In this document: piece after piece, positions 1 through 64,000 of the stretch
How positions within the stretch are numbered: the stretch's first letter is position 1
Layout of the letters: each line of letters starts with the position of its first letter
NCBI GenBank assembly: GCA_030431635.1
Contig: JAUIIL010000004.1
Location: forward strand, 62,001 to 126,000
Reading direction: 5' to 3'
From: Bacteriovoracia bacterium
GTDB taxonomy: Bacteria; Bdellovibrionota; Bacteriovoracia; Bacteriovoracales; Bacteriovoracaceae
DNA length: 64,000 nucleotides
Made by a program: the position numbers and the translations under genes
The notes under the pieces: generated by a model
Databases searched by the model: none
The model's input: the letters and a program-made list of their open reading frames with translations, nothing else
Told to the model about the DNA's origin: nothing

Positions 1-908
1 TTTGTTAAAAAAACTTGAGAAGCAGCACCAAGGACAGCTCCGTGTTCAGTTGCAATTTGAGAAATATGAACTTTTGAATGTCCTTTAAAGGCAGGAAAAA
101 CATATTTATCAAGTGCTTTCTGAACATCATCAGCAAAGCTCTCTCCAATGGTCGCTATTCCTCCTGCTAAAATAAAAGCTTCAGGCGCAAAAAGAGTACT
201 CATCTGTGCCAAACCACGGCCCAGAAAATCGGCAGTCATTTCAAAGGCCCTAATAAAAACCTCTTCTTTAGCATTAAAGCGAGCAGCGATTTCACGGAAC
301 TTAATATCTTCATCGATGAGTTCATAAACAGTTTGCTTGATTCCTCTTACTGAGCCATAACACTCAAGGTGTCCGAGTCCCCCGCAGTGGCAGGGACGTC
401 CCTCGGGAAAAATAGTGATATGCCCACCTTCTCCAGCTAAAGAATTACCTCCAATAAGGATTTGGTTATTCACAAAAATTCCTGTCCCAATTCCTGTTCC
501 AAGAGTCACAACGATAAAGTCGCTCATCTGTTTTGCGACTCCCCATCTTTTTTCTCCAAAAGCAGCAACGTTCGCATCATTACTAATCAAGATAGGAATA
601 TTAAAACTCTCTTTTAATTTTTGTCCAAGGGCCACGCTTCCCCATTTTAAATTGGGAGGAGAGACGAGATTTCCAGTTCGAGAGTCAGCGTTTGGGCATC
701 CAACACCAATGCCTTTTATGTTTTTTAGGTTAAGATTTTCTTTTTCAATTAGAGCATTAACTGTTTCGGAAACTCTGGAGATAAATTTATCAAAGGGTTC
801 CTGGCTGTTTGTTGGTAGACTAACAAAGCTTAAGGTTTCACCTTGTTCTGTGACTAGGGCCACTTTGGTATTAGTGCCACCGATATCAATTCCAACAGCT
901 ATACTCAT
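1..908 (-). CDS. ROK family sugar kinase (glucokinase-like), 3' end cut by window edge
   Basis: Phosphorylates an intracellular hexose with ATP; glucose is the likely substrate given the neighbouring glucoamylase and symporter. Read on the minus strand from ATG at 908, the frame is open to base 1 (302 codons visible), close to full ROK length (about 300), so little is missing. Visible: N-terminal phosphate-binding GIDIGGTNTK, the catalytic-Asp motif NDANVAAFGE, the second phosphate motif TLGTGIGTGI, and the zinc motif with CHCGGLGHLE, in which the usual third Cys is His. The start overlaps the upstream symporter stop as ATGA (905-908), so the two are translationally coupled. Substrate specificity cannot be read from sequence; N-acetylglucosamine or fructose kinase are alternatives. 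Confidence 0.9.
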   Translation of the reverse strand, partial: MSIAVGIDIGGTNTKVALVTEQGETLSFVSLPTNSQEPFDKFISRVSETVNALIEKENLNLKNIKGIGVGCPNADSRTGNLVSPPNLKWGSVALGQKLKESFNIPILISNDANVAAFGEKRWGVAKQMSDFIVVTLGTGIGTGIFVNNQILIGGNSLAGEGGHITIFPEGRPCHCGGLGHLECYGSVRGIKQTVYELIDEDIKFREIAARFNAKEEVFIRAFEMTADFLGRGLAQMSTLFAPEAFILAGGIATIGESFADDVQKALDKYVFPAFKGHSKVHISQIATEHGAVLGAASQVFLT

Positions 909-2506
909 GAAAAAACCACCCATATAACGAGAATAATGATGATGAGTAGAACAGAGAGAAGAGCATCTTTTTTAGAACTCGCGTCCAGTGTTAGTTTTTT
1001 ACTCCAATCAAAAGTAATTTCCTTTATCTTTTCGACATCAGGTTTTTCACTTAAGAGACTGACGCTGATAAGAATAGCTGAACAAATCACAAAAAGAAGA
1101 AGAGCAAAGTGGAGGAAGTTGATGTCTGCATAATAAAAAGCGAGACCAGAAAGAGAAGCTTTTTTTATTTCTAAAATAAGTCTTAGTATCCCTAGGACAA
1201 ATCCTCCGAGAAGTGCGGCCATTGCTCCTTTAGAGTTAAGGCGTCTTGAGAAAATCCCAAGAAGAAAAACAGCTGCAATAGGGGGTGAAATATAGGCTTG
1301 AACGCTTTGCAAATACTTGTAGAGCTCTCCTGAGATAAGTTTCATCACAGGAATCCAAATAAGACCTAAGATAACTAAAATGGCCGTAGAGATCTGTCCT
1401 ACCCATATGAGTTGTTTCTCACTTGCTTTTGGTTTTAGTTTTAAATAAAAGTCATAAGTAATAAGAGTTGAACAGGAATTAAAAACAGAAGAAAGGGAGC
1501 TCATAAGAGCTGCCAGAAGGGCAGCAAAGACTAGACCTTTCACTCCTTGAGGAAGAACATAAGAAATAAGAGTAGGAAGAGCGTTATCATTTTTACCAAG
1601 AGGAAGAATTCCTTGCTTGGCCAAAGCAAAGCAAATAATACCAGGAAAAACAAACAAGAATAGTGGAGTGACTTTTAAAAAGCCTCCAAAGAGAGTTCCT
1701 CTTCTTGCGTGAGAAATATTTTTAGCAGACAGAACTCTTTGAACAATAAATTGATCGGTACACCAGTACCAAACTCCAAGAATAGGAGCACCAAAGAGAA
1801 TACCGGTCCAAGGAAAACTCGGGTCACTCATTGGTTTCCACATAGAAAAATACTCACTCGGCACCGTTTGAACAAGAACATCAACACCACCTAGTTTATC
1901 CAGTCCAAGGATAACCACTAGAACTGAACCAAGAATCATAACCATGGCCTGAATCGCATCAGTATAGATAACAGCTCTTAGTCCTCCTAAAACAGTATAA
2001 AGCCCAGTCGCGAGAACAACTAAAATAGCTCCCGTAAAAAAAGAAGTTCCAAGAGATTCAAAAACGACGGCCCCAGCGAAAACAGTCACCGAGATTTTGG
2101 TTAAAACATAGGCCACGACAGAAATAAAGGAAAGATAGAGTCTTGGTCCTTCGCTATAGCGGGCCTGAAGAAATTCTGGCATGGTAAAGACTCCACTTTT
2201 CAAATAGAAGGGAACAAAGACCCAACCAAGAATTAAAAGAATAAAACTGGCCAAAATTTCAAACTGGGCCACAGCAACACCACTGGCAGCTCCGGTTCCG
2301 GCCAATCCAATGAGATGCTCTGAGCCAATGTTGGAAGCAAAAAGAGATGTTCCAATCAGAAACCAATGAAGGTTTCTTCCAGAGAGAAAATACTCCTCTG
2401 ATGTTCTTTGCTCCTTTTGACCTCTACGACTAGCATAAAGAGCAATAAAGAGAACAAGGGCGAAGTAAAAACCAATGACGGTGTAATCCAGAAAATTCAA
2501 AGACAT
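905..2506 (-). CDS. Sodium:solute symporter, SGLT-type (SSS family)
   Basis: Inner-membrane sodium-coupled importer, probably for glucose or another sugar. The 533-residue product is almost wholly hydrophobic with about 13-14 membrane segments, the usual SSS count. It resembles vibrio/mammalian SGLT: an early TSLFASNIGSEH stretch (unwound TM1 region with sodium-site residues), then a TMPEFLQARY-type motif after the third segment. ATG at 2506 was chosen over an in-frame start 81 bases upstream because AGGA lies just before it and the hydrophobic N-terminus begins directly after it. The downstream kinase gene overlaps by 4 bases. Divergent to the GH15 gene across about 155 bp, which probably holds both promoters. 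Sugar as substrate is inferred from context. Confidence 0.88.
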   Translation of the reverse strand: MSLNFLDYTVIGFYFALVLFIALYASRRGQKEQRTSEEYFLSGRNLHWFLIGTSLFASNIGSEHLIGLAGTGAASGVAVAQFEILASFILLILGWVFVPFYLKSGVFTMPEFLQARYSEGPRLYLSFISVVAYVLTKISVTVFAGAVVFESLGTSFFTGAILVVLATGLYTVLGGLRAVIYTDAIQAMVMILGSVLVVILGLDKLGGVDVLVQTVPSEYFSMWKPMSDPSFPWTGILFGAPILGVWYWCTDQFIVQRVLSAKNISHARRGTLFGGFLKVTPLFLFVFPGIICFALAKQGILPLGKNDNALPTLISYVLPQGVKGLVFAALLAALMSSLSSVFNSCSTLITYDFYLKLKPKASEKQLIWVGQISTAILVILGLIWIPVMKLISGELYKYLQSVQAYISPPIAAVFLLGIFSRRLNSKGAMAALLGGFVLGILRLILEIKKASLSGLAFYYADINFLHFALLLFVICSAILISVSLLSEKPDVEKIKEITFDWSKKLTLDASSKKDALLSVLLIIIILVIWVVFS

Positions 2507-2662
2507 GTGTGTTCCTGTTAAGCTTTTGTTAAGAAAAGAAGTTGTAGCAACCCAAGCAAGCTTTCTCAAACACTTTCTGTAACGCAATTAGTAATGTTCT
2601 GAACTAGACGAGAGCTAAATTACTCGCTAGGATTTTAAACTGAATTTTAGGGGAGAGTTGTG

Positions 2663-4777
2663 ATGAGATTTTTTTTAGGTTTATTCCTTTGTTTTTATTC
2701 CTTTTACACACAGGCCGATGAAGCTTTTGGGAAACCTGGATTGCCTCCAATTTGGTCCAGCGCAAAAAAGATTCATGTATCAACTTTTTATAATAAGTAT
2801 TCAGAGACGCAGAAATCAACGATTTGGCTCTCGTTGGCCGAGGGAGTTTTAACAGAAGTTTTTTATCCTCACATCGATAGACCTCAACTAAAAGATGCTC
2901 AAATTATCGTGGTTGATAGAAAGGGAAGAGTTTGGCGAGAAAAGGAAGATTTAAATCATAGTGTGAAAGTTATCCACCCCTCTCTCGTTAAGATTAAGAA
3001 TTCTGAACCCACAGGACGATTTAGTATTACTCATACCTTTTATCCTCTCAAAGATAAGGCCACAATTATTGACCAAGTCGAAGTGCAAGCATTTGAACAA
3101 GGGCTTGAGTTTTATGTTCTTGTGAACCCACACCTCAATAACTCAGGAATTGGTGATAGTGCATTTGCTCATGATGACTCACTAGAATTCAGTGAAAAGA
3201 AGGCCAAACTAAAGGTTTATTCATCAACTGGATTTGAGAAAACTTCGGTTGGCTTCGTTGGTTTTTCTGATGGTTATCAAGATTTGGCCTACAATGGGGC
3301 CATGAATTTTAAATTTACAAGTGCTATCAATGGAAATGTGGCCGGAATGGGGAAACTTCGTCTTTCAAATTCAATGGGCAAGAATGAGTTTTGGGTTGCG
3401 TATGATTTTTCTCAATCAGCTCCAAGGCCTAAAGAGAATAGTTTGAAAGAGTATGTAAGTGCCTGGGATGGGTATCTAAGAAATTTAAAGAGACCAACTC
3501 CCATGAGTTCCCAGCAACTTAAACTCTACTTACGCTCTCTTGTGACAATTAAAACTCATGAAGACAAAATACAACCTGGAGCAATGGCAGCTTCATTATC
3601 CAAGCCTTGGGGGGATCTCTCTGAAGATAAATCTAATGGAGAATCTGGAGGATACCACCTCACATGGCCTAGAGATCTCTTTCATAAAGCTTACTCACTT
3701 TTAAATTCAGGTGACTATCAGACAGCTTACAACGCTCTTAAATTTTTAAAGAAAATTCAGTTTAAAAGCGGAGTGTGGCAGTATGGCCCAAGAGTTATCC
3801 CAAGAATAGGAGCTTTTCCACAAAATGTTTGGACGAGTGGGGATGAGTATTGGACTGGGCTTCAACTAGATCAGGTTGGTTACCCGATTCAGCTTTTTTA
3901 TCATCTTTGGAAAAGAGCTTCAGCTCAAACAAAAGAGGCCCTTCAGTTGGAGTTTGCCGGAATGCTAAGACTTGCTAGCAACTTTATTGCTCAGTTTGGC
4001 CCGTGGAGTGCCCAAGAAAGATGGGAGGAGAACTTTGGGATTTCTCCATCAACTTTTGCTGTTGCCACCAGAGCTCTTATTATGGCCAGTGAGATCTTTC
4101 GAGAAGAGCGTTATGAAAAAATTGCAAGAGGTTGGTTAACAAAGCCTGGGGATAATATTTTTGATTGGACTGTGACAAAAAATGGAATTTATGGAGATGG
4201 AGAGTATTTTGTTAGAGTTTCAGGTTGCTCTAACTTTATTGCAAATTGGAATCCTAATATTTTTCAAAGCTGCCATATCTCTAACTCTCACAAACGTTTT
4301 GATCAGAGAAAAATTTTAGACCAAGGTTTTTTAAAGCTTCCACTGATGGGACTTGTACCAGCGAGTGATGAAAGAATAAAAAAATCTGTCGATGTGGTTA
4401 ATCAACACATAAGTGCGGTGACTCCCAAAGGAAGAGGATGGTACCGTTATACTGAAGATTCATATGGTTATGGTGAGAATTATAAAGGTCGTCTTTGGCC
4501 TCTTTTAAGTAGCGAACATGGTCGCTATTACCTAGAGCTTTTAAATGAAGGAGCTTTATCTGAAGAAGAAGCTTTAAGTAAAGTCAACGCAATCATTGAT
4601 TCTTATGTTGGGTTTGCTAATGCGGGGCAAATGATTCCTGAGCAAGTTTTTGAAACAACTGGAGAAGGAACAGGGGCGGCCACTCCACTTGCGTGGTCTC
4701 ATGCTGAATATATTAAAATGTTATGGAGCCGTCATTTTCGCAAGAATGTTGAAAACCCTGAGGCCATGTATGAATAA
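2663..4777 (+). CDS. Exported GH15 glucoamylase/glucodextranase-like glycoside hydrolase
   Basis: Hydrolyses alpha-glucans from the non-reducing end to release glucose outside the cytoplasm. A Sec signal peptide covers about residues 1-18 (hydrophobic, ending near TQA). Next comes a beta-rich N-terminal domain opening with the GKPGLPPIW-type sequence typical of bacterial GH15, then an (alpha/alpha)6 barrel: GGYHLTWPRD (substrate-binding loop), RWEEN near residue 453 (likely general acid Glu), and PEQVF near residue 658 (likely general base Glu). About 704 residues, usual for bacterial members. A GTG directly before this ATG is an alternative start; GGGGAG sits upstream of both. The 3' end overlaps the next gene by 8 bases. 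Specificity (starch, glycogen, dextran) is not resolved; host glycogen is a plausible substrate. Confidence 0.9.
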   Translation: MRFFLGLFLCFYSFYTQADEAFGKPGLPPIWSSAKKIHVSTFYNKYSETQKSTIWLSLAEGVLTEVFYPHIDRPQLKDAQIIVVDRKGRVWREKEDLNHSVKVIHPSLVKIKNSEPTGRFSITHTFYPLKDKATIIDQVEVQAFEQGLEFYVLVNPHLNNSGIGDSAFAHDDSLEFSEKKAKLKVYSSTGFEKTSVGFVGFSDGYQDLAYNGAMNFKFTSAINGNVAGMGKLRLSNSMGKNEFWVAYDFSQSAPRPKENSLKEYVSAWDGYLRNLKRPTPMSSQQLKLYLRSLVTIKTHEDKIQPGAMAASLSKPWGDLSEDKSNGESGGYHLTWPRDLFHKAYSLLNSGDYQTAYNALKFLKKIQFKSGVWQYGPRVIPRIGAFPQNVWTSGDEYWTGLQLDQVGYPIQLFYHLWKRASAQTKEALQLEFAGMLRLASNFIAQFGPWSAQERWEENFGISPSTFAVATRALIMASEIFREERYEKIARGWLTKPGDNIFDWTVTKNGIYGDGEYFVRVSGCSNFIANWNPNIFQSCHISNSHKRFDQRKILDQGFLKLPLMGLVPASDERIKKSVDVVNQHISAVTPKGRGWYRYTEDSYGYGENYKGRLWPLLSSEHGRYYLELLNEGALSEEEALSKVNAIIDSYVGFANAGQMIPEQVFETTGEGTGAATPLAWSHAEYIKMLWSRHFRKNVENPEAMYE

Positions 4778-5765
4778 ACCTCTCAAAGTCGGTCTTTGCG
4801 GCTTTGGTTTATCTGGTAGTGTTTTTCATGCACCTTTTCTCCATCAACTTAAAGAGTTTGAGTTAGTTAAAGTTCTAACTTCTAAAGCAGAAAAAGTGCA
4901 CTCTCTCTATCCAAATGTTGAAGTTGTCTCTGACTATGAAGAACTTCTCACTGAAGAAATTGAACTGGTTATTATTACAACTCCTAACCATCTTCACTTT
5001 ACTCAAACGAAGAGGGCCTTAGAGGCCAACAAGCATGTACTTGTAGAAAAGCCACTGACCCCAACAGTTGCCGAGGCCAGAGAGCTTATTCAATTGGCCA
5101 ATGAGAAGGAAAGAGTCCTAAGTGTTTTTCATAACCGTAGATATGACGGAGATTTTTTATCAATCAAAAAAATCATCAGTGAGAAAAAATTAGGCGAAGT
5201 GGTTTATTTGGAATCCCATTTTGACCGTTTTAGACCTCAAATTGGTCAAAAAAATTGGCGAGAGGAAGAAACGACTTTGGCCGGAGGAGTTCTTTTTGAT
5301 CTTGGCCCTCATCTTCTTGACCAAGCGCTTGTTCTTTTTGGCAAACCTGAAGCAGTTATTATTGATAAGGCTCTTCAGCGTGAGGGCTCTCAGCAAGATG
5401 ATTATTTTCACTTGGTTTTAAAATATCAAGAAAGAAGGGTTGTTCTGCATTCTAGTTCTATTGCAGCAAAACCGGGAGCTCGTTTTCTTGTGCATGGAAC
5501 CCAAGGATCATTAGAGATAACTGGGCTCGATCCCCAAGAAGCCAGACTTAAACAAGATCCTAATCTTATAGAGGGTATTGGCAAAAGTGAGAACAGAGCA
5601 ACCCTTTATACTCAAGAGGGTGAACACTCCTTTGATTTGGAAGAAGGAAGTTATAAACAGTTTTATCTCGATCTTTATTCCTGTATAAATTCACAAGGAA
5701 AAAATCCAGCTTCTGCCCAAGAGAGTTTGAACAGTTTAGAAATTATTTGTTCAGTTTTTTCTTAA
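4770..5765 (+). CDS. Gfo/Idh/MocA family NAD(P)-dependent oxidoreductase
   Basis: Cytoplasmic sugar or inositol dehydrogenase-type enzyme. The 331-residue product starts with a Rossmann nucleotide-binding segment (VGLCGFGLSGSVFHAPFL, the variant of the YdgJ/IolX-like branch). It carries the family signature EKPLTPTVAEA near residue 92, where Lys is catalytic, followed by a C-terminal alpha/beta substrate domain with GGVLFDLGPHLLDQ. The ATG at 4770 overlaps the GH15 stop, indicating one transcript and coupling. In-frame upstream Met codons lie inside the GH15 gene and would precede the Rossmann start with unrelated sequence, so they were rejected. Substrate unknown; linkage suggests oxidation of a glucose-related sugar. 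No terminator was seen downstream. Confidence 0.88.
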   Translation: MNKPLKVGLCGFGLSGSVFHAPFLHQLKEFELVKVLTSKAEKVHSLYPNVEVVSDYEELLTEEIELVIITTPNHLHFTQTKRALEANKHVLVEKPLTPTVAEARELIQLANEKERVLSVFHNRRYDGDFLSIKKIISEKKLGEVVYLESHFDRFRPQIGQKNWREEETTLAGGVLFDLGPHLLDQALVLFGKPEAVIIDKALQREGSQQDDYFHLVLKYQERRVVLHSSSIAAKPGARFLVHGTQGSLEITGLDPQEARLKQDPNLIEGIGKSENRATLYTQEGEHSFDLEEGSYKQFYLDLYSCINSQGKNPASAQESLNSLEIICSVFS

Positions 5766-5811
5766 CTGTTAATAGATGTAAGTTTTTTCTTTTATTATTA
5801 ACGCTACGAGA

Positions 5812-5841
5812 TTGCTTTTTCCTTTTGTTTTAAGCTAGAAT
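5812..5841 (+). promoter_or_regulatory. Candidate sigma70-type promoter of glnN
   Basis: TTGCTT (5812-5817) and TAGAAT (5836-5841) are separated by 18 bases, and transcription would begin about 40 bases upstream of the glnN start. No sigma54 (GG-N10-GC) element, common at nitrogen-regulated genes, is seen in this 123-base gap. Confidence 0.4.
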
Positions 5842-5888
5842 CAAATTCCGTAGTACTAAGTTTCCAACACATTCATTAAGGAGCACCA

Positions 5889-8078
5889 ATGAGCACCACA
5901 TCTCGAGCAAATTCCAAATTTTTGGCCCTGCAAAGAGAACCACGTCTTTGCGAGATTCCCGTTAATCCACAGGGTAAACTTCTTTCCGTAAGCGAGTACT
6001 TCGGAGAAAATGTTTTTAATTACAAACTAAGCAAGAAACTTTCTCAAGAAGAAAAAAATCAACTTGAGATGGTGATGCAATCACAAAAAACTCTTGAAAA
6101 GAATTTGGCAAAGGCTTACGCCAACGCTGTTTTGGAGTGGGCCCTAGATAGGGGTGTCACTCACTTCTGCCACTGGTTTCAACCTCTAACAGGCTCTACT
6201 GCTGAAAAACACGATGCTTTTCTCTCCTTCAATAAAGGACTTCCTATTGAAAAACTTAGCGCTTCTCAACTTATGCAAGGAGAGCCTGATGCTTCTTCTT
6301 TTCCCAATGGAGGTTCAAGAAGTACTTTTGAAGCAAGAGGGTATACCTCGTGGGATTTAACATCTCCTATTTTTATCAAAGAAAGCGAGAATGGTAGTAC
6401 TCTTTGTATACCAACAGCTTTTGTTTCTTATCATGGAGATGCTCTTGATATAAAAACTCCTCTTTTAAGAAGTACGACAGTTTTAAGTGAAACAGCGACG
6501 GAGTTCTCTCATATTATTGGACATACTGAAGTTAAACGAGTTGATGTCACTTGTGGTTGTGAACAAGAATATTTTCTTATTGATAAAGCTTTCTATTTTG
6601 AAAGAGAAGACTTAGTCATGACAGGACGATCGATGTTTGGTTCTTTGACGGCCAGAAATCAACAGCTAGAAGACCATTATTTTGGTGCCATTCCTCAAAG
6701 AATACTTGCTTTTATGCAAGAGGTTGAGATTGAGCTTTATCGTCTAGGAGTTCCTGCTAAAACTCGTCACAACGAAGTGGCTCCTGGACAGTTTGAGATA
6801 GCTCCTATTTTTTCTGAAGCAAACGTTGCAGCTGACCAAAATCAACTTGTTATGACGACAATTAGAGAAGTGGCCTTAAAGCATGATTTTGTGGCCTTGT
6901 TACACGAAAAACCTTTTGCTCAGATTAACGGTTCAGGAAAACACGTGAATTGGTCATTAAGTGATGATCAAGGAAGAAATTTTCTTGAACCAGGAAGTAA
7001 CCCTCATGAGAATAACAAGTTCCTGGCCTTTGTGGGAGTGGTCTGTGAAGCTCTTTATAGACATGGAGAAATGCTTAGAATGTCTATTGCTTCTCATGGT
7101 AACGATCACCGATTAGGGGCCAATGAAGCACCTCCAAGTATTATTTCAGCTTTCCTAGGTGATACCTTAACGAATATTTTTGAATCAATAACTGGAAACA
7201 ATAGCTATACTCCAGAAGGAAAGACAACTCTTGATCTTGGTGCCAATCAGTTAGCGGGCCTTTTGAAAGATAATACTGATAGAAACAGAACATCTCCTTT
7301 TGCTTTTACTGGGAATAAATTTGAGTTTAGAGCAGTAGGCTCGTCTGCTTCTATTGGTTGGCCAATGAGTATTCTTAACGCAGCTGTTAATGAAGTTCTT
7401 GCTGAAACAAATATCCTCCTTAAAAAAGAAATTGAAGCAGGTAAAAGTGTTGATGAAGCCCTTCTTTTCATTGCTAAGCATTGGTATAAAAATTCAAGCA
7501 AAGTTGTTTTCGGTGGTGATGGTTATTCTCAAGAATGGATCGAAGAAGCGAATCGTCGTGGACTACCAAACCTCAAAACAATGGCCGATGCTTTAACTGT
7601 TCTTAAGGACGAAGTGAAGACAAAATTTTTAACGGATTCAAAAATTTATCGTTCTAGTGAGCTTAAAACACGTTATAACGTGTTGCTTGAGCGTTATATC
7701 AACCACAGAGAAATAGAGTTTCAAGTTTTAGAAGAAATGATCACTCAACATATTATTCCGGCCACCATTACTTATAAAAGAGAGCTCTCTAAGGTTTATC
7801 GAAATCTTAAAGAGGCAGGAATTAAAAGTGAAACAGAAGTCATTCTTTTAAAAGAACTTAGTGGGCTTACTGATAGTGTTCTAGAGAAATCTAAAAAACT
7901 TAATGAATTTAAAGAGGCTTCAGCTTCTTTATCAGAGGAAGACTACTCTTTTAAAATTGCTAATGAGTTAATGCCTCTTTCAGAAGAGATAGCACTTCTC
8001 TGTAATAAGATTGAAGATAAAACACCAGAGAAGTACTGGGACATCCCAACTTACTACGACATGCTTTTTATTCGCTAA
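5889..8078 (+). CDS. glnN: Glutamine synthetase type III
   Basis: Condenses glutamate and ammonia to glutamine using ATP; cytoplasmic, the entry point of nitrogen assimilation. At 729 residues it has the size of GSIII (about 700-730), far above GSI/GSII. Family-specific features: THFCHWFQPLTGSTAEKHD in the N-terminal part, the catalytic-barrel motif NGSGKHVNWS, and the GSIII signature RTSPFAFTGNKFEFRAVGSS. The C-terminal quarter is helical and charged, as in the family's oligomerisation region. Start ATG has AAGGAGC 6 bases upstream. It sits alone between a candidate promoter and a strong hairpin terminator. No PII or regulator gene is adjacent. Confidence 0.97.
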   Translation: MSTTSRANSKFLALQREPRLCEIPVNPQGKLLSVSEYFGENVFNYKLSKKLSQEEKNQLEMVMQSQKTLEKNLAKAYANAVLEWALDRGVTHFCHWFQPLTGSTAEKHDAFLSFNKGLPIEKLSASQLMQGEPDASSFPNGGSRSTFEARGYTSWDLTSPIFIKESENGSTLCIPTAFVSYHGDALDIKTPLLRSTTVLSETATEFSHIIGHTEVKRVDVTCGCEQEYFLIDKAFYFEREDLVMTGRSMFGSLTARNQQLEDHYFGAIPQRILAFMQEVEIELYRLGVPAKTRHNEVAPGQFEIAPIFSEANVAADQNQLVMTTIREVALKHDFVALLHEKPFAQINGSGKHVNWSLSDDQGRNFLEPGSNPHENNKFLAFVGVVCEALYRHGEMLRMSIASHGNDHRLGANEAPPSIISAFLGDTLTNIFESITGNNSYTPEGKTTLDLGANQLAGLLKDNTDRNRTSPFAFTGNKFEFRAVGSSASIGWPMSILNAAVNEVLAETNILLKKEIEAGKSVDEALLFIAKHWYKNSSKVVFGGDGYSQEWIEEANRRGLPNLKTMADALTVLKDEVKTKFLTDSKIYRSSELKTRYNVLLERYINHREIEFQVLEEMITQHIIPATITYKRELSKVYRNLKEAGIKSETEVILLKELSGLTDSVLEKSKKLNEFKEASASLSEEDYSFKIANELMPLSEEIALLCNKIEDKTPEKYWDIPTYYDMLFIR

Positions 8079-8084
8079 TATATT

Positions 8085-8134
8085 TGACCAGAACATTTCG
8101 TGTGCGCTATGACATAAAATGTTCTGGTCATTTT
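8085..8134 (+). terminator. Intrinsic terminator after glnN
   Basis: Perfect 14-base inverted repeat (8085-8098 with 8117-8130; arm TGACCAGAACATTT) around an 18-base loop, followed by TTTT. The stem is unusually long and not GC-rich. Confidence 0.8.
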
Positions 8135-8206
8135 ATCTTGACTTACAATTCAAAGGCCATTACTCCTAAAACTAAATGATTTTTTTCAAAAAAGTTGGAT
8201 AAAATA

Positions 8207-10759
8207 ATGGAAAAATATTTAGTTATTGTTGAGTCACCTACTAAAGCTAAAACCATCAGAAAATTTCTTCCGAAGAACTATATAATAGAGGCTTCGATGG
8301 GTCATATTCGTGATCTTCCTCAATCGGCCACGGAAATTCCCCCTAAACTTAAAAAAGAAGAATGGGCAAAGTTAGGAGTTAACGTTGAAAACGATTTCGA
8401 ACCTCTCTATGTTATCCCAAAAGGTAAATCCAAAATTATTACGGAGCTACGCAAAAAACTAAAAGATTGCAAAACTCTCTACCTTGCTACCGATGAGGAT
8501 CGTGAAGGGGAGTCGATTTCATGGCATTTAATTCAACTACTTAAACCCAAAATTCCTGTGAAAAGGATGGTATTTCATGAGATTACAAAAAAGGCCATTA
8601 CTCAGGCCCTTGAGCAAACTCGTGAAGTTGATGAAAAATTAGTCAAGGCTCAAGAAGCGAGAAGAATTCTTGATAGACTATATGGGTACACACTTTCTCC
8701 TCTCATTTGGAAAAAAATTGCTTATGGGCTTTCCGCTGGACGTGTTCAGTCTTCAGGACTAAGAATGGCGGTGCAAAGAGAAAGAGAAAGGATTGCTTTT
8801 AAAAAATCTGATTATTGGGACATTAAGGCCCAGCTTGGTACTTCAAAGTCAAATGAGGTGTTTGAAGCAAAGCTTATAAGTGTTGCTGGAAAAAGAATCG
8901 CTATTGGAAAGGACTTTGATTCAACGACAGGAAAACTCTCTCAAGGAAAAAATGTTGTTATCATCGATGAAAAAACTGCCAAGGCCAAGGCCAAAGAACT
9001 AGAGAAGGCCAAGTGGAGCGTGCTTTCTATGGAAGAGAAGCAATCTGTTTCAAATCCAGCGATCCCGTTCACGACTTCAACTCTTCAGCAGGAAGGAAAC
9101 AGAAAGTTAGGCATGAGTGCCCGTGATACGATGAGGACGGCCCAAAGACTTTATGAAAACGGATTAATTACTTATATGAGAACAGATTCACCTAATCTTT
9201 CTCAAGAAGCCATTAACGCTGCTCGAAGTGAAGTACAAAAACTTTATGGAAAGAAGTACCTTTCAGAAAAACCTCGTCAGTATAAATCAAAATCAAAAGG
9301 TGCCCAAGAAGCCCACGAAGCGATTCGTCCAGCTGGAAGTGATTTTACTCATCCCGATCAGGCCGGATTAAGTGGAAGAGAGAAGGCCCTTTACGAGTTA
9401 ATATGGAAAAGAACGATGGCCACTCAAATGGCCAGTGCCCAAAAGTCTTCCTTGTCAGTAAAAATTCAGGCAGGAGATTGTGAGTTTAGTGCAACAGGAA
9501 CTCGTATCTTATTTCCTGGTTTTTTGAGAGTCTATGTTGAAGGAAAAGATGACCCTGAAAGTGCGTTGGACGATAGAGAAGTGATCCTTCCCGATTTTAA
9601 AGAAGGGGATACACTTAAAGCAAAAGAAGTAAAACCCCTTTTCCATGAAACAAAACCACCTGCACGTTTTACGGAAGCTTCCCTCGTTCAAAGATTAGAA
9701 AAAGAAGGAATCGGCCGCCCTTCAACTTATGCGACCATTATTGGAACTATCCAAGAAAGAGGGTATGTCAGAAAAGAGGCCAATGCCCTTATTCCTACCT
9801 ATACCGGAATGGCCGTTATTCAGTTTCTTGAAGATCATTTTATAGAGCTTGTTGATTACGCTTTCACGAGTGAAATGGAAAATGCTCTAGATGAAATCGC
9901 TGTTGGAGAGCAAGATAGTATTTCTTATTTGAAGGATTTTTATTCCGGACGTAATGGAATAGCAAGTAAGGTAAATAGTAGAGAGAAGAAAATCGATCCG
10001 AATGAGAGTCGTACAATTCGTCTTCCTCAAATTAAAGAAATTGAAGTCAAGATCGGTCGCTACGGTCCTTATATTATTGCAATGGAAGGAAAGAAAAAAG
10101 CCGATGAAGTTCATGCTTCAATTCCTGAAGATATTGCGCCGGCTGATTTAAAACTAGGTGATATTAGTGAACTGATTGAACTCTCTAAGAAAGGACCGGA
10201 GTCTATAGGAAAGCACCCAGAAACAGGAGAGCCTATCTTCATTCTTTCTGGACGTTATGGACCTTATATTCAACTAGGGGAAGTGACTGAAGATAACCCT
10301 AAACCCAAAAGAGCTTCTCTACCAAAAGGGATGAAGCCAAAAGAAGTTGAACTTGATGTAGCTGTTCATCTTCTCATACTTCCAAGAGAATTAGGTGTCC
10401 ACCCAGAAACGAAAAAGCCCATAATGGCCAATAATGGTCGCTTTGGGCCCTATGTTATGCATGACGGGGAGTTTCGATCACTTAAAAAAGATGATGATGT
10501 TTATGAGATTGATTTAAAAAGAGCACTGGAGCTTTTAAATGAACCTAAGAAGGGTAGAAGAGGTTCTACTTTAATTAAAGATTTTAAAAAACATCCTAAA
10601 ACAAAAAAATCTCTTGCAGTTTATGAAGGCAAATATGGCTTATATATTAAGCACGGAACAAAAAATATCACGATCCCAGAAGAAAAAAGAGATCTGAAAG
10701 TTATCGAAAAAATGGATGTGAAAGAAATTGTTCAAATCATCGATGCAGCTAATAGCTAA
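8207..10759 (+). CDS. topA: DNA topoisomerase I (type IA)
   Basis: Relaxes negative supercoils by single-strand passage; cytoplasmic, essential. The N-terminal Toprim domain has VIVESPTKAKTI with the catalytic Glu and the TDEDREGE acidic triad near residues 86-93. The active-site Tyr lies in LITYMRTDS near residue 322. The C-terminus carries four Toprim-C type repeats (GRYGPYI, GRYGPYI, GRFGPYV, GKYGLYI) and no CxxC zinc ribbons as in E. coli TopA. Length 850 residues. ATG at 8207 was preferred over an in-frame TTG four codons upstream because KYLVIVESP follows directly. Its stop overlaps the convergent thioredoxin-fold gene by 4 bases, with no terminator between. Confidence 0.97.
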   Translation: MEKYLVIVESPTKAKTIRKFLPKNYIIEASMGHIRDLPQSATEIPPKLKKEEWAKLGVNVENDFEPLYVIPKGKSKIITELRKKLKDCKTLYLATDEDREGESISWHLIQLLKPKIPVKRMVFHEITKKAITQALEQTREVDEKLVKAQEARRILDRLYGYTLSPLIWKKIAYGLSAGRVQSSGLRMAVQRERERIAFKKSDYWDIKAQLGTSKSNEVFEAKLISVAGKRIAIGKDFDSTTGKLSQGKNVVIIDEKTAKAKAKELEKAKWSVLSMEEKQSVSNPAIPFTTSTLQQEGNRKLGMSARDTMRTAQRLYENGLITYMRTDSPNLSQEAINAARSEVQKLYGKKYLSEKPRQYKSKSKGAQEAHEAIRPAGSDFTHPDQAGLSGREKALYELIWKRTMATQMASAQKSSLSVKIQAGDCEFSATGTRILFPGFLRVYVEGKDDPESALDDREVILPDFKEGDTLKAKEVKPLFHETKPPARFTEASLVQRLEKEGIGRPSTYATIIGTIQERGYVRKEANALIPTYTGMAVIQFLEDHFIELVDYAFTSEMENALDEIAVGEQDSISYLKDFYSGRNGIASKVNSREKKIDPNESRTIRLPQIKEIEVKIGRYGPYIIAMEGKKKADEVHASIPEDIAPADLKLGDISELIELSKKGPESIGKHPETGEPIFILSGRYGPYIQLGEVTEDNPKPKRASLPKGMKPKEVELDVAVHLLILPRELGVHPETKKPIMANNGRFGPYVMHDGEFRSLKKDDDVYEIDLKRALELLNEPKKGRRGSTLIKDFKKHPKTKKSLAVYEGKYGLYIKHGTKNITIPEEKRDLKVIEKMDVKEIVQIIDAANS

Positions 10760-11574
10760 TGACTTTTTGACATAAAATACTCAATAAACTCTGAGTAGTT
10801 TTGAGCATTCTGAAGCTCTCCTCTGGCATCAAAAAAAGTAAATTGTCCAATAGGTCGAGTTTCAATAAATTTGTTTAATTCATACCACAGCTCTTCAGTC
10901 GATGATCCACCTAATAGGTTAACCATTCCTCCTTCTTCATGACGAACATAAAGAGTAGGGAACACATTGATTCCTAGTTTTTTAGCGACTTCAGATCCAA
11001 CATAAAAAAGATCGGCCTTCTCGGTTAGGTGATGAGAGAGTTTGGCCATGGCCGGTTTGATAATTTCACACCCAGAGCAATTTTGTTTTGAAATAAAGAA
11101 GAGTTGTGGTTTTCCAGAGAAGTCAGGAACATCATTAACCGCTTCAAAAGCTGATTCATGAAAGTTTTGGCCATTAATTTTTTCTAACTCCTCAAGCTCG
11201 TTCATTCCTAAAGATTTAATGTGTTCAGCTGCAAGTGAATAGTTTTTAATTTCTTCAGGTGTACTCTCAAGAGCTGCCGCAATTCTTGCGTAGTGCTTCT
11301 CAAAATTCCCTTCTTCTTCTGGTAATGCTTGAAAAACGCTTTTGTCTTCTAGCTTCATTATTTTTTGTATCAGGTTATCGTACTGTTTATGAAAGTCTAC
11401 AACCGCTTGCACTGACTTTGGATCGTTGATTGTATCGATCACTTTTTTAAGAACGTCCTCTTTGAGAACTTCCTCAATAGGAGTTTTCCCATAAGTTTGA
11501 AAAGCTTGGTCGCAAAAATAGGAGCAGTAACAGAGGGAGGGAATAAAAAGGCAGATGAGTATAAAAGTTTTCAT
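10756..11574 (-). CDS. Exported thioredoxin-fold protein (TraF/TrbB-like)
   Basis: Predicted periplasmic thiol-redox protein. A short Sec signal (MKTFILICLFIPSLCYC region) is followed by a helical, acidic region of about 130 residues and a C-terminal thioredoxin fold. That fold has a CSGC active site (near residue 167) and the cis-proline motif INVFPTLYV. This order, helical N-half then thioredoxin fold, resembles the TraF/TrbB proteins of conjugation systems, but no transfer genes are nearby, so conjugation is not implied. Several extra Cys lie at the end of the signal segment (YCSYFC), and lipidation there is possible but the lipobox is poor. Weak ribosome-binding site. Role: disulfide exchange in envelope proteins (inference). 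Confidence 0.8.
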   Translation of the reverse strand: MKTFILICLFIPSLCYCSYFCDQAFQTYGKTPIEEVLKEDVLKKVIDTINDPKSVQAVVDFHKQYDNLIQKIMKLEDKSVFQALPEEEGNFEKHYARIAAALESTPEEIKNYSLAAEHIKSLGMNELEELEKINGQNFHESAFEAVNDVPDFSGKPQLFFISKQNCSGCEIIKPAMAKLSHHLTEKADLFYVGSEVAKKLGINVFPTLYVRHEEGGMVNLLGGSSTEELWYELNKFIETRPIGQFTFFDARGELQNAQNYSEFIEYFMSKSH

Positions 11575-11638
11575 GCCTATTATTTCGGAGATTTTACTTT
11601 AAGCGTCATTTTGCATTGCGTTAAATTGGATTTTTTAC

Positions 11639-12814
11639 TCATTTATACAAATATTTGGCAATGAGATGGAAGTTGAAAATGATTTTCTCATACCTTGTGT
11701 ATGTGCCGTGGCCGAATAATGTCTTATGGAGATTGGGGAAAACGGATTGATCCTTATAGTCAGCAAGTATAACTGTGCCAGCAGGAGGAATTCTTTGTCT
11801 CGAACTTATTTTTTCGATCCAAAGACTCAAATCATTTCCAGGATCAAGGTATTTATCAAGCTCATAATTTATTTGTCTTTGTTCTGTCGTTAGAGCGAGG
11901 GTATCGGAGCCACTGATTCCCCATTGCTGAATATAATCACCATCTTTCGTTGTGATAACTCCAGAGGGAAGTCCTCCCAACACACTTTTTCCTCGGTGGT
12001 TGATAATATTTAAGAGTCTAAATTGAGAGTGCTCTACCCACTGGTAGCGAAAAGGGCAACCCAAAGTAACAAAATCAATTTTTCTTGTTTTAAAAACTGC
12101 AAGTTTGTTCTCAATAAGTTGAATCTCTTTTGTTTCGTATTGGCAAATTTTCAATATTTTTTGCGCCCATTCTTTTTGTTGAGAGAAAGCCGATAATAAA
12201 CAAAAAAGAGATCCTGCATGAGAGTGGCCGATGAGAAGGAGAGTTTCTTTTGTTGGTTTCGATTCAATAAAGTCCAGTAACTCAAGACTGGCCTTCACTC
12301 TGGCCAAATGATTGTTTTGTGAAGACCAGTTAAAGCCATAAGTAGGGATCTTAAGAGCACTTGCGGTAAGAGCAATATAGTTTTCACTAAAATGGCCAAG
12401 GTCGTGAAAAAGACGGTTTTTACCTTTAATAAGAAGCTTACGAAGACTTCTTTGGCTTTTTTTACTCATAGGTATTTTTTCACTGATAAAATCGAGCAGG
12501 CCAAAAGGGTCATCCCCAGCAAAGGTTCCGTGGACATAAATAATCTTTTCAACAGATTTCTCTTTTAAGGTTTCTCCCAGTTGCCTCATAGACTGTTTCC
12601 ATTCTCTGGATTGCCCTCTGAAATGAAGAGATTTTCTATTAAAAGAGAATTTCTCAGAGTCCGTTTCAAAAAAGACTCTTTCACGCTCTTTTTCTGATAG
12701 TCTTGTCTGAACTTTGGAGGCACTTCGACGACTTAGTTTGTGATAGAAAAAATAGGCCAAAACAAGGAAAAGGGCCGCAAAGATGAGAAAGAGAAATATG
12801 AAAGGGTTAGGCAT
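11639..12814 (-). CDS. Membrane-anchored alpha/beta-hydrolase-fold protein
   Basis: Probable esterase or lipase-like enzyme anchored by one N-terminal membrane segment (about residues 4-24), with the rest cytoplasmic or periplasmic. The product, 391 residues, has a hydrolase fold: strand plus YVHGTFAGDDPFG (the HG oxyanion region) near residue 94, then a nucleophile elbow LLLIGHSHAGS with Ser as nucleophile. Candidate acid and His follow in the C-terminal half (KDGDY; FGHGTY) but cannot be assigned with certainty. Basic region RRSASK after the membrane segment suggests inside-positive orientation, placing the N-terminus out. Divergent from the L31 gene. No named family recognised; substrate unknown. 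Confidence 0.75.
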   Translation of the reverse strand: MPNPFIFLFLIFAALFLVLAYFFYHKLSRRSASKVQTRLSEKERERVFFETDSEKFSFNRKSLHFRGQSREWKQSMRQLGETLKEKSVEKIIYVHGTFAGDDPFGLLDFISEKIPMSKKSQRSLRKLLIKGKNRLFHDLGHFSENYIALTASALKIPTYGFNWSSQNNHLARVKASLELLDFIESKPTKETLLLIGHSHAGSLFCLLSAFSQQKEWAQKILKICQYETKEIQLIENKLAVFKTRKIDFVTLGCPFRYQWVEHSQFRLLNIINHRGKSVLGGLPSGVITTKDGDYIQQWGISGSDTLALTTEQRQINYELDKYLDPGNDLSLWIEKISSRQRIPPAGTVILADYKDQSVFPNLHKTLFGHGTYTRYEKIIFNFHLIAKYLYK

Positions 12815-12834
12815 GAGTTATTTTAGCAAAGAAT

Positions 12835-12863
12835 TGACAGAATAGAGCTTTATTAATATTTTA
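12835..12863 (+). promoter_or_regulatory. Sigma70-type promoter of the L31 gene
   Basis: A consensus TTGACA (12835-12840) is followed after 17 bases by TATTTT (12858-12863). Transcription would start near 12870, giving a leader of about 50 bases. Confidence 0.65.
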
Positions 12864-12920
12864 GTGCACCTAGCATTATTTAGAGGTTATAAGAAATCTC
12901 AATTTTAACGGAGCCCTGCT

Positions 12921-13169
12921 ATGAAAAAAGACATTCATCCTAACTATAGAAGCGTTGTTTTTAAAGATGTTTCATCTGATTTCGCTGTCTTAACTCGTTC
13001 AACTGTCGATACAACTGAGACAATCCAGTGGGAAGACGGGAAAGAGTACCCTTTATTTAAAGTCGATATTTCTAGTTCTTCTCACCCTTTCTACACAGGA
13101 ACTCAAAAAGTTCTTGATACAGAAGGAAGAGTTGAAAGATTCAATAAAAAATATAGAAGAAGAAAGTAA
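12921..13169 (+). CDS. rpmE2: 50S ribosomal protein L31 type B
   Basis: Large-subunit ribosomal protein of the zinc-free (C-minus) L31 class. The 82 residues begin [10 protein letters not shown] and include the SSSHPFYTG and VERFNKKY motifs characteristic of type B; the CxxC zinc ligands of type A are absent. ATG has a GGAG element 7 bases upstream. In many bacteria the type B paralogue is induced by zinc starvation through Zur, but no Zur-like inverted repeat is visible before this gene, so it may be the constitutive copy here. Stands alone behind its own promoter; no clear terminator follows. Confidence 0.95.
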
Positions 13170-13264
13170 TCAATTCTCTCCTGTGATCATCTTTTTTACA
13201 CGTGTTAGTTTACTAGGCGCGTAATATGTGTTCTTAATACCTTATGTCGCTTGAGCAGTGGCAT

Positions 13265-13286
13265 GAGCTTTGCTCTATCAAAGCTC
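13265..13286 (+). promoter_or_regulatory. Leader hairpin before the giant-protein start
   Basis: GAGCTTTG and CAAAGCTC form a perfect 8-bp stem with a 6-base loop. It ends one base before GTGAGG (13287-13292), a good ribosome-binding site for TTG at 13299. The hairpin fits an untranslated leader better than coding sequence. Confidence 0.5.
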
Positions 13287-13298
13287 GTGAGGTTTATA

Positions 13299-16200
13299 TT
13301 GAAAACACGTACTTTTAAGTACTTAGCTCTTCTAGCTCTTGCTCATCTTTTCCTGTTTTTTCAGGTTCAGGACTCCTTTGCCCAAGGGAAGAACGATCCA
13401 AACCTTCCAGAAGTTAATAAAGTAGGTCTGACTCAGGCTTTGGACAAGATTGATGGATTGTTTAAAAAAGTCACTAGCGGGAAGAAAACAATTCTTGGCT
13501 TTATTGAAGTTGATTCGCCCGCGGTCAAAGATTACTTTCGTTCTGAACTACCTAAACTCATTGTTCCGATGGAAAAGGTAAGAAATAAGCTTTATGAGAA
13601 GAGTCGTTTTCGTTTTGAAAAAGAAAGTGAAATCCATAAGGATTTTATCAAAGAAGCTATCTACTACAACAGAATTTATATTCAGTTTGTAAAAACCTAC
13701 ATTCAGGCCATGCACAACGATGGCAATAATACCCAAAACTATATCAAAAGATGGCACTCAATTGAGAGTTTAAGGCCCAAGTTTCATGCCAATAGTTATG
13801 ATGATTTGGCCATGAGGTTTGAAGAGTTTAAAATTATTAATCATTTGAAAGAGAATTATTTTGAAGTGGCCGTTTCAGAGTTTCAAAAATCAATGTTTGA
13901 ATCAGAGGCCTTAAAGAATATAACCACTGTTGGCAAATACGCTCGCTCTGTTCATTTTCATGCTTTGCAATCAACCCTCTTTAATCATGTTGATCTTCAA
14001 AGCTATGTTGACTACGATCTTCCTCCTGAGTTTGCAGAGAATTCATGTGCAGGGGACAGTTTTCTATCTATGCAGACACCTCCAACAGCTCGAGGGAATA
14101 TGCTTGAGCTTCCTTTATATAAAGAAACTCAGAACTATCTTATTTATAATAATTTTTATTTCCCTTACACAAAGATGTTCACCAAGATTGGGCTAGATGC
14201 TGGGATTATGAGTGAAGAGTTTATCTCAAGTTTTATGGACAAGGTTTTTGAAAATAAGAATGTGAGAAAGTTCTTTAAAGAAAAGTTCAAAAAAAATGAA
14301 GAATACAATGAAGGAAAAGAAGAAGCAGAGAGAGTCCCTACTGATAAAGAAGGGTATCAGAAGTATCTAGCAGAAACGTTTTCTACTGGGTATCGCAATA
14401 TTATGATTGAACTGGATCAAGGGAATTCAGTTTTTCAAAAAATTATTAAGCCAGGGGAAGAGCTCTCCTATGAAATTATTAGAGATAGAACTTTTGAACT
14501 TCTCTATAACCAGGCCAATGCTCTTCTCTACGAGCAAATTAGTAACAGAGTTACCTATAGAATCAATGAAGAAGATGATGTTAAGTTAACAGAAGAGCAA
14601 ATCAATAAAAAAGATGAAGAGCATTTTAATAAAGTGTATGTGCCTGTCATGAATGCTTTGAGAGATTATCTCAATGAAAACGAAGCAGCATACAAAGAGC
14701 GCTACACTGAGGCGATGGATAAAGTCGAAGGATTTCGTCATTTAAAAGATAGAAGAAGTTTAGCTGCTTATATGAAGCAGATGAAAATTGATAGAGCTGC
14801 TTTCCTTGCAATGGATGTTCTTCCATCTGCTTATTTAGTGAATTTGATGAATAATGATTATCTCATGCTTGAGAACAAAAGAGAGCCTTTAACGGAAGAG
14901 GCCTATATTAGAAAGCTCTCGACAATTGCAACGCCTAAATTCTTTTATGAGGAAGGTAGCGATGTTAAGGAAACAGAAGGAGATGCTCAAAGCTCTCTTT
15001 TAGAGAGAAGAAAAAAATTAATGCTTCAAAGGGATGCCCTTCCTCCAGCTTTAAGAAATGTTCAAAAAGTTCTTCCAGTCGAGCCGGGAGAGTTGATTTT
15101 ACTAGCAGAGAAAAAAGCAGACCTTCCGCGCTTTATGGACTTAAGAAAAACAATCTCTCACGACCAGAGAGGGATGAAGTTATGGGATTATTTCCAAAAA
15201 AGGATTCGAACTAGAGTCAAAGATTATAAGAAAGAAGTTCTTAAAAAGCATGATCTAGATGACTTTATTCAGTTAGATGAAGAGGCCTATGATGATTATC
15301 AACAGGCCCAAAAAGATCCTTCAAAGGCCACAATGGCCAGTAACGAGAGAGCTTTCTTTGAGACATTAAAGAGAGTTCTCCCTAAAGAACTCAGAATTGA
15401 GCTTCTTAATAAAGCAGCAGTTGAAGAAGGAAAGAGAATATATATTGGTTTTATTCGTCGTTTTACTTGTGAAAACCTCAATGACTCAATTGAAGTAACA
15501 AAGAAGTCGATTCAGCAATTTAAGGGCAAAAAGAAAGAGAAAACCCTTCAAACATGGTTAAAGCGTTACGAAAATCTTTTTACCTTTCATCAATGTGAAA
15601 ATAAAGACCTCATAAAAAAGTATGCAATGAGTGATGAAGAAATCGATGAACTGACAGAAGAGCTTGGCTATGACAAGCCTGAGGATTTAATTGATTCTTT
15701 CATTTATGATCAAAGTGAAGACATTAAAGAGTATGTTAATACAGGAAACAAGTCATTATTAGATCAAAGTCTTAATGACCCTTCTAACTCTCTACTCACA
15801 GAAGCTGGTGCCAGTTTAAACAGACAAAGGAAAAAAGAAGGTAAAAATCCGATTGAAGAAGATAATACTGTCTTTGAGCAAGAGCTTATTGAAGTACTCC
15901 CTGAGAAGAGATTTAGAAAGAGCTGGTGGGAAGAGTTAGGACAGCTTTTAGTCGATGCAGCTCCAATGATTCTTGAAGGAATCACTGATATTTTTCATGA
16001 TGATATTTGGGATTATGAACAAGAATTTGATTCAGGAAACTTTATTTATAAACTCCTAGGAGATACGAAAGGATGGTTTTGGAATTGGGATTGGCGCTTT
16101 GGAAAACTGAAAAAATATGACGAACTTGAATTTCATTTTCAAACTGAAAAACAGCAAATTCACGATATGTATCTAGAGAACGTAGCTCGTCACGTTTTCA

Positions 16201-19200
16201 GAGAGCAAACAGGAAACGAAGGTTTCTTAATGGGAGATGATAAAGCTCTCTTAATTGAAAAGATAGAAAAACAAGATGAAAAAGATAAAGAAGCCTACAA
16301 GCAAGCTCTTAAAGATAAAGGAATAGGGGAAGGAGTAGAAGTCGCTGACTCAAAAGAAGATTTAGTGAAGAAAGAAGAAGAGGAAACAGAAACTGTTTCT
16401 AATCAAGAGATTGATGAAATTTCAGCGTTAATTGATGACGTTCTTGATTTAGATGGGCTTTTGGGGGGAAGTAAGGCCAATGGGGCTTTTGGTTCTAATA
16501 TTGAAGTCGTCTCCTCTGAAGTTGTGCAAGCTGAACTTGAACTTGAAAGACAAGAAAAAGAATTAGCGGCTAAGAAAGATAGCGCCAATACAAAGCCTTT
16601 GGTTTTAAAGCCAGAATTTAGAGAAGATAAAAAAGACTCAACCACAACGATTGATGAAACAATCGCTAAAGCTCAAGAACAGGCCAAAGAAGAAACACAA
16701 AGAGTCGCTGAATTTACGATGCCAGAGACAGCTGCCAGAATGAAAAAAGAGGGGTTTGATGTTGATGGCTCGAAGCTTGAAGAAGAGGCCCCAGAGGAGG
16801 AGAAGAGTCCAGAAGAGAAAGCTAATGAAATGGATGATTATATTGCTTCAAACGATCCTCTTCTTAAAAAACTAGATGAGCAAAGACAAGCAGCTTACCT
16901 TGATATGAAAGGTCTTGGTGAGAGTACGGGGAAACTAGAAACTTTTAACGGTGATGCGAGTCTTTTTGAACAAAAAGATCTTCTAAGGCTTCTTAAAGTA
17001 AGTCATGCTATAGTGAACGGAAAAAACTATATTATTAACCACTACGGATATACTAAGAAAGAGAGCAGAGGAAAATTTCTTAAAAACCTTGGTGAGACTT
17101 TTGATGAAATGCTTAAAGTCTACGGATTAGCTGAAGTTGTTATTCTTGGTGGAAGTGAAGAGGATTTTGATCTGGCTCCAACCATGATGGAGCAATTTAT
17201 GATTGCTTCAAGCCGAGTTGAGCAGGCCAAGAGAGGGGATCCTATTCTTGGAATTGTCGAAGAGCTCCCGGCCCACCCTATTGCTCGCTATGATTATTTT
17301 CAAAAGTTAGTTGATGAGTATTCAAAAAATCCTCATGCATCTGAACCAGAGAGTAATAAAAAGAGTTTTGATGACTACCTTGTCTCTTTTGGAAGAGAAG
17401 GAGAAGAGGATGCTGTCAGTAAGGCCCTTATTTTGAGACTGGCCGAATCCTACGATCCTCACAATAGCTCAAACGATCTCGCTCGGATTAAAGATGAAAT
17501 TAATCACTTCATCTCTCGGGCGGTGACTAATATCTCGGGAAAGATTGCAGATTTTTGTGAAGCAGAACTTGATTATCCTCATGTAAACGATGCTTACGGT
17601 AAAATGTTTCGTTCATCAGGTGGAATTAGACGCTACCTCTTTAGTGCTCAAAATACAGCTATTGATCCAGTTATGCGTAAAACGATTGAAGTTGATTATG
17701 AAGAAGATATGATGATTAAAACAAGAAGCCGGATGGTTAAAAATATTGAGATGCTTGACTATATTGGAATGGCCGTTCTTTTTGTTGGGTTTGCTTTTAT
17801 GGGAGCAGCAGGATGGGCCGCGAGAGGACTTTCAGCAGAAACATTACCCAAGTGGGTTGAGTCTGTTGGAAGTTGGTGGGGAATTGGCTTTGGAAGTGGA
17901 GCTAAGGTTGCTGGAGCCATGGGGTGGCTAAGTAAGTTCAACCTTTTTCTTACTTTTTTCTTTGTGGCCCCTAATACAATGAGAATAATTGATGTTTACT
18001 CATATCCTGCGCAAATTAAATTTCAAAAGAGTTTAATGACTGCGCAAGTTCTTGAGAGCACTTTTGGTGAAGAAAGAGCCGTGATTGGTGATAAAGAAAT
18101 TGAAGAAACTATTAAAGAGTACAATATGAATAAAATCATGGGCCCATTATTCTTGGCCTTTGATGGAGTTTTCATTGGCTACACTGCCAAAATGGCTTAC
18201 CGGCATTTTGGGTTTGCGGCTGCTGATTATATTAGTATGCAAACAGGAGTTGAGTTTACCAATATCTTTGCTTTCTCAAGGTGGAAAGAGTGGAGAAGTA
18301 TACCTAAATACTTTAGGGCCCACTTGGAGAAATTTAAAGAAGTGAGGGCCAAAGCGGCCAAAATCAAATCGATGCAATCATCGAAAAGAATTGCTGAGTC
18401 AAGTTCAATGGATGCGATGAAAACAGCAACACAAGAAGAGCTGGCCTTAATTAAACTCAGAGAATCGACTCCATTAACAAGATTTATGAAGAAAATTTCT
18501 GATGGGATTAGAAAATATAGAAATACTTCTCATGTCTTGGAACAAAATGGAAAGAATGAGAAATCTTGGCTTAAAAACTTAGTTAATGATTATAAAACAA
18601 TTAAGCTCATGAAAACAAAAGAGGGGATGGCAGCTTTAAGATCATACTTAACCGGAATGCCTATACTTGATCAGTCAGAAGTCCTCAGACTGCTTGAAAA
18701 TGACCTTGTAGCTCGGGCTGGTAGGGACTTTAAGCTAAAAAGCCTGGTTGATGCCGCTAACCATCGTCAAGAGTTTCTAGAAGGTATGACTGAAACTATT
18801 ATGGAAACTATTCCAAAGTCAGCCCAGGAAGCCTCCAATAGCTTTAAGGATAAAGTTATCTATAACTCTATTGTGAGAAGAAAGCTTGGAGATAGAATAA
18901 GTCTTTTGATTGATAATCCTCGCATGTCATGGAAGCTACTTATGGAGACTTTTGGAAACTCGAGGGCCTTGATGTATCCACCAACTCTTATTAAGGCCAT
19001 TAAAAGGAGAGCTTGGGATGGTGCTGGGGCTGTTCTGAATCAATTTAAATGGCACTTTCGCTATCTTGATGAGATGAAAGCTGACTTACTTAAAGATTCA
19101 GCCAGAGAATTTAGTAAATTCACAGACCTCATGAATAGCATGGATAATTTCTTTAGAAAAAATCCTCAATATTTAGAAGGGGAGCTTTCAACAGAAGCGA

Positions 19201-20099
19201 TTGAAGAAATTATGAAGCCTCTTGGAGGGAATATTATCAAGATCGGCCAAGAAGGAAAAGTATTTGAAAATGAAATGGGATTTACTCTCGCTCTGTTCAA
19301 ATACGCAGGCAAAGTGCTAGATGAGCAGATAAAAGTTGTCAAAAGAGAGGTCATGGCCGAAATCGATAAGGCCAGGGCCGTTTTACTAGAGAAGAATGTA
19401 CCAATCGAACAAGTTGATGACATTCTTGTGCAGCAGTTTAGAAGAGATGAGATTAATTTATTAAAAGAAAAACTAAGAATTAATAAGATAAAACCTCTAG
19501 AGTTTGATGTGGCCGTTGAAAAGGTGAAAAGAAAGAGCTTTAAAGACCTTTTTGCAGATAAAGCAGAGAAGATGGTTGCGCAGAAAGGGTTTATGAAAAG
19601 TATCCTTCCTGATGTGATAAGTGATGCTGGAGTTGATCATTACAAAGTCTTTCTTAAGACGGTAGAGGATCTAGCAAAGTTTAATTACCCAGGCCTCGGA
19701 GAGTTAAGAAACATCTTTAAGCAGAACCAGAGAATCTTAGATGCGATGGAGCCTCTAGAGCATGAATTTAACCTTGAGTACTACATTAATAATATGAGTA
19801 GTGACTCAGAGTATACTATCATTAATGAATTTATAGCGGTGAGAGAGTCAATGACTAGAATGGTGAATGGACAACTGAGTCCTAAAAGCGTGCTCTCAGT
19901 GAAAAAGTTTGATGAATTCATCTATAGTGATGCGGCCAAGGAAGCCGTCGCTAAAATGGGAGATGATGGCTATATGACAATCCTAAGCTATGACAAAGAA
20001 GTCGATGAAGTCATAAAAAAGATGGCCGATGATGCTCCAGTTGAAGAAATGGTAGAAACTTTCAAAGGATCTGGGGTCTACGTTCCTAAGACAAACTAG
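13299..20099 (+). CDS. Giant exported protein of unknown function (about 2266 residues)
   Basis: I do not recognise a family. A Sec signal peptide (KTRTFKYLALLALAHLF..., cleavage near DSFA-QG) heads a very long, charged, helix-rich protein. An acidic, low-complexity linker lies near residues 1024-1050 (KKEEEETETVSNQE, then IDDVLDLDGLLGG). Three hydrophobic segments fall at about 1488-1510, 1546-1566 and 1613-1640, with more charged helical sequence to the end. Start: TTG at 13299 has GTGAGG 6 bases upstream and yields a compact signal peptide; ATG at 13263 and TTG at 13251 are in-frame alternatives but lack a ribosome site. Composition matches its neighbours, so recent acquisition is not suggested. 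The stop overlaps the convergent beta-propeller gene by 4 bases. An envelope or host-interaction role is only a guess. Confidence 0.88.
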   Translation: MKTRTFKYLALLALAHLFLFFQVQDSFAQGKNDPNLPEVNKVGLTQALDKIDGLFKKVTSGKKTILGFIEVDSPAVKDYFRSELPKLIVPMEKVRNKLYEKSRFRFEKESEIHKDFIKEAIYYNRIYIQFVKTYIQAMHNDGNNTQNYIKRWHSIESLRPKFHANSYDDLAMRFEEFKIINHLKENYFEVAVSEFQKSMFESEALKNITTVGKYARSVHFHALQSTLFNHVDLQSYVDYDLPPEFAENSCAGDSFLSMQTPPTARGNMLELPLYKETQNYLIYNNFYFPYTKMFTKIGLDAGIMSEEFISSFMDKVFENKNVRKFFKEKFKKNEEYNEGKEEAERVPTDKEGYQKYLAETFSTGYRNIMIELDQGNSVFQKIIKPGEELSYEIIRDRTFELLYNQANALLYEQISNRVTYRINEEDDVKLTEEQINKKDEEHFNKVYVPVMNALRDYLNENEAAYKERYTEAMDKVEGFRHLKDRRSLAAYMKQMKIDRAAFLAMDVLPSAYLVNLMNNDYLMLENKREPLTEEAYIRKLSTIATPKFFYEEGSDVKETEGDAQSSLLERRKKLMLQRDALPPALRNVQKVLPVEPGELILLAEKKADLPRFMDLRKTISHDQRGMKLWDYFQKRIRTRVKDYKKEVLKKHDLDDFIQLDEEAYDDYQQAQKDPSKATMASNERAFFETLKRVLPKELRIELLNKAAVEEGKRIYIGFIRRFTCENLNDSIEVTKKSIQQFKGKKKEKTLQTWLKRYENLFTFHQCENKDLIKKYAMSDEEIDELTEELGYDKPEDLIDSFIYDQSEDIKEYVNTGNKSLLDQSLNDPSNSLLTEAGASLNRQRKKEGKNPIEEDNTVFEQELIEVLPEKRFRKSWWEELGQLLVDAAPMILEGITDIFHDDIWDYEQEFDSGNFIYKLLGDTKGWFWNWDWRFGKLKKYDELEFHFQTEKQQIHDMYLENVARHVFREQTGNEGFLMGDDKALLIEKIEKQDEKDKEAYKQALKDKGIGEGVEVADSKEDLVKKEEEETETVSNQEIDEISALIDDVLDLDGLLGGSKANGAFGSNIEVVSSEVVQAELELERQEKELAAKKDSANTKPLVLKPEFREDKKDSTTTIDETIAKAQEQAKEETQRVAEFTMPETAARMKKEGFDVDGSKLEEEAPEEEKSPEEKANEMDDYIASNDPLLKKLDEQRQAAYLDMKGLGESTGKLETFNGDASLFEQKDLLRLLKVSHAIVNGKNYIINHYGYTKKESRGKFLKNLGETFDEMLKVYGLAEVVILGGSEEDFDLAPTMMEQFMIASSRVEQAKRGDPILGIVEELPAHPIARYDYFQKLVDEYSKNPHASEPESNKKSFDDYLVSFGREGEEDAVSKALILRLAESYDPHNSSNDLARIKDEINHFISRAVTNISGKIADFCEAELDYPHVNDAYGKMFRSSGGIRRYLFSAQNTAIDPVMRKTIEVDYEEDMMIKTRSRMVKNIEMLDYIGMAVLFVGFAFMGAAGWAARGLSAETLPKWVESVGSWWGIGFGSGAKVAGAMGWLSKFNLFLTFFFVAPNTMRIIDVYSYPAQIKFQKSLMTAQVLESTFGEERAVIGDKEIEETIKEYNMNKIMGPLFLAFDGVFIGYTAKMAYRHFGFAAADYISMQTGVEFTNIFAFSRWKEWRSIPKYFRAHLEKFKEVRAKAAKIKSMQSSKRIAESSSMDAMKTATQEELALIKLRESTPLTRFMKKISDGIRKYRNTSHVLEQNGKNEKSWLKNLVNDYKTIKLMKTKEGMAALRSYLTGMPILDQSEVLRLLENDLVARAGRDFKLKSLVDAANHRQEFLEGMTETIMETIPKSAQEASNSFKDKVIYNSIVRRKLGDRISLLIDNPRMSWKLLMETFGNSRALMYPPTLIKAIKRRAWDGAGAVLNQFKWHFRYLDEMKADLLKDSAREFSKFTDLMNSMDNFFRKNPQYLEGELSTEAIEEIMKPLGGNIIKIGQEGKVFENEMGFTLALFKYAGKVLDEQIKVVKREVMAEIDKARAVLLEKNVPIEQVDDILVQQFRRDEINLLKEKLRINKIKPLEFDVAVEKVKRKSFKDLFADKAEKMVAQKGFMKSILPDVISDAGVDHYKVFLKTVEDLAKFNYPGLGELRNIFKQNQRILDAMEPLEHEFNLEYYINNMSSDSEYTIINEFIAVRESMTRMVNGQLSPKSVLSVKKFDEFIYSDAAKEAVAKMGDDGYMTILSYDKEVDEVIKKMADDAPVEEMVETFKGSGVYVPKTN

Positions 20100-21544
20100 A
20101 GCTTAAACCACCCCGTATTGCAATGATTGAGCTCTTTATAATTAATACTTCTTCTGACAATCTTGTTCTCCACAACACTATCAAAGCGGATGGCCTGTGA
20201 ATTAGGGTGAACTCTTATGTTTCGAGGAAGTTTGGCGTGAGTTTCAAGCATACTGTAAGGAGAAAAGCTCATTTTGTTTTGAGGAGCGTTTTTATCCACG
20301 GAATAGGCCCAAGTATGGATAACCCCAGACTCAGTGATAAATAAGAATTTAAGCGAAGAAGCCCGGGAACTATCATTAAGCCTTATAAAACGTACATACC
20401 GAATGCCCTCATCAACGGGAATAGTGAGGATAGGCCTAGGATTATCTAAAACCACTCTATTTTCGACTCTTGTCACATCGTATATCTTTATGCGGGCAAA
20501 CCCGTTTTCGTCAGTTTGAATGGGGGCCACTGCCAGTAAAGAGCCATCATCTGAAAGAGAGAGAAAATTGCCAAAAACCCCTTTTAATTCAAGGGTCTCA
20601 TTTTGCTTTTTATCAAAGAGATAAGTGACTTTTTCATCCAGATTGTTTCTTTCTAGGGAAAAAGCAAAGTGTTGAAAGTTATCATCATGGGCAAAAGAGG
20701 AAAAATTATGGATTTTATGGGCCAGTTGCTGAGCTTTATCAGCACTATCAATAATAGGAGTGATTTCTCCCTTCTCTAAATCAACTTCCCACACGGCCAT
20801 TTTTTGAATCCCAAGTGTGGTATCATCAATTGTGCTTTCCTGTTTAAGGCGAATAGGGTTTTTTATCTTATTTTGAAAGCCTATTTCCCTCATAGGCCCT
20901 TGGTAGATTTCAGAAGGGTGAGGGGAGCTCATAGGAGTGACCCCAAAACCAAAAATCTCTCTGAAACTTGAAAAATAAGCTAGGACTTTTCTCCCATCAT
21001 CAGAGACCTGAATTTTTTCAACTCTCTTTATAATATTTTTATGAAACCCTTGATAGTTATGTAAAACAGTGGGTTGGTATTGTTCAGTTTGAGAATCTTT
21101 GAAGTAGAGGACTACATTTCCTTGCTCATCACCCAAATAAAGGCTCGAATAATGTGTTTTTTGTCCATTTTCGCTCTTTATACTTCTCTCATCAATCTCA
21201 ATAGCAGTGTGCTTTCCCATCCCAACAGAAGGTAGCATTCCCACTTTGCGGCTCTTTAAGTCTACAACAAAAGCTCTTCCTTCTTTTGTCCCAACAACGA
21301 GCTTATCATCGCTCAAATTAAACTTAAGAAAAGTCGCCTCGCTCTTTCTTTGATCAACAGTAAAGAGGCGCTTTTTTTGTTTAAGATCCCAAATCAGAAG
21401 CTCCCCTCCATTTCTCCCAACTGTGGCCGCTAATTTTTGAGAAAGAGAGAACTTCACCATTTTAAAAGAAGGAGAACTAAAATCTGGTAAACTAGCTTGG
21501 GAAATAGAAATAAGTAGAAGAGAAAAAAGAGATAATTTGAGCAT
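20096..21544 (-). CDS. Exported WD40-like beta-propeller protein
   Basis: Predicted periplasmic or surface scaffold. The 482-residue product has a signal peptide (MLKLSLFSLLLISISQA) followed by repeated beta-strand units of WD40 style: LAATVGRNGGELLIWDLKQKK, then VVGTKEGRAFVVDLKSRK, VYLGDEQGNVVLY-like and AVWEVDLEKGE segments. About six or seven blades fit the length. ATG at 21544 was chosen over an in-frame codon 33 bases upstream because AAGG lies 7 bases before it and the signal peptide starts there. It converges on the giant gene with a 4-base stop overlap. No catalytic motif seen; protein-protein interaction is the likely role. Confidence 0.75.
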   Translation of the reverse strand: MLKLSLFSLLLISISQASLPDFSSPSFKMVKFSLSQKLAATVGRNGGELLIWDLKQKKRLFTVDQRKSEATFLKFNLSDDKLVVGTKEGRAFVVDLKSRKVGMLPSVGMGKHTAIEIDERSIKSENGQKTHYSSLYLGDEQGNVVLYFKDSQTEQYQPTVLHNYQGFHKNIIKRVEKIQVSDDGRKVLAYFSSFREIFGFGVTPMSSPHPSEIYQGPMREIGFQNKIKNPIRLKQESTIDDTTLGIQKMAVWEVDLEKGEITPIIDSADKAQQLAHKIHNFSSFAHDDNFQHFAFSLERNNLDEKVTYLFDKKQNETLELKGVFGNFLSLSDDGSLLAVAPIQTDENGFARIKIYDVTRVENRVVLDNPRPILTIPVDEGIRYVRFIRLNDSSRASSLKFLFITESGVIHTWAYSVDKNAPQNKMSFSPYSMLETHAKLPRNIRVHPNSQAIRFDSVVENKIVRRSINYKELNHCNTGWFKL

Positions 21545-21575
21545 AACGTACCTTAATAATAACTGTGAGTGAAAC

Positions 21576-21606
21576 AAAAAGAGGCACCATAGGCGCCTCT
21601 TTTTTA
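21576..21606. terminator. Intrinsic terminator (works for the upstream minus-strand gene)
   Basis: GAGGC...GCCTC stem flanked by A-run on one side and T-run on the other (21576-21606). It lies just past the stop of the Ala-rich exported protein and before the beta-propeller gene, both on the minus strand. Confidence 0.75.
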
Positions 21607-21625
21607 TATAATGACTGAAATGAGA

Positions 21626-22549
21626 TTAACCGTTACAAGCACTAAGTGCGAAAGCTTTAGGAAAGTTTACATTTGCACCTTCTGGAAGAGCAAAAATTGT
21701 ACATGATGGCTCAGTTGCTTCAAGTCTATTAGACTTAACGTGCCCATCAAGACCTTTAATACACTTGTAGCTATTTACTCCTTCCATTAGTTCTGCAGTT
21801 GCTTGTTTTGCAGCAAGAGCATCACCATCTTTTACTTTAACCATTCCAGCAACAACACCTTTAATTTGAGAGGCTGCTCTGTCTTCAACAGTCGCAAGAG
21901 ACCCTTTTAAAGCAATAAAGTTGTATGCCGTTCTCGCAGCAAGTCTTACGTTACTCTCAATCCCTGTAGAGAAGTTTCCACAAGTAGAAGAGAAGATTGG
22001 AGTACCTGTCTTTTTCGCTGTAAGTGCACTCATTTTTTGTAGAGCAAGAGTATCAGCTTCAGTAAAAACTTTCTCCATTGACTCTGTCGACTTAGCAATT
22101 GTCTCTACCGCTTTGTCAGAAAGACCACTCATAATAAACTCAAGCTCAACAGCAGCATCTTTAATTGCAGCTTTGTCCATTTCAAAAGCCTTATACATTC
22201 CACGTGGACTGTAGTTAGGATCTCTCATTGCTATCTTTTCGATATTGATAGCGTACTCTTTTGCTTCTTCTGCTTGAGCCAAGCTTTTTACAAACGCTTG
22301 AGTATCAAGTTTCGCTGTTCTTACTTGCTCAACAGCACGGGCCAAAATAGCAACTTTAGCTAAACTTCTTCCGGCTTCATCAAGTCCATACTTTGCAACT
22401 CTTGCTGCAATGTCGTCGCTAAAGCTCTTTACAACAGATGTTGAAGCTCCAGCTTCTTCAAGTGCTCTAATTGCAACTTTTGCAACGGGTTCTATAGAGG
22501 CAAATAGACTAGTCACCGCAAAGACTAATACTAAACATAACTTTGACAT
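21626..22549 (-). CDS. Exported alanine-rich helical protein, function unknown
   Basis: The 307-residue product has a clear Sec signal peptide (MSKLCLVLVFAVTSLFA) and a mature part rich in Ala, Glu and Lys that looks almost wholly alpha-helical. Only three or four Cys remain in the mature part (STCGNFSTG, YKCIKG, EPSCTIF and the C-terminal ACNG), enough for two periplasmic disulfides. AAGGAGAT stands 5 bases before the ATG, a strong ribosome site, and a terminator follows, so it is a single-gene unit that may be well expressed. No family recognised. Codon use is richer in A-ending triplets with few GGCC contexts compared with its neighbours, a weak hint of high expression. Confidence 0.8.
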   Translation of the reverse strand: MSKLCLVLVFAVTSLFASIEPVAKVAIRALEEAGASTSVVKSFSDDIAARVAKYGLDEAGRSLAKVAILARAVEQVRTAKLDTQAFVKSLAQAEEAKEYAINIEKIAMRDPNYSPRGMYKAFEMDKAAIKDAAVELEFIMSGLSDKAVETIAKSTESMEKVFTEADTLALQKMSALTAKKTGTPIFSSTCGNFSTGIESNVRLAARTAYNFIALKGSLATVEDRAASQIKGVVAGMVKVKDGDALAAKQATAELMEGVNSYKCIKGLDGHVKSNRLEATEPSCTIFALPEGANVNFPKAFALSACNG

Positions 22550-22736
22550 GATAAATCTCCTTTCAGTTATTTCGTCATTGTTTTATACCAATGAGGGTAA
22601 TCTACATATAAACTCGGCGCAGTAATAGGTTTTTTCTCAACAATGGTAATATTTTCTTGCTCACCCACCTAAGTGGTTATCATGTGGTGTTAAGTCGTTG
22701 CTTTTTTAAACAATTTTCATCGGATATGAGTAATTT

Positions 22737-23213
22737 CTACATACTTTTTTCAGCATCTTTATTCAAATGTAAGTGTGAAATTAGAATTTTTAAATAAAAC
22801 TTTGGGCCCTTAACAAGAATAAAAAACGGGTTTTTTTCGATAGTAAGGCCATGGTGAAATAACCCTAAGCGTCCAGAGGAGGCATAAACCTCTATCTTTT
22901 CATTTTCACTCACCTTTTTGAAGCGAAGGAGGAAAAGTTGTTGGAGAATGTCTTGATAATAAACATCAAGAGGAATTTGAGGGTTTTTATTATGAGCATT
23001 TATCTCAAGTGTAGAGGGAGTCGATTCTCTATAGAAGTGTGTGCTCATAAAAAGTGAGAAGAATAAAGCACTTATAAGAGAGCCTGGTAGAGCTTCTTGA
23101 AGATGAAGAAGATAGGATTGAATAAGAAAAAAACAAATAAATAAAATAAGGAAACTAAGGAGGAAAAAAGGCAGTGCTTTTCTTAAAAAGTTTTTATGAT
23201 TAAAATGAACCAT
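22737..23213 (-). CDS. Small membrane protein of unknown function
   Basis: About 158 residues with two hydrophobic segments in the N-terminal half (ALPFFLLSFLILFICFFLIQ and a second one around ISALFFSLFMS), then a soluble alpha/beta-looking C-terminal domain of about 90 residues ending in Lys/Glu-rich sequence. It resembles small membrane proteins with a cytoplasmic sensor-like tail but no named domain is recognised. ATG at 23213 is the best start; an in-frame TTG at 23243 would add ten residues and would leave only two bases before the divergent GTG at 23246. Neither start has a clear ribosome site. Confidence 0.6.
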   Translation of the reverse strand: MVHFNHKNFLRKALPFFLLSFLILFICFFLIQSYLLHLQEALPGSLISALFFSLFMSTHFYRESTPSTLEINAHNKNPQIPLDVYYQDILQQLFLLRFKKVSENEKIEVYASSGRLGLFHHGLTIEKNPFFILVKGPKFYLKILISHLHLNKDAEKSM

Positions 23214-23245
23214 AGAGAAAGAGTAACATATTTCAGAGGGCAAGA

Positions 23246-24640
23246 GTGGAAATCAAAGAACTTTTTTTAAAGCAACAAGAGAATAAATATCAGATGAAGA
23301 GCTCTTCTTTTTCTTTTAGACAAAGAAAACTTAAGCACCTAAGAGAAGTTATCTTAAGGGATAAGAAAAACATAGAGAGCGCTCTTTTTGAAGATTTTCA
23401 AAGACCTTTTGTTGAAAGTGATTTAGTCGAGCTTTTGCCTGTTATTTCTGAAATTAATTATGTTCTTTCAAACTTGAAATCTTGGATGAGTGAAGAACCT
23501 GTAAAAACACCTGCTCTTCACACGGGGACAAAAAGTTGGATTCGTTATGAGGGGAAAGGAAACTGTCTCCTTATAGGACCTTGGAACTATCCTTTCCATT
23601 TAATTATGTATCCTCTCATTAGTGCTATTGCGGCGGGAAATACGGTGATGATCAAGCCTTCTGAGTTCACACCCCATATTAATAAAGTCATTATGAAAAT
23701 GATTCGTGAAGTTTTCGAGCTTGATGAGGTCTGTGTTGTGGAAGGAGGGGTGGAGACATCTAATGAGCTTTTAGATCTTCCTTTTGAGCATATTTTTTTC
23801 ACAGGTAGTACTCGGGTAGGAAAAATTGTGATGAATAAGGCGAGTCAACATCTAGCGAGTGTGACTCTTGAATTGGGAGGGAAGTCTCCAACAATTGTTG
23901 ATAGGAAAGCTGACTTGGAAGAAGCTGCTCTTAAAATTGCTTGGGGCAAATTTGTTAACGCTGGTCAGACTTGTATCGCTCCGGACTATCTTTTTGTTCA
24001 TCAAGATGTATTGGTAGATTTCTTAGAATATTTCTCGAAGGCCATTAAAAAATTAGGTGAGGAAGAGAAGCAAAACTATTGCGGCATTATTAACGAAGCT
24101 CATTTTAAACGTCTTCAACAAACGCTCGATGAGGCAGTTAAACTAGGGGCCAAGCTTGAGATAGTAGGAGAGATGAATGAAAGTAATCTTCGGATGGAGC
24201 TTTCTGTCTTATCGCAAGTTCCTGAAGAATCGAAGCTGATGCAGGAAGAAATCTTTGGGCCTCTTTTGCCGATAAAAACTTATAAAAGTGAAAAAGAAGT
24301 TGTTGATTATATCAGGGCCCACTCACATCCTTTGGCCCTTTATATTTTTTCTAAGGATGATTCTTTTATTTCAAGGGTTCTAGAACAAACAACTTCTGGG
24401 GGAGTCGCTATCAACGAAGTTCTTTTACATAACGCTAATTTAAATCTCCCTTTCGGAGGAGTAGGGGCCAGTGGGCAAGGAGCCTATCATGGTAGGTGGG
24501 GATTTCTTGAATTCTCCCATAAAAGAGCTGTTTTAAAAAGAAAGGTAGATTTGGGAATCAAGTACTTTTACCCTCCCTATAACAAAAGCAAAAAAACTTT
24601 TGTGGATTCATTATTTTCTAAGCTCTCACGATTTTTTTAA
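23246..24640 (+). CDS. Aldehyde dehydrogenase, class 3-like
   Basis: Oxidises aldehydes (probably fatty or aromatic) to acids with NAD(P). The 464-residue product lacks the N-terminal extension of classes 1/2 and matches class 3 in layout: NYPFHLIMYPL, FTGSTRVGK (cofactor-binding), LELGGKSP (general-base Glu near 211) and GQTCIAPDY (catalytic Cys near 245). The C-terminal tail is basic with a hydrophobic end (FVDSLFSKLSRFF), which could associate with membrane as in fatty aldehyde dehydrogenases. GTG start with AGAGGG upstream. Its 3' end overlaps convergent pyrD by 15 bases. Substrate not determinable from sequence. Confidence 0.92.
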   Translation: MEIKELFLKQQENKYQMKSSSFSFRQRKLKHLREVILRDKKNIESALFEDFQRPFVESDLVELLPVISEINYVLSNLKSWMSEEPVKTPALHTGTKSWIRYEGKGNCLLIGPWNYPFHLIMYPLISAIAAGNTVMIKPSEFTPHINKVIMKMIREVFELDEVCVVEGGVETSNELLDLPFEHIFFTGSTRVGKIVMNKASQHLASVTLELGGKSPTIVDRKADLEEAALKIAWGKFVNAGQTCIAPDYLFVHQDVLVDFLEYFSKAIKKLGEEEKQNYCGIINEAHFKRLQQTLDEAVKLGAKLEIVGEMNESNLRMELSVLSQVPEESKLMQEEIFGPLLPIKTYKSEKEVVDYIRAHSHPLALYIFSKDDSFISRVLEQTTSGGVAINEVLLHNANLNLPFGGVGASGQGAYHGRWGFLEFSHKRAVLKRKVDLGIKYFYPPYNKSKKTFVDSLFSKLSRFF

Positions 24641-25675
24641 AAATTCTGGAAGGGTAATAAGCTCTTCTAAATAATTGCACTGGTATTGGATGAGGGCCTT
24701 ATCAATTTCTTTTTTGACTTGATAGAAAAATTGAGGTCCTTGATAAACAAAAGAAGTATAGATTTGCAGTAAGCGTCCCCCCATCTTCCAATAAGCTTTC
24801 ACTTGTTCAAAGTTTTCAAATCCTCCAACACCTATAAAGGAGAAGTTTTCTTCTCCCTTGGTAAGAGAGAGAACTTGTTCTTGAACTTTGAAAGACTTCT
24901 CAGTTAATAATCGTCCTGAAACACCGCCAGGGCCCATAGACTCAATTTTAGTGGTATTAGTGGCAATGATGCCGTCAGCTTTATTATCAAAACAAACTTT
25001 AACGATTTCTGAAATTTGATTCTCGCTTAAGTCTGGAGCAATTTTCACTAAAATGGGTGTCTCTTTTTTATCAATGGCTTGCAAAATCGCACTCAAGGCC
25101 TTGGCCTCTTGAAACTCTCTTAGTCCAGTCGTATTGGGGGAAGAAATGTTGATGGCCACATAGTTCGCGTAAGCATGAAAAGTTTCATAGAGAGAAGCAT
25201 ACTCTGCTGCAGTCTTTTCAACACTTGTTTCTTTATTTTTTCCTATATTCACTCCAAGGCAGAGGTGGGAGTGGGAGGATTTTTTGAGATTCTCCAAGAT
25301 TCGTGAACTTCCCTCATTGGGAAAACCCATAGCATTTCTTAAACTCATTTGTTCAGGGTAACGCCAGATACGTGGTTTTGGATTTCCCTGCTGAGCTTTC
25401 GGAGTGACGGTTCCAATTTCAAGTCCACCAACCTTGAGGTGATGAAAAAAATCAATAACTCTCGCGTCTTTATCAAGTCCAGCTGCAATCCCAACTGGAA
25501 AATTCCATTTCAACAATCCGCTTTTAAGAGAATACTTTTTTAAACTAGTATGAATTGGGGGAAAACTCCATTTGCTTACTTGCTTAAAATTCTCAAGTGC
25601 TTTAAGCGTATATTCATGCGCAACCTCTGGATCGAGCTTAAATGCAAGGGTTTTAAAGATCTGATAAAAATTCAT
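24626..25675 (-). CDS. pyrD: Dihydroorotate dehydrogenase, class 2 (quinone-dependent)
   Basis: Fourth step of pyrimidine synthesis: oxidises dihydroorotate to orotate, passing electrons through FMN to quinone at the inner membrane. The 349 residues include the class 2 amphipathic N-terminal helix (MNFYQIFKTLAFKLDPE), GIAAGLDKD, the active-site NISSPNTTGLRE with Ser as catalytic base, and the FMN phosphate motif GVGGFENF. ATG at 25675 fits family N-termini; upstream in-frame residues have no homologous look. No ribosome site is evident. Overlaps the convergent aldehyde dehydrogenase end. Confidence 0.95.
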   Translation of the reverse strand: MNFYQIFKTLAFKLDPEVAHEYTLKALENFKQVSKWSFPPIHTSLKKYSLKSGLLKWNFPVGIAAGLDKDARVIDFFHHLKVGGLEIGTVTPKAQQGNPKPRIWRYPEQMSLRNAMGFPNEGSSRILENLKKSSHSHLCLGVNIGKNKETSVEKTAAEYASLYETFHAYANYVAINISSPNTTGLREFQEAKALSAILQAIDKKETPILVKIAPDLSENQISEIVKVCFDNKADGIIATNTTKIESMGPGGVSGRLLTEKSFKVQEQVLSLTKGEENFSFIGVGGFENFEQVKAYWKMGGRLLQIYTSFVYQGPQFFYQVKKEIDKALIQYQCNYLEELITLPEFLKKS

Positions 25676-25753
25676 GACATCATCATAGTGCAATAAGGAC
25701 AAAAAACAACTAACAAAGTTTATTGAGCATTCTGTCATGGAAAACATTGGTCA

Positions 25754-25782
25754 TTGTAATAAGCTCTCCTTCAGAATAAAAT
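25754..25782 (+). promoter_or_regulatory. Candidate sigma70-type promoter of the Prc-like protease gene
   Basis: TTGTAA (25754-25759) and TAAAAT (25777-25782) are separated by 17 bases, giving a leader of about 27 bases to the ATG at 25816, which has GAGGA upstream. Confidence 0.5.
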
Positions 25783-25815
25783 AGATAGATGTATTGTCTT
25801 GAATTCTGAGGACCT

Positions 25816-27918
25816 ATGAAATTTTTAAGTACTTTATTTTTTCTTTTTCTCACTTCCACTAGCTATGGGGCCAATGCTTCTTATTCTAAAGAACTCATTT
25901 TAGGAAATATCTTAAAAGGAACTTTGGAGGGGATGCATCTTAGTAGCAAAAAAATTGATGATGATCTTTCTCAAAAAGCATTCAAGCTTTATATTGAGAG
26001 GGTTGATTATGGAAAACAATTTCTTATCAAGTCAGATATTCAAGAACTTGAGAAATTTAGAAATGAATTTGACGATCAGCTCTCTTCAGGAAAACTAAAG
26101 GTTGTCAGTAAGACTGAAGAAATATTTAAGTCACGTCTAAAAGAAGTGGAAGGTTATGTAAAAAAAATTCTTGAAAAAGGCTTTGATTTAAAAAAGAAAG
26201 AGACACTTGAGACAGACCCTGAAAAAAGAGAATTTCAAGAAAATGCAAAAGGTTTACAAGAACTTTGGGCCAAGCTACTTAAATATGATGTACTTGGTCG
26301 TTATGCAGATCTTCAAGAAGAGCAAGAGACTGAAAAGAAAGAGAAAAGTAAAAAGAAGAAGAAATTTACTCCTAAATCAGAGAATAAACTTGTTGCTGAA
26401 GCGATCGAAAAAACAAAAAAGAGTTATAAACGTATTTTTAAGAGGCTTAAAAAAGAGCGCCATGAGGATTATACGGAGAGATTCTATAACTCTTTAACTC
26501 GCGTTTTTGATCCCCATACTCACTACCTTCCACCTGATGACAAAGAAGACTTTGATATTGATATTAGTGGAAAGTTAGAAGGAATTGGAGCTGTTCTAAG
26601 GGAAGAGGACTCTTATATTATTGTAGAGAGGATTGTTCCAGGGAGTGCTTCTTGGAAACAAAAAGAACTGAAAGCCGGTGATAAAATTTTAATGGTTGGG
26701 GAAGGAAAGAAAGATCCCGTCGATATTGTGAACATGCCTCTAAGGGACGCTGTTAAACTCATTAGAGGGAAAAAGGGAACAACGGTTAAATTAACAGTTA
26801 AAAAACCTTCGGGGGATACAAGTGTGATTCCCATTATTCGAGATGTTGTTCAAATTGCTGAATCATATGTCAAAGGATCAATTCTAGAGCATAAGAAACT
26901 AGATAAGAAAGTTGGGTATATAAAAGTGCCTAAGTTTTATCGTGATTTTAATGATCCAGCTGGAAGAAACTGTACTGATGACGTTCGTAAAGAACTTGTA
27001 AAGTTCAATGAAAAAAATGTTGATGGAGTCATTCTTGACTTAAGAAATAATGGTGGAGGCGCTCTGGATGATGCCAGAATGATGTCAGGTCTATTTCTTG
27101 GTAAGGGTCCTATTGTTCAAGTAAAAGCTAGTTCTGGAGCGGTTGAAGTTCTCAAAAGCACAGATCCAAACGTTGTTTTTACAAAACCAGTGATTGTTCT
27201 TATTAATAAATTGAGTGCTTCTGCTTCAGAGATTGTCGCAGCAGCTTTGCAAGACTATAAAAGGGCCTTAGTTGTTGGGGGAGAGTTTTCTCACGGAAAA
27301 GGGACGGTACAAGCTGTGATTGATTTAGATGCTTATCTTTCTCCAATGGCCAAAAGCTATTCCCCTTTGGGAGCATTAAAAATTACCATCCAAAAGTTTT
27401 ATAGAGTTAATGGAAGCTCAACTCAGTATAAAGGAGTCACTCCAGATGTGATTCTACCTGACCCATACTCTTACTTAGAAACAGGTGAAAAGTACTTAGA
27501 TTATTCACTGCCTTGGGCAAAAGTGAATTCTGTTCCTTTTACAGAATGGAATAAATTTACTTTTAATTCGGAAAAATTAAATGAGTTAAGCCAAAAAAGA
27601 ATTAAAGAGAACAAGAAGTTTCAAAAAATTGATGAAAGTAATCAGTGGTATGCCAAAAGAAAAAAAGAAACAGTAAAAATTCTTACTCTCAACGATTACA
27701 CAACAGAGAGAAAGAAAGTTAAGAAAGAGATTGAAGGACATAAAATAGATGAGGAGATTGAAGATATTATCATCACTGAGTTTAAAAAGGCAAAGACAGA
27801 TGTCGAGAAAGAGAAGTCTAAGGAATACAAAAAAGAACTCTCATCAGACCCTATGATTGAGGAATCCCTCTTTATTATGCAAGACATGATTGGTGAAGTG
27901 AAAACTGCCAGTAAATAG
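25816..27918 (+). CDS. prc: Carboxy-terminal (tail-specific) processing protease, Prc type (S41A)
   Basis: Periplasmic serine protease that trims or degrades envelope proteins from the C-terminus. A signal peptide (MKFLSTLFFLFLTSTSYG) is followed by the Prc N-terminal helical domain, a PDZ domain near residues 245-340 (GIGAVLREEDSYIIVERIVPG), and the S41 catalytic core. The core has LDLRNNGGG and SASASEIVAAALQDY with the nucleophile Ser, then the general-base Lys in SHGKGTVQ. A helical C-terminal Prc domain completes it. Length 700 fits Prc (about 680) and not the shorter CtpA type. A highly basic Lys-rich stretch (KKEKSKKKKKF near residue 175) is an oddity. Role in envelope remodelling is inferred. 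Confidence 0.93.
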   Translation: MKFLSTLFFLFLTSTSYGANASYSKELILGNILKGTLEGMHLSSKKIDDDLSQKAFKLYIERVDYGKQFLIKSDIQELEKFRNEFDDQLSSGKLKVVSKTEEIFKSRLKEVEGYVKKILEKGFDLKKKETLETDPEKREFQENAKGLQELWAKLLKYDVLGRYADLQEEQETEKKEKSKKKKKFTPKSENKLVAEAIEKTKKSYKRIFKRLKKERHEDYTERFYNSLTRVFDPHTHYLPPDDKEDFDIDISGKLEGIGAVLREEDSYIIVERIVPGSASWKQKELKAGDKILMVGEGKKDPVDIVNMPLRDAVKLIRGKKGTTVKLTVKKPSGDTSVIPIIRDVVQIAESYVKGSILEHKKLDKKVGYIKVPKFYRDFNDPAGRNCTDDVRKELVKFNEKNVDGVILDLRNNGGGALDDARMMSGLFLGKGPIVQVKASSGAVEVLKSTDPNVVFTKPVIVLINKLSASASEIVAAALQDYKRALVVGGEFSHGKGTVQAVIDLDAYLSPMAKSYSPLGALKITIQKFYRVNGSSTQYKGVTPDVILPDPYSYLETGEKYLDYSLPWAKVNSVPFTEWNKFTFNSEKLNELSQKRIKENKKFQKIDESNQWYAKRKKETVKILTLNDYTTERKKVKKEIEGHKIDEEIEDIIITEFKKAKTDVEKEKSKEYKKELSSDPMIEESLFIMQDMIGEVKTASK

Positions 27919-27922
27919 GTCA

Positions 27923-27951
27923 TTGCAATAATCAAGTGAAAAAGCTATTCT
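27923..27951 (+). promoter_or_regulatory. Candidate promoter of the methyltransferase gene
   Basis: TTGCAA (27923-27928), 17-base spacer, TATTCT (27946-27951); each box matches consensus at four of six. Predicted start near 27958 would lie inside the left arm of the hairpin at 27955-27980. Confidence 0.35.
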
Positions 27952-27954
27952 AAT

Positions 27955-27980
27955 GCCCATAATCTGGAGAAATTATGGGC
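27955..27980 (+). promoter_or_regulatory. Hairpin holding the start codon of the methyltransferase gene
   Basis: Perfect 9-bp stem: GCCCATAAT (27955-27963) with ATTATGGGC (27972-27980). The GGAG ribosome site lies in the 8-base loop and the ATG (27975) in the right arm. Confidence 0.5.
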
Positions 27981-28778
27981 AAAAAGAAAGAAGCGAAAGC
28001 TTTTGACAAGCATTACTATTACGAAAAAGCCGTTCAGAATCCCTCGCATGAAGTTGAATTTCTGGCCAAAGAGTACAAAAGACTAAGAAAAAGAAAAGCC
28101 GTTTCTTTAAGAGAGGATTTTGGAGGAACTGGATTTTTGTCTTGTGAGTGGGTTATGGATGCCAAATCAAATACCGCTGTTGCCATTGATCTAGATGATG
28201 ACCCTATTGAGTATGGGAAAAAGAAGCATTACGCTCGCTTGAGCGCTAATGAGCAAAAAAGAATGAATTATATCAAGGGCAACGTCCTTGATGAGAACAA
28301 TCCTTCTGCTGATATTATCTGCGCCTTTAACTTCTCTTACTTCATCTTTAAAAAAAGAACAGCTTTGTTAAATTATTTTCGCTCTGTGCGAAAAAAAATG
28401 GGGCCAGAGAGTGTTTTTTTTCTCGACTTGTTTGGCGGCCCTGAGTCTCAAACTCTTATGGAAGAGGAAACTGAACATGAAAGCTTTAGTTACTATTGGG
28501 ACTGCCAGAAATTCAATCCTCTCACGAATGAATGTACTTTTGCGATTCACTTTAAAGACGCTCAAGGGAAAAAACATAAAAATGCGTTTGTTTATCATTG
28601 GCGACTGTGGTCAATGCCAGAGTTAAGAGATCTCCTTATTGAAGCTGGTTTTTCTCAAACAATCGCGTACTGGGAAGAAGACGATGAAGATGATGAGGGT
28701 GGAAATGGAACTTTTTATCCCTCTGAAGAAGAAGAAAATTGCGAGTCTTGGGTAACCTATATTGCCGCTCTCCCTTAA
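27975..28778 (+). CDS. SAM-dependent methyltransferase, class I
   Basis: Cytoplasmic methyltransferase of unknown substrate. The 267 residues contain motif I as LREDFGGTGFLSCEW near 42-56 (a FGGTG variant of the glycine loop), an acidic motif II VAIDLDDDP, and a motif IV-like IICAFNFSY. The C-terminal part ends with an acidic insertion (EEDDEDDEGG) near residue 240. GGAGAA precedes the ATG but both sit in a hairpin. Stands between prc and the mutA operon, 31 bases upstream of mutA, so it could be part of that transcript. Substrate assignment (RNA, protein, lipid) is not possible from these motifs. Confidence 0.78.
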   Translation: MGKKKEAKAFDKHYYYEKAVQNPSHEVEFLAKEYKRLRKRKAVSLREDFGGTGFLSCEWVMDAKSNTAVAIDLDDDPIEYGKKKHYARLSANEQKRMNYIKGNVLDENNPSADIICAFNFSYFIFKKRTALLNYFRSVRKKMGPESVFFLDLFGGPESQTLMEEETEHESFSYYWDCQKFNPLTNECTFAIHFKDAQGKKHKNAFVYHWRLWSMPELRDLLIEAGFSQTIAYWEEDDEDDEGGNGTFYPSEEEENCESWVTYIAALP

Positions 28779-28809
28779 TCAATGTAAACTGTGCTAAAAG
28801 TTGGCCCCT

Positions 28810-30867
28810 ATGACTGATAGCATAATTAACTTTCAATCAGCTTTTCCTCCACAGGATGAAGTAAGTTGGCAGCAAATCTTGGCCGCTTCGCTCAAAAATA
28901 TTGATAGTTCAAATTCACTACTTAAAGAAACGTTTGAAGGCTTTAGTTTAAAAGGTCTTTATCACACTGAAAATACAACATACTTTTCTAATCACTCTGG
29001 TTTTCCTGGGGCCTATCCTTTTTTAAGAGGTGATAAAACAACCGGTAACAGAAAAAAGAGTTGGGTTATTTCTCAAAGTTTTCAAACAGAGGATAAAAAT
29101 CAACTTAATAAGTTTATCAAAGAAGCTTTTGTTTATGGGGTAGGTAATATCCACTTAGATTTTGATAGAACTTCAAGTTTAAGTAGGGGGTTAAAGAGTA
29201 GTAATGACTTGAAGGATATTTTTGATGAAGTTGATTGGAAGGGTAAGCACTTCTCATTTCAATTTTATGATGACTTTCTTCTAGGCTCTACTTTTCTCAT
29301 GGATTTTCTTCAGAGGGTTTTAGAACAAAAAAGCGAGAATTTTCATATTCATAACGATCCTTATTACTGTTTGCTTTTAAAAGGTAAGCTTCCTTTTTCA
29401 ATGGAGAGAGTTTTCTCTCATGTAGCAGAGGTTTGCCATACTTTAGAACAAACATCAGATTCACTTAAGGGGTTGATGATTTCAACTTCTCTCTACCATA
29501 ATAGTGGTGCTAGTTACTCTCAGGAAATTGCGTACGCCCTGGCCAGTTTAGTCGATTACTTAGAGCAGTTAAAAAAATCACCATTAAAACTTGAAAAAAT
29601 TCTCTCGCAAATTGTTTTTGAATTTAGTTTTGATGCGAATATTTTTCTAAATGTGGCCAAGATAAGGGCTTTTCGTTTTCTTTATCACAAAATTCTTCAA
29701 ACTTATGGAATCGAGGATAAAAAGCAATTTCCTTGTTATATAAAAGTCGTGAGTTCAAAAAGAATGCTAAGTCTCTACGATGCCTGGACCAACATGATGA
29801 GAATTAGTAGTGCCAGTTTCGCAGCAGCTTTATCTGATGTTGATATGATAGAGACTTTCACTCATGATAGTGTTTTACTAGAGAACTATTCTGCTAAAAA
29901 AGAGTATGATCAAGAACTCTCTTACCGTCTAAGCCGCAATATTAGTCATATTTTAAAAGATGAATCTTATCTTTCAAAAGTCATCGACCCAACTGGTGGA
30001 AGTTACTTTATTGAAGAACTGACTCATCAATTAAGTGAAAAAGCTTGGCAGCTATTTTTACAGATTGAATTGAAGGGAGGAATGGGGAAGGCCATTACCG
30101 AAGGAATGATTCAAAGTGAAATTGCAAAAGTTAAAAAGCTCAGGATTGATAAGGTTAACAAAAGAAAAACAAAAATCACTGGAGTTACTCAGTTCTCTCA
30201 AAGAAATGAAGTCCTCAGCGAGAATTGGGAAGAAAAGAAAAGACCTTCGTACCATATAGAAGAAAAAGACTGCTCGAGTGATTTGATGAAAAAATTAGTT
30301 CAATCGGCCAGAGACTATACTCTCTTTCAAGGGGCGAAAGGAGATCTGATTCATAGCCTTTTTGATGTTTATAGGGATGGGTTGAGTTTTGAAAAAGCAG
30401 CTCAAATACTCCATTCACAGAGTCGACCTATATCGGCAGAAAAATTAAACGTGTTTCGTTTGTCTCAAGACTTTGAAAAACTCAGATGGGAATATGAATC
30501 GTTAGAGCGAAAAGTAGAGGTAAATCTTGTAATCGTAGGAGATTATGCTTCTTTGAACGCAAGAATAAATTTTTGTCGGGATGTTTTTGAAGTGATGGGT
30601 CTTAAATGTCATGAAATCCACGTTTCTGAAAATACTGAGCAATGGCCAGCTGAGAAGATATGCGCTCAAGGAGCAGTCTTGATTTGCTCAGACTCTTTGA
30701 GGACCGAAAATGAGAAGAAACTTCTCTCTATTTTAACAAAAGACTGTGTTAAGGTTTTTACAGCTGGTCAGCCTTTTGAGAAGCAGAAGACAAAACCTCT
30801 TTATCTGGGTTGTGATATCTATCAATTATTAGAGGACTTTCTCCATCACGTAAAGGAGGGCAAATGA
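28810..30867 (+). CDS. mutA: Methylmalonyl-CoA mutase small subunit
   Basis: Non-catalytic partner of MutB in the heterodimeric adenosylcobalamin enzyme that interconverts methylmalonyl-CoA and succinyl-CoA. The 685 residues keep the mutase barrel ([13 protein letters not shown], the [15 protein letters not shown] motif near residue 393). In the C-terminal flavodoxin-like domain the cobalamin-binding DxHxxG is absent, as expected for the small subunit. ATG at 28810 was preferred over TTG at 28801; neither has a strong ribosome site. The stop overlaps mutB as ATGA. First gene of mutA-mutB-meaB and a coupled exported protein. Confidence 0.93.
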
Positions 30868-33053
30868 GCCGCCCTTCATTTAACAAAATAGATCTTTTTG
30901 GTGAAGAGCATAAGAAAAAAACTCTCTCCAAAAATAGAAAGAAATGGATAAAGCATGCGGAGGATGATTTTGAAGGAGAGATAGAGGACTTTGCTTATCA
31001 CACTCCTGAAACAATAGAATTTTCTCCCTTATATACTTCTGAGGATATTAAAGATTTAGGAGTTGAAAAAACTTTCCCAGGGCTTGCTCCCTTTGTAAGA
31101 GGCCCTTATCCTTCGATGTACTTGAGTCGTCCTTGGACTATTAGGCAATATGCAGGGTTTTCTACAGCTGAAGAAAGTAATGCCTTTTATAAAAAGAATC
31201 TTGCTAAAGGGCAAAGAGGTCTCTCCATTGCCTTTGATCTCGCAACTCATAGAGGCTATGACTCTGACCACCCTCGTGTGATTGGTGATGTTGGAATGGC
31301 CGGTGTTGCTATTGATTCTATTTATGACATGCGAGTTTTATTTGATGGTATTCCCCTTGAAAAGATGAGTGTTTCAATGACGATGAATGGAGCGGTCTTA
31401 CCAATCCTAGCGATGTATATTGTTGCTGGGCTTGAGCAAGGGGCCGAGCTATCTTCTTTAAGTGGGACAATTCAAAATGATATCTTAAAAGAGTTTATGG
31501 TGAGAAATACCTATATTTACCCACCAGCTCCTTCGATGAAAATTATTGCAGACATTTTTCAGTTCACTTCAAGCCATATGCCTAAATTTAATAGCATTAG
31601 TATTTCTGGTTATCATATGCAAGAAGCTGGTGCTACGGCTGATTTAGAATTGGCCTATACTCTTGCTGATGGAATTGATTACATTAGAACTGGAGTTAAT
31701 GCAGGAATTAGTATTGATAAATTTGCACCAAGGCTTTCTTTTTTCTGGGCCATAGGAATGAACTATTTTATGGAAGTGGCCAAACTAAGAGCAGCAAGAC
31801 TCTTATGGGCCTATCTTGTTCAAGGTTTTAATCCTAAGGACCCTCGTTCACTTTGCTTGAGAACTCATTGTCAAACTTCAGGATGGTCTCTGACGGCCAA
31901 AGATCTTTTCAATAATGTGATAAGAACGAATATTGAAGCCATGGCCGCGGCCCATGGACATACTCAGTCTCTTCATACGAACTCTCTAGATGAAGCCCTG
32001 GCTCTACCTACTGAATTTAGTGCTCGTATTGCTCGTAATACGCAAATTTTCCTTCAAGAAGAGTCAGGAGCTTGTGATGTGGTGGATCCATGGGGAGGAA
32101 GTTATTTTGTTGAAAAATTAACTAACGATCTGGCCCAAAGAGCGATGAAGCATATTAAAGAGATCGAATCTTTTGGGGGTATGGCCAAGGCCATTGAAGC
32201 TGGAATTCCTAAGATGCGTATTGAGGAGGCTTCAGCTCGTATTCAAGCTCGAATTGATTCAGGCAAACAACCCATCATAGGGGTTAATAAGTTTATTTTT
32301 GATGGCAAGGAAGATATTCCTGTTTTAAAAGTCGATAACACCCAAGTACGGGAAGCTCAAATTAAGAGATTAGAAAAACTTAAGAGCGAGAGGAATCAAA
32401 AAAATGTGACAGAAGCTCTGGATGCTTTAACGAAAGCAGCTCAGACATCTGAAGGGAATTTGTTGGAATTAAGTATTAAAGCAGCTCAGGCCAAATGTAC
32501 TGTAGGAGAAATCTCTTATGCGATTGAAAAAGTCTTTGGCAGGCACCAAGCTGATATTAAAATAATAAAAGGGGTGTACTCATCTGAACTTAATAAGGAG
32601 TCACAGGATTTGGAAGAAATAGAGCATTTAATTGAAGAATTTTTAAATCAAGAAGGAAGAAGACCAAGAATCTTGTTGGCCAAAATGGGGCAGGATGGTC
32701 ATGACAGAGGCCAAAAAGTCATTGCGACAGCATTTGCAGATTTGGGTTTTGATGTTGATATCGGTCCTTTATTTCAAACCCCTGAAGAGAGTGCTAAGCA
32801 AGCAATTGAAAATGATGTTCATATAATCGGAGTGAGTTCCCTCGCTGCTGGTCACTTAAGTCTTGTTCCAGCTCTTAAGAAGGCCCTAAAAAATCTTGGC
32901 CGTGAAGATATTACTATTGTTGTTGGTGGAGTTATACCTCCGCAAGATTATGAACTTCTTTATAATATGGGAGTCGTTCAAGTCTTTGGCCCAGGAACTG
33001 TTATTTCTGAAGCGGCCATAAAGCTGTTGAAATACTTATTAGATAGGAAATAG
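30864..33053 (+). CDS. mutB: Methylmalonyl-CoA mutase large (catalytic) subunit
   Basis: Adenosylcobalamin-dependent radical isomerase linking propionate, odd-chain fatty acid and branched amino-acid breakdown to the TCA cycle. 729 residues. The TIM-barrel part has [23 protein letters not shown] and [11 protein letters not shown], with the [10 protein letters not shown] motif. The C-terminal cobalamin domain has GQDGHDRG, with the lower-ligand His near residue 613, then GVSSLAAGH and VVGGVIP. AAAGGAGG before the ATG is a strong ribosome site, and the ATG overlaps the mutA stop. The meaB ATG follows its stop directly. Confidence 0.97.
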
Positions 33054-34040
33054 ATGCTAACGAAAGAAGAATTTGTAAAAGGGATTCTTGACGGTAACAC
33101 AACCATTTTGGCCAGGGCCATTACCTTAGTTGAAAGCCGTCATCAAGAGCATCAAGCTCTTGCTAGTGATATTCTCAATGAGGTTCTTCCTTTCACGGGG
33201 AACGCTCAAAGAATTGGAATTAGCGGTATTCCTGGAGTTGGTAAAAGTACTTTTATTGAAAGCTATGGAGAGTTTCTCATTCGAGAAAAGAATAGAAGCA
33301 TCGCGATTTTGGCCATCGATCCTAGTAGTGAGAGAACAGGGGGAAGTATTCTTGGTGATAAAACAAGAATGTCTAAACTCTCTCAAAACCCCAAGGCCTT
33401 TATTCGACCTTCTCCCTCGTCTGGCCATTTAGGTGGAGTTGCCAAAAAAACCAGAGAATCCTTACTTCTTTGTGAAGCCTGTGGATTTGATACTATATTC
33501 ATTGAAACAGTTGGTGTTGGGCAATCAGAAACAATTGTTTCTCAGATGGTTGATTTTTTTATCCTCTTATTACAACCTGGGGCTGGTGATGATCTGCAAG
33601 GAATTAAAAGAGGGATAATGGAAGTCGCTGACTTAGTTTGTGTGAATAAATGTGACGGACAAAATGAGCACCTCTCCCAAATTGCGAGGCATGAGTACGA
33701 GAGGGCACTCCATATTTTGAAGAAAAGTGAAGATTTTATACCTGGAGTTCTTGAGATAAGTGCTTTATATGAAAAGGGACTCGATAAAGTTTACGAAGTG
33801 ATGGAGCATTTTTTTAGAGATTTTCACTCTTTAGTTAAAAAACGCAGAAGTGAAGGAGAGGTAAAGTGGCTTAAAGAGTTATTTTATCAAAAAATTGAAG
33901 GACTTATTCTTCAGGACCCTAAACTTTCAAAACTGTGGAGTGAAACAAACAAACAAGTTGCGGAATCTCAAGTGAGTGCTTCTTATGGTTCAGAGTTGCT
34001 TTTCTCTCAAGTCATCGAAGGTCTCAAGGGCAAGAAATGA
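33054..34040 (+). CDS. meaB: Methylmalonyl-CoA mutase-associated GTPase MeaB
   Basis: G-protein chaperone that guards loading and repair of the cobalamin cofactor in MutAB. 328 residues with the P-loop GIPGVGKST near residue 57, IDPSSERTGGSILGDKTRM (switch region), ETVGVGQSE (Walker B/switch III area) and NKCDG as the base-recognition motif. It begins at the base after the mutB stop and overlaps the next ATG as ATGA, so the three mutase genes and the following exported protein are one operon. Fits the MeaB/ArgK family in length and motif order. Confidence 0.96.
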   Translation: MLTKEEFVKGILDGNTTILARAITLVESRHQEHQALASDILNEVLPFTGNAQRIGISGIPGVGKSTFIESYGEFLIREKNRSIAILAIDPSSERTGGSILGDKTRMSKLSQNPKAFIRPSPSSGHLGGVAKKTRESLLLCEACGFDTIFIETVGVGQSETIVSQMVDFFILLLQPGAGDDLQGIKRGIMEVADLVCVNKCDGQNEHLSQIARHEYERALHILKKSEDFIPGVLEISALYEKGLDKVYEVMEHFFRDFHSLVKKRRSEGEVKWLKELFYQKIEGLILQDPKLSKLWSETNKQVAESQVSASYGSELLFSQVIEGLKGKK

Positions 34041-34723
34041 AGCTTTTTCTTCTTTTTTTTCCTCTTTTAAGTTTTGCTCAGTTTCTCCCTAAGGACTTAG
34101 AAAAAAAGTTTCATGTTCATTATCTCAAGAAAGAGCAATTGCTTAACCCTCAATATATGTCCCAATTCTCTAACGATGAAAGGAAAAAAGTTTTTTTTAC
34201 AAAGGGTGGACAACAAGTAGATTTAAAACTTTTAAGTGTGACTCTAAAAGGCAAAAGATTAAATACTATTGGAGATAAGGATATTCATCAATCAGTTTTT
34301 GGACTTATGGCAAGTGAAGAATTCATAAAAAAAATCAAATGGATTTCTTATCAAAAGAAAGTTTCACAGAAGAATTGCCAAAAACTTTTACCTCAGTATG
34401 ATAGCGAAACTTATCTTTATCAAAATAAGTTTGAGCAACGAAGTTTTGTGATCGAAACCCATCAACTTAATAACAAATTTAAATGCAGTACGAACTCCCA
34501 AAGACAATTTCTCTCCATGATGGAAAATGAGCAGTGCACCCTTTTGCAGTCGACTCATAGAGGATGTAAGGGAGAAAAACAACGTGGACTTTATCTTTTT
34601 AAAGAAGTAATAGGAAAGTTGGTTTATGAGAATTTCTCTTTTATCTTACTTGAAAAAGAAAAAGGTGTGTTGGTCTTAGAGTTGAACTCTAGCGGGGTCA
34701 AAAGAACCTTTAATTGGGATTAA
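34037..34723 (+). CDS. Exported protein of unknown function, coupled to meaB
   Basis: 228 residues with a Sec signal peptide (MKLFLLFFPLLSFAQ). The mature protein is basic, Lys/Gln-rich and has three Cys (QKNCQKLL, FKCSTNS, EQCTLLQ plus HRGCKGE), suggesting disulfides in the periplasm. No family recognised. Its ATG overlaps the meaB stop (ATGA at 34037-34040), an unexpected coupling between cytoplasmic cobalamin enzymology and an exported protein; probably a chance of compact packing. Ends three bases before the convergent deaminase-like gene, with no terminator. Confidence 0.7.
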   Translation: MKLFLLFFPLLSFAQFLPKDLEKKFHVHYLKKEQLLNPQYMSQFSNDERKKVFFTKGGQQVDLKLLSVTLKGKRLNTIGDKDIHQSVFGLMASEEFIKKIKWISYQKKVSQKNCQKLLPQYDSETYLYQNKFEQRSFVIETHQLNNKFKCSTNSQRQFLSMMENEQCTLLQSTHRGCKGEKQRGLYLFKEVIGKLVYENFSFILLEKEKGVLVLELNSSGVKRTFNWD

Positions 34724-34726
34724 TAT

Positions 34727-36358
34727 TTAGGCCGCTTTATCAAAAGACTCTCTCATTTTCCATAGTAACATACTTAAATAAGGTCTTCTGTGCTCTCCTG
34801 TTGCCACCATTAATAACTTTGTAATTTTGAGGTTAACAGGATCTGTAAAAAGTAAAATAAGAAGCTCTTGAAGATAATTCGTATTAAGCGTTATATAATT
34901 GTCTGTTCCTATTCCAAGACGAACTCCTTTCTTCTCCCACCATGAAAAAGGATGGTCCTTATAGTCAGGAAATGAGCCCGTTAGTTTAAGGTTTGAGGTT
35001 GGAAGAGCAATCAGGGAAACATTTTTATGAATCATTCGATTAAGAACGTCATGTTGGTAATGCTCTACTTCTCTAGCTGCATGAAACTTGGCCTTAATAA
35101 AGAAAACAATCTCTTCGTCGTTGAGGATTTCTCCTTTTATTAATTTTTCTTTCACTCCAGGACTAAAGGTCCAATCCATTTCCATAACTTCTTTATAATC
35201 ATTTGAGTTTTTTTTCAGTTTGCGACCGAGCTGATTATTTTTTAAAACTCTTTGAAACAGAGAGTGAAAATAAAAGTTGGGATTTATTCCTAGGCTTAAA
35301 CCATGCTCCAGAGTATCAATATGCCAAATGTTCATGGAGTTATCGACGGCCTGAACACCTTTTTTAAGACTGTGCCAAGTTTCACCATGGTGGCTTCTAA
35401 TTGAAAAACCCTTGTAATGCAGTTTTCTAAAGCCCCGTCTCATCACATCAAAATGCCCCTTTCTGTAGAGATTTTTTTCATTTCCTACAGTATCAACATC
35501 TGTGAGGTAAGGCGTAAGTTGAGGATTTCTTTTTAAAATATCGAGTATCTGATCAACTTGATAATCAAAATGCTCTTTTTTAGATTTAAATTTTACGTTA
35601 TCAAAAAAGAATTCTTCTTTACGGAAACAGGGAGAAAGAACAAAGTTAAACTGAGGGAATTCTTTCTTGAACTTCATAAACCCTTCATAAAGGCCAAGAA
35701 CAACCTCTTCCTCGCTTAATTCTTCACGACCAGGTATTTGTTCGCTTTCTATTGTGGCCGCACGGGAGAAAGTAAATTTGAGCCTGATTTTTCCAACGTT
35801 AAATTTGTGAAAGAGTTCACTGGCCATATGGTAGGCAGCTTCTTTGTGAACTTTTTTATCAACGAGAATTAGTTTGGGAATCAAGAGGATCTTTAGGTAC
35901 TCATCAAAAGCTTGGTCGTCTTTAAGTCGGATGAGTCTGTCAACATCTTCAACGCTTTGAATAGGAAGAGAGTCTTCCCCATAAGCTTGCTTAATTTTTT
36001 GTTCGTAAATATTTTTATGGGGCCCTTCTAAAAGTTTTTTTAACCTCGGATAAATAAATTCAGCAGAAAGAGAGCCTGTAAGATGAATGTGCTCTTCGTT
36101 GTATGGCAGGGGAAAATTTTTAAAAAACTCCTCCAGGGCATGAGCGACAGGATGATTAAAGAGTGTATTGATATCCATTTCATCTTGTTCATATCCACTC
36201 AAGAGTTTTCTAAATTCACTCAAGGACTTGTGAACGCTTGTGCTGATGTCAACAGCATCTCTTTGGCAAGCAAGCTCAAGAGTATCGGATAAAGAAATTC
36301 CATTTGTTTCGCTAATAATTTTCACCAATTGGTGGGTGAGATCGTTTAATAATTTCAT
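34727..36358 (-). CDS. Adenosine deaminase-superfamily amidohydrolase, long form
   Basis: Metal-dependent hydrolase of the adenosine/AMP deaminase group. The 543-residue product has HIHLTGS near residue 81 (metal His pair), SHHGETW near 330 (catalytic Glu), a DTLEHG segment (third metal ligand), LPTSN in place of the usual CPTSN, and GTDN in place of SDDP near the C-terminus. It is about 200 residues longer than ordinary adenosine deaminase because of an added N-terminal part and insertions. All catalytic positions seem to be present, so it is probably active, but the ligand-side changes leave the substrate open (adenosine, AMP, or another purine). No ribosome site was evident before ATG. Confidence 0.75.
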   Translation of the reverse strand: MKLLNDLTHQLVKIISETNGISLSDTLELACQRDAVDISTSVHKSLSEFRKLLSGYEQDEMDINTLFNHPVAHALEEFFKNFPLPYNEEHIHLTGSLSAEFIYPRLKKLLEGPHKNIYEQKIKQAYGEDSLPIQSVEDVDRLIRLKDDQAFDEYLKILLIPKLILVDKKVHKEAAYHMASELFHKFNVGKIRLKFTFSRAATIESEQIPGREELSEEEVVLGLYEGFMKFKKEFPQFNFVLSPCFRKEEFFFDNVKFKSKKEHFDYQVDQILDILKRNPQLTPYLTDVDTVGNEKNLYRKGHFDVMRRGFRKLHYKGFSIRSHHGETWHSLKKGVQAVDNSMNIWHIDTLEHGLSLGINPNFYFHSLFQRVLKNNQLGRKLKKNSNDYKEVMEMDWTFSPGVKEKLIKGEILNDEEIVFFIKAKFHAAREVEHYQHDVLNRMIHKNVSLIALPTSNLKLTGSFPDYKDHPFSWWEKKGVRLGIGTDNYITLNTNYLQELLILLFTDPVNLKITKLLMVATGEHRRPYLSMLLWKMRESFDKAA

Positions 36359-36554
36359 GATGTTAATTTATCGGTAAATTTCTGTAAGTTCTTAAGTAAC
36401 CTTCTGTTTTTTCATAAATATAAATGTAAGAAAAAGTCGGACTAAAGATGTCGACTATTGTAAATCGTTCAAGGTATGAAAGATTTATACATTTCTTATG
36501 GTGTGGGCATAAAGGCCTATTGAGAAACGTGAAAAACAGGGAAGAGGAGAGAGC

Positions 36555-38621
36555 ATGAGATTGATTTTATTGAGTTTGTACATGATGTCATCTATCACTG
36601 CAGCAGTCGCACAAACTGGCTTTGATAATGATTTCAACCCTTTACCAGAGTCGTCGCCAGCTCCTGCCAATGTGGGAAGTGGTGGTGTTCAGTTAAATGA
36701 AATACCTATTGCTCTTTCGAGTCGATGCCAATCGGTTTTGTTACGAGGAGCCAGTGATTATTCTAACACTGCTTTTTTGATGCCACAGGCCCAAGTCGCT
36801 GTTGATGAGTTTAACGAAAATCTTATTGAAGCAGTCAAAATCAAAGGAACTGATAAATATAATTTAAGAATTACAATGTCTTTCGCAGAAGTTATTCAGG
36901 ACATGCTCTCAGAAAACTCAATTGCATCAAAAGTTGTTGGTTGTGACTATGAAGCCATTAAATTTAGGGCCAACAACCACCCAACTGTGAATGGGGATAT
37001 TAAAACGATTGCGACTCTTCCTGTAAGTAATATGTTTTTTGAATTCAATCTCAATGGAAAAGTTTTTAAAGATAGACTTGGGACAGATGAAACAAACAGT
37101 CTTGATTATCTAAAGAAAGAAAATATTTTAGAATTTGAAGTCACTCAAGAGGACTTGGATGATTTTCTTGAACTTGTGAACGGCCAAATTGGGCTTAACA
37201 TGGTTATCGATGTGAATTTTACGGCCAAAAGAAAAGTTGGAGGAGTTCAAGTTGTTGTTGATAACAAGGCTATTGCAAATGATATTGAAGGAAAACTGGG
37301 GATTAATGTTGATTCTAAAACTCTTCCTAAAAAAATAGCGGCAGCTGATTTAAGAGCAGCTATTGCTTCAAGTATTAATAGTTCAAATGTTCAAATTATC
37401 GTTGAAGGTGGAGCAAGAGAGAGAAGCCAATTTTTTGAGATATCTCAACGGATTTTAATGGGAGTTTTAAGAAATGGTGGACTCGGAGCAAGTTCAGGTC
37501 TTGATATGGGATATGGTGGGGACTACGACCCATATACTGGTGGCTATGGAACAGGAACAAGTTCTGAAACAACAATTGATAAATGGAGAAGAAATAGAAA
37601 AGGTAGTATTTTTGGTGGAGGAAGCCAGCTTCCATGTGACCCAATGGTAAATGACTGTAGTGGAATGCCGCCAGCTGATAGTGGGGCTGTTGTTGATGCT
37701 AAGGCTTTTCTTGCTTCACTCAGAGATCAGAAGAACCTTGCTTTCAAGTATGACATCATGGGAGATTCAGAAATTTTCTCTTACAGAACAGACTCTCATA
37801 TGAAACTTAATTTGGGAGATCTTGATTTAAGAAGAGCTCGTTTTTCAACAACTGGACCTAAGAGCTTACCTTGGGCCCTTAAAGCAGGAGAGAGTTTTAC
37901 TTTCTTTTTAAATAAAAAAGTTGTGAACAAAATAGATTACGTGAAGAGAAAGAATTACTTTAACAAGTCAGATATTATGAATAATGACGGTCTTAAAGAT
38001 ATCTTTGAAGTTTTAAAAACGGTTGATGACAGTAAAATTGATATTGTGAAAGAACTCAATGAGGAAAAAGCAGTTTTTAACTGGTCAAAGCGCTATATGG
38101 TTAACCTTTATCCTTCACTTCCGTTAATGTTTCCTGCAAGAGTAAAAGGTCAGTACTACTGGGGTGCTTATACTTATGAAATTCAATCAAGAAGAGTCCT
38201 TGATAAGAGTTTTAGAGTTAATTCAGTAACAGAGCTTGAAGGACTTCCATTAAAGTTTGCCTTCTCTAAACTTGGTGGGGATGCTAACCAGTTTCCATTA
38301 AAGAAAATGATGCAACCAAATAAATATTTCTCACTACACTTTGATGACTTCACAGGAGCAGTCACAATCAAAGCAAAAAGAACACTTGGAACCATCACTG
38401 TCTTTAACGAAGGAGAGAACCAAGTTATTCCAAGACTTGAATTAACTTCAGGTTATTTTCAAGAGTATAAAGGAACACAATCAAGCTCTTTTGAAGAAGA
38501 AGAGCAGTTTAGAGGAAAGTTTCCAACTCAAGAAGAAATTATTGAAATAACAATGTCTAGAGACTTTGAGTTTTATGATGATGAAGAGGATGATTTTTTA
38601 GGAAACGTCCTACCTTTTTAA
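36555..38621 (+). CDS. Large exported protein of unknown function
   Basis: 688 residues with a Sec signal peptide (MRLILLSLYMMSSITAAVAQ). The N-terminal half looks alpha/beta and includes a predicted repeat-like region with LEFEVTQEDLDDFLELVNGQ. A Gly/Tyr-rich linker sits near residues 310-340 (GLDMGYGGDYDPYTGGYG), followed by a four-residue-spaced Cys pair (PCDPMVNDCSG). A beta-rich C-terminal half ends in a very acidic tail (FEFYDDEEDDFLG). GAGGAGAG precedes the ATG, so expression may be strong, and a long hairpin terminator follows. No family recognised; surface or periplasmic location inferred. Confidence 0.8.
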   Translation: MRLILLSLYMMSSITAAVAQTGFDNDFNPLPESSPAPANVGSGGVQLNEIPIALSSRCQSVLLRGASDYSNTAFLMPQAQVAVDEFNENLIEAVKIKGTDKYNLRITMSFAEVIQDMLSENSIASKVVGCDYEAIKFRANNHPTVNGDIKTIATLPVSNMFFEFNLNGKVFKDRLGTDETNSLDYLKKENILEFEVTQEDLDDFLELVNGQIGLNMVIDVNFTAKRKVGGVQVVVDNKAIANDIEGKLGINVDSKTLPKKIAAADLRAAIASSINSSNVQIIVEGGARERSQFFEISQRILMGVLRNGGLGASSGLDMGYGGDYDPYTGGYGTGTSSETTIDKWRRNRKGSIFGGGSQLPCDPMVNDCSGMPPADSGAVVDAKAFLASLRDQKNLAFKYDIMGDSEIFSYRTDSHMKLNLGDLDLRRARFSTTGPKSLPWALKAGESFTFFLNKKVVNKIDYVKRKNYFNKSDIMNNDGLKDIFEVLKTVDDSKIDIVKELNEEKAVFNWSKRYMVNLYPSLPLMFPARVKGQYYWGAYTYEIQSRRVLDKSFRVNSVTELEGLPLKFAFSKLGGDANQFPLKKMMQPNKYFSLHFDDFTGAVTIKAKRTLGTITVFNEGENQVIPRLELTSGYFQEYKGTQSSSFEEEEQFRGKFPTQEEIIEITMSRDFEFYDDEEDDFLGNVLPF

Positions 38622-38626
38622 ATAAT

Positions 38627-38667
38627 AAAAGATGCCATGAGTAGAAAAGTGTCTCATGGCATCTTTT
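38627..38667. terminator. Bidirectional intrinsic terminator
   Basis: Perfect 15-bp inverted repeat, AAAAGATGCCATGAG with CTCATGGCATCTTTT, separated by 11 bases. The right arm overlaps the last codons and stop of the convergent DsbA-family gene. Confidence 0.85.
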
Positions 38668-39316
38668 GTCTTGCTGCCGAAGCTGTCTTCTCTCTTAATA
38701 TTTCATATTTTTTATAATCAAGCAGATCCTGACCTTTAACAACGCTTAATAGATCATGAATAGAGTCATTGCCCCAAAAAACTTCCTTCTTGTAAACAAA
38801 GGATGGGACTCCAAAAATTCCTTTCTCTATCGCTTCTTGAGTATTCTCTTTTAAAGCCTTTTTATTTTCTCTAAGAAAAGTATTTTCTAAAAGATCGCTT
38901 CCAGGTAATCCTGCCTGATTTAAAACTTTCTCTATTTCTTCTGGATTTCCTAAATCAATTCCTTGAGTCCATCCTGCTTTCCATATAGTATCGATGACTT
39001 TTTCTTGCCATTGTCCGGAGGTACTCTTTAAGGCCAGTCTTAAAACATAAAGGGGGTTAAATGGATGAAACTTCGGTGTTGTGAACTCGATATTATTTTT
39101 GGCTGCATACCTGAGGCATGTACGAAAAAGAGCATCTCGTTTAGGAATAATTTCTGCAGGACCTTTTTGTCCGTAATGATTAAGAATTCCAGCAAGTAAC
39201 ACTGGCTTGATTGTGAAGTTGAGATCATGCTCTTTTTTTAACTGAGGAAGTTGTAACCAAGCAAAATAGGAATAAGGGGATATAAAATCGAAATAAAACT
39301 CAATAGTCTGGGCCAT
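38654..39316 (-). CDS. DsbA-family oxidoreductase, 2-hydroxychromene-2-carboxylate isomerase-like
   Basis: Cytoplasmic thioredoxin-fold protein of the HCCA isomerase / kappa-class GST-like group. The 220 residues have no signal peptide and begin with TIEFYFDFISPYSYFAW, where Ser stands where DsbA has its first active-site Cys; the LLAGILNHYG, HPFNPLYVLRL and GVFGVPSFVY (cis-Pro) motifs follow. ATG at 39316 has GGAG 6 bases upstream and was chosen over an in-frame Met four codons earlier. Its C-terminal codons form one arm of the terminator at 38627-38667. Activity likely glutathione-dependent; the physiological substrate is unknown. Confidence 0.9.
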   Translation of the reverse strand: MAQTIEFYFDFISPYSYFAWLQLPQLKKEHDLNFTIKPVLLAGILNHYGQKGPAEIIPKRDALFRTCLRYAAKNNIEFTTPKFHPFNPLYVLRLALKSTSGQWQEKVIDTIWKAGWTQGIDLGNPEEIEKVLNQAGLPGSDLLENTFLRENKKALKENTQEAIEKGIFGVPSFVYKKEVFWGNDSIHDLLSVVKGQDLLDYKKYEILREKTASAARQKMP

Positions 39317-39377
39317 AAATAACTCCATGATTTTAGGGAATATTATACTTTTATCTGACTGAGAGTGAAGGTTTTAG

Positions 39378-39406
39378 TTGAAAAATATTTTGCTACGCGC
39401 TATAAT
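39378..39406 (+). promoter_or_regulatory. Near-consensus sigma70 promoter
   Basis: TTGAAA (39378-39383), 17-base spacer, perfect TATAAT (39401-39406). It is the best promoter match I see in the window. Predicted start near 39413 leaves a leader of about 110 bases before the lipoprotein gene. Confidence 0.75.
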
Positions 39407-39412
39407 GCCGTT

Positions 39413-39534
39413 CCATTAATTAACGCAAATATAACCTAGGTAGTCCGTTTCAAGAAGCTGTACGTTTGCTGTCTGTAGGTGGTTTGCATTCCAAGAAACG
39501 ACGTTTCTTCATAGGAGTAGTTATGGGAACTACT
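39413..39534 (+). promoter_or_regulatory. Structured leader of the lipoprotein gene
   Basis: Two tandem hairpins: AAGAAACG/CGTTTCTT (39493-39509) and AGTAGTT/AACTACT (39516-39534). The second hairpin puts part of the AGGAG site in its stem and the ATG at 39523 in its loop. Not recognised as a known riboswitch. Confidence 0.4.
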
Positions 39535-40293
39535 ATCATGAAGAACTCTCTTTATTTTTGTTTCGTTATTTTATTTGTTGGTTGCGGAAATCCTGTTTTG
39601 CGAGATTTCCAAGCGAAGCCCATCACCGAAGATGATGGAAGTGTTGCTGTTGAAATTTCCTCTGAGTTTAATGTGGGGGGAGCGTCTCTGCCAGTTTTGA
39701 ATCTCCCTATTAAGCATCCTAAAAAAGGTTATGAAATAGGAGTTCTTACAACAGATGGAAAACGAGTAAAACTAAAAATTAATCTCTCTGAAATTGCTCC
39801 TTTGCAATCAGTTTTAGGAACCCTTCCCAATGGAACGGCCATTCCTTTTGCGAGTTCAAATGAAGTTGTGGCCATCCCTGTAGGAGGAAAAGGAATCTTT
39901 ATCTACGCCTCTTGGGTAGAAAATGATGTTGTTTTAGGTTTTTCGATTCCTCTAAAAGCTCTAGACGCCATTGGACAAAAAGTGGGAAGTATTAATTTAA
40001 TGCCAAGATTTACTTTAAATAAGTTTACCGGAGCTGCGGGTACTTACTTTAGTCAGCAAGCAGGTTCTAATGGGATTGCTTTATTTGCAAATCTAGGAGG
40101 GCTTTTTGCTCAAGAGAAACTAAGTGAAATGTACTATTTAACTGAGGCTTCTTACTTTGTTAAGGAGAGTCTCTCTGACTCAGAAGAAAAAATTGAAGTT
40201 ACAGGACAGGTGCCTTCTAGCAAGACGGAGAAAACAATTGCGAAGGGGATACAGGCCTTAAGTCAAAGAAAAGAAAATCTCACCATCGATTAA
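39523..40293 (+). CDS. Lipoprotein of unknown function
   Basis: A type II signal peptide with lipobox LFVGC near residue 24 gives an acylated N-terminal Cys after processing. The remaining 230 residues look mostly beta (GAVLTTDGKRVKLK-like strands, AIPFASSNEVVAIPVGG) with a short helical Lys/Glu-rich end. ATG at 39523 has AGGAG 6 bases upstream; the internal ATG at 39538 (MKNSLYFC) also gives a good lipoprotein signal and could be the true start. Preceded by a very strong promoter and a structured leader, followed by a strong terminator. No family recognised. Confidence 0.78.
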   Translation: MGTTIMKNSLYFCFVILFVGCGNPVLRDFQAKPITEDDGSVAVEISSEFNVGGASLPVLNLPIKHPKKGYEIGVLTTDGKRVKLKINLSEIAPLQSVLGTLPNGTAIPFASSNEVVAIPVGGKGIFIYASWVENDVVLGFSIPLKALDAIGQKVGSINLMPRFTLNKFTGAAGTYFSQQAGSNGIALFANLGGLFAQEKLSEMYYLTEASYFVKESLSDSEEKIEVTGQVPSSKTEKTIAKGIQALSQRKENLTID

Positions 40294-40325
40294 AAAAAAA
40301 GGGCCTCAATTTGAGGCCCTTTTTA
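40294..40325. terminator. Bidirectional intrinsic terminator
   Basis: GGGCCTCA/TGAGGCCC stem with A-run upstream and T-run downstream, between the convergent lipoprotein and rpsU genes, serving both. Confidence 0.9.
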
Positions 40326-40328
40326 TTT

Positions 40329-40565
40329 CTATATTTTTTTTGAAAATCGAACATTTTTGCTGAGAGCTTTTTTTCTTCTTTTCTCCGCAGCTTCATTCTT
40401 CTCTTTTAGCCTCACGGAGGGTTTCGCATAGGCTTCACGCTTACGGTACTCTTTAACGATGCCGTAGTTATCACACATTCTCTTGAATTTTCTGAGAACC
40501 CTATCAATAGGAACTCCGTCACCAATTTCAATATAAATATTGTGTTTGTCTTTACTTTTAGCCAT
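40329..40565 (-). CDS. rpsU: 30S ribosomal protein S21
   Basis: Small-subunit ribosomal protein that helps mRNA engagement at initiation. 78 residues with the S21 pattern: short acidic start, then [24 protein letters not shown] and a strongly basic C-terminus ([14 protein letters not shown]). It is monocistronic here, not in the common rpsU-dnaG-rpoD arrangement. A good promoter ends only 8 bases before the ATG and no Shine-Dalgarno sequence fits between, so the mRNA may be leaderless. Confidence 0.95.
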
Positions 40566-40573
40566 GCCAAATT

Positions 40574-40602
40574 ATCATACACGATATTACCTTCCATCTC
40601 AA
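40574..40602 (-). promoter_or_regulatory. Sigma70-type promoter abutting rpsU
   Basis: On the minus strand TTGAGA (40602-40597), 17-base spacer, TATGAT (40579-40574). Initiation 6-8 bases further falls at or next to the rpsU ATG (40565). Confidence 0.6.
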
Positions 40603-40619
40603 ACAAGAAAAAAATTTCT

Positions 40620-41600
40620 TTAAGAAAAAGGATGATAGTCGAGGTCAAGCCATATCTGAAGAGGGTAATGATCTGAGGGAGCATCGAGCTTTTCATCTAT
40701 ATTTTGCGGAAGGTCATAAACAGGGCCATCTAAGCGTTGAAAACTTAAAAAGTGAGAGTTTTTGTCATCTATCATGGGAATAAACTTTTTCTCTAAAAAG
40801 AAATAATCAAGTTGCTGGAAAAAAATTTTATGTGACTTATCAAAATAAAGGTAACTAAACCTTTGTGCTTGAGGGAGATTGACAAGTTCTGTAATATCCT
40901 CAAGTTCTGTTGTTTGATAAATAGATTCAAACTCAGGTTCGGTATCAAAACGTCCTGCAATTCCATTAAAGTCACCAGCAAGAATAATAGGAATTTTAGG
41001 GTATTGAATTTTAAGCTCTTGGTAGATTTCAACTAAGCTCTTTAGTTCAGCTTCCCGCCTCGCACGGCCTTCAATATCTTTTCCCTCTTTATCAAGTTTA
41101 GATTTGAGATGAACAAGTAAAGAGATGAACCAAACTTTTTTATTTTCATCTAAAAGTCTTAGCTCTAAGACGTCTCGAGAAAACTTGAGCGATTTATTCG
41201 TTTTATCATTCTGGTAATTAAAATGAATCTCTCTTTCTTTATAGGATTGTATTTGAGCTTCAAAGGGAAGGTCTTTTTTTACGAGATAGCCAAGATCAAT
41301 TCCTCGGTCAGAGTTTCCTTCAATGATGAATTCATTAAACTTATTGTCTAAGAAATGACGGTTGAAATTTTCTAAGCTCTCTGGGCCACCAACTTCAGTT
41401 AAAAGAATAACGTCAGGATCTGAAACAAGGATAGTCGCAGCAAGCTCCATTGTTTTTTTGAGGGATTTATTTGGGTAGATACTGGAGCTATAGCTTTGCC
41501 AAGTGGCTTCATCTATTTTATCAAAGGATTTACCATCATATTTATCAAGAAAAATAAAAAGATCTTGAACATTATGAAGGTAAAACTTTATTCTTTTCAT
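40620..41600 (-). CDS. Endonuclease/exonuclease/phosphatase-family protein
   Basis: Cytoplasmic metal-dependent phosphodiesterase fold, 326 residues, no signal peptide. Motifs of the family: LHNVQDLF (first Asn), DVILLTEVGG (metal Glu near 68), ILAGDFNG (Asp/Asn pair) and the terminal APSDHYPL (Asp-His catalytic pair). Family members act on DNA, RNA, inositol phosphates or sphingomyelin, and the motifs do not discriminate. It is the last gene of a three-gene minus-strand set (DoxX, rhodanese, this) with gaps of 11 and 9 bases. Cellular role unknown. Confidence 0.85.
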   Translation of the reverse strand: MKRIKFYLHNVQDLFIFLDKYDGKSFDKIDEATWQSYSSSIYPNKSLKKTMELAATILVSDPDVILLTEVGGPESLENFNRHFLDNKFNEFIIEGNSDRGIDLGYLVKKDLPFEAQIQSYKEREIHFNYQNDKTNKSLKFSRDVLELRLLDENKKVWFISLLVHLKSKLDKEGKDIEGRARREAELKSLVEIYQELKIQYPKIPIILAGDFNGIAGRFDTEPEFESIYQTTELEDITELVNLPQAQRFSYLYFDKSHKIFFQQLDYFFLEKKFIPMIDDKNSHFLSFQRLDGPVYDLPQNIDEKLDAPSDHYPLQIWLDLDYHPFS

Positions 41601-41609
41601 AAGACATTT

Positions 41610-41930
41610 CTAGTAAGTAGGGATATTAGAGTCAATCTGCGTTGACCAAGAGTGAATTCCTCCAACTAAATTCTTGACGTTATCAAAGCCTTCTTCAATC
41701 AGTAAGTAAGCGGCCCTGGCACTTCTACCACCATGATGACATAAACAAATGATTTCTTTTTTCTTATCTATCTCATTTAATCTATCGGCCAATTCATTGA
41801 GAGGAATAAGAACTCCTCCAATATTAGCGAACTCATATTCATCAGTAGTTCTCACATCAAGTAAGAGGATATTTTCATCATTAAGTCTTTCTTTTAGCTC
41901 AAAAACATCAATTTCAGCGTATTCACTCAT
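41610..41930 (-). CDS. Single-domain rhodanese-like sulfurtransferase
   Basis: Transfers sulfane sulfur or acts as a redox/signalling module in the cytoplasm. 106 residues, the size of a single rhodanese domain, with LLDVRTTDEYEF near the N-terminus and the active-site loop ICLCHHGGRSARA, where the second Cys is the likely catalytic residue. The GlpE/PspE type is the closest class. No signal peptide. Lies 11 bases downstream of the DoxX gene and 9 bases upstream of the phosphodiesterase gene, presumably one operon. Confidence 0.92.
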   Translation of the reverse strand: MSEYAEIDVFELKERLNDENILLLDVRTTDEYEFANIGGVLIPLNELADRLNEIDKKKEIICLCHHGGRSARAAYLLIEEGFDNVKNLVGGIHSWSTQIDSNIPTY

Positions 41931-41941
41931 AAAAAATTACC

Positions 41942-42319
41942 TTATTTTTTAAGAAATTTATCAACAGAGAAATCACCTGCTCCAGTAAAGAACAAGGCCA
42001 TAAAGACAAAGTTATAGAGAAGGGCAAATTCTTTTTTCCCGATGGGATCAGCACTATGAACAATAAAAGCGGCAACGAGCATTGTAATAATGAGAGGAAT
42101 GCTAACAAAACGAGTGAAAATTCCCAACATTAATGCAGCAGCACAAAAAACTTCCGCAAAAACAGCTAAAGCTAAACTTACTTGTCCGCCTAGCCCAATA
42201 GGATCAGGAAAATTAGGAGCTATTTCAGAGAAGTTGACTAGTTTTGACCACCCATGACTAAACAACATGAAACCACCAAAGCCTAACCGAAGAATAAGTA
42301 AACCAATATCTCTTTGCAT
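41942..42319 (-). CDS. DoxX family inner-membrane protein
   Basis: 125 residues with four predicted membrane segments and the DoxX opening ILRLGFGGFMLFSHGWSKL, then LMLGIFTRF and a hydrophobic C-terminus ending FFTGAGDFSVDKFLKK. Family members are linked to redox reactions at the membrane (quinone or thiosulfate oxidation, thiol stress), and pairing with a rhodanese supports a sulfur/redox role, by inference. First gene of the three-gene minus-strand set. AAGGAG stands a few bases before the ATG. Confidence 0.88.
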   Translation of the reverse strand: MQRDIGLLILRLGFGGFMLFSHGWSKLVNFSEIAPNFPDPIGLGGQVSLALAVFAEVFCAAALMLGIFTRFVSIPLIITMLVAAFIVHSADPIGKKEFALLYNFVFMALFFTGAGDFSVDKFLKK

Positions 42320-42405
42320 TTTGCTACTCCTTTTAATATTTTATTTAAACATGAGAGCTGACTTTGTGGCAAGAATTCTACTTATTTTTATGTTAAGGTA
42401 ATTTT

Positions 42406-43938
42406 ATGAAAGATAAAATAATTGAAATTAGAAAAGCGTTGTTAACTGATATTGATGCAATATCAGAAGTTGTTAAAAAATCTTACGGCTCTCTTGGAAC
42501 ATATCCTGCGGATATGATTCGAGGCCAAATCACAAACTTTCCCGATGGTTGTTTGGTTATCACAAGAAAAGATAAGATCATTGCCTATTCGGCTTCACTT
42601 ATTATTTCTGAAGAAAAGGCATTATCTAAACATACTTGGTCTCAAATCACAGGGGGAGGGTATGGAACAACTCATGATGAGGATGGAGATTATCTTTATG
42701 GTTATGAGACATGTGTTGATCCAGAACAAAGAGGGCTTAGGATTGGGCAGAGGATTTATAATGAGAGAAAGCGTATCGTTAAATACTACCAGCTAAAGGG
42801 TATTGTTTTTGGTGGTCGAATTCCTAATTTTCATAAGAAATATAAAAAAGTAAAAAACGCGGATGAATATGTTGAAAAAGTTCTCAACAAAGAAATTCAA
42901 GACCCGACTTTGGGTTTTCATATTAGAAGAGGATTTGAGGTCCTGGGTGTATTGAGTAACTATCTTCCTACAGACCATGAAAGTATGGGTAATGCCGTTC
43001 ACTTGAAATGGGATAATCCTGAGTTTCAAGCCATTCTAGACCCTAAAAGAAATACTTTAAGAGAAAATTCTGTAAGAGTTGTCACTGTTCAATATCAACA
43101 AAGAGCGGTGAAAAACTTTAAAGAGTTCGCTTCCATTGTTGAATATTATGTTGATGTAGCTGGAGATTATAGGGCCGATTTTCTTTTGTTCCCAGAGCTT
43201 TTTACAATGCAACTATTATCTATTGATAACGAGGAAGTTGTTCCAGATGTCGCTATTAAGACAATGACAAAGTATACGAAACAAATAAAAAAACTTTTTC
43301 AGAAACTGGCCATTAATTATAACGTGAATATTATTGCTGGCTCTCATCCGACTGAAGTGGGAGGGAAGATCAGAAATATTTCTTATGTTTGTTTGAGGGA
43401 TGGAAGTATTCATGAACAACATAAGATTCATCCGACTCCAGACGAGAGATATTGGTGGAAAATAGAGGGAGGTGATGAAGTTAAAGTTATTGATACTGAC
43501 TGTGGGCCAATAGGTGTTCTTATTTGTTATGACAGTGAGTTTCCTGAATTAACAAGACACCTTGTTAACCAAGGACTTCAATTTCTTTTTGTTCCCTTTT
43601 TAACTGATAATAGACAAGGCTACTGCCGAGTTAGATATTGTTGTCAGGCCAGAGCAGTAGAAAATCAAATTTATGTTTGTATTGCTGGCAACGTTGGTAA
43701 CTTACCAAGAGTAAAAAACCTTGATATTCAATACGCGCAAAGTGCGATTTTTACTCCATGTGATTTTCCTTTCGCTAAAGACGGGATAGCGGCTGAGGCC
43801 ACTCCCAATGTAGAAATGGTAACTATTGCTGATTTAAGAGTTGATACTTTACTTGAAGCTCGTCTGCGAGGTGCTGTCCAGAATCTCAAGGACAGAAGGC
43901 ATGATCTTTACTCAGTTAAGTGGCATCAAAACGATTAG
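42406..43938 (+). CDS. GNAT acetyltransferase fused to nitrilase-superfamily hydrolase
   Basis: Bifunctional 510-residue cytoplasmic protein. Residues about 5-190 form a GNAT domain with an acetyl-CoA pyrophosphate loop-like DPEQRGLRIGQRIYNERK. Residues about 215-505 form a carbon-nitrogen hydrolase with the Glu-Lys-Cys triad: LLFPELF (Glu), HKIHPTPDE (Lys) and GVLICYDSEFPEL (Cys). This fusion is a recurrent bacterial architecture, but substrates are not established to my knowledge. AAGG precedes the ATG. Separated from the following small gene by 15 bases, so it may head the operon through tesA-like and the ABC genes. Confidence 0.9.
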   Translation: MKDKIIEIRKALLTDIDAISEVVKKSYGSLGTYPADMIRGQITNFPDGCLVITRKDKIIAYSASLIISEEKALSKHTWSQITGGGYGTTHDEDGDYLYGYETCVDPEQRGLRIGQRIYNERKRIVKYYQLKGIVFGGRIPNFHKKYKKVKNADEYVEKVLNKEIQDPTLGFHIRRGFEVLGVLSNYLPTDHESMGNAVHLKWDNPEFQAILDPKRNTLRENSVRVVTVQYQQRAVKNFKEFASIVEYYVDVAGDYRADFLLFPELFTMQLLSIDNEEVVPDVAIKTMTKYTKQIKKLFQKLAINYNVNIIAGSHPTEVGGKIRNISYVCLRDGSIHEQHKIHPTPDERYWWKIEGGDEVKVIDTDCGPIGVLICYDSEFPELTRHLVNQGLQFLFVPFLTDNRQGYCRVRYCCQARAVENQIYVCIAGNVGNLPRVKNLDIQYAQSAIFTPCDFPFAKDGIAAEATPNVEMVTIADLRVDTLLEARLRGAVQNLKDRRHDLYSVKWHQND

Positions 43939-43953
43939 AACCAAGGCATTGAG

Positions 43954-44160
43954 ATGAAATTAGTTTTCTTTTTTTCTTTTTTTCTTTTTAGTTCTCTGGC
44001 CCAAGATATTGGTTACGGATTAAAAGATAATGATGGATTTACTAAGTTTGAAAGAATTGGAATGAACGAAAAAGCCATAGTCGCTTTGAAAAAAAGAATC
44101 GATCAACTTGAAGATAAAGTAAAAAAACTTGAAGCTCTGATAAAAAAGGAAAGTAAGTAA
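43954..44160 (+). CDS. Small exported coiled-coil protein
   Basis: 68 residues: a signal peptide (MKLVFFFSFFLFSSLAQ) and a short mature part ending in a heptad-like coiled coil (ALKKRIDQLEDKVKKLEALIKKE). No lipobox Cys, so unlike Lpp it would not be lipid-anchored. AAGG lies 8 bases before the ATG. The next gene starts at GTG directly after this stop, supporting co-transcription with the TesA-like esterase. Possible trimeric periplasmic adaptor; no family recognised. Confidence 0.72.
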   Translation: MKLVFFFSFFLFSSLAQDIGYGLKDNDGFTKFERIGMNEKAIVALKKRIDQLEDKVKKLEALIKKESK

Positions 44161-44763
44161 GTGTTAAAGTTTTTTCTTCCCTTGCTGTTCGTCTTCTCTT
44201 TACAGGCCAAAGAAGAAAAAGCAACGACCATTCTTTTCCTTGGCGATTCTCTCACCGCTGGGTATGGACTAAAGCAAGAGTTGGCCTTTCCTTCTCTTAT
44301 AGAGAAAAAATTAAATAAAACAAAGAAGAAAGTGAAAGTGATTAATGCTGGAATTAGTGGTTCTACAACAGCAGGCTCTCTTAAGCGTCTAAAGTGGTAC
44401 ATGAAAGCTAAACCTGAGCTTTTATTTCTGGCCCTTGGGGCCAATGATGGACTGCGCGGACTAGATCTAAAACAAAGTCAAAATAATCTAGAAGAGACAA
44501 TTCAATACGCGAATGAAAAAGGTCTTGTTGTTATTCTTGCAGGAATGAAGTTACCACCCAATTATGGAAAAGAATATAGAGAAAAATTTGAGAAGATGTT
44601 CAAGGCCCTTGCTAAAAAGTATAAAGTCGATTTTATTCCTTTTTTGTTAGAAGGAGTTGGTGGAAATCCTGAACTTAATCAAGCTGATGGCATTCATCCC
44701 AATGAGAAAGGTCAAGAAATTATTGCTCAAACTGTTTTGAAAAAATTAAAAGGGCTTTTGTGA
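44161..44763 (+). CDS. tesA: Exported SGNH/GDSL esterase, TesA-like (lysophospholipase L1/thioesterase I)
   Basis: Periplasmic hydrolase of acyl esters or thioesters. 200 residues: signal peptide, then block I FLGDSLTAGYG (nucleophile Ser), a Gly block GISGSTTAG, block III ALGANDGLRG and block V DGIHPNEKG (Asp-His of the triad). This matches E. coli TesA in size and blocks. Gene order tesA, ABC ATPase, large permease matches the conserved tesA-ybbA-ybbP locus. GTG start immediately follows the previous stop; its own stop overlaps the next start as GTGA. Symbol by homology and context. Confidence 0.9.
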   Translation: MLKFFLPLLFVFSLQAKEEKATTILFLGDSLTAGYGLKQELAFPSLIEKKLNKTKKKVKVINAGISGSTTAGSLKRLKWYMKAKPELLFLALGANDGLRGLDLKQSQNNLEETIQYANEKGLVVILAGMKLPPNYGKEYREKFEKMFKALAKKYKVDFIPFLLEGVGGNPELNQADGIHPNEKGQEIIAQTVLKKLKGLL

Positions 44764-45422
44764 TTATTGAACTAAAAAATGTTTATAAGTCTTATGCTCA
44801 GGCATCAAAGAAACTTCAAATCTTGAAAGGGCTAGAGCTCGAACTTCAAAAATCAGAGACTGTGGCCATTCTGGGACGTTCTGGTAGTGGAAAATCAACA
44901 CTACTAAGTTTACTCAGTGGGCTTGATAGTATTGATTCGGGAGAAATTTTGTTTGAAGGCAAAGATATCTCCTCTCTGACAGAAAAAGAGATGACTCGGT
45001 TTCGAGGACAGAATATTGGGATCATTTTTCAGCAATATAATTTAATGTCTACTCTTACTGCTTTTGAGAATATTGCTTTAAGTTTAGAAATAAAAAAAGA
45101 AGAGGATATTTCAGAGAGGACACTGGCCATACTCGAGCAAGTTGGCCTAAAAGATAGGGCCAATCACTACCCTCATGAATTAAGTGGAGGAGAGTGTCAA
45201 CGAGTTGCAATGGCCCGGGCTATTGTAGGAAATCCCAAACTGCTTCTCGCGGACGAGCCAAGTGGAAACTTAGATAGTGAAACCGGAAAAAAAACAATGG
45301 ATCTTCTTTTTAAGCTATGTGAAGAGAATGATCTGACTCTTATACTTGTGACCCATGATGAAATTTTGGCCCAAAGATGCCAAAAAGTAATGAGACTTGA
45401 AGATGGAGTTCTTCTCTCATGA
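44760..45422 (+). CDS. ybbA: ABC transporter ATP-binding protein, YbbA/LolD-like
   Basis: Cytoplasmic ATPase of a MacB/Lol-type ABC system, which drives a mechanotransmission permease rather than classical import. 220 residues: Walker A GRSGSGKST near residue 39, the Q-loop in IIFQQYNLM, signature LSGGECQRVAMARA, Walker B LLLADEPSG and H-loop VTHD. GTG start overlaps the tesA-like stop; its stop overlaps the permease ATG. LolD is similar in motif, but linkage to a TesA-like gene and a large single permease favours YbbA. Probable function: extraction or handling of a lipid or envelope substrate. Confidence 0.93.
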   Translation: MIIELKNVYKSYAQASKKLQILKGLELELQKSETVAILGRSGSGKSTLLSLLSGLDSIDSGEILFEGKDISSLTEKEMTRFRGQNIGIIFQQYNLMSTLTAFENIALSLEIKKEEDISERTLAILEQVGLKDRANHYPHELSGGECQRVAMARAIVGNPKLLLADEPSGNLDSETGKKTMDLLFKLCEENDLTLILVTHDEILAQRCQKVMRLEDGVLLS

Positions 45423-47962
45423 TAAACCTTATAAGACTCTCACATAGAGATCTTTTTTCTCAAAAAAAACAAGTTCTCTTTCTGATTCTTAACCTCACTT
45501 TAGGTTTTCTTGGGCTCTTCTTTTTGGAGAACCTTAAAGAAGTTGTCCAGAAGCAGAGTCACCTAAAATCAAAAGAGATTTTAGGTGCAGACCTCGCTGT
45601 AAGTGCCAGAAGACTTTTTAATCAACAAGAACTACAAATAATCAAAAAAGAGCTTGATTCTTTTGAAACCTCTGATGTGTTGGAACTGTATTCGATGGTG
45701 GCAACAGAAGAAGGAGAGTCAAGGTTAACAGAAGTCAAGGCCATTGATGATCGTTATCCTCTCTATGGTGGACTTAAGCTAAGCGATGGGCTTTATACCA
45801 ATCAAGAAAAAAAATTAATACTAAATCCTTTTGAAGTTTGGATTAGTGAAGATCTTAAGTTCTCTCTTAATAAAAAAAGAGGAGATATTTTAAAAATTGG
45901 AGAGAAAGAGTTTAAAGTAAGCCAAATTATTTTAGATGACTCCTCCTCTTCTTGGAGAGGTTTTTCTTTGGCCCCGAGAGTTTATGTGAGAATTCAAGAT
46001 CTCAAACAAACTGGACTTGTTCGTTACGGAAGTACTTTGGCCCAGGTGAAACTATTTCGAATTGAAGAACAAAAACAAAGCCTTTCTTTGAAAACAGAGC
46101 TGCAAAAGAAAATGCTAGACCCTGCGATAAAAGTGAGAGTTCCTTCAGAAACAAGTGAACAAGTCTCTCGGGTTTTTCGCTACCTTTCTTACTTCCTAGG
46201 CCTCACCTCTCTTGTGGCCCTTTTGCTAGTCGCTCTAAGTCTTATTTTTCTTTTTAAAAATCTTATTCAAAAAAGATTAAATGAGATGGCCACCTTAAAA
46301 AGTATGGGGATGGGACATCAGAGTATTGCTTTTATTTATTGTTACCAAGTTTTTCTTTTGTCTGTTGTTGCAGCTGGTTTGGCCGAAGCCTTTAATTTCT
46401 TTCTTCTCCCCTTGTTTATGGGTGCCTTAGGAGAGTTCGTTAAAATAGAAGGGGACATCATTTTTGATTTTTCCTCAATGATTAAGATGACAATCTTAGG
46501 TTTTCTTTTTTGTTTAAGTGTCTGTTGGCCACTTATCAGAAAAGTGTCTTATATGAGAGTGAATTCACTTTTTCAAGAATCGAGATTTGATTTTACGATC
46601 AGTATCCAAAGATGGTTTGACTTTATTCCTTCTTTCATTTGTTTTATATTGCTCTCTATTTGGCAATCACAGTCAATTAAATTAGGGCTTATTTTTAGTG
46701 CAACTTTTATAGGCGCGATTGCTTTTAGTTTTTTACTTGGTTTGTTGTTTCTATCATTTCTGGCCAAAATAGTGAAAAAATGCTCTTTTCCCTATGAAGT
46801 CTCGATCGCGCTTAAAATGATGCTCAGAAAAAAGATGACAACGCTCTTATCAGTGGCCGTTCTTAGTTTAAGCTCTTTGTTAATTGTCCTCATTCTACAA
46901 GTCAAAGAAGGTCTTAACCAACAACTAAGTGGAGGAGATGAGTCAGAGCGACCTCATTTTTTTATTTTTGATATTCAAGAAGAGCAGGTTGAGGAACTTC
47001 AAAAACTGGTCTCTTCAAAAGGAATTAGCCTTGAGAATCTCTCTCCTATGATAAGAGCTCGTATTCTTCAAGTTAATGGGGAGACTTTTCAAAGAGTTGA
47101 AAATAGTGATTTTGAAACTCAAGAAGATGAAGCGCAAAGGAGAATGACGAATAGAGGAGTAAACTTAACCTACAGAAGAGAGCTTGATAGTTCTGAAGAA
47201 ATAGTAGAAGGAGAGTCTTTTGCTTTAACTAAAACTCAGGAAAGTGACACAAACTTTGTTTCCATAGAGCAAAGATACGCTCAAAGATTAAATCTTCATA
47301 TAGGAGATGAGCTCGTTTTTGATATTCAGGGTGTTGAAATCAAAGCGGTTATTAAAAATTTCAGAAAGGTGAGATGGACAAGTTTTAAACCGAACTTTTT
47401 CATCCAGTTTCAAGATGGGGTCTTAAATGAAGCACCCAAAACTTTTATTGCTACAATTAGGCACTCAGATAAAAATCTTTTAAGACAGACACAAAGACTC
47501 GTTGTCAGAAATCTTCCCAATCTCTCCCTCATTGATGTTTCAGTACTTATAAAAAAAATAAGAGAGATTTTTCATAAAATTTTAGAAGCTGTTATGTTGA
47601 TGACTTATTTATGTTTGTTCGTAGGGCTTATTGTTTTTTTCTCTCTGATGAGTTCTCAAAGTCGAGAAAAAGCTTATGATATTGGTATTCTCAAAACTCT
47701 AGGCAGTTCAAACCAGAGTTTAAACCGCTGGGTTTTTTGTGAAATTTCCATTCTATGCTTCTCTTTTGTCGTTATAGGAGTTTTACTTGGAGCTGGAACA
47801 TCTCATATTTTTTTGAAGGTTTTATTTGATGCTGATTTCGTGTTCAATTTGCGTGAAATTCCGCTTTATCTATTGTGCTATATGCTCTTAAGCTTTATGA
47901 TTCCATATATTGTCATGAGACAACTAACAAGTTTGAAAACAAAAAATTTAGTGAGTTACTAA
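45419..47962 (+). CDS. ybbP: FtsX-like ABC permease, YbbP type
   Basis: 847-residue inner-membrane permease partner of the preceding ATPase. Two FtsX-type halves are visible: N-terminal segment then a large periplasmic domain, a block of membrane segments near 260-400 with the [27 protein letters not shown] coupling segment (only part quoted by its key LKSMG), further segments near 420-500, a second periplasmic domain, and a final triple with the second coupling motif [13 protein letters not shown]. The layout matches YbbP of the tesA-ybbA-ybbP locus. Overlaps the ATPase stop by 4 bases. Substrate unknown. Confidence 0.88.
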
Positions 47963-47972
47963 GGAGATAATT

Positions 47973-48560
47973 ATGAGAACGATTTTATTAGCAATTTTTT
48001 TATCACTCTCTGTTATAGGTGCTGTGAAAGTGGGAGAAAAAGCTCCTGATTTTTCTTTAAAAGGAAATGATGGAAAAACTTATAAACTCTCAGATCTTAA
48101 AGGAAAGGTTGTTGTTTTAGAGTGGCTTAATCATGGCTGTCCGTTTGTTAAAAAACACTACAGCACAGGAAATATGCAAAAGATTCAAAAGAAATTAGTC
48201 ACGAAAGGTGTTGAGTGGGTCTCAATTATCTCCTCTGCAGAAGGCAAGCAGGGATACTCGACTCCAGAAGAGGCGACTGAAAACAAGAAAAATCACAACT
48301 CTAACGCTAAAATGATTCTTTTAGATGCAGAAGGGGGAGTGGGAAGAACCTATGGAGCTAAAACCACTCCTCATATGTTTGTCATTGATAAAAAAGGATT
48401 GATTGCGTACATGGGGGCCATTGATAATAAACCTTCAACTGACATTTCTGATGTGAATGGGGCAAGAAATTACGTTTTGGAAGCGACCAATGCCGTTTTA
48501 GAAGGAAAGGAAGTGGCCGTTGCGACGACAAAGCCCTATGGATGTTCTGTTAAATACTAA
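47973..48560 (+). CDS. Exported redoxin (TlpA/AhpC-like) with a single active-site Cys
   Basis: 195-residue thioredoxin-fold protein with a signal peptide ([17 protein letters not shown]). The mature part has [21 protein letters not shown], then [13 protein letters not shown], where one Cys (near 58) replaces the CxxC of TlpA and resembles a peroxiredoxin position. A cis-Pro TTPHMFVID follows, and a C-terminal PYGCSVKY provides a second Cys that could be resolving. AAGGAG precedes the ATG. It lies 10 bases after the YbbP gene, so probably same operon. Function: periplasmic peroxide or thiol handling (inference). Confidence 0.87.
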
Positions 48561-48646
48561 AGGTTAGTATGCATTGTGTTGCTAATTAACAAAGAATTAA
48601 CAGGAATTTTCTTCGCCAAAAGCAGAAAGAGCTGATAAAAAAAGAT

Positions 48647-49321
48647 ATGTTTTCAGAATATTTTTCAGACGAAGCGCTAAGTGCTTTTTTTCTTCAATAT
48701 GCTTATGACCCTACGATTGTTTATTTGGGAATCATTGCCATAATGACTGCCAGTAGCTTAGGCCTACCATTGCCTGAAGAAGTGACTTTGGTGAGCGCTG
48801 GACTTATCGCCTATATGGCCAGAAATCCTGATAAGTACCCACCTCCTACACCCGGTGCTGAAGGGGTTGATCTTTACACTTTGGCCATTGTGAGTTTTTT
48901 GGCCGTTATTCTCAGCGATTTACTTATTTTTTATCTAGGAAAGTTTTTTGGTCGTAAGATTATTGAAAAACCTTTTTTTCAGAATCTTATTGGTGAGAAA
49001 AACTTCAAGAAAGTCGATAAATGGTTTGGGAAATATGGGCATTTCACTTGTGGTTTTTTTCGCTTTACTCCTGGGCTTAGGTTCCCTGGGCATATGAGTT
49101 GTGGGATGTTGGGAGTGCCTACTTATAAATTTTTACTTATTGATGGAGGCGCGGCCCTCTTATCTGTTCCAACTCAGGTTCTTCTCGTGGCCTATTATGG
49201 AGAAGTGATACTTGGAAAGCTCAAAGAATTTAAATTGATTCTTTTTGGTTCAATTGCTCTGATTATTCTTGTTACTTTTGTTGTAAGATATTCCAAAAAA
49301 AGGCGTGAAGTTAATTCTTAA
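48647..49321 (+). CDS. DedA family inner-membrane protein
   Basis: 224 residues with about four or five hydrophobic segments and DedA/VTT landmarks: LPLPEEVTLVSAGLI near residue 40, a reentrant region with LIFYLGKFFGRK, and FFRFTPGLRFPGHMSCG near 145, the conserved Arg-rich signature. Members act as undecaprenyl-phosphate or phospholipid flippases/transporters and affect envelope and proton-motive force. Ribosome site weak. The 3' end overlaps the convergent MscS gene by 11 bases. Particular substrate cannot be assigned. Confidence 0.9.
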   Translation: MFSEYFSDEALSAFFLQYAYDPTIVYLGIIAIMTASSLGLPLPEEVTLVSAGLIAYMARNPDKYPPPTPGAEGVDLYTLAIVSFLAVILSDLLIFYLGKFFGRKIIEKPFFQNLIGEKNFKKVDKWFGKYGHFTCGFFRFTPGLRFPGHMSCGMLGVPTYKFLLIDGGAALLSVPTQVLLVAYYGEVILGKLKEFKLILFGSIALIILVTFVVRYSKKRREVNS

Positions 49322-50207
49322 TACTAATTTCAAGTGGCTTCACAGTATCAAGATGGATATCTCTTTGAGGAAAGGCAATAACAATATTTTTTTTCTTGAA
49401 AAGCTCATCTATTTTAAATCTCATATCACTTCGACTAATAAAGATAGAGCTTACTTTATTTAAATTTGTCCAATAGACAATTTTAAAAACAAGAGCATTG
49501 TCTCCAAAATCATCAAAGACAACAAAGGGCTTAGGGTAATCTAAGACTTTTGGGACTTCCTCTGCTGCTTTTAAAAGAGTTTCTTTAACTAAGAGAGAAT
49601 CTGTTCCATAGGCCACTCCCACACTAACTTCTGTTCGTACGGAGTCGTTATTAAGAGTCCAGTTAAGGACGGTTCGTTCTAAAAAAGAGCTGTTAGGAAC
49701 AATATAGTGTTTTCCTTCTAGTGAAATAATTTTTGTACTTCTGGCCCCAATCTCCTCAACTCTTCCTGTTAGAGTATCAACTTCAATAAAGTCTCCAATT
49801 TTAACAGGCTCTTCAATCATCATGATGAGACCGCTAATAAAATTATTAACGAGGTTTTGTGAACCAAATCCGATCCCGATAGCAAGGGCACCACCGATAA
49901 GAGTAAATATAGTGAGTGGAATATGAGCAATTTTTAGAGCAATAAGAAAAAAGAGAATGAAGACTAAGTAAAAAACAAGATTTTCGTATATTACAAGAGA
50001 GTTTTTGTCTTTGATAATTCTACTAAGACCTTTATCGCTTAAAGTTCTGCTGACTTTTCGAGCAATCTTCTGTCCAATGATAACAAAGAAGACAGCAACA
50101 AAAAGATTTCCAACAGTGAGTTCAATACCCATTTGTTTGTCAGAGTAGAGCGTAAAGTTCCATATTCCCACAAAGCTATCGAGTATAATATTTTTTTCAT
50201 CGGCCAT
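49311..50207 (-). CDS. MscS-family mechanosensitive channel
   Basis: Inner-membrane channel that vents solutes on hypo-osmotic shock. 298 residues, close to E. coli MscS (286): about three membrane segments, the pore helix with LIGGALAIGIGFGSQNLVNN (Gly/Ala-rich as in TM3), then the beta domain IEEPVKIGDFIEV, VEEIGARSTKI and VPNSSFLERTVLNW. One of two MscS genes here; this copy has the smaller form. Divergent to the ExbB gene across about 140 bases containing an imperfect hairpin. No ribosome site evident. Confidence 0.93.
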   Translation of the reverse strand: MADEKNIILDSFVGIWNFTLYSDKQMGIELTVGNLFVAVFFVIIGQKIARKVSRTLSDKGLSRIIKDKNSLVIYENLVFYLVFILFFLIALKIAHIPLTIFTLIGGALAIGIGFGSQNLVNNFISGLIMMIEEPVKIGDFIEVDTLTGRVEEIGARSTKIISLEGKHYIVPNSSFLERTVLNWTLNNDSVRTEVSVGVAYGTDSLLVKETLLKAAEEVPKVLDYPKPFVVFDDFGDNALVFKIVYWTNLNKVSSIFISRSDMRFKIDELFKKKNIVIAFPQRDIHLDTVKPLEISIKN

Positions 50208-50252
50208 ATAAAAAGTTTAGGTCTTTAGGTGAGAGATGACAATTGCTGTTTT

Positions 50253-50275
50253 AACCCGAGCTCTTGGCTCAGGTT
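50253..50275. other. Imperfect inverted repeat between the divergent MscS and ExbB genes
   Basis: AACCcGAGC with GCTCaGGTT around a five-base spacer, one mismatch. Possible operator or leader hairpin; no T-run on the plus side. Confidence 0.3.
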
Positions 50276-50347
50276 AATTGTTCAGGTTTTCATTTATCAA
50301 GCATCTGGTAGAATAGATAAGTACTTTTATTTAAGGGAGAAAGATTT

Positions 50348-50872
50348 ATGAGGTTATTCGAGTATGTGAATCAAGGTGGAACTATCATGTATCTATTGGT
50401 TCTCATCAACATTGTAGGGATTAGTCTTCTTTTATGGAGATTATTTGTTATTTTAGAGTTTAGAAAAAACAAAGATAAACTCTCACAAGAAATTGTTGAT
50501 GCCTTCAAGACTACAGGGGCCACAAAAGATAACGGCAACGCTCTTGGGATTTTGAAAGATAGTATTTCTGGTCATGTTCACAAACTTGAGTTTGGTTTAA
50601 ATACAATTAAAATTATCGCCTCTATTTCTCCGCTTCTTGGACTACTTGGAACTGTTATTGGTATTTTGTCAGCTTTTAGAGTGATCGCCAGCGAAGGTTT
50701 GAGTAATCCTTCGTTATTTGCGGGTGGAATTTCCATGGCCCTTATCACAACAGTAGGGGGACTTATTGTCGCTATCCCTCACTATATTGGATATAACTAT
50801 CTTGTTGGTTTGCTTGATGATATGGAAGTTGACTTGGAAGATAAAATCATCCCACAAGTTTTTGGGAAATAA
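50348..50872 (+). CDS. exbB: MotA/TolQ/ExbB proton-channel family protein
   Basis: Inner-membrane proton-channel subunit that works with the following ExbD/TolR-like protein to energise outer-membrane or cell-envelope work. 174 residues with an N-terminal membrane segment (GGTIMYLLVLINIVGISLL), then the paired C-terminal segments with ISPLLGLLGTVIGIL and SMALITTVGGLIVAIPHY, including the conserved Pro and Thr pore residues. GGGAG precedes the ATG; the partner gene starts 2 bases after the stop. No TonB or Tol-Pal gene is adjacent, so the dedicated job (TonB, Tol, gliding or other motor) is open. Confidence 0.92.
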   Translation: MRLFEYVNQGGTIMYLLVLINIVGISLLLWRLFVILEFRKNKDKLSQEIVDAFKTTGATKDNGNALGILKDSISGHVHKLEFGLNTIKIIASISPLLGLLGTVIGILSAFRVIASEGLSNPSLFAGGISMALITTVGGLIVAIPHYIGYNYLVGLLDDMEVDLEDKIIPQVFGK

Positions 50873-50874
50873 TT

Positions 50875-51273
50875 ATGGCCAGAAAAGGAAAAAGAGAAGC
50901 TTTAAGTCCAGATTTAACACCACTCATTGATGTTGTTTTTCTCCTTCTTATCTTTTTTATGGTGTCTTCAGTTTTTAAAAAAGAAGAACTAGCTCTGCTT
51001 TTAAGTTTACCTAAAACTGAAAAAGGCCAGAGTTCAAAAGGTAAGAGTGAACAGTTAACAATCGAATTATCCCAGGAAGAAATCGCCCTTGATGGGAAGG
51101 TGGTGAGTTTTGAAGAAGTTCAAACTCACTTAGGTTCTCTATCAAAAAAAACATTAGTCAATTTAAGAGTCGATGGGACTGTTGAGTATAAAAGGTTAGT
51201 CAGAGTTCTTGATTTATTACAAAAAAATAAATTAGAAAACATCAACCTTATCACTGAGAAAACGAGTAAGTAA
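50875..51273 (+). CDS. exbD: ExbD/TolR family biopolymer transport protein
   Basis: 132 residues: short cytoplasmic N-terminus, single membrane helix LTPLIDVVFLLLIFFMVSSVF containing the conserved proton-carrying Asp (near residue 18), and a periplasmic alpha/beta domain ending VDLLQKNKLENINLITE. Partner of the preceding channel protein, 2 bases away. Its stop is followed three bases later by the PLP-lyase ATG, so the three form an operon. Ribosome site is weak, as is common for tightly spaced genes. Confidence 0.92.
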   Translation: MARKGKREALSPDLTPLIDVVFLLLIFFMVSSVFKKEELALLLSLPKTEKGQSSKGKSEQLTIELSQEEIALDGKVVSFEEVQTHLGSLSKKTLVNLRVDGTVEYKRLVRVLDLLQKNKLENINLITEKTSK

Positions 51274-51276
51274 GAT

Positions 51277-52740
51277 ATGCAAGAGAAGAAAGAAAAAGGT
51301 TTTCCTCAAAAAGGACTTGGGTTTGAAAAGACCTTAGAAGAAGTGAAAGAGCTGAGTCACCAAGGTCCTGATTATAAAAAGGGAAAAACATGGGGGCTTG
51401 TTTATTATGCTTCAAAAGAGCATAACCAATTTCTTCAGAAGGTGTATTCTCAATTCTCTTCACAAAACGCCCTTAATCCAATGGCCTTCAAAAGTCTTAA
51501 AACAATGGAAAAAGAGGTAATTGAAATGACCACCTCTCTTTTTCATGGAGGAAGTGAAGCAGTTGGAGTCATGACTTCAGGTGGAACAGAAAGTATTCTA
51601 ATGGCCATACTTGCTTACAGACAAAGGGCCAGAAAACTTAAACCGTGGGTAAGAAGACCTGAAATTATTGCACCCGAATCAGTGCATGTCGCTTTTAATA
51701 AGGCCTGCAAATACTATGATATCAAGCTTGTCCTAGCTCCTCTTAATAAAGACTATACAGTGGATGTAAACTGGGTGAAAAAGAAAATTAATCGCAACAC
51801 GATTGCTATAGTTGGATCTGCTCCTCAGTACCCTCATGGTGTGATTGATGACATAGAAGCTTTAGGAAAGCTCGCTCAAAAGAAAAAACTCCCCTTGCAC
51901 GTTGATGCATGTTTGGGAGGTTTTCTCCTACCATTCCTAGAGAAAATAGGAGAGCCCATTAGAGCTTGGGATTTTAGAGTTCCTGGAGTCACTTCTATTT
52001 CGGCCGATCTTCATAAATATGGTTTTGCCGCCAAGGGAGCTTCCACTCTCACTTTTCGTTCGATGGATTATATGAAACACCAATTTTTTGTTTATACCGA
52101 TTGGCCAGGAGGAGTTTACGCCTCTCCAGCTATGTTAGGGACTCGATCAGGAGGGCCTATCGCTGCAGCATGGGCAGCTTTCAAATCTTTAGGGGAAGAA
52201 GGTTATCTAGAGAATGCGAAAAAAATTATTGAAACGACGAAAGAGTTAAAAGAAAAAATTAATCAACTTCCTGAACTTGAAATTATCGGATCACCTGTGG
52301 CGAGCATTATCGCTTACTGCTCTAAAGACTCAGCGGTTAATATTTATACTGTCGGTGATTATTTAATGCAGAAGGGATGGCACGTCGATAAAAACCAAAT
52401 GCCAGAATCACTGCATGCTATCGTTGGTTTAAATAACGCTGGATTTGTGGATGAATTCATTACTGACTTAAAAGAAGCTGTGATTTATGCCAGAGAGAAC
52501 CCTGAGAAGGCCCAAGAGGGTGGAGCGGCCATGTATGGGATGATTTCCAAGATGCCTATTAGAGGGGTTATTAAAGTTTCTGTTCAAAAAATGATGGAAC
52601 AAATGTATGGGCCAGAAGGGGCCATGCCTGATGAAGTTGATGAGAACTCGCTGCAGGCCAAGGCCCAAAAAGTAGGTCTACAAGTTTTAGAAGTGAAAGA
52701 TAAAATTAAAGATTCAATTAAAGGGAGACTTCCTTTTTAG
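51277..52740 (+). CDS. PLP-dependent decarboxylase/lyase, sphingosine-1-phosphate lyase-like
   Basis: Cytoplasmic fold-type I PLP enzyme, 487 residues. Motifs: MTSGGTESILMAILAYR near residue 102 (PLP phosphate site), IVGSAPQYPHGVIDDIEAL, HVDACLGGFLLPF (Asp contacting the pyridine ring) and SADLHKYGFAAKG with the Schiff-base Lys near 249. The SGGTESI-x-M and ADLHKYG forms are closest to sphingosine-1-phosphate lyase in the glutamate-decarboxylase-like superfamily. No membrane anchor as in the eukaryotic enzyme. Located three bases after exbD; stop overlaps FolE2 by 4 bases. Substrate (sphingoid phosphate or an amino acid) is not settled by sequence. Confidence 0.82.
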   Translation: MQEKKEKGFPQKGLGFEKTLEEVKELSHQGPDYKKGKTWGLVYYASKEHNQFLQKVYSQFSSQNALNPMAFKSLKTMEKEVIEMTTSLFHGGSEAVGVMTSGGTESILMAILAYRQRARKLKPWVRRPEIIAPESVHVAFNKACKYYDIKLVLAPLNKDYTVDVNWVKKKINRNTIAIVGSAPQYPHGVIDDIEALGKLAQKKKLPLHVDACLGGFLLPFLEKIGEPIRAWDFRVPGVTSISADLHKYGFAAKGASTLTFRSMDYMKHQFFVYTDWPGGVYASPAMLGTRSGGPIAAAWAAFKSLGEEGYLENAKKIIETTKELKEKINQLPELEIIGSPVASIIAYCSKDSAVNIYTVGDYLMQKGWHVDKNQMPESLHAIVGLNNAGFVDEFITDLKEAVIYARENPEKAQEGGAAMYGMISKMPIRGVIKVSVQKMMEQMYGPEGAMPDEVDENSLQAKAQKVGLQVLEVKDKIKDSIKGRLPF

Positions 52741-53720
52741 TGAAGCTCTCTTAGTCCATCTTCATTGTTTTTATAAAGATAAGAAACTGCGTTGTGTGAG
52801 TGAAGAGATTCAAAATGCTCGATTTTTACACTCCAATCAATAATATTTTTTTCAGTATTAAGGGCCTTATAGAGTCTTTTAGAAGCATGCTCGACAAACA
52901 TAGGATTTTGGCCATTTAAAATAGCAAAAGCTTGTTCATCAACTCTTTTGACAAGGCTTTGGGTTTCAGTTGGGATGGCCTGTCTTAGTAACTTAATAAG
53001 GTCTTCAATAAAAAAAGAGCTTGTTTGATCTATTTGAGCTTTGACTCTAGCACGAGAGCGTTGAGAGTGAGCTGTCGCTAAACCACTACCTTCTTGAGTT
53101 CGGCCTTCTCTAAAATCAGTTTCATATTGCTTGGCCATAGAAAGAGAGCAAGGACAAGTGGACGAGTATTCATAGTCTACTGTGATAAAAAATTTGTTCT
53201 CACCTTTTTTATTCTCTTGGGCCTCAATTGTTGTTTGATAATACTGCCAGCCCCAGTTATCACTTTTAAGAGATTTTTGCTTGAGAGGAAAATCAAAATT
53301 GAAAGAAAGATAGGCGTTTGAAAAAGGCGCTTCTTTCTCGCTGTCCCTGAGTTCGTAGCGAAATTTATTTAAAATAGATTTCATTAATGAGTAGTTAACC
53401 GGGTTATCCAGGGATTCATCTTGTAAAATTTTAACCAGACGGCTCATATTAATTCCCGTCTTTCCAGCAGGAAGGTTCACAAACATACTTGCCGTAGAGT
53501 CATGAGACATAGAGCCTTGTTCAGAGTGGGCGAAAGTTAAAGGAACTCTATAGCGGTTAATTCCCACTTTTTGGATAGCAATTCCTTGAGGATCAGGAAG
53601 CTTTTGAAAATCGTTGAGTCCTTCATTATCTTTTTCCTCGCAATTAATAACTTGAGAAGAAATTGAGCGTAGTTTAGGTGTTTGTGTTTCATCAAAAATA
53701 GTTTTCATAAGTACGACCAT
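52737..53720 (-). CDS. folE2: GTP cyclohydrolase FolE2 (type IB)
   Basis: Converts GTP to 7,8-dihydroneopterin triphosphate, the first step of folate (and queuosine-type) synthesis. About 323-327 residues with type IB landmarks: GINRYRVPLTFAHSEQG, VNLPAGKTGINMSRL, the catalytic-Cys region STCPCSLSM and a C-terminal FESLHSHNA. FolE2 works with non-zinc metals, in contrast to FolE. Starts at 53720 or an in-frame ATG at 53708; neither has a convincing ribosome site. No Zur-like operator visible upstream. Overlaps the PLP-lyase stop. Confidence 0.94.
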   Translation of the reverse strand: MVVLMKTIFDETQTPKLRSISSQVINCEEKDNEGLNDFQKLPDPQGIAIQKVGINRYRVPLTFAHSEQGSMSHDSTASMFVNLPAGKTGINMSRLVKILQDESLDNPVNYSLMKSILNKFRYELRDSEKEAPFSNAYLSFNFDFPLKQKSLKSDNWGWQYYQTTIEAQENKKGENKFFITVDYEYSSTCPCSLSMAKQYETDFREGRTQEGSGLATAHSQRSRARVKAQIDQTSSFFIEDLIKLLRQAIPTETQSLVKRVDEQAFAILNGQNPMFVEHASKRLYKALNTEKNIIDWSVKIEHFESLHSHNAVSYLYKNNEDGLRELH

Positions 53721-53774
53721 TGTTACTTTTTATCTCTTCGAAAGTCTAATAAGAAGTTTCAATGCTGCAGCGAG

Positions 53775-54587
53775 CTAGGTGTCACGTATTTGAGAGGAGG
53801 AGAGTCCTTCAAAAACGTGGTGGCCCAGCTCTTTGATGATAAGTTGAGGGTTTATTTTCTTGTATTTATCAATTTGAGCGCTCTGAAGCTCTTTGTCGGT
53901 TTCTCTGGAGACAACAAAAATTTGCTCGAGTAATCCAATAAGCTCCTCTGCGTTTTTCCAGCTCTCAAGGCCAACAAAAGAGTCATGGCCAAGTAACAGA
54001 GAAAGGCCCACATTTTTTTGTTTAATAGGGCGTAGCCAATCCACTGTCGCTCTTCTTTCTTCAGAACCCCAAAAACCAGGAAAAAGACGAATTTGAGGAA
54101 AAGTTTTTTGAACATAGAGCATTTTTTTGAAATTTTCCCAAAGCTTAGGATTGGGTGCCTCTTTTTGGGGATTAAGATCAGCAACAACAACGAGAGAATC
54201 TTTTTGAGGGCAAAGCTCTATACAAGCTTCATGCCCAGCATGCCAAGGATTAAAACTCCCTCCATAAAAAAGAAGAGATTCTTTAGGAAGGCAGAGAAAT
54301 TCAGAAAAGACTTCTCCTACTTTAGGAATAAATGTGGGCATAAATTCATAAAGACTTCCAAGTGAGAGGAAAACCTTTTTGGCCATTTCATCTCCTAGTC
54401 TTAAAAAAAGAAAGGATTGAAACTTAAACCCAGGTAGATGAACAGATCTATCATTAGTAAAAGTTAAAGCAAACTCATTATTCACAATCACGTGAGGAAG
54501 TTCAGGTGTTAAATCAGGAATTTCTCCAGCTGAATTACTTAAAAGAAGAGCCGAATCATGAGGAGAATAAATAATAATATGCTTCAT
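53775..54587 (-). CDS. Nucleotidyltransferase, NadD-like, with N-terminal extension
   Basis: Adenylyltransferase-type protein of 270 residues. After an unfamiliar N-terminal part (about residues 1-95) comes the HxGH class core: FYGGSFNPWHAGHEA near residue 107, then VVADLNPQKEAPNP, and at the very end a LSSSQIRDT motif equivalent to the ISSTxIR of NadD. It stops right after that motif, lacking the final helices of standard NadD. The start overlaps the sfsA stop (ATGA). Likely substrate nicotinate mononucleotide, by class only; other nucleotidyl-transfer activities are possible. Confidence 0.72.
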   Translation of the reverse strand: MKHIIIYSPHDSALLLSNSAGEIPDLTPELPHVIVNNEFALTFTNDRSVHLPGFKFQSFLFLRLGDEMAKKVFLSLGSLYEFMPTFIPKVGEVFSEFLCLPKESLLFYGGSFNPWHAGHEACIELCPQKDSLVVVADLNPQKEAPNPKLWENFKKMLYVQKTFPQIRLFPGFWGSEERRATVDWLRPIKQKNVGLSLLLGHDSFVGLESWKNAEELIGLLEQIFVVSRETDKELQSAQIDKYKKINPQLIIKELGHHVFEGLSSSQIRDT

Positions 54588-55279
54588 TCAAAAACCAGTG
54601 GAATTCTTTTGTTCACTATAATTTCGTTTTCATTCATTTTACATTGATAAGGAAGAATCTCAACTCCAATCTCTTGGGCCTCTTTGAGTAAGAGGGCGTA
54701 TTCGGGATCAATTTCATATGCTGGAGCAAATTTATCGACATCTTCTCGTTGAATAATGAAAAGCATCACGGCCCGAATGCCTTGTTCTTTAAGGTTGATA
54801 AGTTCACATAAATGTTTTTGTCCTCTCTCACTAACTGAGTCTGGGAAGCGTGCCAGTCCATCACTGTCTTTAAGGGTGACATTCTTTACTTCAACAAAAC
54901 ATTTATCACCATTTTTTTCGAGCAGGATATCAATACGACTTTCTCCGACATCAACTTCTCTCTTAAGAGAGGTATAGCCTTTTAGTTCAGGAATAATTTC
55001 TTTTTCTATAGCTTCTTGAGCGAGTGAGTTAGGTCTTGCAGTATTGACACCAATCCAAGTGAGACCGTTATGAGTTAGTTCAAGAGAGTAGGCGAGTTTA
55101 CGTTTAGGATTACTGCTTTTAGAAAGACTTACTTTCCAACCTGGTTCCCAACAACTTTTCATACTTCCCGTGTTGGCCGTATGAGCAGTGATTACTTCTC
55201 CGTTTTCAAGTTCGATATCACAGAGAAATCTTTTGTAGCGTTTGTGAATAATACCTTTTACAGGTGGAGGAAGTTGCAT
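54584..55279 (-). CDS. sfsA: SfsA family protein (DNA/RNA nuclease-like)
   Basis: 231 residues matching SfsA in length and pattern: KRYKRFLCDIELENGE at the N-terminus (OB-fold-like), AHTANTGSM, YSLELTHNGLTWIGVNTARPN, and the nuclease-like core IDILLEKNGDKCFVEVKNVTL (PD-(D/E)xK-like Asp, Glu, Lys), ending with FPDSVSERGQKHL. Named for sugar-fermentation stimulation but the fold resembles restriction-type nucleases; exact role unclear. Overlaps the NadD-like gene by 4 bases. Transcription would start inside the inverted repeat at 55335-55399. Confidence 0.95.
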   Translation of the reverse strand: MQLPPPVKGIIHKRYKRFLCDIELENGEVITAHTANTGSMKSCWEPGWKVSLSKSSNPKRKLAYSLELTHNGLTWIGVNTARPNSLAQEAIEKEIIPELKGYTSLKREVDVGESRIDILLEKNGDKCFVEVKNVTLKDSDGLARFPDSVSERGQKHLCELINLKEQGIRAVMLFIIQREDVDKFAPAYEIDPEYALLLKEAQEIGVEILPYQCKMNENEIIVNKRIPLVFE

Positions 55280-55334
55280 TAATACCTCATCGTTTTAGTC
55301 AGAGCTAATGTACAAAGAGAGCTTTTTTAAGTCA

Positions 55335-55399
55335 AACTTGACAGTTTCTTACTTTAATTCTGATAAAAACTTAAAGTAAGAAACTGTAAGTTGTGTCAA
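55335..55399. promoter_or_regulatory. Facing divergent promoters under a long inverted repeat
   Basis: Perfect 17-bp inverted repeat (55341-55357 with 55371-55387), extended by 5 more bp with one bulged G (55335-55339 with 55388-55392). Each outer flank holds TTGACA: plus strand 55338-55343 with GATAAA after 18 bases (55362-55367), and minus strand 55399-55394 with TTTAAG after 18 bases. The two promoters overlap. Confidence 0.5.
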
Positions 55400-55466
55400 A
55401 TCCTATTATCCCATTGAATATTAATAAGATCTTAATTTTATCCACATAATTGGAAAAGGATTTCCG

Positions 55467-56354
55467 ATGAAAACAATCTTAATGCTTTCTCTCGTTCTTT
55501 TTTCTCTGAGTGCTTTCTCGGAGACTTATGATGTTAATCTTCCACTTGTTATCTATGGAGAAGATGATAGACACGATGGAATTGCTTATGCGGATCCTGT
55601 CTTTGTAAGACTTGCTGATTCAACAGCAGGGATGATTTCTCCAGCAAACCTTAAATACTCAGGAGACACAGTTGAAATTGATGCTTCTTCTTTTCAAAGA
55701 AGAATGGGGATGTGTGCTTCAGAAAGATTTTCTCAGCAACCAGCAGCAGCTAATTGCTCTGGGTTTCTTGTAGGAAAAGATCTTCTGGTGACAGCAGGGC
55801 ATTGTATTGAAAGTCAGTTGGATTGTGACTCTTACTTATGGGTTTTTAATTATGAAATGAATCGGAGAGGCTCAAATAAAATTGCACTTAAAACAAGTGA
55901 TGTTTACAAGTGTTCTGAAATTATTGAAAGGAAACTTGTTGGAGTTGAAGGAGCACAAAACGACTACGCTCTTATCCGTCTTGAAAGAGAAGTGAAGGGT
56001 GTGAAGCCTTTAAAAATTAGACAAGAGAGCGATGGAGAATTACAAGTTGGTGAGGAATTGGTTGTTATTGGACATCCAAGTGGGTTACCGACAAAAATTA
56101 CTGATGGGGCGATTGTGAGAAGTAGAAGTGAGAAGTTTTTCTCAGCGAATCTTGATACCTATGGTGGAAATTCAGGTTCGGCCGTTTTTAATGGAAGAAG
56201 TGGCTTAGTAGAGGGGATACTCGTTCGTGGTGCTAGAGACTATATTTGGGATTACCAAGAAAATTGCCGAGTCTCTAATATAGTGGCCGATGACTTTGGT
56301 GGTGGAGAAGAAGTTACCTATATTACCAATATTGATTTCCTTAAAAATCTCTAA
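55467..56354 (+). CDS. Exported trypsin-like serine protease
   Basis: Secreted endopeptidase of the S1 chymotrypsin/V8-like fold. 295 residues with signal peptide MKTILMLSLVLFSLSAFS. Catalytic triad in order: TAGHC (His near 112), NDYAL (Asp near 166) and GGNSGSAV (Ser near 236). Two Cys pairs are suggested (CASERFS with NCSGFLV; TAGHCIE with DCDSY). GGAT-type Shine-Dalgarno (AAAGGATTT) 5 bases before ATG. A strong terminator follows, so it is a single-gene unit with its own promoter in the inverted-repeat region. In a predatory lineage a secreted prey-digesting role is plausible but not shown. Confidence 0.9.
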   Translation: MKTILMLSLVLFSLSAFSETYDVNLPLVIYGEDDRHDGIAYADPVFVRLADSTAGMISPANLKYSGDTVEIDASSFQRRMGMCASERFSQQPAAANCSGFLVGKDLLVTAGHCIESQLDCDSYLWVFNYEMNRRGSNKIALKTSDVYKCSEIIERKLVGVEGAQNDYALIRLEREVKGVKPLKIRQESDGELQVGEELVVIGHPSGLPTKITDGAIVRSRSEKFFSANLDTYGGNSGSAVFNGRSGLVEGILVRGARDYIWDYQENCRVSNIVADDFGGGEEVTYITNIDFLKNL

Positions 56355-56375
56355 AAAATATAAAAGTAACAGCAA

Positions 56376-56403
56376 AAAAGCCCCTCATTGAGGGGCTTTT
56401 TTT
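56376..56403 (+). terminator. Intrinsic terminator after the serine protease gene
   Basis: GCCCCTCA/TGAGGGGC hairpin with a T-run of 8 after it. Confidence 0.9.
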
Positions 56404-56785
56404 TAGGATATGTTTAGGAGTCAGCTCTTAAAAGAGAGTGAGGAGGTACCCTCTTTACACCGTTATTCCTAATCGAAACTTCTTTTTGATAAGCAACCGC
56501 GATGCCATTTTCTCTCTTTTGCAAAAAGTCATTTTCTATCTTATGGTTATCATAGAAGATTTTAGGTAAATTTTCTTTCAAGCGCAAAGAAAGAACTATT
56601 AATCTGGTTGAAACAGTGTCATAATGTCCCCGCAATTCATTGAAATAACAAGGAATTGAATGTCCCTAGGGACAAAATGACCCTGTTTTTTCGATGCTTG
56701 AGTAAAACGCTAAAGCTTTTAATCAAGCATACCGATAATAATTTTGAATAAGTATTAATTTTAACTTCAAAAGAAGGAGAGCTGT
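56404..56785. promoter_or_regulatory. About 380-base regulatory gap before gltA
   Basis: The stretch has no convincing gene. It holds a 14-base perfect palindrome TGTCCCTAGGGACA (56661-56674), three AATG(T/A)CCC repeats (56623, 56659, 56676), a CAATTC...GAATTG repeat (56633-56658), a long hairpin (56694-56730), a possible -10 GATAAT (56734-56739) without a good -35, and GAAGGAG before the ATG. This looks like a multi-site operator region. Confidence 0.55.
56694..56730 (+). promoter_or_regulatory. Long hairpin upstream of gltA
   Basis: ATGCTTGA with TCAAGCAT (8 bp), one mismatch, then TAAAA with TTTTA. No T-run follows, so it is not a plain terminator. Confidence 0.45.
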
Positions 56786-58081
56786 ATGTCTAAAACAGCA
56801 AAGTTAATTTTAGAATCAGGTGAATATGAGTTTCCTGTTATAGAAGGAACTGAAGGTGAGAAGGCCATTGATATTTCTAAACTTCGCTCTGATACAGGCT
56901 ATATCACTTTGGACAATGGGTACGGTAACACGGGGTCATGTACTTCTGATGTAACTTTTCTCAATGGAGAAAAAGGAATTTTAAAATATAGAGGAATTCC
57001 TATTGAACAGTTAGCTGAAAAATCAAACTTTATTGAAGTTTCTTATCTCCTTATTAATGGAAAGTTGCCGAATGAAGGAGAATTAAAGAGTTTTGAAGAA
57101 AAAATTAAGAGTGCGAAAGAACTCCCTGAGGGAATTCATAATATCATCAAACAATTTCCACGAGATGCACATCCCATGGGAGTTATGGCCGCAGCAACGG
57201 CTGCTTTATCTGGTTTCTATCCAGAGCTGTTGGATCAGGACCTAAGCGATGAGAAGAAAGAGAGAATTATCCCTCAACTTCTAGGACAAATGAAGGCCAT
57301 GGCCACAGCTTTTTACAGACACTCAAGAGAGAAGGGATTTGTTAAGAAAAATGCCTCACTCGATTACTGTTCTGATTTTATTAATATGATGTTTAATGAA
57401 GGGGAAGATAATCTTGAACAAGCGGTTGACCCTGCGGTTGCTCAAGCTTTAGACGTTCTTCTTATTCTTCATGCTGATCATGAACAAAACTGCTCAGCTT
57501 CATCAGTACGAATGATTGGCTCATCTAAGGCCAATCTTTTTGCAACAATTTCTGGTGGTATCGATGCTCTTTGGGGACCTCTTCATGGTGGGGCCAACCA
57601 AGCAGTTATTGAAATGCTAGATGCGATTAATAAAGATGGAGGAGGCTATAAGAAGTTTCTTGATAAGGCCAAAGATAAAGACGATCCTTTTAGACTAATG
57701 GGATTTGGTCACCGTGTGTATAAGAACTTCGATCCGAGAGCAAAGATTATTAAAAAGGCATGCGATACAGTTCTAGAGAAGCTTGGAATAGATGATCCGG
57801 TACTTGATATCGCGAAGGGACTTGAAGCGGAAGCTCTTAAAGACCCGTATTTTGTAGAAAGAAAACTCTATCCTAACGTAGACTTCTACTCCGGGATTAT
57901 TTATAGGGCCCTTGGAATTCCTACTAACATGTTTACCGTTATGTTTGTTTTAGGACGCCTACCAGGGTGGATTGCTCAATGGAAAGAGATGATAGAGTCT
58001 CCTGCTATGAAGATTTGTAGACCACGTCAAATCTTTACCGGTGAAACTAAAGGCGAATATATCGAATTAAAGAAACGCTAA
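56786..58081 (+). CDS. gltA: Citrate synthase
   Basis: Condenses oxaloacetate and acetyl-CoA to citrate, first TCA-cycle step; cytoplasmic. 431 residues, the type II (hexameric, NADH-sensitive) length. Motifs: PHGGANQAVIE-type region LHGGANQAV (catalytic His near 268), GFGHRVYKNFDPRAK (catalytic His near 310) and NVDFYSGIIY (catalytic Asp near 367). Strong GAAGGAGAGC ribosome site. Single-gene unit with a long, structured upstream region and a hairpin terminator immediately downstream, so it is probably regulated. Confidence 0.98.
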   Translation: MSKTAKLILESGEYEFPVIEGTEGEKAIDISKLRSDTGYITLDNGYGNTGSCTSDVTFLNGEKGILKYRGIPIEQLAEKSNFIEVSYLLINGKLPNEGELKSFEEKIKSAKELPEGIHNIIKQFPRDAHPMGVMAAATAALSGFYPELLDQDLSDEKKERIIPQLLGQMKAMATAFYRHSREKGFVKKNASLDYCSDFINMMFNEGEDNLEQAVDPAVAQALDVLLILHADHEQNCSASSVRMIGSSKANLFATISGGIDALWGPLHGGANQAVIEMLDAINKDGGGYKKFLDKAKDKDDPFRLMGFGHRVYKNFDPRAKIIKKACDTVLEKLGIDDPVLDIAKGLEAEALKDPYFVERKLYPNVDFYSGIIYRALGIPTNMFTVMFVLGRLPGWIAQWKEMIESPAMKICRPRQIFTGETKGEYIELKKR

Positions 58082-58083
58082 AT

Positions 58084-58112
58084 AAAAGGGCCCTTAACTG
58101 GGCCCTTACTTT
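58084..58112 (+). terminator. Intrinsic terminator after gltA, abutting the next start codon
   Basis: AAGGGCCC/GGGCCCTT 8-bp stem, six-base loop, then TACTTTTT that runs into the ATG of the next gene at 58115. Confidence 0.85.
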
Positions 58113-58114
58113 TT

Positions 58115-59104
58115 ATGCAAATAGATCTTCAAAAACTTTTTCAAATCGCTCCTTATCAGTTTCGAAATGAAGCGGAGTTCTTAAAGTGCGTTTTAGAGCT
58201 CAAAGAACTCTTTAATCTTAAAAGAGAAAATATTACTCAATATGTGCTTGATGAAAAACAGGTGAGTGCTTACCTAGGATTTTATTTCTCAACTTATTTA
58301 CCTAAAATGAGAGTGTGTTGGGATTTATTAGGTGAAGATTTTGAAAAACATCTTAATGACCTGGCCCTTATTGATGTTGGTGCGGGTCCAGGGACACTAT
58401 TTTGTGCTCTCAGTGAAAGAATAAAAAATCATGAGTTAGTTGCTATTGAAAGTGCCCAGGCAATGATTCAAGTGGGACGTCAGTGTGCTGAAGTTTTTGG
58501 CCTTAAAGTTGGATGGAATAAAAGTCCTTCAAGAAAAAGAGTAGGACTTTTTTTTACTCACTCTCTTAATGAAATGGGTGTTCATGAGGCTGTCGAATAT
58601 GTTGATGCTTATAATCCAGAACAAATCATAGTGATAGAGCCAGGAACAAAAGAGTCATTTCAAAAAGTATTAGATTTTAGAGAACAGATGATTCAAAGAA
58701 ATTTTGTTATTAATTATCCTTGTCAGACTGAGTCTAATTGCCCCGTGGCTAATCAAGATGATTGGTGTCATCAAATTATTAAGGTTAAACAAACTGATGA
58801 ATTAGAGAGAATTTGTCAAAAACTTAAAATTGATAGAAGAATTCAGCCGGTCACTCTTCATTGGTATTCAAAGCGAAAAGAAGAGCAGAAATCAATAATT
58901 TTTCGAGTTCATAAGGAAACGAAATTTAGTTTTGAGTGGGATATTTGCCAAAATAATAATATTCAAAAAATCCAAATAATGAAAAAGGATTATTCTAAAA
59001 AGTTACAAAAAGAATTAGGCTCTTATACTCCAGGACAGAAAATTCAATTTGAAGTAGTGAAAGAGTTTCAAGGAGTAAAAAGAATAAAAGTTCTACTTCC
59101 TTAA
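58115..59104 (+). CDS. Rsm22-like SAM methyltransferase with a cluster of Cys (Fe-S type)
   Basis: Class I methyltransferase related to the Rsm22/METTL17 family that binds the small ribosomal subunit. 329 residues: motif I LIDVGAGPGTLFCAL near residue 88, then four Cys in the family spacing: PCQTESNCP (203, 209), DDWCH (218) and WDICQNN (278). In that family such Cys hold a 4Fe-4S cluster. ATG at 58115 is the only plausible start (next Met is about 69 residues in) but it follows directly after the gltA terminator T-run, with no ribosome site. Function, ribosome assembly or rRNA methylation, is inferred. The 3' end overlaps the next gene by 12 bases. Confidence 0.82.
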   Translation: MQIDLQKLFQIAPYQFRNEAEFLKCVLELKELFNLKRENITQYVLDEKQVSAYLGFYFSTYLPKMRVCWDLLGEDFEKHLNDLALIDVGAGPGTLFCALSERIKNHELVAIESAQAMIQVGRQCAEVFGLKVGWNKSPSRKRVGLFFTHSLNEMGVHEAVEYVDAYNPEQIIVIEPGTKESFQKVLDFREQMIQRNFVINYPCQTESNCPVANQDDWCHQIIKVKQTDELERICQKLKIDRRIQPVTLHWYSKRKEEQKSIIFRVHKETKFSFEWDICQNNNIQKIQIMKKDYSKKLQKELGSYTPGQKIQFEVVKEFQGVKRIKVLLP

Positions 59105-59509
59105 GCTTAAGGCCAGTTGAACAAAGTCACCAGGTCTGGCCTTCGTTTTTTCTCTAACTTTGTGAGCAGAAAAGTTGATTTCCACCTCATAATCATCAAG
59201 TTTTAAATCAGGAAAATGAAACTCACCATCCTGAGTCAGAGTCAGAGTTTTTAGAACTTCTCCGTCAAGATAAAGAGAGACTTTGGCCCCATTACAACTA
59301 CTTCCTTTGTATTCACATTTTCCGCTAATGGTATTAGCTTGCTTGGCCTCGCCTTTTTTAATACGAAAAAGGGCGTTAGCAACATATATGGGAGCAGTTA
59401 AAACATTTCTTTTTTCAAAGCTACTTAACTCTTCACCTTTTTCTTGAGAAAAAATTGGAAGAGAAATCAAAAATAAAAAAAAGAAAGACTTATTTAAATT
59501 TAATTTCAT
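59093..59509 (-). CDS. Small exported beta-sandwich protein (carboxypeptidase-regulatory-like)
   Basis: 138 residues with signal peptide MKLNLNKSFFFLFLISLPIFS. The mature part has a Cys pair (GKCEYKGSSCNGAKV) and a transthyretin-like strand pattern: VSLYLDGEVLKTLTL, GEFHFPDLKLDDYEVEI. Small folds of this kind are common as carbohydrate- or peptide-binding envelope modules. The ATG at 59509 has GAGG 7 bases upstream and lies inside the 3' end of the MscS gene (20-base overlap), so it is translationally linked to it. The ATG about 200 bases upstream lies inside the MscS frame and was rejected. Confidence 0.72.
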   Translation of the reverse strand: MKLNLNKSFFFLFLISLPIFSQEKGEELSSFEKRNVLTAPIYVANALFRIKKGEAKQANTISGKCEYKGSSCNGAKVSLYLDGEVLKTLTLTQDGEFHFPDLKLDDYEVEINFSAHKVREKTKARPGDFVQLALSLRK

Positions 59510-60743
59510 CTGTATCCTCGATGATTTGCGAGCTTCTTGGTTCAGCTGCTGTATAGGGTTTTTGAAGAATTTCTTGGGCCGTATTTTTTCCAAAATCGTA
59601 GAACTCTCTTGGCTCTTGTGCTCTGAGCTCTTCATTAACTTTCTTCTCTTCACTGTAGAGGTGAATTGTTTGAGTGGGGAAAGCAAAATCAATCCCCATG
59701 GAATTTCCAAGCCTTAAGACATCAAGTAAAAAGCGGTGTCTTTCGGCATTCTCAGTTGCAGCGTCCGGAACTTCCCAAAACATGTGGACTAAAATATCAA
59801 GAGAAGAAGCGGAAAAATTATTAAAATAAACGTTAAAATAGTCTTTTCTTGTGTACTTGTGACTTAAAATAATTTTTCTAATTCCTTCACAGAAGGCTTC
59901 GATCTTAGAAGCAGGAGTATCGTATTGAACACCAAGAAAAATTCGCATTCTTCTGTATTTTCTTTTCGCGTAATTCTCAATATGAGTATTAGTGAGATTA
60001 CTATTAGGAATAGAGATAAGAGAATCATAAAAAGTTCTAACCCGAGTACTTCTAAAACCGACTTGCTCAACTGTTCCTTCTACTCCACTACTTAAAGTAA
60101 TCCAATCACCAACATCAAAAGGACGATCGAGAACAATCATAAGTGAACCGAAGAGATTTGAAAGAGTATCTTTAGCGGCTAAAGCAAAAGCTAAACCTCC
60201 AATCCCAAGACCAGCGATAATGTTTTTCACATCAATGGTAAGACTGTGAGCAATAAAGAGAAGTCCAATACAGAAAATAAAGACTTTCGCACTTTTACTT
60301 ATAAGAGGAACAAGAATATCATCAAATTTTGTCCTGGTTTTTCTGGCCTTGGAAGCAAAATAGAGTTCAAAAATACCTGCTACTGCAATAGATACCCATG
60401 TTCCAGAAATTCCAAGGGCGATATAACAGATGCGCTCGATAACATCGTTTGTTTGTTCGTTAAATCCAATAAGATTATGCAGAAGGTAGAGAAGGAGTGC
60501 AAAACTAAAATAACCAAGAGGTCTTGAGAAAGTTTTCTGTTGTTCTTCTTTTATTTGAAGTTTAAGGAGTTTCAAAAATTTAGTGGTGACATAACTTTCA
60601 AGAATAATTCTCACTATCTTACTGATAGCTAAACTCAAAACGCATAAGACAAGGAGAGTTGCCCACATATAAAGAGGGTGGACAAAGAGTTTTTGGTGAA
60701 AAACAGCTGGCAGAGAAGAAATAAAATCAAGTTTACTTAGCAT
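59490..60743 (-). CDS. MscS-family mechanosensitive channel, YnaI/YbdG-like size
   Basis: 417 residues. About five hydrophobic segments precede the MscS core: pore helix GLGIGGLAFALAAKDTLSNLFGS, beta domain DRPFDVGDWITL, VEGTVEQVGFRSTRVRTF and IPNSNLTNTHIENY. The C-terminal tail is Glu/Lys-rich (YSEEKKVNEELRAQEPREF). Larger than plain MscS and nearer the YbdG/YnaI class with extra helices. AAGGA stands 8 bases upstream of ATG. Together with the small exported gene it forms a two-gene unit. Confidence 0.92.
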   Translation of the reverse strand: MLSKLDFISSLPAVFHQKLFVHPLYMWATLLVLCVLSLAISKIVRIILESYVTTKFLKLLKLQIKEEQQKTFSRPLGYFSFALLLYLLHNLIGFNEQTNDVIERICYIALGISGTWVSIAVAGIFELYFASKARKTRTKFDDILVPLISKSAKVFIFCIGLLFIAHSLTIDVKNIIAGLGIGGLAFALAAKDTLSNLFGSLMIVLDRPFDVGDWITLSSGVEGTVEQVGFRSTRVRTFYDSLISIPNSNLTNTHIENYAKRKYRRMRIFLGVQYDTPASKIEAFCEGIRKIILSHKYTRKDYFNVYFNNFSASSLDILVHMFWEVPDAATENAERHRFLLDVLRLGNSMGIDFAFPTQTIHLYSEEKKVNEELRAQEPREFYDFGKNTAQEILQKPYTAAEPRSSQIIEDTDEIKFK

Positions 60744-60805
60744 CGTAATAGTCCTTATGAATTTTTCTTCATACTAAGGCCTAAATTAAGCTTTGTCAGC
60801 CCAAC

Positions 60806-60833
60806 CTTGACACCATACAAATCACCCCCATCT
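60806..60833 (+). promoter_or_regulatory. Sigma32 (heat-shock)-type promoter of the ClpB-like gene
   Basis: CTTGAC (60806-60811), 14-base spacer, CCCCATCT (60826-60833). This matches the sigma32 consensus CTTGAA - N13-15 - CCCCATNT with one -35 change. Transcription would start near 60840. Confidence 0.65.
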
Positions 60834-60878
60834 TAAGATTAAGAAGAGGTAAAAACCTTACTTGAAAAGGAGTTAAGT

Positions 60879-63236
60879 ATGCATAAATTCGATAGTATTG
60901 TTTTAGGAGCGTTGGATATCGCTCAATCTGAAGCGTTGAAGCGAAAGAATACGCAATTAACTCCTGAGCATCTTTTGTGGGGACTATTAAGTCATAAATC
61001 ATCCTATATAAGTAAAGTTTTTAAAGAGCATAAGAAAAAAGTAGGTGAGTTATTAGATAAGCTTCCAGTCTCTTCAGGGAACTTAGAGCTTGATCAAATA
61101 AGACCTAGTTCAAAACTCTCTTCTTGGTTAACTCAAGCTTCAGGTAAAAGTGCCCAAGAAGGCAGGGCTGAAGTGGGAGAAAAAGATCTCGTGCGTTTCA
61201 TGCCGGAATACTTTTCTTCTCTAGGACTAGATTACTCTCAGCTAAGTGAGGATTATGAAGAATCAGAAGTCCCAACTTTTTTAACTAATTTAAATGAGTT
61301 AGCAGAAGCAGGTAAACTTGATCCCGTGATAGGTCGAGCGAAAGAAATTCGTGCAGTCATGGAGATTCTTGGAAGACGAAGTAAGAACAATCCTGTTCTG
61401 GTAGGAGAAGCTGGAGTTGGGAAAACAGCGATTGTTGAAGGTTTGGCCGGAGAGATTTTAAAAGGAAGAGTTCCTGATGTTCTCAAAGGAAAAACAATCT
61501 ACTCTTTGGAAATGGGATCCTTAATGGCCGGAACGAAATTTAGGGGGGAGTTTGAGGAAAGACTTCAATCTCTTCTTAAGTTTGTTAAATCCAAAGCCGG
61601 AGAAGTGATTCTTTTTATCGACGAAATCCATCAATTAGTAGGTGCAGGAAAAACGGAAGGGGCGATGGATGCCGCGAATCTTTTAAAACCAGCACTTGCA
61701 AGAGGGGAATTACATTGTATCGGAGCGACAACTCCTATGGAGTTTCAAAAATATATTTTAAATGACTCTGCTCTAGAGAGAAGATTTAGAAGCGTCCCGG
61801 TGAATGAACCGAGTAAAGAAGATGCTATTGAAATTCTTATGGGGCTGAGAGAGAAAATGGAGATGCACCATGGAATTAAAATTTCTGATGACGCTATTTA
61901 CAGCTCTGTTCTTTTATCAACTCAGTACATTACTGATAAGAATTTACCTGATAAGGCCATTGACCTTGTCGACGAAGCCGCGTCGGCCCTCAAACTCTCA
62001 GCAGAGGCCATGCCGAGTAAACTAGTTGAACTAGAAGCCTTAATTAGACAGAAAAGAATTTATTCTCAAGTCGAAAAAAACAATAAGGAAATTCTTGAAG
62101 AAATTGATGTCTTACAAAAAGACTTTGATGAAAAGAAATCTCTTTGGGAAAAAGAAGTTCTCTCACTTAAAAAAGTCTCTGAAATAAAGGCCAGGGCCGA
62201 AAAACTAACCAGAGACCTAGAAAGTGCAGAAAGAGATCAGAATTACGAGAAGGCCAGTGAAATTAAGTATCACTTGCTACCGGAAATAGAGAAGGAGTTG
62301 AAAGAGCATTCACATGATTGGGTCCTTCGTGAAAAAAACATAGCAGCAGTTATCTCTCGTCAGACTGGAGTTCCTGTTGAGAAGGTTCTTAAATCAGAAC
62401 AAGAGAATGTTCTTAAGATTGAGGACTATTTAACGAAGCGAGTTTATGGGCAAGAAGAAGCTCTCAAAGAAATCAGTGATGTGCTGATTTCAAGTTTCGC
62501 TGGTCTCTCAGATGAGTCAAGACCATTGGGCTCATTTCTTCTTTTAGGCCCAACGGGAGTAGGGAAGACAGAGACAGCGAAAGCTCTTACTAAATTTTTA
62601 TTTGATAATGAAGAAAATATTTTAAGATTTGACTTAAGTGAGTTCTCTGAAAAACACTCTGTTGCAAAACTCATTGGCGCTCCCGCTGGGTATATTGGCT
62701 ATGATGATGGAGGTGTTTTAACTGAAGCTGTAAGAAAAAAACCATACTCAGTGATTCTTTTTGATGAAATTGAAAAAGCGCATCCAGATTTTGCTGATAT
62801 CCTCTTGCAAATTCTTGATGATGGAAGACTTACTGATAATAAAGGACGTGTGATTAATTTTAAAAACACTATTATTCTTCTTACTTCTAATTCAAAAAAT
62901 ATTGAACTGGATTTCAAACCTGAAGTCTTAGGAAGACTTGATAGCATTCTTGAATATAAATCTTTAGATGAATCTATTATGACTAAATTAATCGATAAAC
63001 AGGTTAAACTACTCAACGAAAGGCTAAAGTCAAAAGAGTTAACGCTTAAATTAGATAAAAGTGCTTATGAATTATTAGCAAAGCTTGGTTATACACCAGA
63101 ATATGGAGCTAGACCTCTGCAATCTTGTTTCATGAGGCTTATAACAAGACCTCTTTCTAAGAAACTTTTGTCGGGCGAGTTACCTAAAGGAGAAATAGAG
63201 GCTAAGGAGAAAAACTCTGAAATCGTTTTTAGTTAA
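60879..63236 (+). CDS. ClpB-like AAA+ disaggregase/unfoldase, shortened
   Basis: Two-ring AAA+ protein that threads proteins through its central pore. 785 residues. An N-terminal Clp_N domain (about 1-135) is followed by D1 with GEAGVGKTA (near 175), [10 protein letters not shown] and pore loop KFRGEFEE, a coiled middle domain (about 400-490; [15 protein letters not shown]-like), and D2 with [10 protein letters not shown] (near 557), the GYIGYDDGG pore loop, [12 protein letters not shown] and sensor-2 GARPLQS. It has no IGF/IGL ClpP-docking loop, so it is more ClpB-like, and the TSN-to-FKPE segment is much shorter than in E. coli ClpB. GGAG 6 bases before ATG. Symbol left blank since paralogues of ClpA/ClpB are easily confused. 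Confidence 0.88.
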
Positions 63237-63240
63237 GTTG

Positions 63241-63501
63241 TTACTCTTCGAACTTAATTTCAGGATCGGGAATAAAGCCATCATCCTCTAGGATAAGCTT
63301 ACGGTGCTGGTTTACAAGAGCAATAAATTCGTCGAGGCTTTTAAGAGATTTCTCAACGCTCTCTAGCATTTTTTGCTCAGAGAGAGGATTCCCGGCTTGG
63401 CTCTTAAGAGTAATTAGTTTGAGTCTTCCTTGAGCAATCGCAACTTTATTCAGGATGCTGTGAAGAAAGTCTCTTTCTTTTTTAATTTCATCTTCTGTCA
63501 T
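63241..63501 (-). CDS. Small helical cytoplasmic protein of unknown function
   Basis: 86 residues, no signal peptide, predicted as two long helices: DEIKKERDFLHSILNKVAIAQGRLKL then MLESVEKSLKSLDEFIALVNQHRKLI. The pattern with a conserved-looking H in DFLHSILNK recalls histidine-kinase dimerisation helices, but there is no kinase domain and the similarity may be superficial. AGGAAAG lies before the ATG. Follows the LRR gene by 9 bases in the same direction, probably co-transcribed. Its stop is 4 bases from the ClpB-like stop. Confidence 0.6.
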   Translation of the reverse strand: MTEDEIKKERDFLHSILNKVAIAQGRLKLITLKSQAGNPLSEQKMLESVEKSLKSLDEFIALVNQHRKLILEDDGFIPDPEIKFEE

Positions 63502-63510
63502 CTTGCTTTC

Positions 63511-64000
63511 CTAGATTTTAAGGCCCAGCTCTGATTCTACTCTTAAGAGTTCGTTTGAGTCAAAAAGGTTATTATCAAATGAAAGATAATTAAGTTTTTT
63601 TAACTGTTTGATATGATCAGGGAAAATATTGAACTGGTTGTGATCAAGGTTTAGACGCTCTAAAGATTGAAGTTCAGTGATGGTTTCGGGCAGAGAAGTG
63701 AGTTGGTTGTGAGAGAGAAAAAGGACTTTAAGTTGAGAGAGCTCGGTAATATCAATGGGTATATCACTCAATTTGTTCCTAGAGAGATTTAGGTTTTCAA
63801 TGGGGGCCACCGGAGAAGGAGGCAGAAGTAGCTGTTCTAGATTCGTTTGAGAAAGGGTTAGGCTTTTTAATTGGGAGAGTTGAAAAAGATGAGCTGGAAA
63901 CTGGATTAAATCAGGAGCATAAAGAGTAAGTGATTCTAGTTTTTTAAACTCTTGAAACCAATTTGGAATCTCCTTTACACCAACAAGCATCAGGCTTAGG
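63511..64000 (-). CDS. Leucine-rich-repeat protein, N-terminal part outside the window
   Basis: The frame is still open to the window end (codons read LSLMLVGVKEIP), so the Met at 63990 is probably internal and the gene is partial. Visible are about six LRR units of the bacterial type with a repeated LxxLxLxxNxLxxLPxxIxxLxxL pattern, for example LNLSRNKLSDIPIDI and LFLSHNQLTSLPETI. No signal peptide can be judged. LRR domains mediate protein binding; possible roles from a cytoplasmic scaffold to an effector are open. Confidence 0.85.
   Translation of the reverse strand, partial: LSLMLVGVKEIPNWFQEFKKLESLTLYAPDLIQFPAHLFQLSQLKSLTLSQTNLEQLLLPPSPVAPIENLNLSRNKLSDIPIDITELSQLKVLFLSHNQLTSLPETITELQSLERLNLDHNQFNIFPDHIKQLKKLNYLSFDNNLFDSNELLRVESELGLKI

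Follow-up and report, generated by a model that had tools for sequence, protein, structure and literature searches.

Our analysis of the window, a 64,000-nucleotide stretch of genomic DNA from a Bacteriovoracia bacterium, indicated that its giant gene encodes a member of an undescribed family of exported, probably inner-membrane-anchored envelope proteins of about 1,550 residues. Members were detected in roughly half of the searched Bacteriovoracaceae genomes, among them that of the cultured predator Halobacteriovorax marinus SJ, and also in a few related families. Once linked to a companion protein, a probable topology and a locus of a cultured strain, an unreadable giant gene becomes a testable two-protein envelope system. 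The result points to a large envelope component of the Bacteriovoracaceae predator line that is missing from Bdellovibrio.

The giant gene and its product

The giant ORF is a real gene. Its frame runs without a break for 2,266 codons on the plus strand (13299-20099), from a TTG start to a stop codon at 20097-20099. A stop-free run of this kind has a chance probability of about 10^-74 at this composition, and the GC contents of the three codon positions (0.49/0.30/0.33) are gene-like. The TTG at 13299 is a plausible start because GAGG is found at 13289-13292, 6 nt upstream. Two overlapping 11-bp stem-loops, which are possibly regulatory, lie directly 5′ of this ribosome-binding site at 13241-13289 (+). 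The features of the locus are as follows.

13262-13289 (+): 11-bp stem-loop before the GAGG (consensus scan only)
13289-13292 (+): GAGG ribosome-binding site, 6 nt before TTG 13299 and directly behind the 11-bp stem-loop
13299-20099 (+): giant exported protein gene (open frame, ribosome-binding site, codon-position GC, homologues)
13299-13382 (+): putative signal peptide, residues 1-28, MKTRTFKYLALLALAHLFLFFQVQDSFA followed by Q (sequence and hydropathy; predicted cleavage site)
13386-14648 (+): conserved domain of the N-terminal part (profile A5), presumably periplasmic (the ORFs matched by A5 are those found with the core profile)
15699-16898 (+): acidic linker, residues about 801-1200, net charge -45 (composition)
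17304-18788 (+): core family domain (matches of profiles A6, A12 and A13)
17763-17819 (+): hydrophobic segment 1, residues 1489-1507, mean hydropathy 1.86
17913-17969 (+): hydrophobic segment 2, residues 1539-1557, mean hydropathy 1.29
18135-18191 (+): hydrophobic segment 3, residues 1613-1631, mean hydropathy 1.18
18192-20096 (+): C-terminal part, net basic right after the hydrophobic segments, presumed cytoplasmic (composition; family charge pattern)
20096-21577 (-): WD40-like (beta-propeller) exported gene, overlapping the giant stop codon by 4 bp
21626-22549 (-): companion, an Ala-rich exported protein of 307 residues; cysteines at 190, 263, 283 and 305 (alignment A4, adjacency statistics, second pair)

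The first-pass annotation had described a 2,266-residue protein with a signal peptide, an acidic linker and three hydrophobic segments two-thirds along, and all of these were found again in the sequence. Its description of the WD40-like and Ala-rich exported genes beside the giant was likewise confirmed. The hydrophobic segment of the putative signal peptide covers residues 5-23, and S-F-A precedes the Q at its end. The signature of the core domain is GKxxxFCxA...R...(hydrophobic)...PxQ[LIM]xxQxS. Hydrophobic segments 2 and 3 are weak in this protein.

No match to the window giant was found in Pfam even at E = 1, in NCBIfam or PHROGs at E 0.1, or at a significant level in the PDB, which agrees with the earlier statement that it belongs to no recognisable family. 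PADLOC gave a single weak match (Cas6d, E 0.016), and nothing similar was present in the phages and plasmids searched. The AlphaFold model of the giant core, built with only 7 sequences, was of low confidence (pLDDT 54.5) and that of the companion of medium confidence (pLDDT 66); Foldseek found no match with either. The literature searched held no study of the giant gene or its expression. A large cytoplasmic enzyme, the contrary case raised in the first-pass annotation, found no support, as the signal peptide is present and no enzyme domain matched. The giant belongs to a family that has no entry in the libraries searched.

Distribution of the giant family

A search with the window protein alone matched 4 of 59 genomes, and the relatives came from three other genera. 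Profiles were built stepwise because this single-protein search gave only three diverged relatives outside the genus. All three share the architecture of the window giant, and two of them also share its genomic setting, with topA on one side and an aldehyde dehydrogenase gene on the other (gene names were assigned by reading the sequences). Alignment A1, with four sequences, found matches in 15 of the 129 family genomes and also showed that the genome of the window encodes another giant. Beside this second giant is an 858-aa ORF with similarity to a PrkA-type AAA domain (L038 12083-14659).

Among the 369 genomes of the phylum, core profile A6 matched 35 and core profile A12 (33 rows) matched 85. 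Core profile A13 (57 rows) matched 69 of the 129 Bacteriovoracaceae genomes, or 48 of the 73 good-quality ones. The family is patchy, with about half of the Bacteriovoracaceae genomes lacking a detectable member. The core domain was also found in a few other Bdellovibrionota families, and nearly all core-profile matches lie in ORFs of about 1,450-1,950 aa. A5 covers a different part of the protein from the core profile, though it draws on the same family members; A5 and A6, used separately, matched mostly the same ORFs of the phylum. The window protein itself has the export signal, the A13 core, a hydrophobic cluster about two-thirds along and an adjacent small exported companion. The named records within the family are Bacteriovoracaceae, Halobacteriovoraceae and 'Oligoflexia' metagenome assemblies. 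One genome of another Bdellovibrionota family (G323) carries three tandem giants (L125 1164-14440).

Halobacteriovorax marinus SJ (genome G002; PMC5760749) has a giant at L203 7315-12084 (-), and the locus spans about 2,859,328-2,865,083 of NC_016620. Similarity between the H. marinus clade and the window type is detectable in the core alone; a profile comparison of the clade with the window-type alignment alone gave 96% probability (E 2.4e-9). In the same H. marinus cluster, an exported nuclease-like protein and a 1,325-aa exported protein adjoin the giant (L203 361-2055 and 2182-6159). The former matches the MnuA family at E 4e-13, below the curated cut-off, and the latter matches nothing in Pfam or NCBIfam and has 16 cysteine columns kept in its aligned relatives.

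In the 66 Bdellovibrionaceae genomes searched the giant is all but missing, with just two marginal matches, both in ORFs of about 530 residues. This set is presumably the Bdellovibrionaceae, as it seems to include P. exovorus (G041), and it also seems to include several complete B. bacteriovorus genomes. These results give no support to the prey-contact apparatus that the first-pass annotation had suggested. The giant and its companion might be the core of an undescribed trans-envelope machine of Bacteriovoracaceae predators, absent from Bdellovibrio, that breaches or docks on prey membranes, a proposal we regard as improbable.

The companion protein

In Bacteriovoracaceae, the Ala-rich exported neighbour of the window giant aligns (A4) with exported or lipoprotein neighbours of other giants. 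We also used a criterion that does not depend on homology, namely an exported protein of 270-345 aa within two ORFs of the giant and with a Cys in its last 12 residues. Such a neighbour was present at 35 of the 58 giant loci and at 4 of the 67 control positions (Fisher p about 2e-11, a value that overstates independence, as the loci are related). The link between the Ala-rich neighbour and the giant that had been suspected earlier was thus borne out, with this neighbour occupying a conserved companion position. The window's genome has a second giant-companion pair (G000:C16).

Three cysteines are invariant in the H. marinus-clade companion (A14): two belong to a CAxC-like motif and the third to a C-terminal CFF. 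This companion was found in 53 genomes, 51 of which also have the giant, and the two genes lie within about 12 kb of each other in all 46 cases where they share a contig. Eighteen giant genomes do not have the A14 type, and these include genomes with the window-type companion. The orientation of the pair varies by clade (tandem upstream or convergent downstream), yet giant and companion stay together. Many companions carry a lipobox. Companion types of different clades, when compared with each other, gave hhalign values of 17% or less, too low to establish homology by sequence. For one companion profile, the top non-training matches were enriched in companions of L114, L120, L005, L038 and L118, which is a hint of homology.

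Other neighbours of the giant

The first-pass annotation had placed both exported neighbours in one apparatus with the giant. Co-occurrence held for the companion position and failed for the beta-propeller, for which 58 other genomes yielded a single weak relative, and this one does not share a contig with the giant of its genome. The beta-propeller was therefore rejected as a third member of the unit and is a local insertion beside the giant, not a partner. A second, diverged WD40-like copy is present in the window's genome (G000:C2:436120-437598).

Genome G035 has no giant between topA and the aldehyde dehydrogenase gene; the place is taken by a 2,000-aa exported protein (L171 7149-13151). 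Though large, exported and in the same position in a related genome, it was rejected as a diverged giant; its sequence reads as alpha-2-macroglobulin-like, is unrelated to the giant family and matches neither A5 nor A6.

Architecture and probable topology

The 74 giants compared have a median length of 1,546 aa and a median of three hydrophobic segments, the first of which is at 65% of the length. In most of them the strongest segment has a hydropathy above 2, with values of up to 3.0. The part before the segments is net negative on average, and the part after them is net positive in 72 of the 74. Some giants have a lipobox in place of the plain signal peptide (L045, L046, L047 and L131). According to the positive-inside rule, the flanks of membrane segments that carry net positive charge face the cytoplasm. 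The charge change across the hydrophobic cluster would therefore put the N-terminal part outside and the C-terminal part inside, which suggests a topology with the N-terminus in the periplasm and the C-terminus in the cytoplasm.

Interpretation of the giant-companion pair

Starting from the export signal, family membership, conserved architecture and conserved pairing, all of which were read from sequences, we infer a topology, a physical contact with the companion and a scaffold role. The signal peptide would export the giant via Sec, and its mostly helical N-terminal part of about 800-1,450 residues would be placed in the periplasm. The cluster of usually three hydrophobic segments some 65% along would anchor it in the inner membrane, and the basic C-terminal part, mostly of 330-760 residues, would be placed in the cytoplasm. 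The companion, a lipoprotein in many lineages, would work with the giant from the periplasm or the outer membrane, and the two would form an envelope-spanning scaffold or tether. We favour this reading tentatively. A two-membrane arrangement of this kind fits because some giants and many companions carry lipoboxes. As the first-pass annotation had supposed, the giant is probably an envelope component. The likeliest kind of protein, one that spans the envelope from an inner-membrane anchor and has an exported partner, would be one already known, while the family itself matches nothing described.

The hydrophobic segments could instead be buried, in which case the giant would be a structural protein of the periplasm or bound to the outer membrane, such as a scaffold for shape, septation or filaments. 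The long charged helical regions, the weakness of segments 2 and 3 in the window giant and the lipoprotein nature of some giants are all compatible with this. However, a strongest segment above 2 in most giants and the conserved charge change across the cluster argue against burial, and we think this reading rather unlikely. Also unlikely, in our view, although it is the main competing mechanism, is that the giant is a pore former or translocon component that acts against prey or rivals by a membrane-inserting hairpin, with the companion as its chaperone or immunity protein. It is true that, when the hydrophobic core was compared with profiles, the nearest matches fell repeatedly into one class, each of them non-significant; we take them as leads and not as signs of membership. 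In the PDB, these were MakA, VCA0883 and NheA at E 0.015, and further YaxA, AhlB, Hbl-L1 and NheA at E 0.1-0.9. In NCBIfam, NheB matched 7 of the 57 core members (best 0.004), HblD matched four and MakA one, and the SseC translocator of Pfam matched one member at 9e-5. The companions evolve fast yet stay adjacent, like immunity or chaperone proteins, and the H. marinus-clade cluster also holds the MnuA-like exported nuclease. But given the models and members tried, no toxin-family match was significant or near its curated cut-off, and the window giant itself gave no toxin-type match in NCBIfam. The recurrence is not independent because the matched members are homologous, and the PDB matches span mainly the hydrophobic hairpin. 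An integral protein is in keeping with the charge asymmetry, and segments as hydrophobic as those found here would normally stop a Sec substrate in the inner membrane. The giants do resemble the ClyA/NheA/MakA alpha-pore-forming proteins in having a hydrophobic Gly/Ala-rich hairpin flanked by helical sequence, over which the weak profile similarity recurs (best E 0.015 in the PDB and 0.004 in NCBIfam, not significant). The ClyA-like fold is a long helical bundle with a head hairpin; the model of the giant core, which was of low confidence, gave no Foldseek match. The matched chains of these toxins are about 300-400 aa long, whereas the giants span 1,000-2,300 aa and carry, in addition, a conserved domain at the N-terminal side and a C-terminal part that is basic.

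If the pair assisted a known secretion or motility machine, it would recall the logic of TssM (IcmF) and TssJ in the T6SS, where an exported lipoprotein is the partner of a large protein of the inner membrane that has about three membrane segments and an extensive periplasmic part. In TssM, the membrane segments are near the N-terminus and the periplasmic part is C-terminal. This order is reversed in the giant, which has an N-terminal signal peptide and its hydrophobic segments at about 65% of the length. The Pfam and NCBIfam matches listed for the giants of the window and of H. marinus, and for the 57 core segments, included no IcmF/TssM domain. Neither TssJ nor any other secretion-system domain was found in giant or companion, and no T6SS genes were recognised alongside the giant. 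The genes that flank the window giant read as housekeeping (topA, pyrD and aldehyde dehydrogenase). An accessory role therefore seems quite improbable, and the envelope-spanning scaffold or tether is the reading we retain.

Second companion copies

Many genomes of the H. marinus clade contain a second copy of the companion gene, which lies directly upstream of another large lipoprotein gene (L241 8486-12498, and likewise L242-L246 and L248). Since this copy stands beside a different large lipoprotein, the companion may be a general partner of large exported proteins. The lipoprotein is about 1,000 aa in most cases and 454 aa in L247. That of H. marinus SJ has a sub-threshold match to Amidoligase_2, and it is possibly an exported amide-bond-forming enzyme.

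Follow-up and report, generated by a model that had tools for sequence, protein, structure and literature searches.

The intergenic region between the divergent genes for the nuclease SfsA and a trypsin-like serine protease of a Bacteriovoracia bacterium contains a perfect inverted repeat whose arms, to judge from their sequence, are a directional tandem-repeat operator present twice in opposite orientations, each copy lying just upstream of an outward-facing promoter candidate. The protease-facing copy is conserved in sequence and position in a family of Bdellovibrio-like bacteria, is associated with peptidase genes, and recurs as an inverted pair. We consider it fairly probable that the right arm is a class II operator of the OmpR/PhoB type, that the left arm is its inverted duplicate, and that the pair acts mainly on the protease. 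The kind of operator, a tandem repeat of the sort bound by response regulators, appears to be already known; the doubled, inverted form is what seems unusual. Throughout, the window denotes the entire 64,000-nucleotide stretch of DNA that was analyzed.

An inverted repeat between two divergent genes

The sfsA gene (54584-55279, reverse strand) was assigned to the DNA/RNA nuclease SfsA by Pfam (PF03749/PF17746) and NCBIfam (TIGR00230, above the cut-off), and its 11 SfsA relatives come mostly from Halobacteriovorax, Halobacteriovoraceae, Bacteriovoracaceae, Bacteriovoracales or Bdellovibrio. The divergent gene (55467-56354, forward strand) encodes a presumably secreted trypsin-like serine protease of 295 aa (Pfam Trypsin_2, 3.7e-20), whose N-terminus is signal-like by eye and which weakly resembles glutamyl endopeptidases and a Do-like protease in the PDB. 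Between the two genes lies the repeat (55341-55387), which consists of a left arm, ACAGTTTCTTACTTTAA (55341-55357, reverse strand, pointing to sfsA), a spacer or loop of 13 nt (55358-55370), and a right arm, TTAAAGTAAGAAACTGT (55371-55387, forward strand). The arms are complementary at 17 of 17 positions, and the predicted fold of 55336-55400 comprises 21 base pairs and one bulge.

Among the 18 perfect inverted repeats with arms of at least 12 bp and loops of up to 30 nt in 464 kb of this genome, this one is the longest; the next nine have arms of 14-16 bp, and six of these have loops of 1-2 nt and are terminator-like. One Markov-shuffled copy of the same 464 kb yielded three inverted repeats, the longest of 13 bp. 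The 17-bp repeat is not due to chance. Its perfect arms could suit a mobile or REP-like repeat, but the arm is single-copy in the 3.3 Mb assembly, where the next best match carries two mismatches, and matches with up to three mismatches are about as numerous as in a backwards control (57 versus 47), so that this explanation was rejected and has a negligible probability.

An RNA hairpin, serving as a terminator, a leader stabilizer or a small RNA, is highly improbable, even though transcription would give a very stable predicted fold (-21.2 kcal/mol, z -5.2). The stem is not G+C-rich and no T-tract is present, so an intrinsic terminator was rejected, and the sole terminator-like site in the scan (55611-55630) lies within the protease gene. 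The predicted transcription starts leave the repeat outside the transcripts, and the family conserves one arm but no hairpin. A known RNA family was likewise rejected, as the best Rfam match reaches 26.6 bits against a gathering score of 84 and the matches are sub-threshold hairpin look-alikes only. Conservation of one arm alone, with an inverted partner at seven of 70 sites, also disagrees with a single palindromic operator for one dimer, and a LexA-type palindrome was dropped because the conserved unit is a direct repeat.

The promoter scan reports two promoter-like sites, both outward (55335-55307, reverse strand, and 55421-55450, forward strand), where 1.6 are expected by chance. The former is the sfsA promoter candidate, TTGACT-17-TACATT (55307-55335, reverse strand; scan score 9/12), which lies outside the repeat and has a partial counterpart in the aligned region of the related genome G034. 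For the protease, the presumed -35 box is TTGTGT (55391-55396, 3/6 to consensus), placed by the offset at which the family has TTGnCA, and the presumed -10 box is TTGAAT (55414-55419, 4/6), which follows after a 17-bp spacer, a spacing at which the family shows a TAAT peak; TATTAT (55404-55409) is an alternative -10. The presumed protease promoter (TTGTGT/TTGAAT) is weak and absent from the promoter-scan output.

The first-pass annotation had described perfect 17-bp arms with a bulged extension between the divergent genes for SfsA and a secreted protease, and both the structure and the gene arrangement are confirmed. A genome search for the arm sequence, which it named as a check, returned a single copy, which is against the mobile or REP-like alternative. 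Its inward TTGACA hexamers exist on both outer flanks (55338-55343, forward strand, and 55399-55394, reverse strand). The facing, overlapping and competing promoters built on them are not supported, because the best inward -10 on either strand matches at 4/6 positions and the scan reports no inward promoter. What it proposed of the repeat as a whole, a regulator-binding element in the divergent intergenic region, is very probably correct.

A probable operator, conserved upstream of secreted peptidase genes

The right arm (55370-55393) was compared with the regions upstream of homologous protease genes in the Bdellovibrio-like family (n = 30, the best match per genome in 30 of the 47 genomes with a match). 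The aligned element upstream of the trypsin-like protease is tGTAAGAAnnTGTnAGTTGnCA, often with nnTAAT 17-18 bp further on. It contains the direct repeat GTAAG-N5-GTnAG, whose period is 10 bp and in which G-T-n-A-G is conserved at offsets 0-4 and 10-14; in the window, family profile and core matrix place the tandem repeat, as GTAAG-N5-GTAAG, at 55376-55390 (forward strand). With up to two mismatches, the element is present on the forward strand of 22 of the 30 upstream regions, including that of the window, on the reverse strand of none of the 30, and in 0.17% of shuffled regions. Since the pattern was drawn from these same 30 regions, the family-wide search weighs more as a test. Between promoter and start codon, four of the 30 regions (L021, L022, L027, L028) share a leader word, ACGGCAAT.

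Within 129 family genomes, the exact 18-mer pattern GTAAGANNNTGTNAGTTG has 42 matches, in 36 genomes, compared with three when it is read backwards. Forty of the 42 matches were examined: counting the window, 32 lead into this protease and five into subtilisin-like genes (two identified by Pfam, the others by likeness), and three (L206, L220, L306) lead to neither. In a sample of the phylum, the exact pattern was found in 27 of 97 family genomes and in two of 193 others, the control outside the family also giving two. A 40-site profile, built without this genome and applied to 124 family genomes at E 0.1, yielded 117 matches in 77 genomes, the other 47 having none. Chance alone would account for about 12 of the 117, and matches to the training sites are a consequence of how the profile was built.

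Excluding the sites already examined, we inspected 40 further profile matches, mostly in the order of E-value. The forward gene encodes this protease at 16 of these sites, another trypsin-like protein at two, and a subtilisin-like protein at five (four of the five checked by Pfam); on the reverse side, the gene encodes this protease at two sites and one conserved secreted-looking protein at four. Eleven of the 40 are without a clear peptidase link. The conserved protein, found in genus g3 (L280, L281, L287, L301), is 75-90% identical among the four loci and has CDQHGQGG near its N-terminus; the reverse-oriented operator lies 88-115 bp upstream of its gene, and a small unrelated gene begins 23-24 bp from the operator on the forward side. 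The L280 product has no Pfam match. By eye, locus L195 of the genome studied here resembles these loci. In another arrangement (L271, L272, L279, L304), the operator is flanked by a subtilisin-like gene and the divergent gene of a second conserved, secreted-looking protein (36-51% identical, about 434-452 aa); L267 and L270 appear similar. We propose that this Bdellovibrio-like family has a small secreted-peptidase regulon of which the operator is a part.

The promoter context was assessed, in the loci analyzed, at 70 distinct sites that match the pattern with no more than one mismatch. TTGnCA immediately follows the repeat in 25 of the 70, and TAAT occurs at offset 40-41 in 27, which amounts to a -35/-10 arrangement with 17-18 bp spacing; the boxes of the window itself (TTGTGT, TTGAAT) are weak.

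The right-arm operator ranks first genome-wide (E 0.003) and first in the window with a profile built without this genome, and top among the 926,992 positions scored in 464 kb with a 17-column core matrix. After it, the full profile ranks C16:19359 (E 0.009), C1:74748 (0.019) and C4:319748 (0.11), each reverse-oriented and upstream of a gene whose product has a signal-peptide-like N-terminus by eye. The second and third core-matrix sites in the 464 kb precede two tandem, secreted-looking subtilisins (Peptidase_S8; G000:C1:73189-74766, L083:13189-14767), each of which has a reverse-oriented operator copy some 86 bp ahead of its start; the third site receives just E 6.2 with the full profile. 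Because the subtilisin sites are reversed relative to their genes and one of them is weak, a single fixed geometry of activation fails to cover all sites. In this genome, a loose version of the pattern (up to two mismatches) gives 20 matches versus 32 for the backwards control, without enrichment, and therefore only the strong sites are credible.

The sfsA-facing copy and the recurrence of inverted pairs

The left arm carries an sfsA-facing operator copy with a weaker second half, GTAAG-N5-GTCAA(G) (55338-55352, reverse strand), identified by core matrix and full profile. The copy matches the right arm even at about seven positions where conservation in the family is poor, two of them in N5 and five upstream, and would most simply have arisen by inverted copying of the right arm. 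If a regulator were bound to both arms, it could activate the protease from the right arm and sfsA from the left through the outward promoters. Such a bidirectional switch is unlikely in our assessment. The left copy does rank 5th of the 926,992 positions scored by the core matrix and adjoins the sfsA promoter candidate from just upstream, and a parallel is offered by L271, L272, L279 and L304, where a single operator separates a subtilisin gene from a conserved gene that diverges from it. However, its second half-site is displaced by one base, its -35 box is shifted by 2 bp, and the full profile, which places it second in the window, scores it barely above background (10 bits, E 0.084, the next match having 9.7 bits).

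The sfsA loci speak against a two-gene switch as well. In a comparison of 120 other sfsA loci, in which some genomes were counted twice and some loci ended at contig ends, G034 was the sole relative found with the divergent protease-sfsA order. The alignment of its intergenic region with the one studied here scores 64; none of 1000 shuffles exceeded 48, and the best unrelated region reached 51. Its protease-facing site, which belongs to the 40 training sites, has a core score of 21.1, and it has no sfsA-facing operator, the best core score being -5.4. Apart from G034's, none of the 120 loci has a close homologue of this protease adjacent or a near copy of the element beside sfsA (the next best has mismatches at 5 of 18 positions); distant trypsin-like matches (21-26% identity) lie beside sfsA in four of them. 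As G034 and the other sfsA loci are without the left copy, it looks newly gained. Control of sfsA by the element is thus possible, and the idea in the first-pass annotation that one regulator could switch both genes survives to that extent, without comparative support from the sfsA loci.

Inverted doubling of the operator is not confined to this window. An inverted second operator with up to two mismatches lies within 60 bp upstream at seven of the 70 sites, versus 0.46 expected, whereas a second operator in the same orientation was found at none of the 70, versus 0.60 expected. The gap between the two operators is 10 bp in L217-L219 (one genus) and in L022, 7 bp in L229, 1 bp in L288, and 23 bp in this window. 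At the six other loci, no divergent ORF of at least 70 aa starts within 800 bp, and because these pairs are without a near divergent gene, a feature of protease-type promoters explains the pair better than a two-gene switch does. In L217, L218, L219 and L022, the protease gene is preceded by a gene for a similar small protein (~130 aa).

The left arm could also be a non-functional by-product of template switching, that is, of inverted copying, the right arm alone being of consequence, an explanation that we find somewhat unlikely. The identity of the arms over the poorly conserved positions and the lack of the copy in G034 would suit it, as would the length of the perfect arm, which is 17 bp here and at most 9 bp around the other 69 sites. 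The window carries the most perfect inverted operator pair seen. Against the by-product stands the presence of an inverted second operator in four other genera with diverged spacers; no protease gene was found beside one of these pairs, that in L288.

We return to the reading set out at the start, an OmpR/PhoB-type operator with an inverted duplicate. Here, the right arm would be a putative operator abutting the protease -35 box, to which two regulator subunits may bind head-to-tail, and a response regulator of the OmpR/PhoB family bound there would recruit RNA polymerase by class II activation. The left arm would be an inverted duplicate of the operator, probably from a local copying event, and would add a second dimer, so that two dimers might bind back to back. 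The inverted pair would probably act mainly on the promoter of the protease gene, and sfsA might be weakly controlled as well.

Known operators and candidate regulators

Direct repeats with a 10-bp period placed against the -35 box are typical of activators among the response regulators of the OmpR/PhoB family. At Pho boxes, the tandem-repeat operator of the class II activator PhoB adjoins or replaces the -35 box and the activator contacts RNA polymerase; their period is 11 bp and their core CTGTCAT. The operator described here is a direct repeat within the 10-11 bp period characteristic of the OmpR/PhoB type and resembles the Pho box in its position by the presumed -35 box, but it has a period of 10 bp and the pentamer GTAAG. 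The targets of CpxR, the regulator of the Cpx envelope-stress response, include degP, a gene for a trypsin-like protease.

The closest known pattern is the CpxR box, given as GTAAA-N5-GTAAA in PMC12802237, a direct repeat of pentamers that likewise has a 10-bp period. Identity with it was rejected, since the operator here has G instead of A as the fifth base in both halves, followed by a conserved A; it also differs in abutting TTGnCA and in the small regulon of secreted peptidases. The FliA-dependent attack-phase promoters of Bdellovibrio bacteriovorus, TTAAG-N16-CCGATA, which are said in PMC3627812 to control some proteases, are unrelated in sequence, the promoters here being sigma-70-like, with -35 and -10 boxes and an adjoining operator.

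On this likeness, the regulator is probably of the OmpR/PhoB type, and it would activate rather than repress. That the element binds a repressor, or a regulator from outside this class, is doubtful: no regulator was tied to the sites and these occur in both orientations, which is in favor of this alternative, but repeats of this period against the -35 box, as in the CpxR box, are typical of OmpR-family activators.

Secreted hydrolases presumably sustain the predatory bacteria of this group. The conservation of the operator points to a regulator of digestive enzymes in Bdellovibrio-like bacteria, and its recurrence before secreted peptidase genes would provide a handle for isolating that regulator directly. 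We suggest, with slightly less than even confidence, that Bacteriovorax-like predators share a dedicated switch, an as yet undescribed response regulator that acts through GTAAG-N5-GTnAG and turns on secreted prey-digesting peptidases, and that the operator is doubled in inverted form in some lineages, where a pair of opposing dimers would assemble into a single enhanced or dual-facing complex. In B. bacteriovorus, proteases such as Bd2269 peak around prey exit (PMC12546842), and the FliA consensus is found in two thirds of the mapped attack-phase promoters (PMC3627812). Judging by titles and the beginnings of abstracts, none of the literature matches listed, which leave subscription journals mostly uncovered, presents a protease operator from Bacteriovorax, Halobacteriovorax or Bdellovibrio.

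Neither genome comparison nor the neighbors of the operator linked any protein with a Trans_reg_C domain to the sites, response-regulator-like neighbors being present at just three of 137 loci. This genome encodes eight Trans_reg_C proteins, seven of which have the size of response regulators. In a comparison of five genomes, which included nine of the 11 domain matches of G022 and 10 of the 15 of G010, three response regulators (candidates L311, L312 and L316) have reciprocal best matches in G034, G022, G010 and G031; all three thus occur in G031 too, although no site in G031 reaches E 0.1. One protein of the genome, 425 aa long (G000:C6:21624-21800, L318), carries its Trans_reg_C domain at the C-terminus and is 78% identical in G034 and 53% identical in G031.
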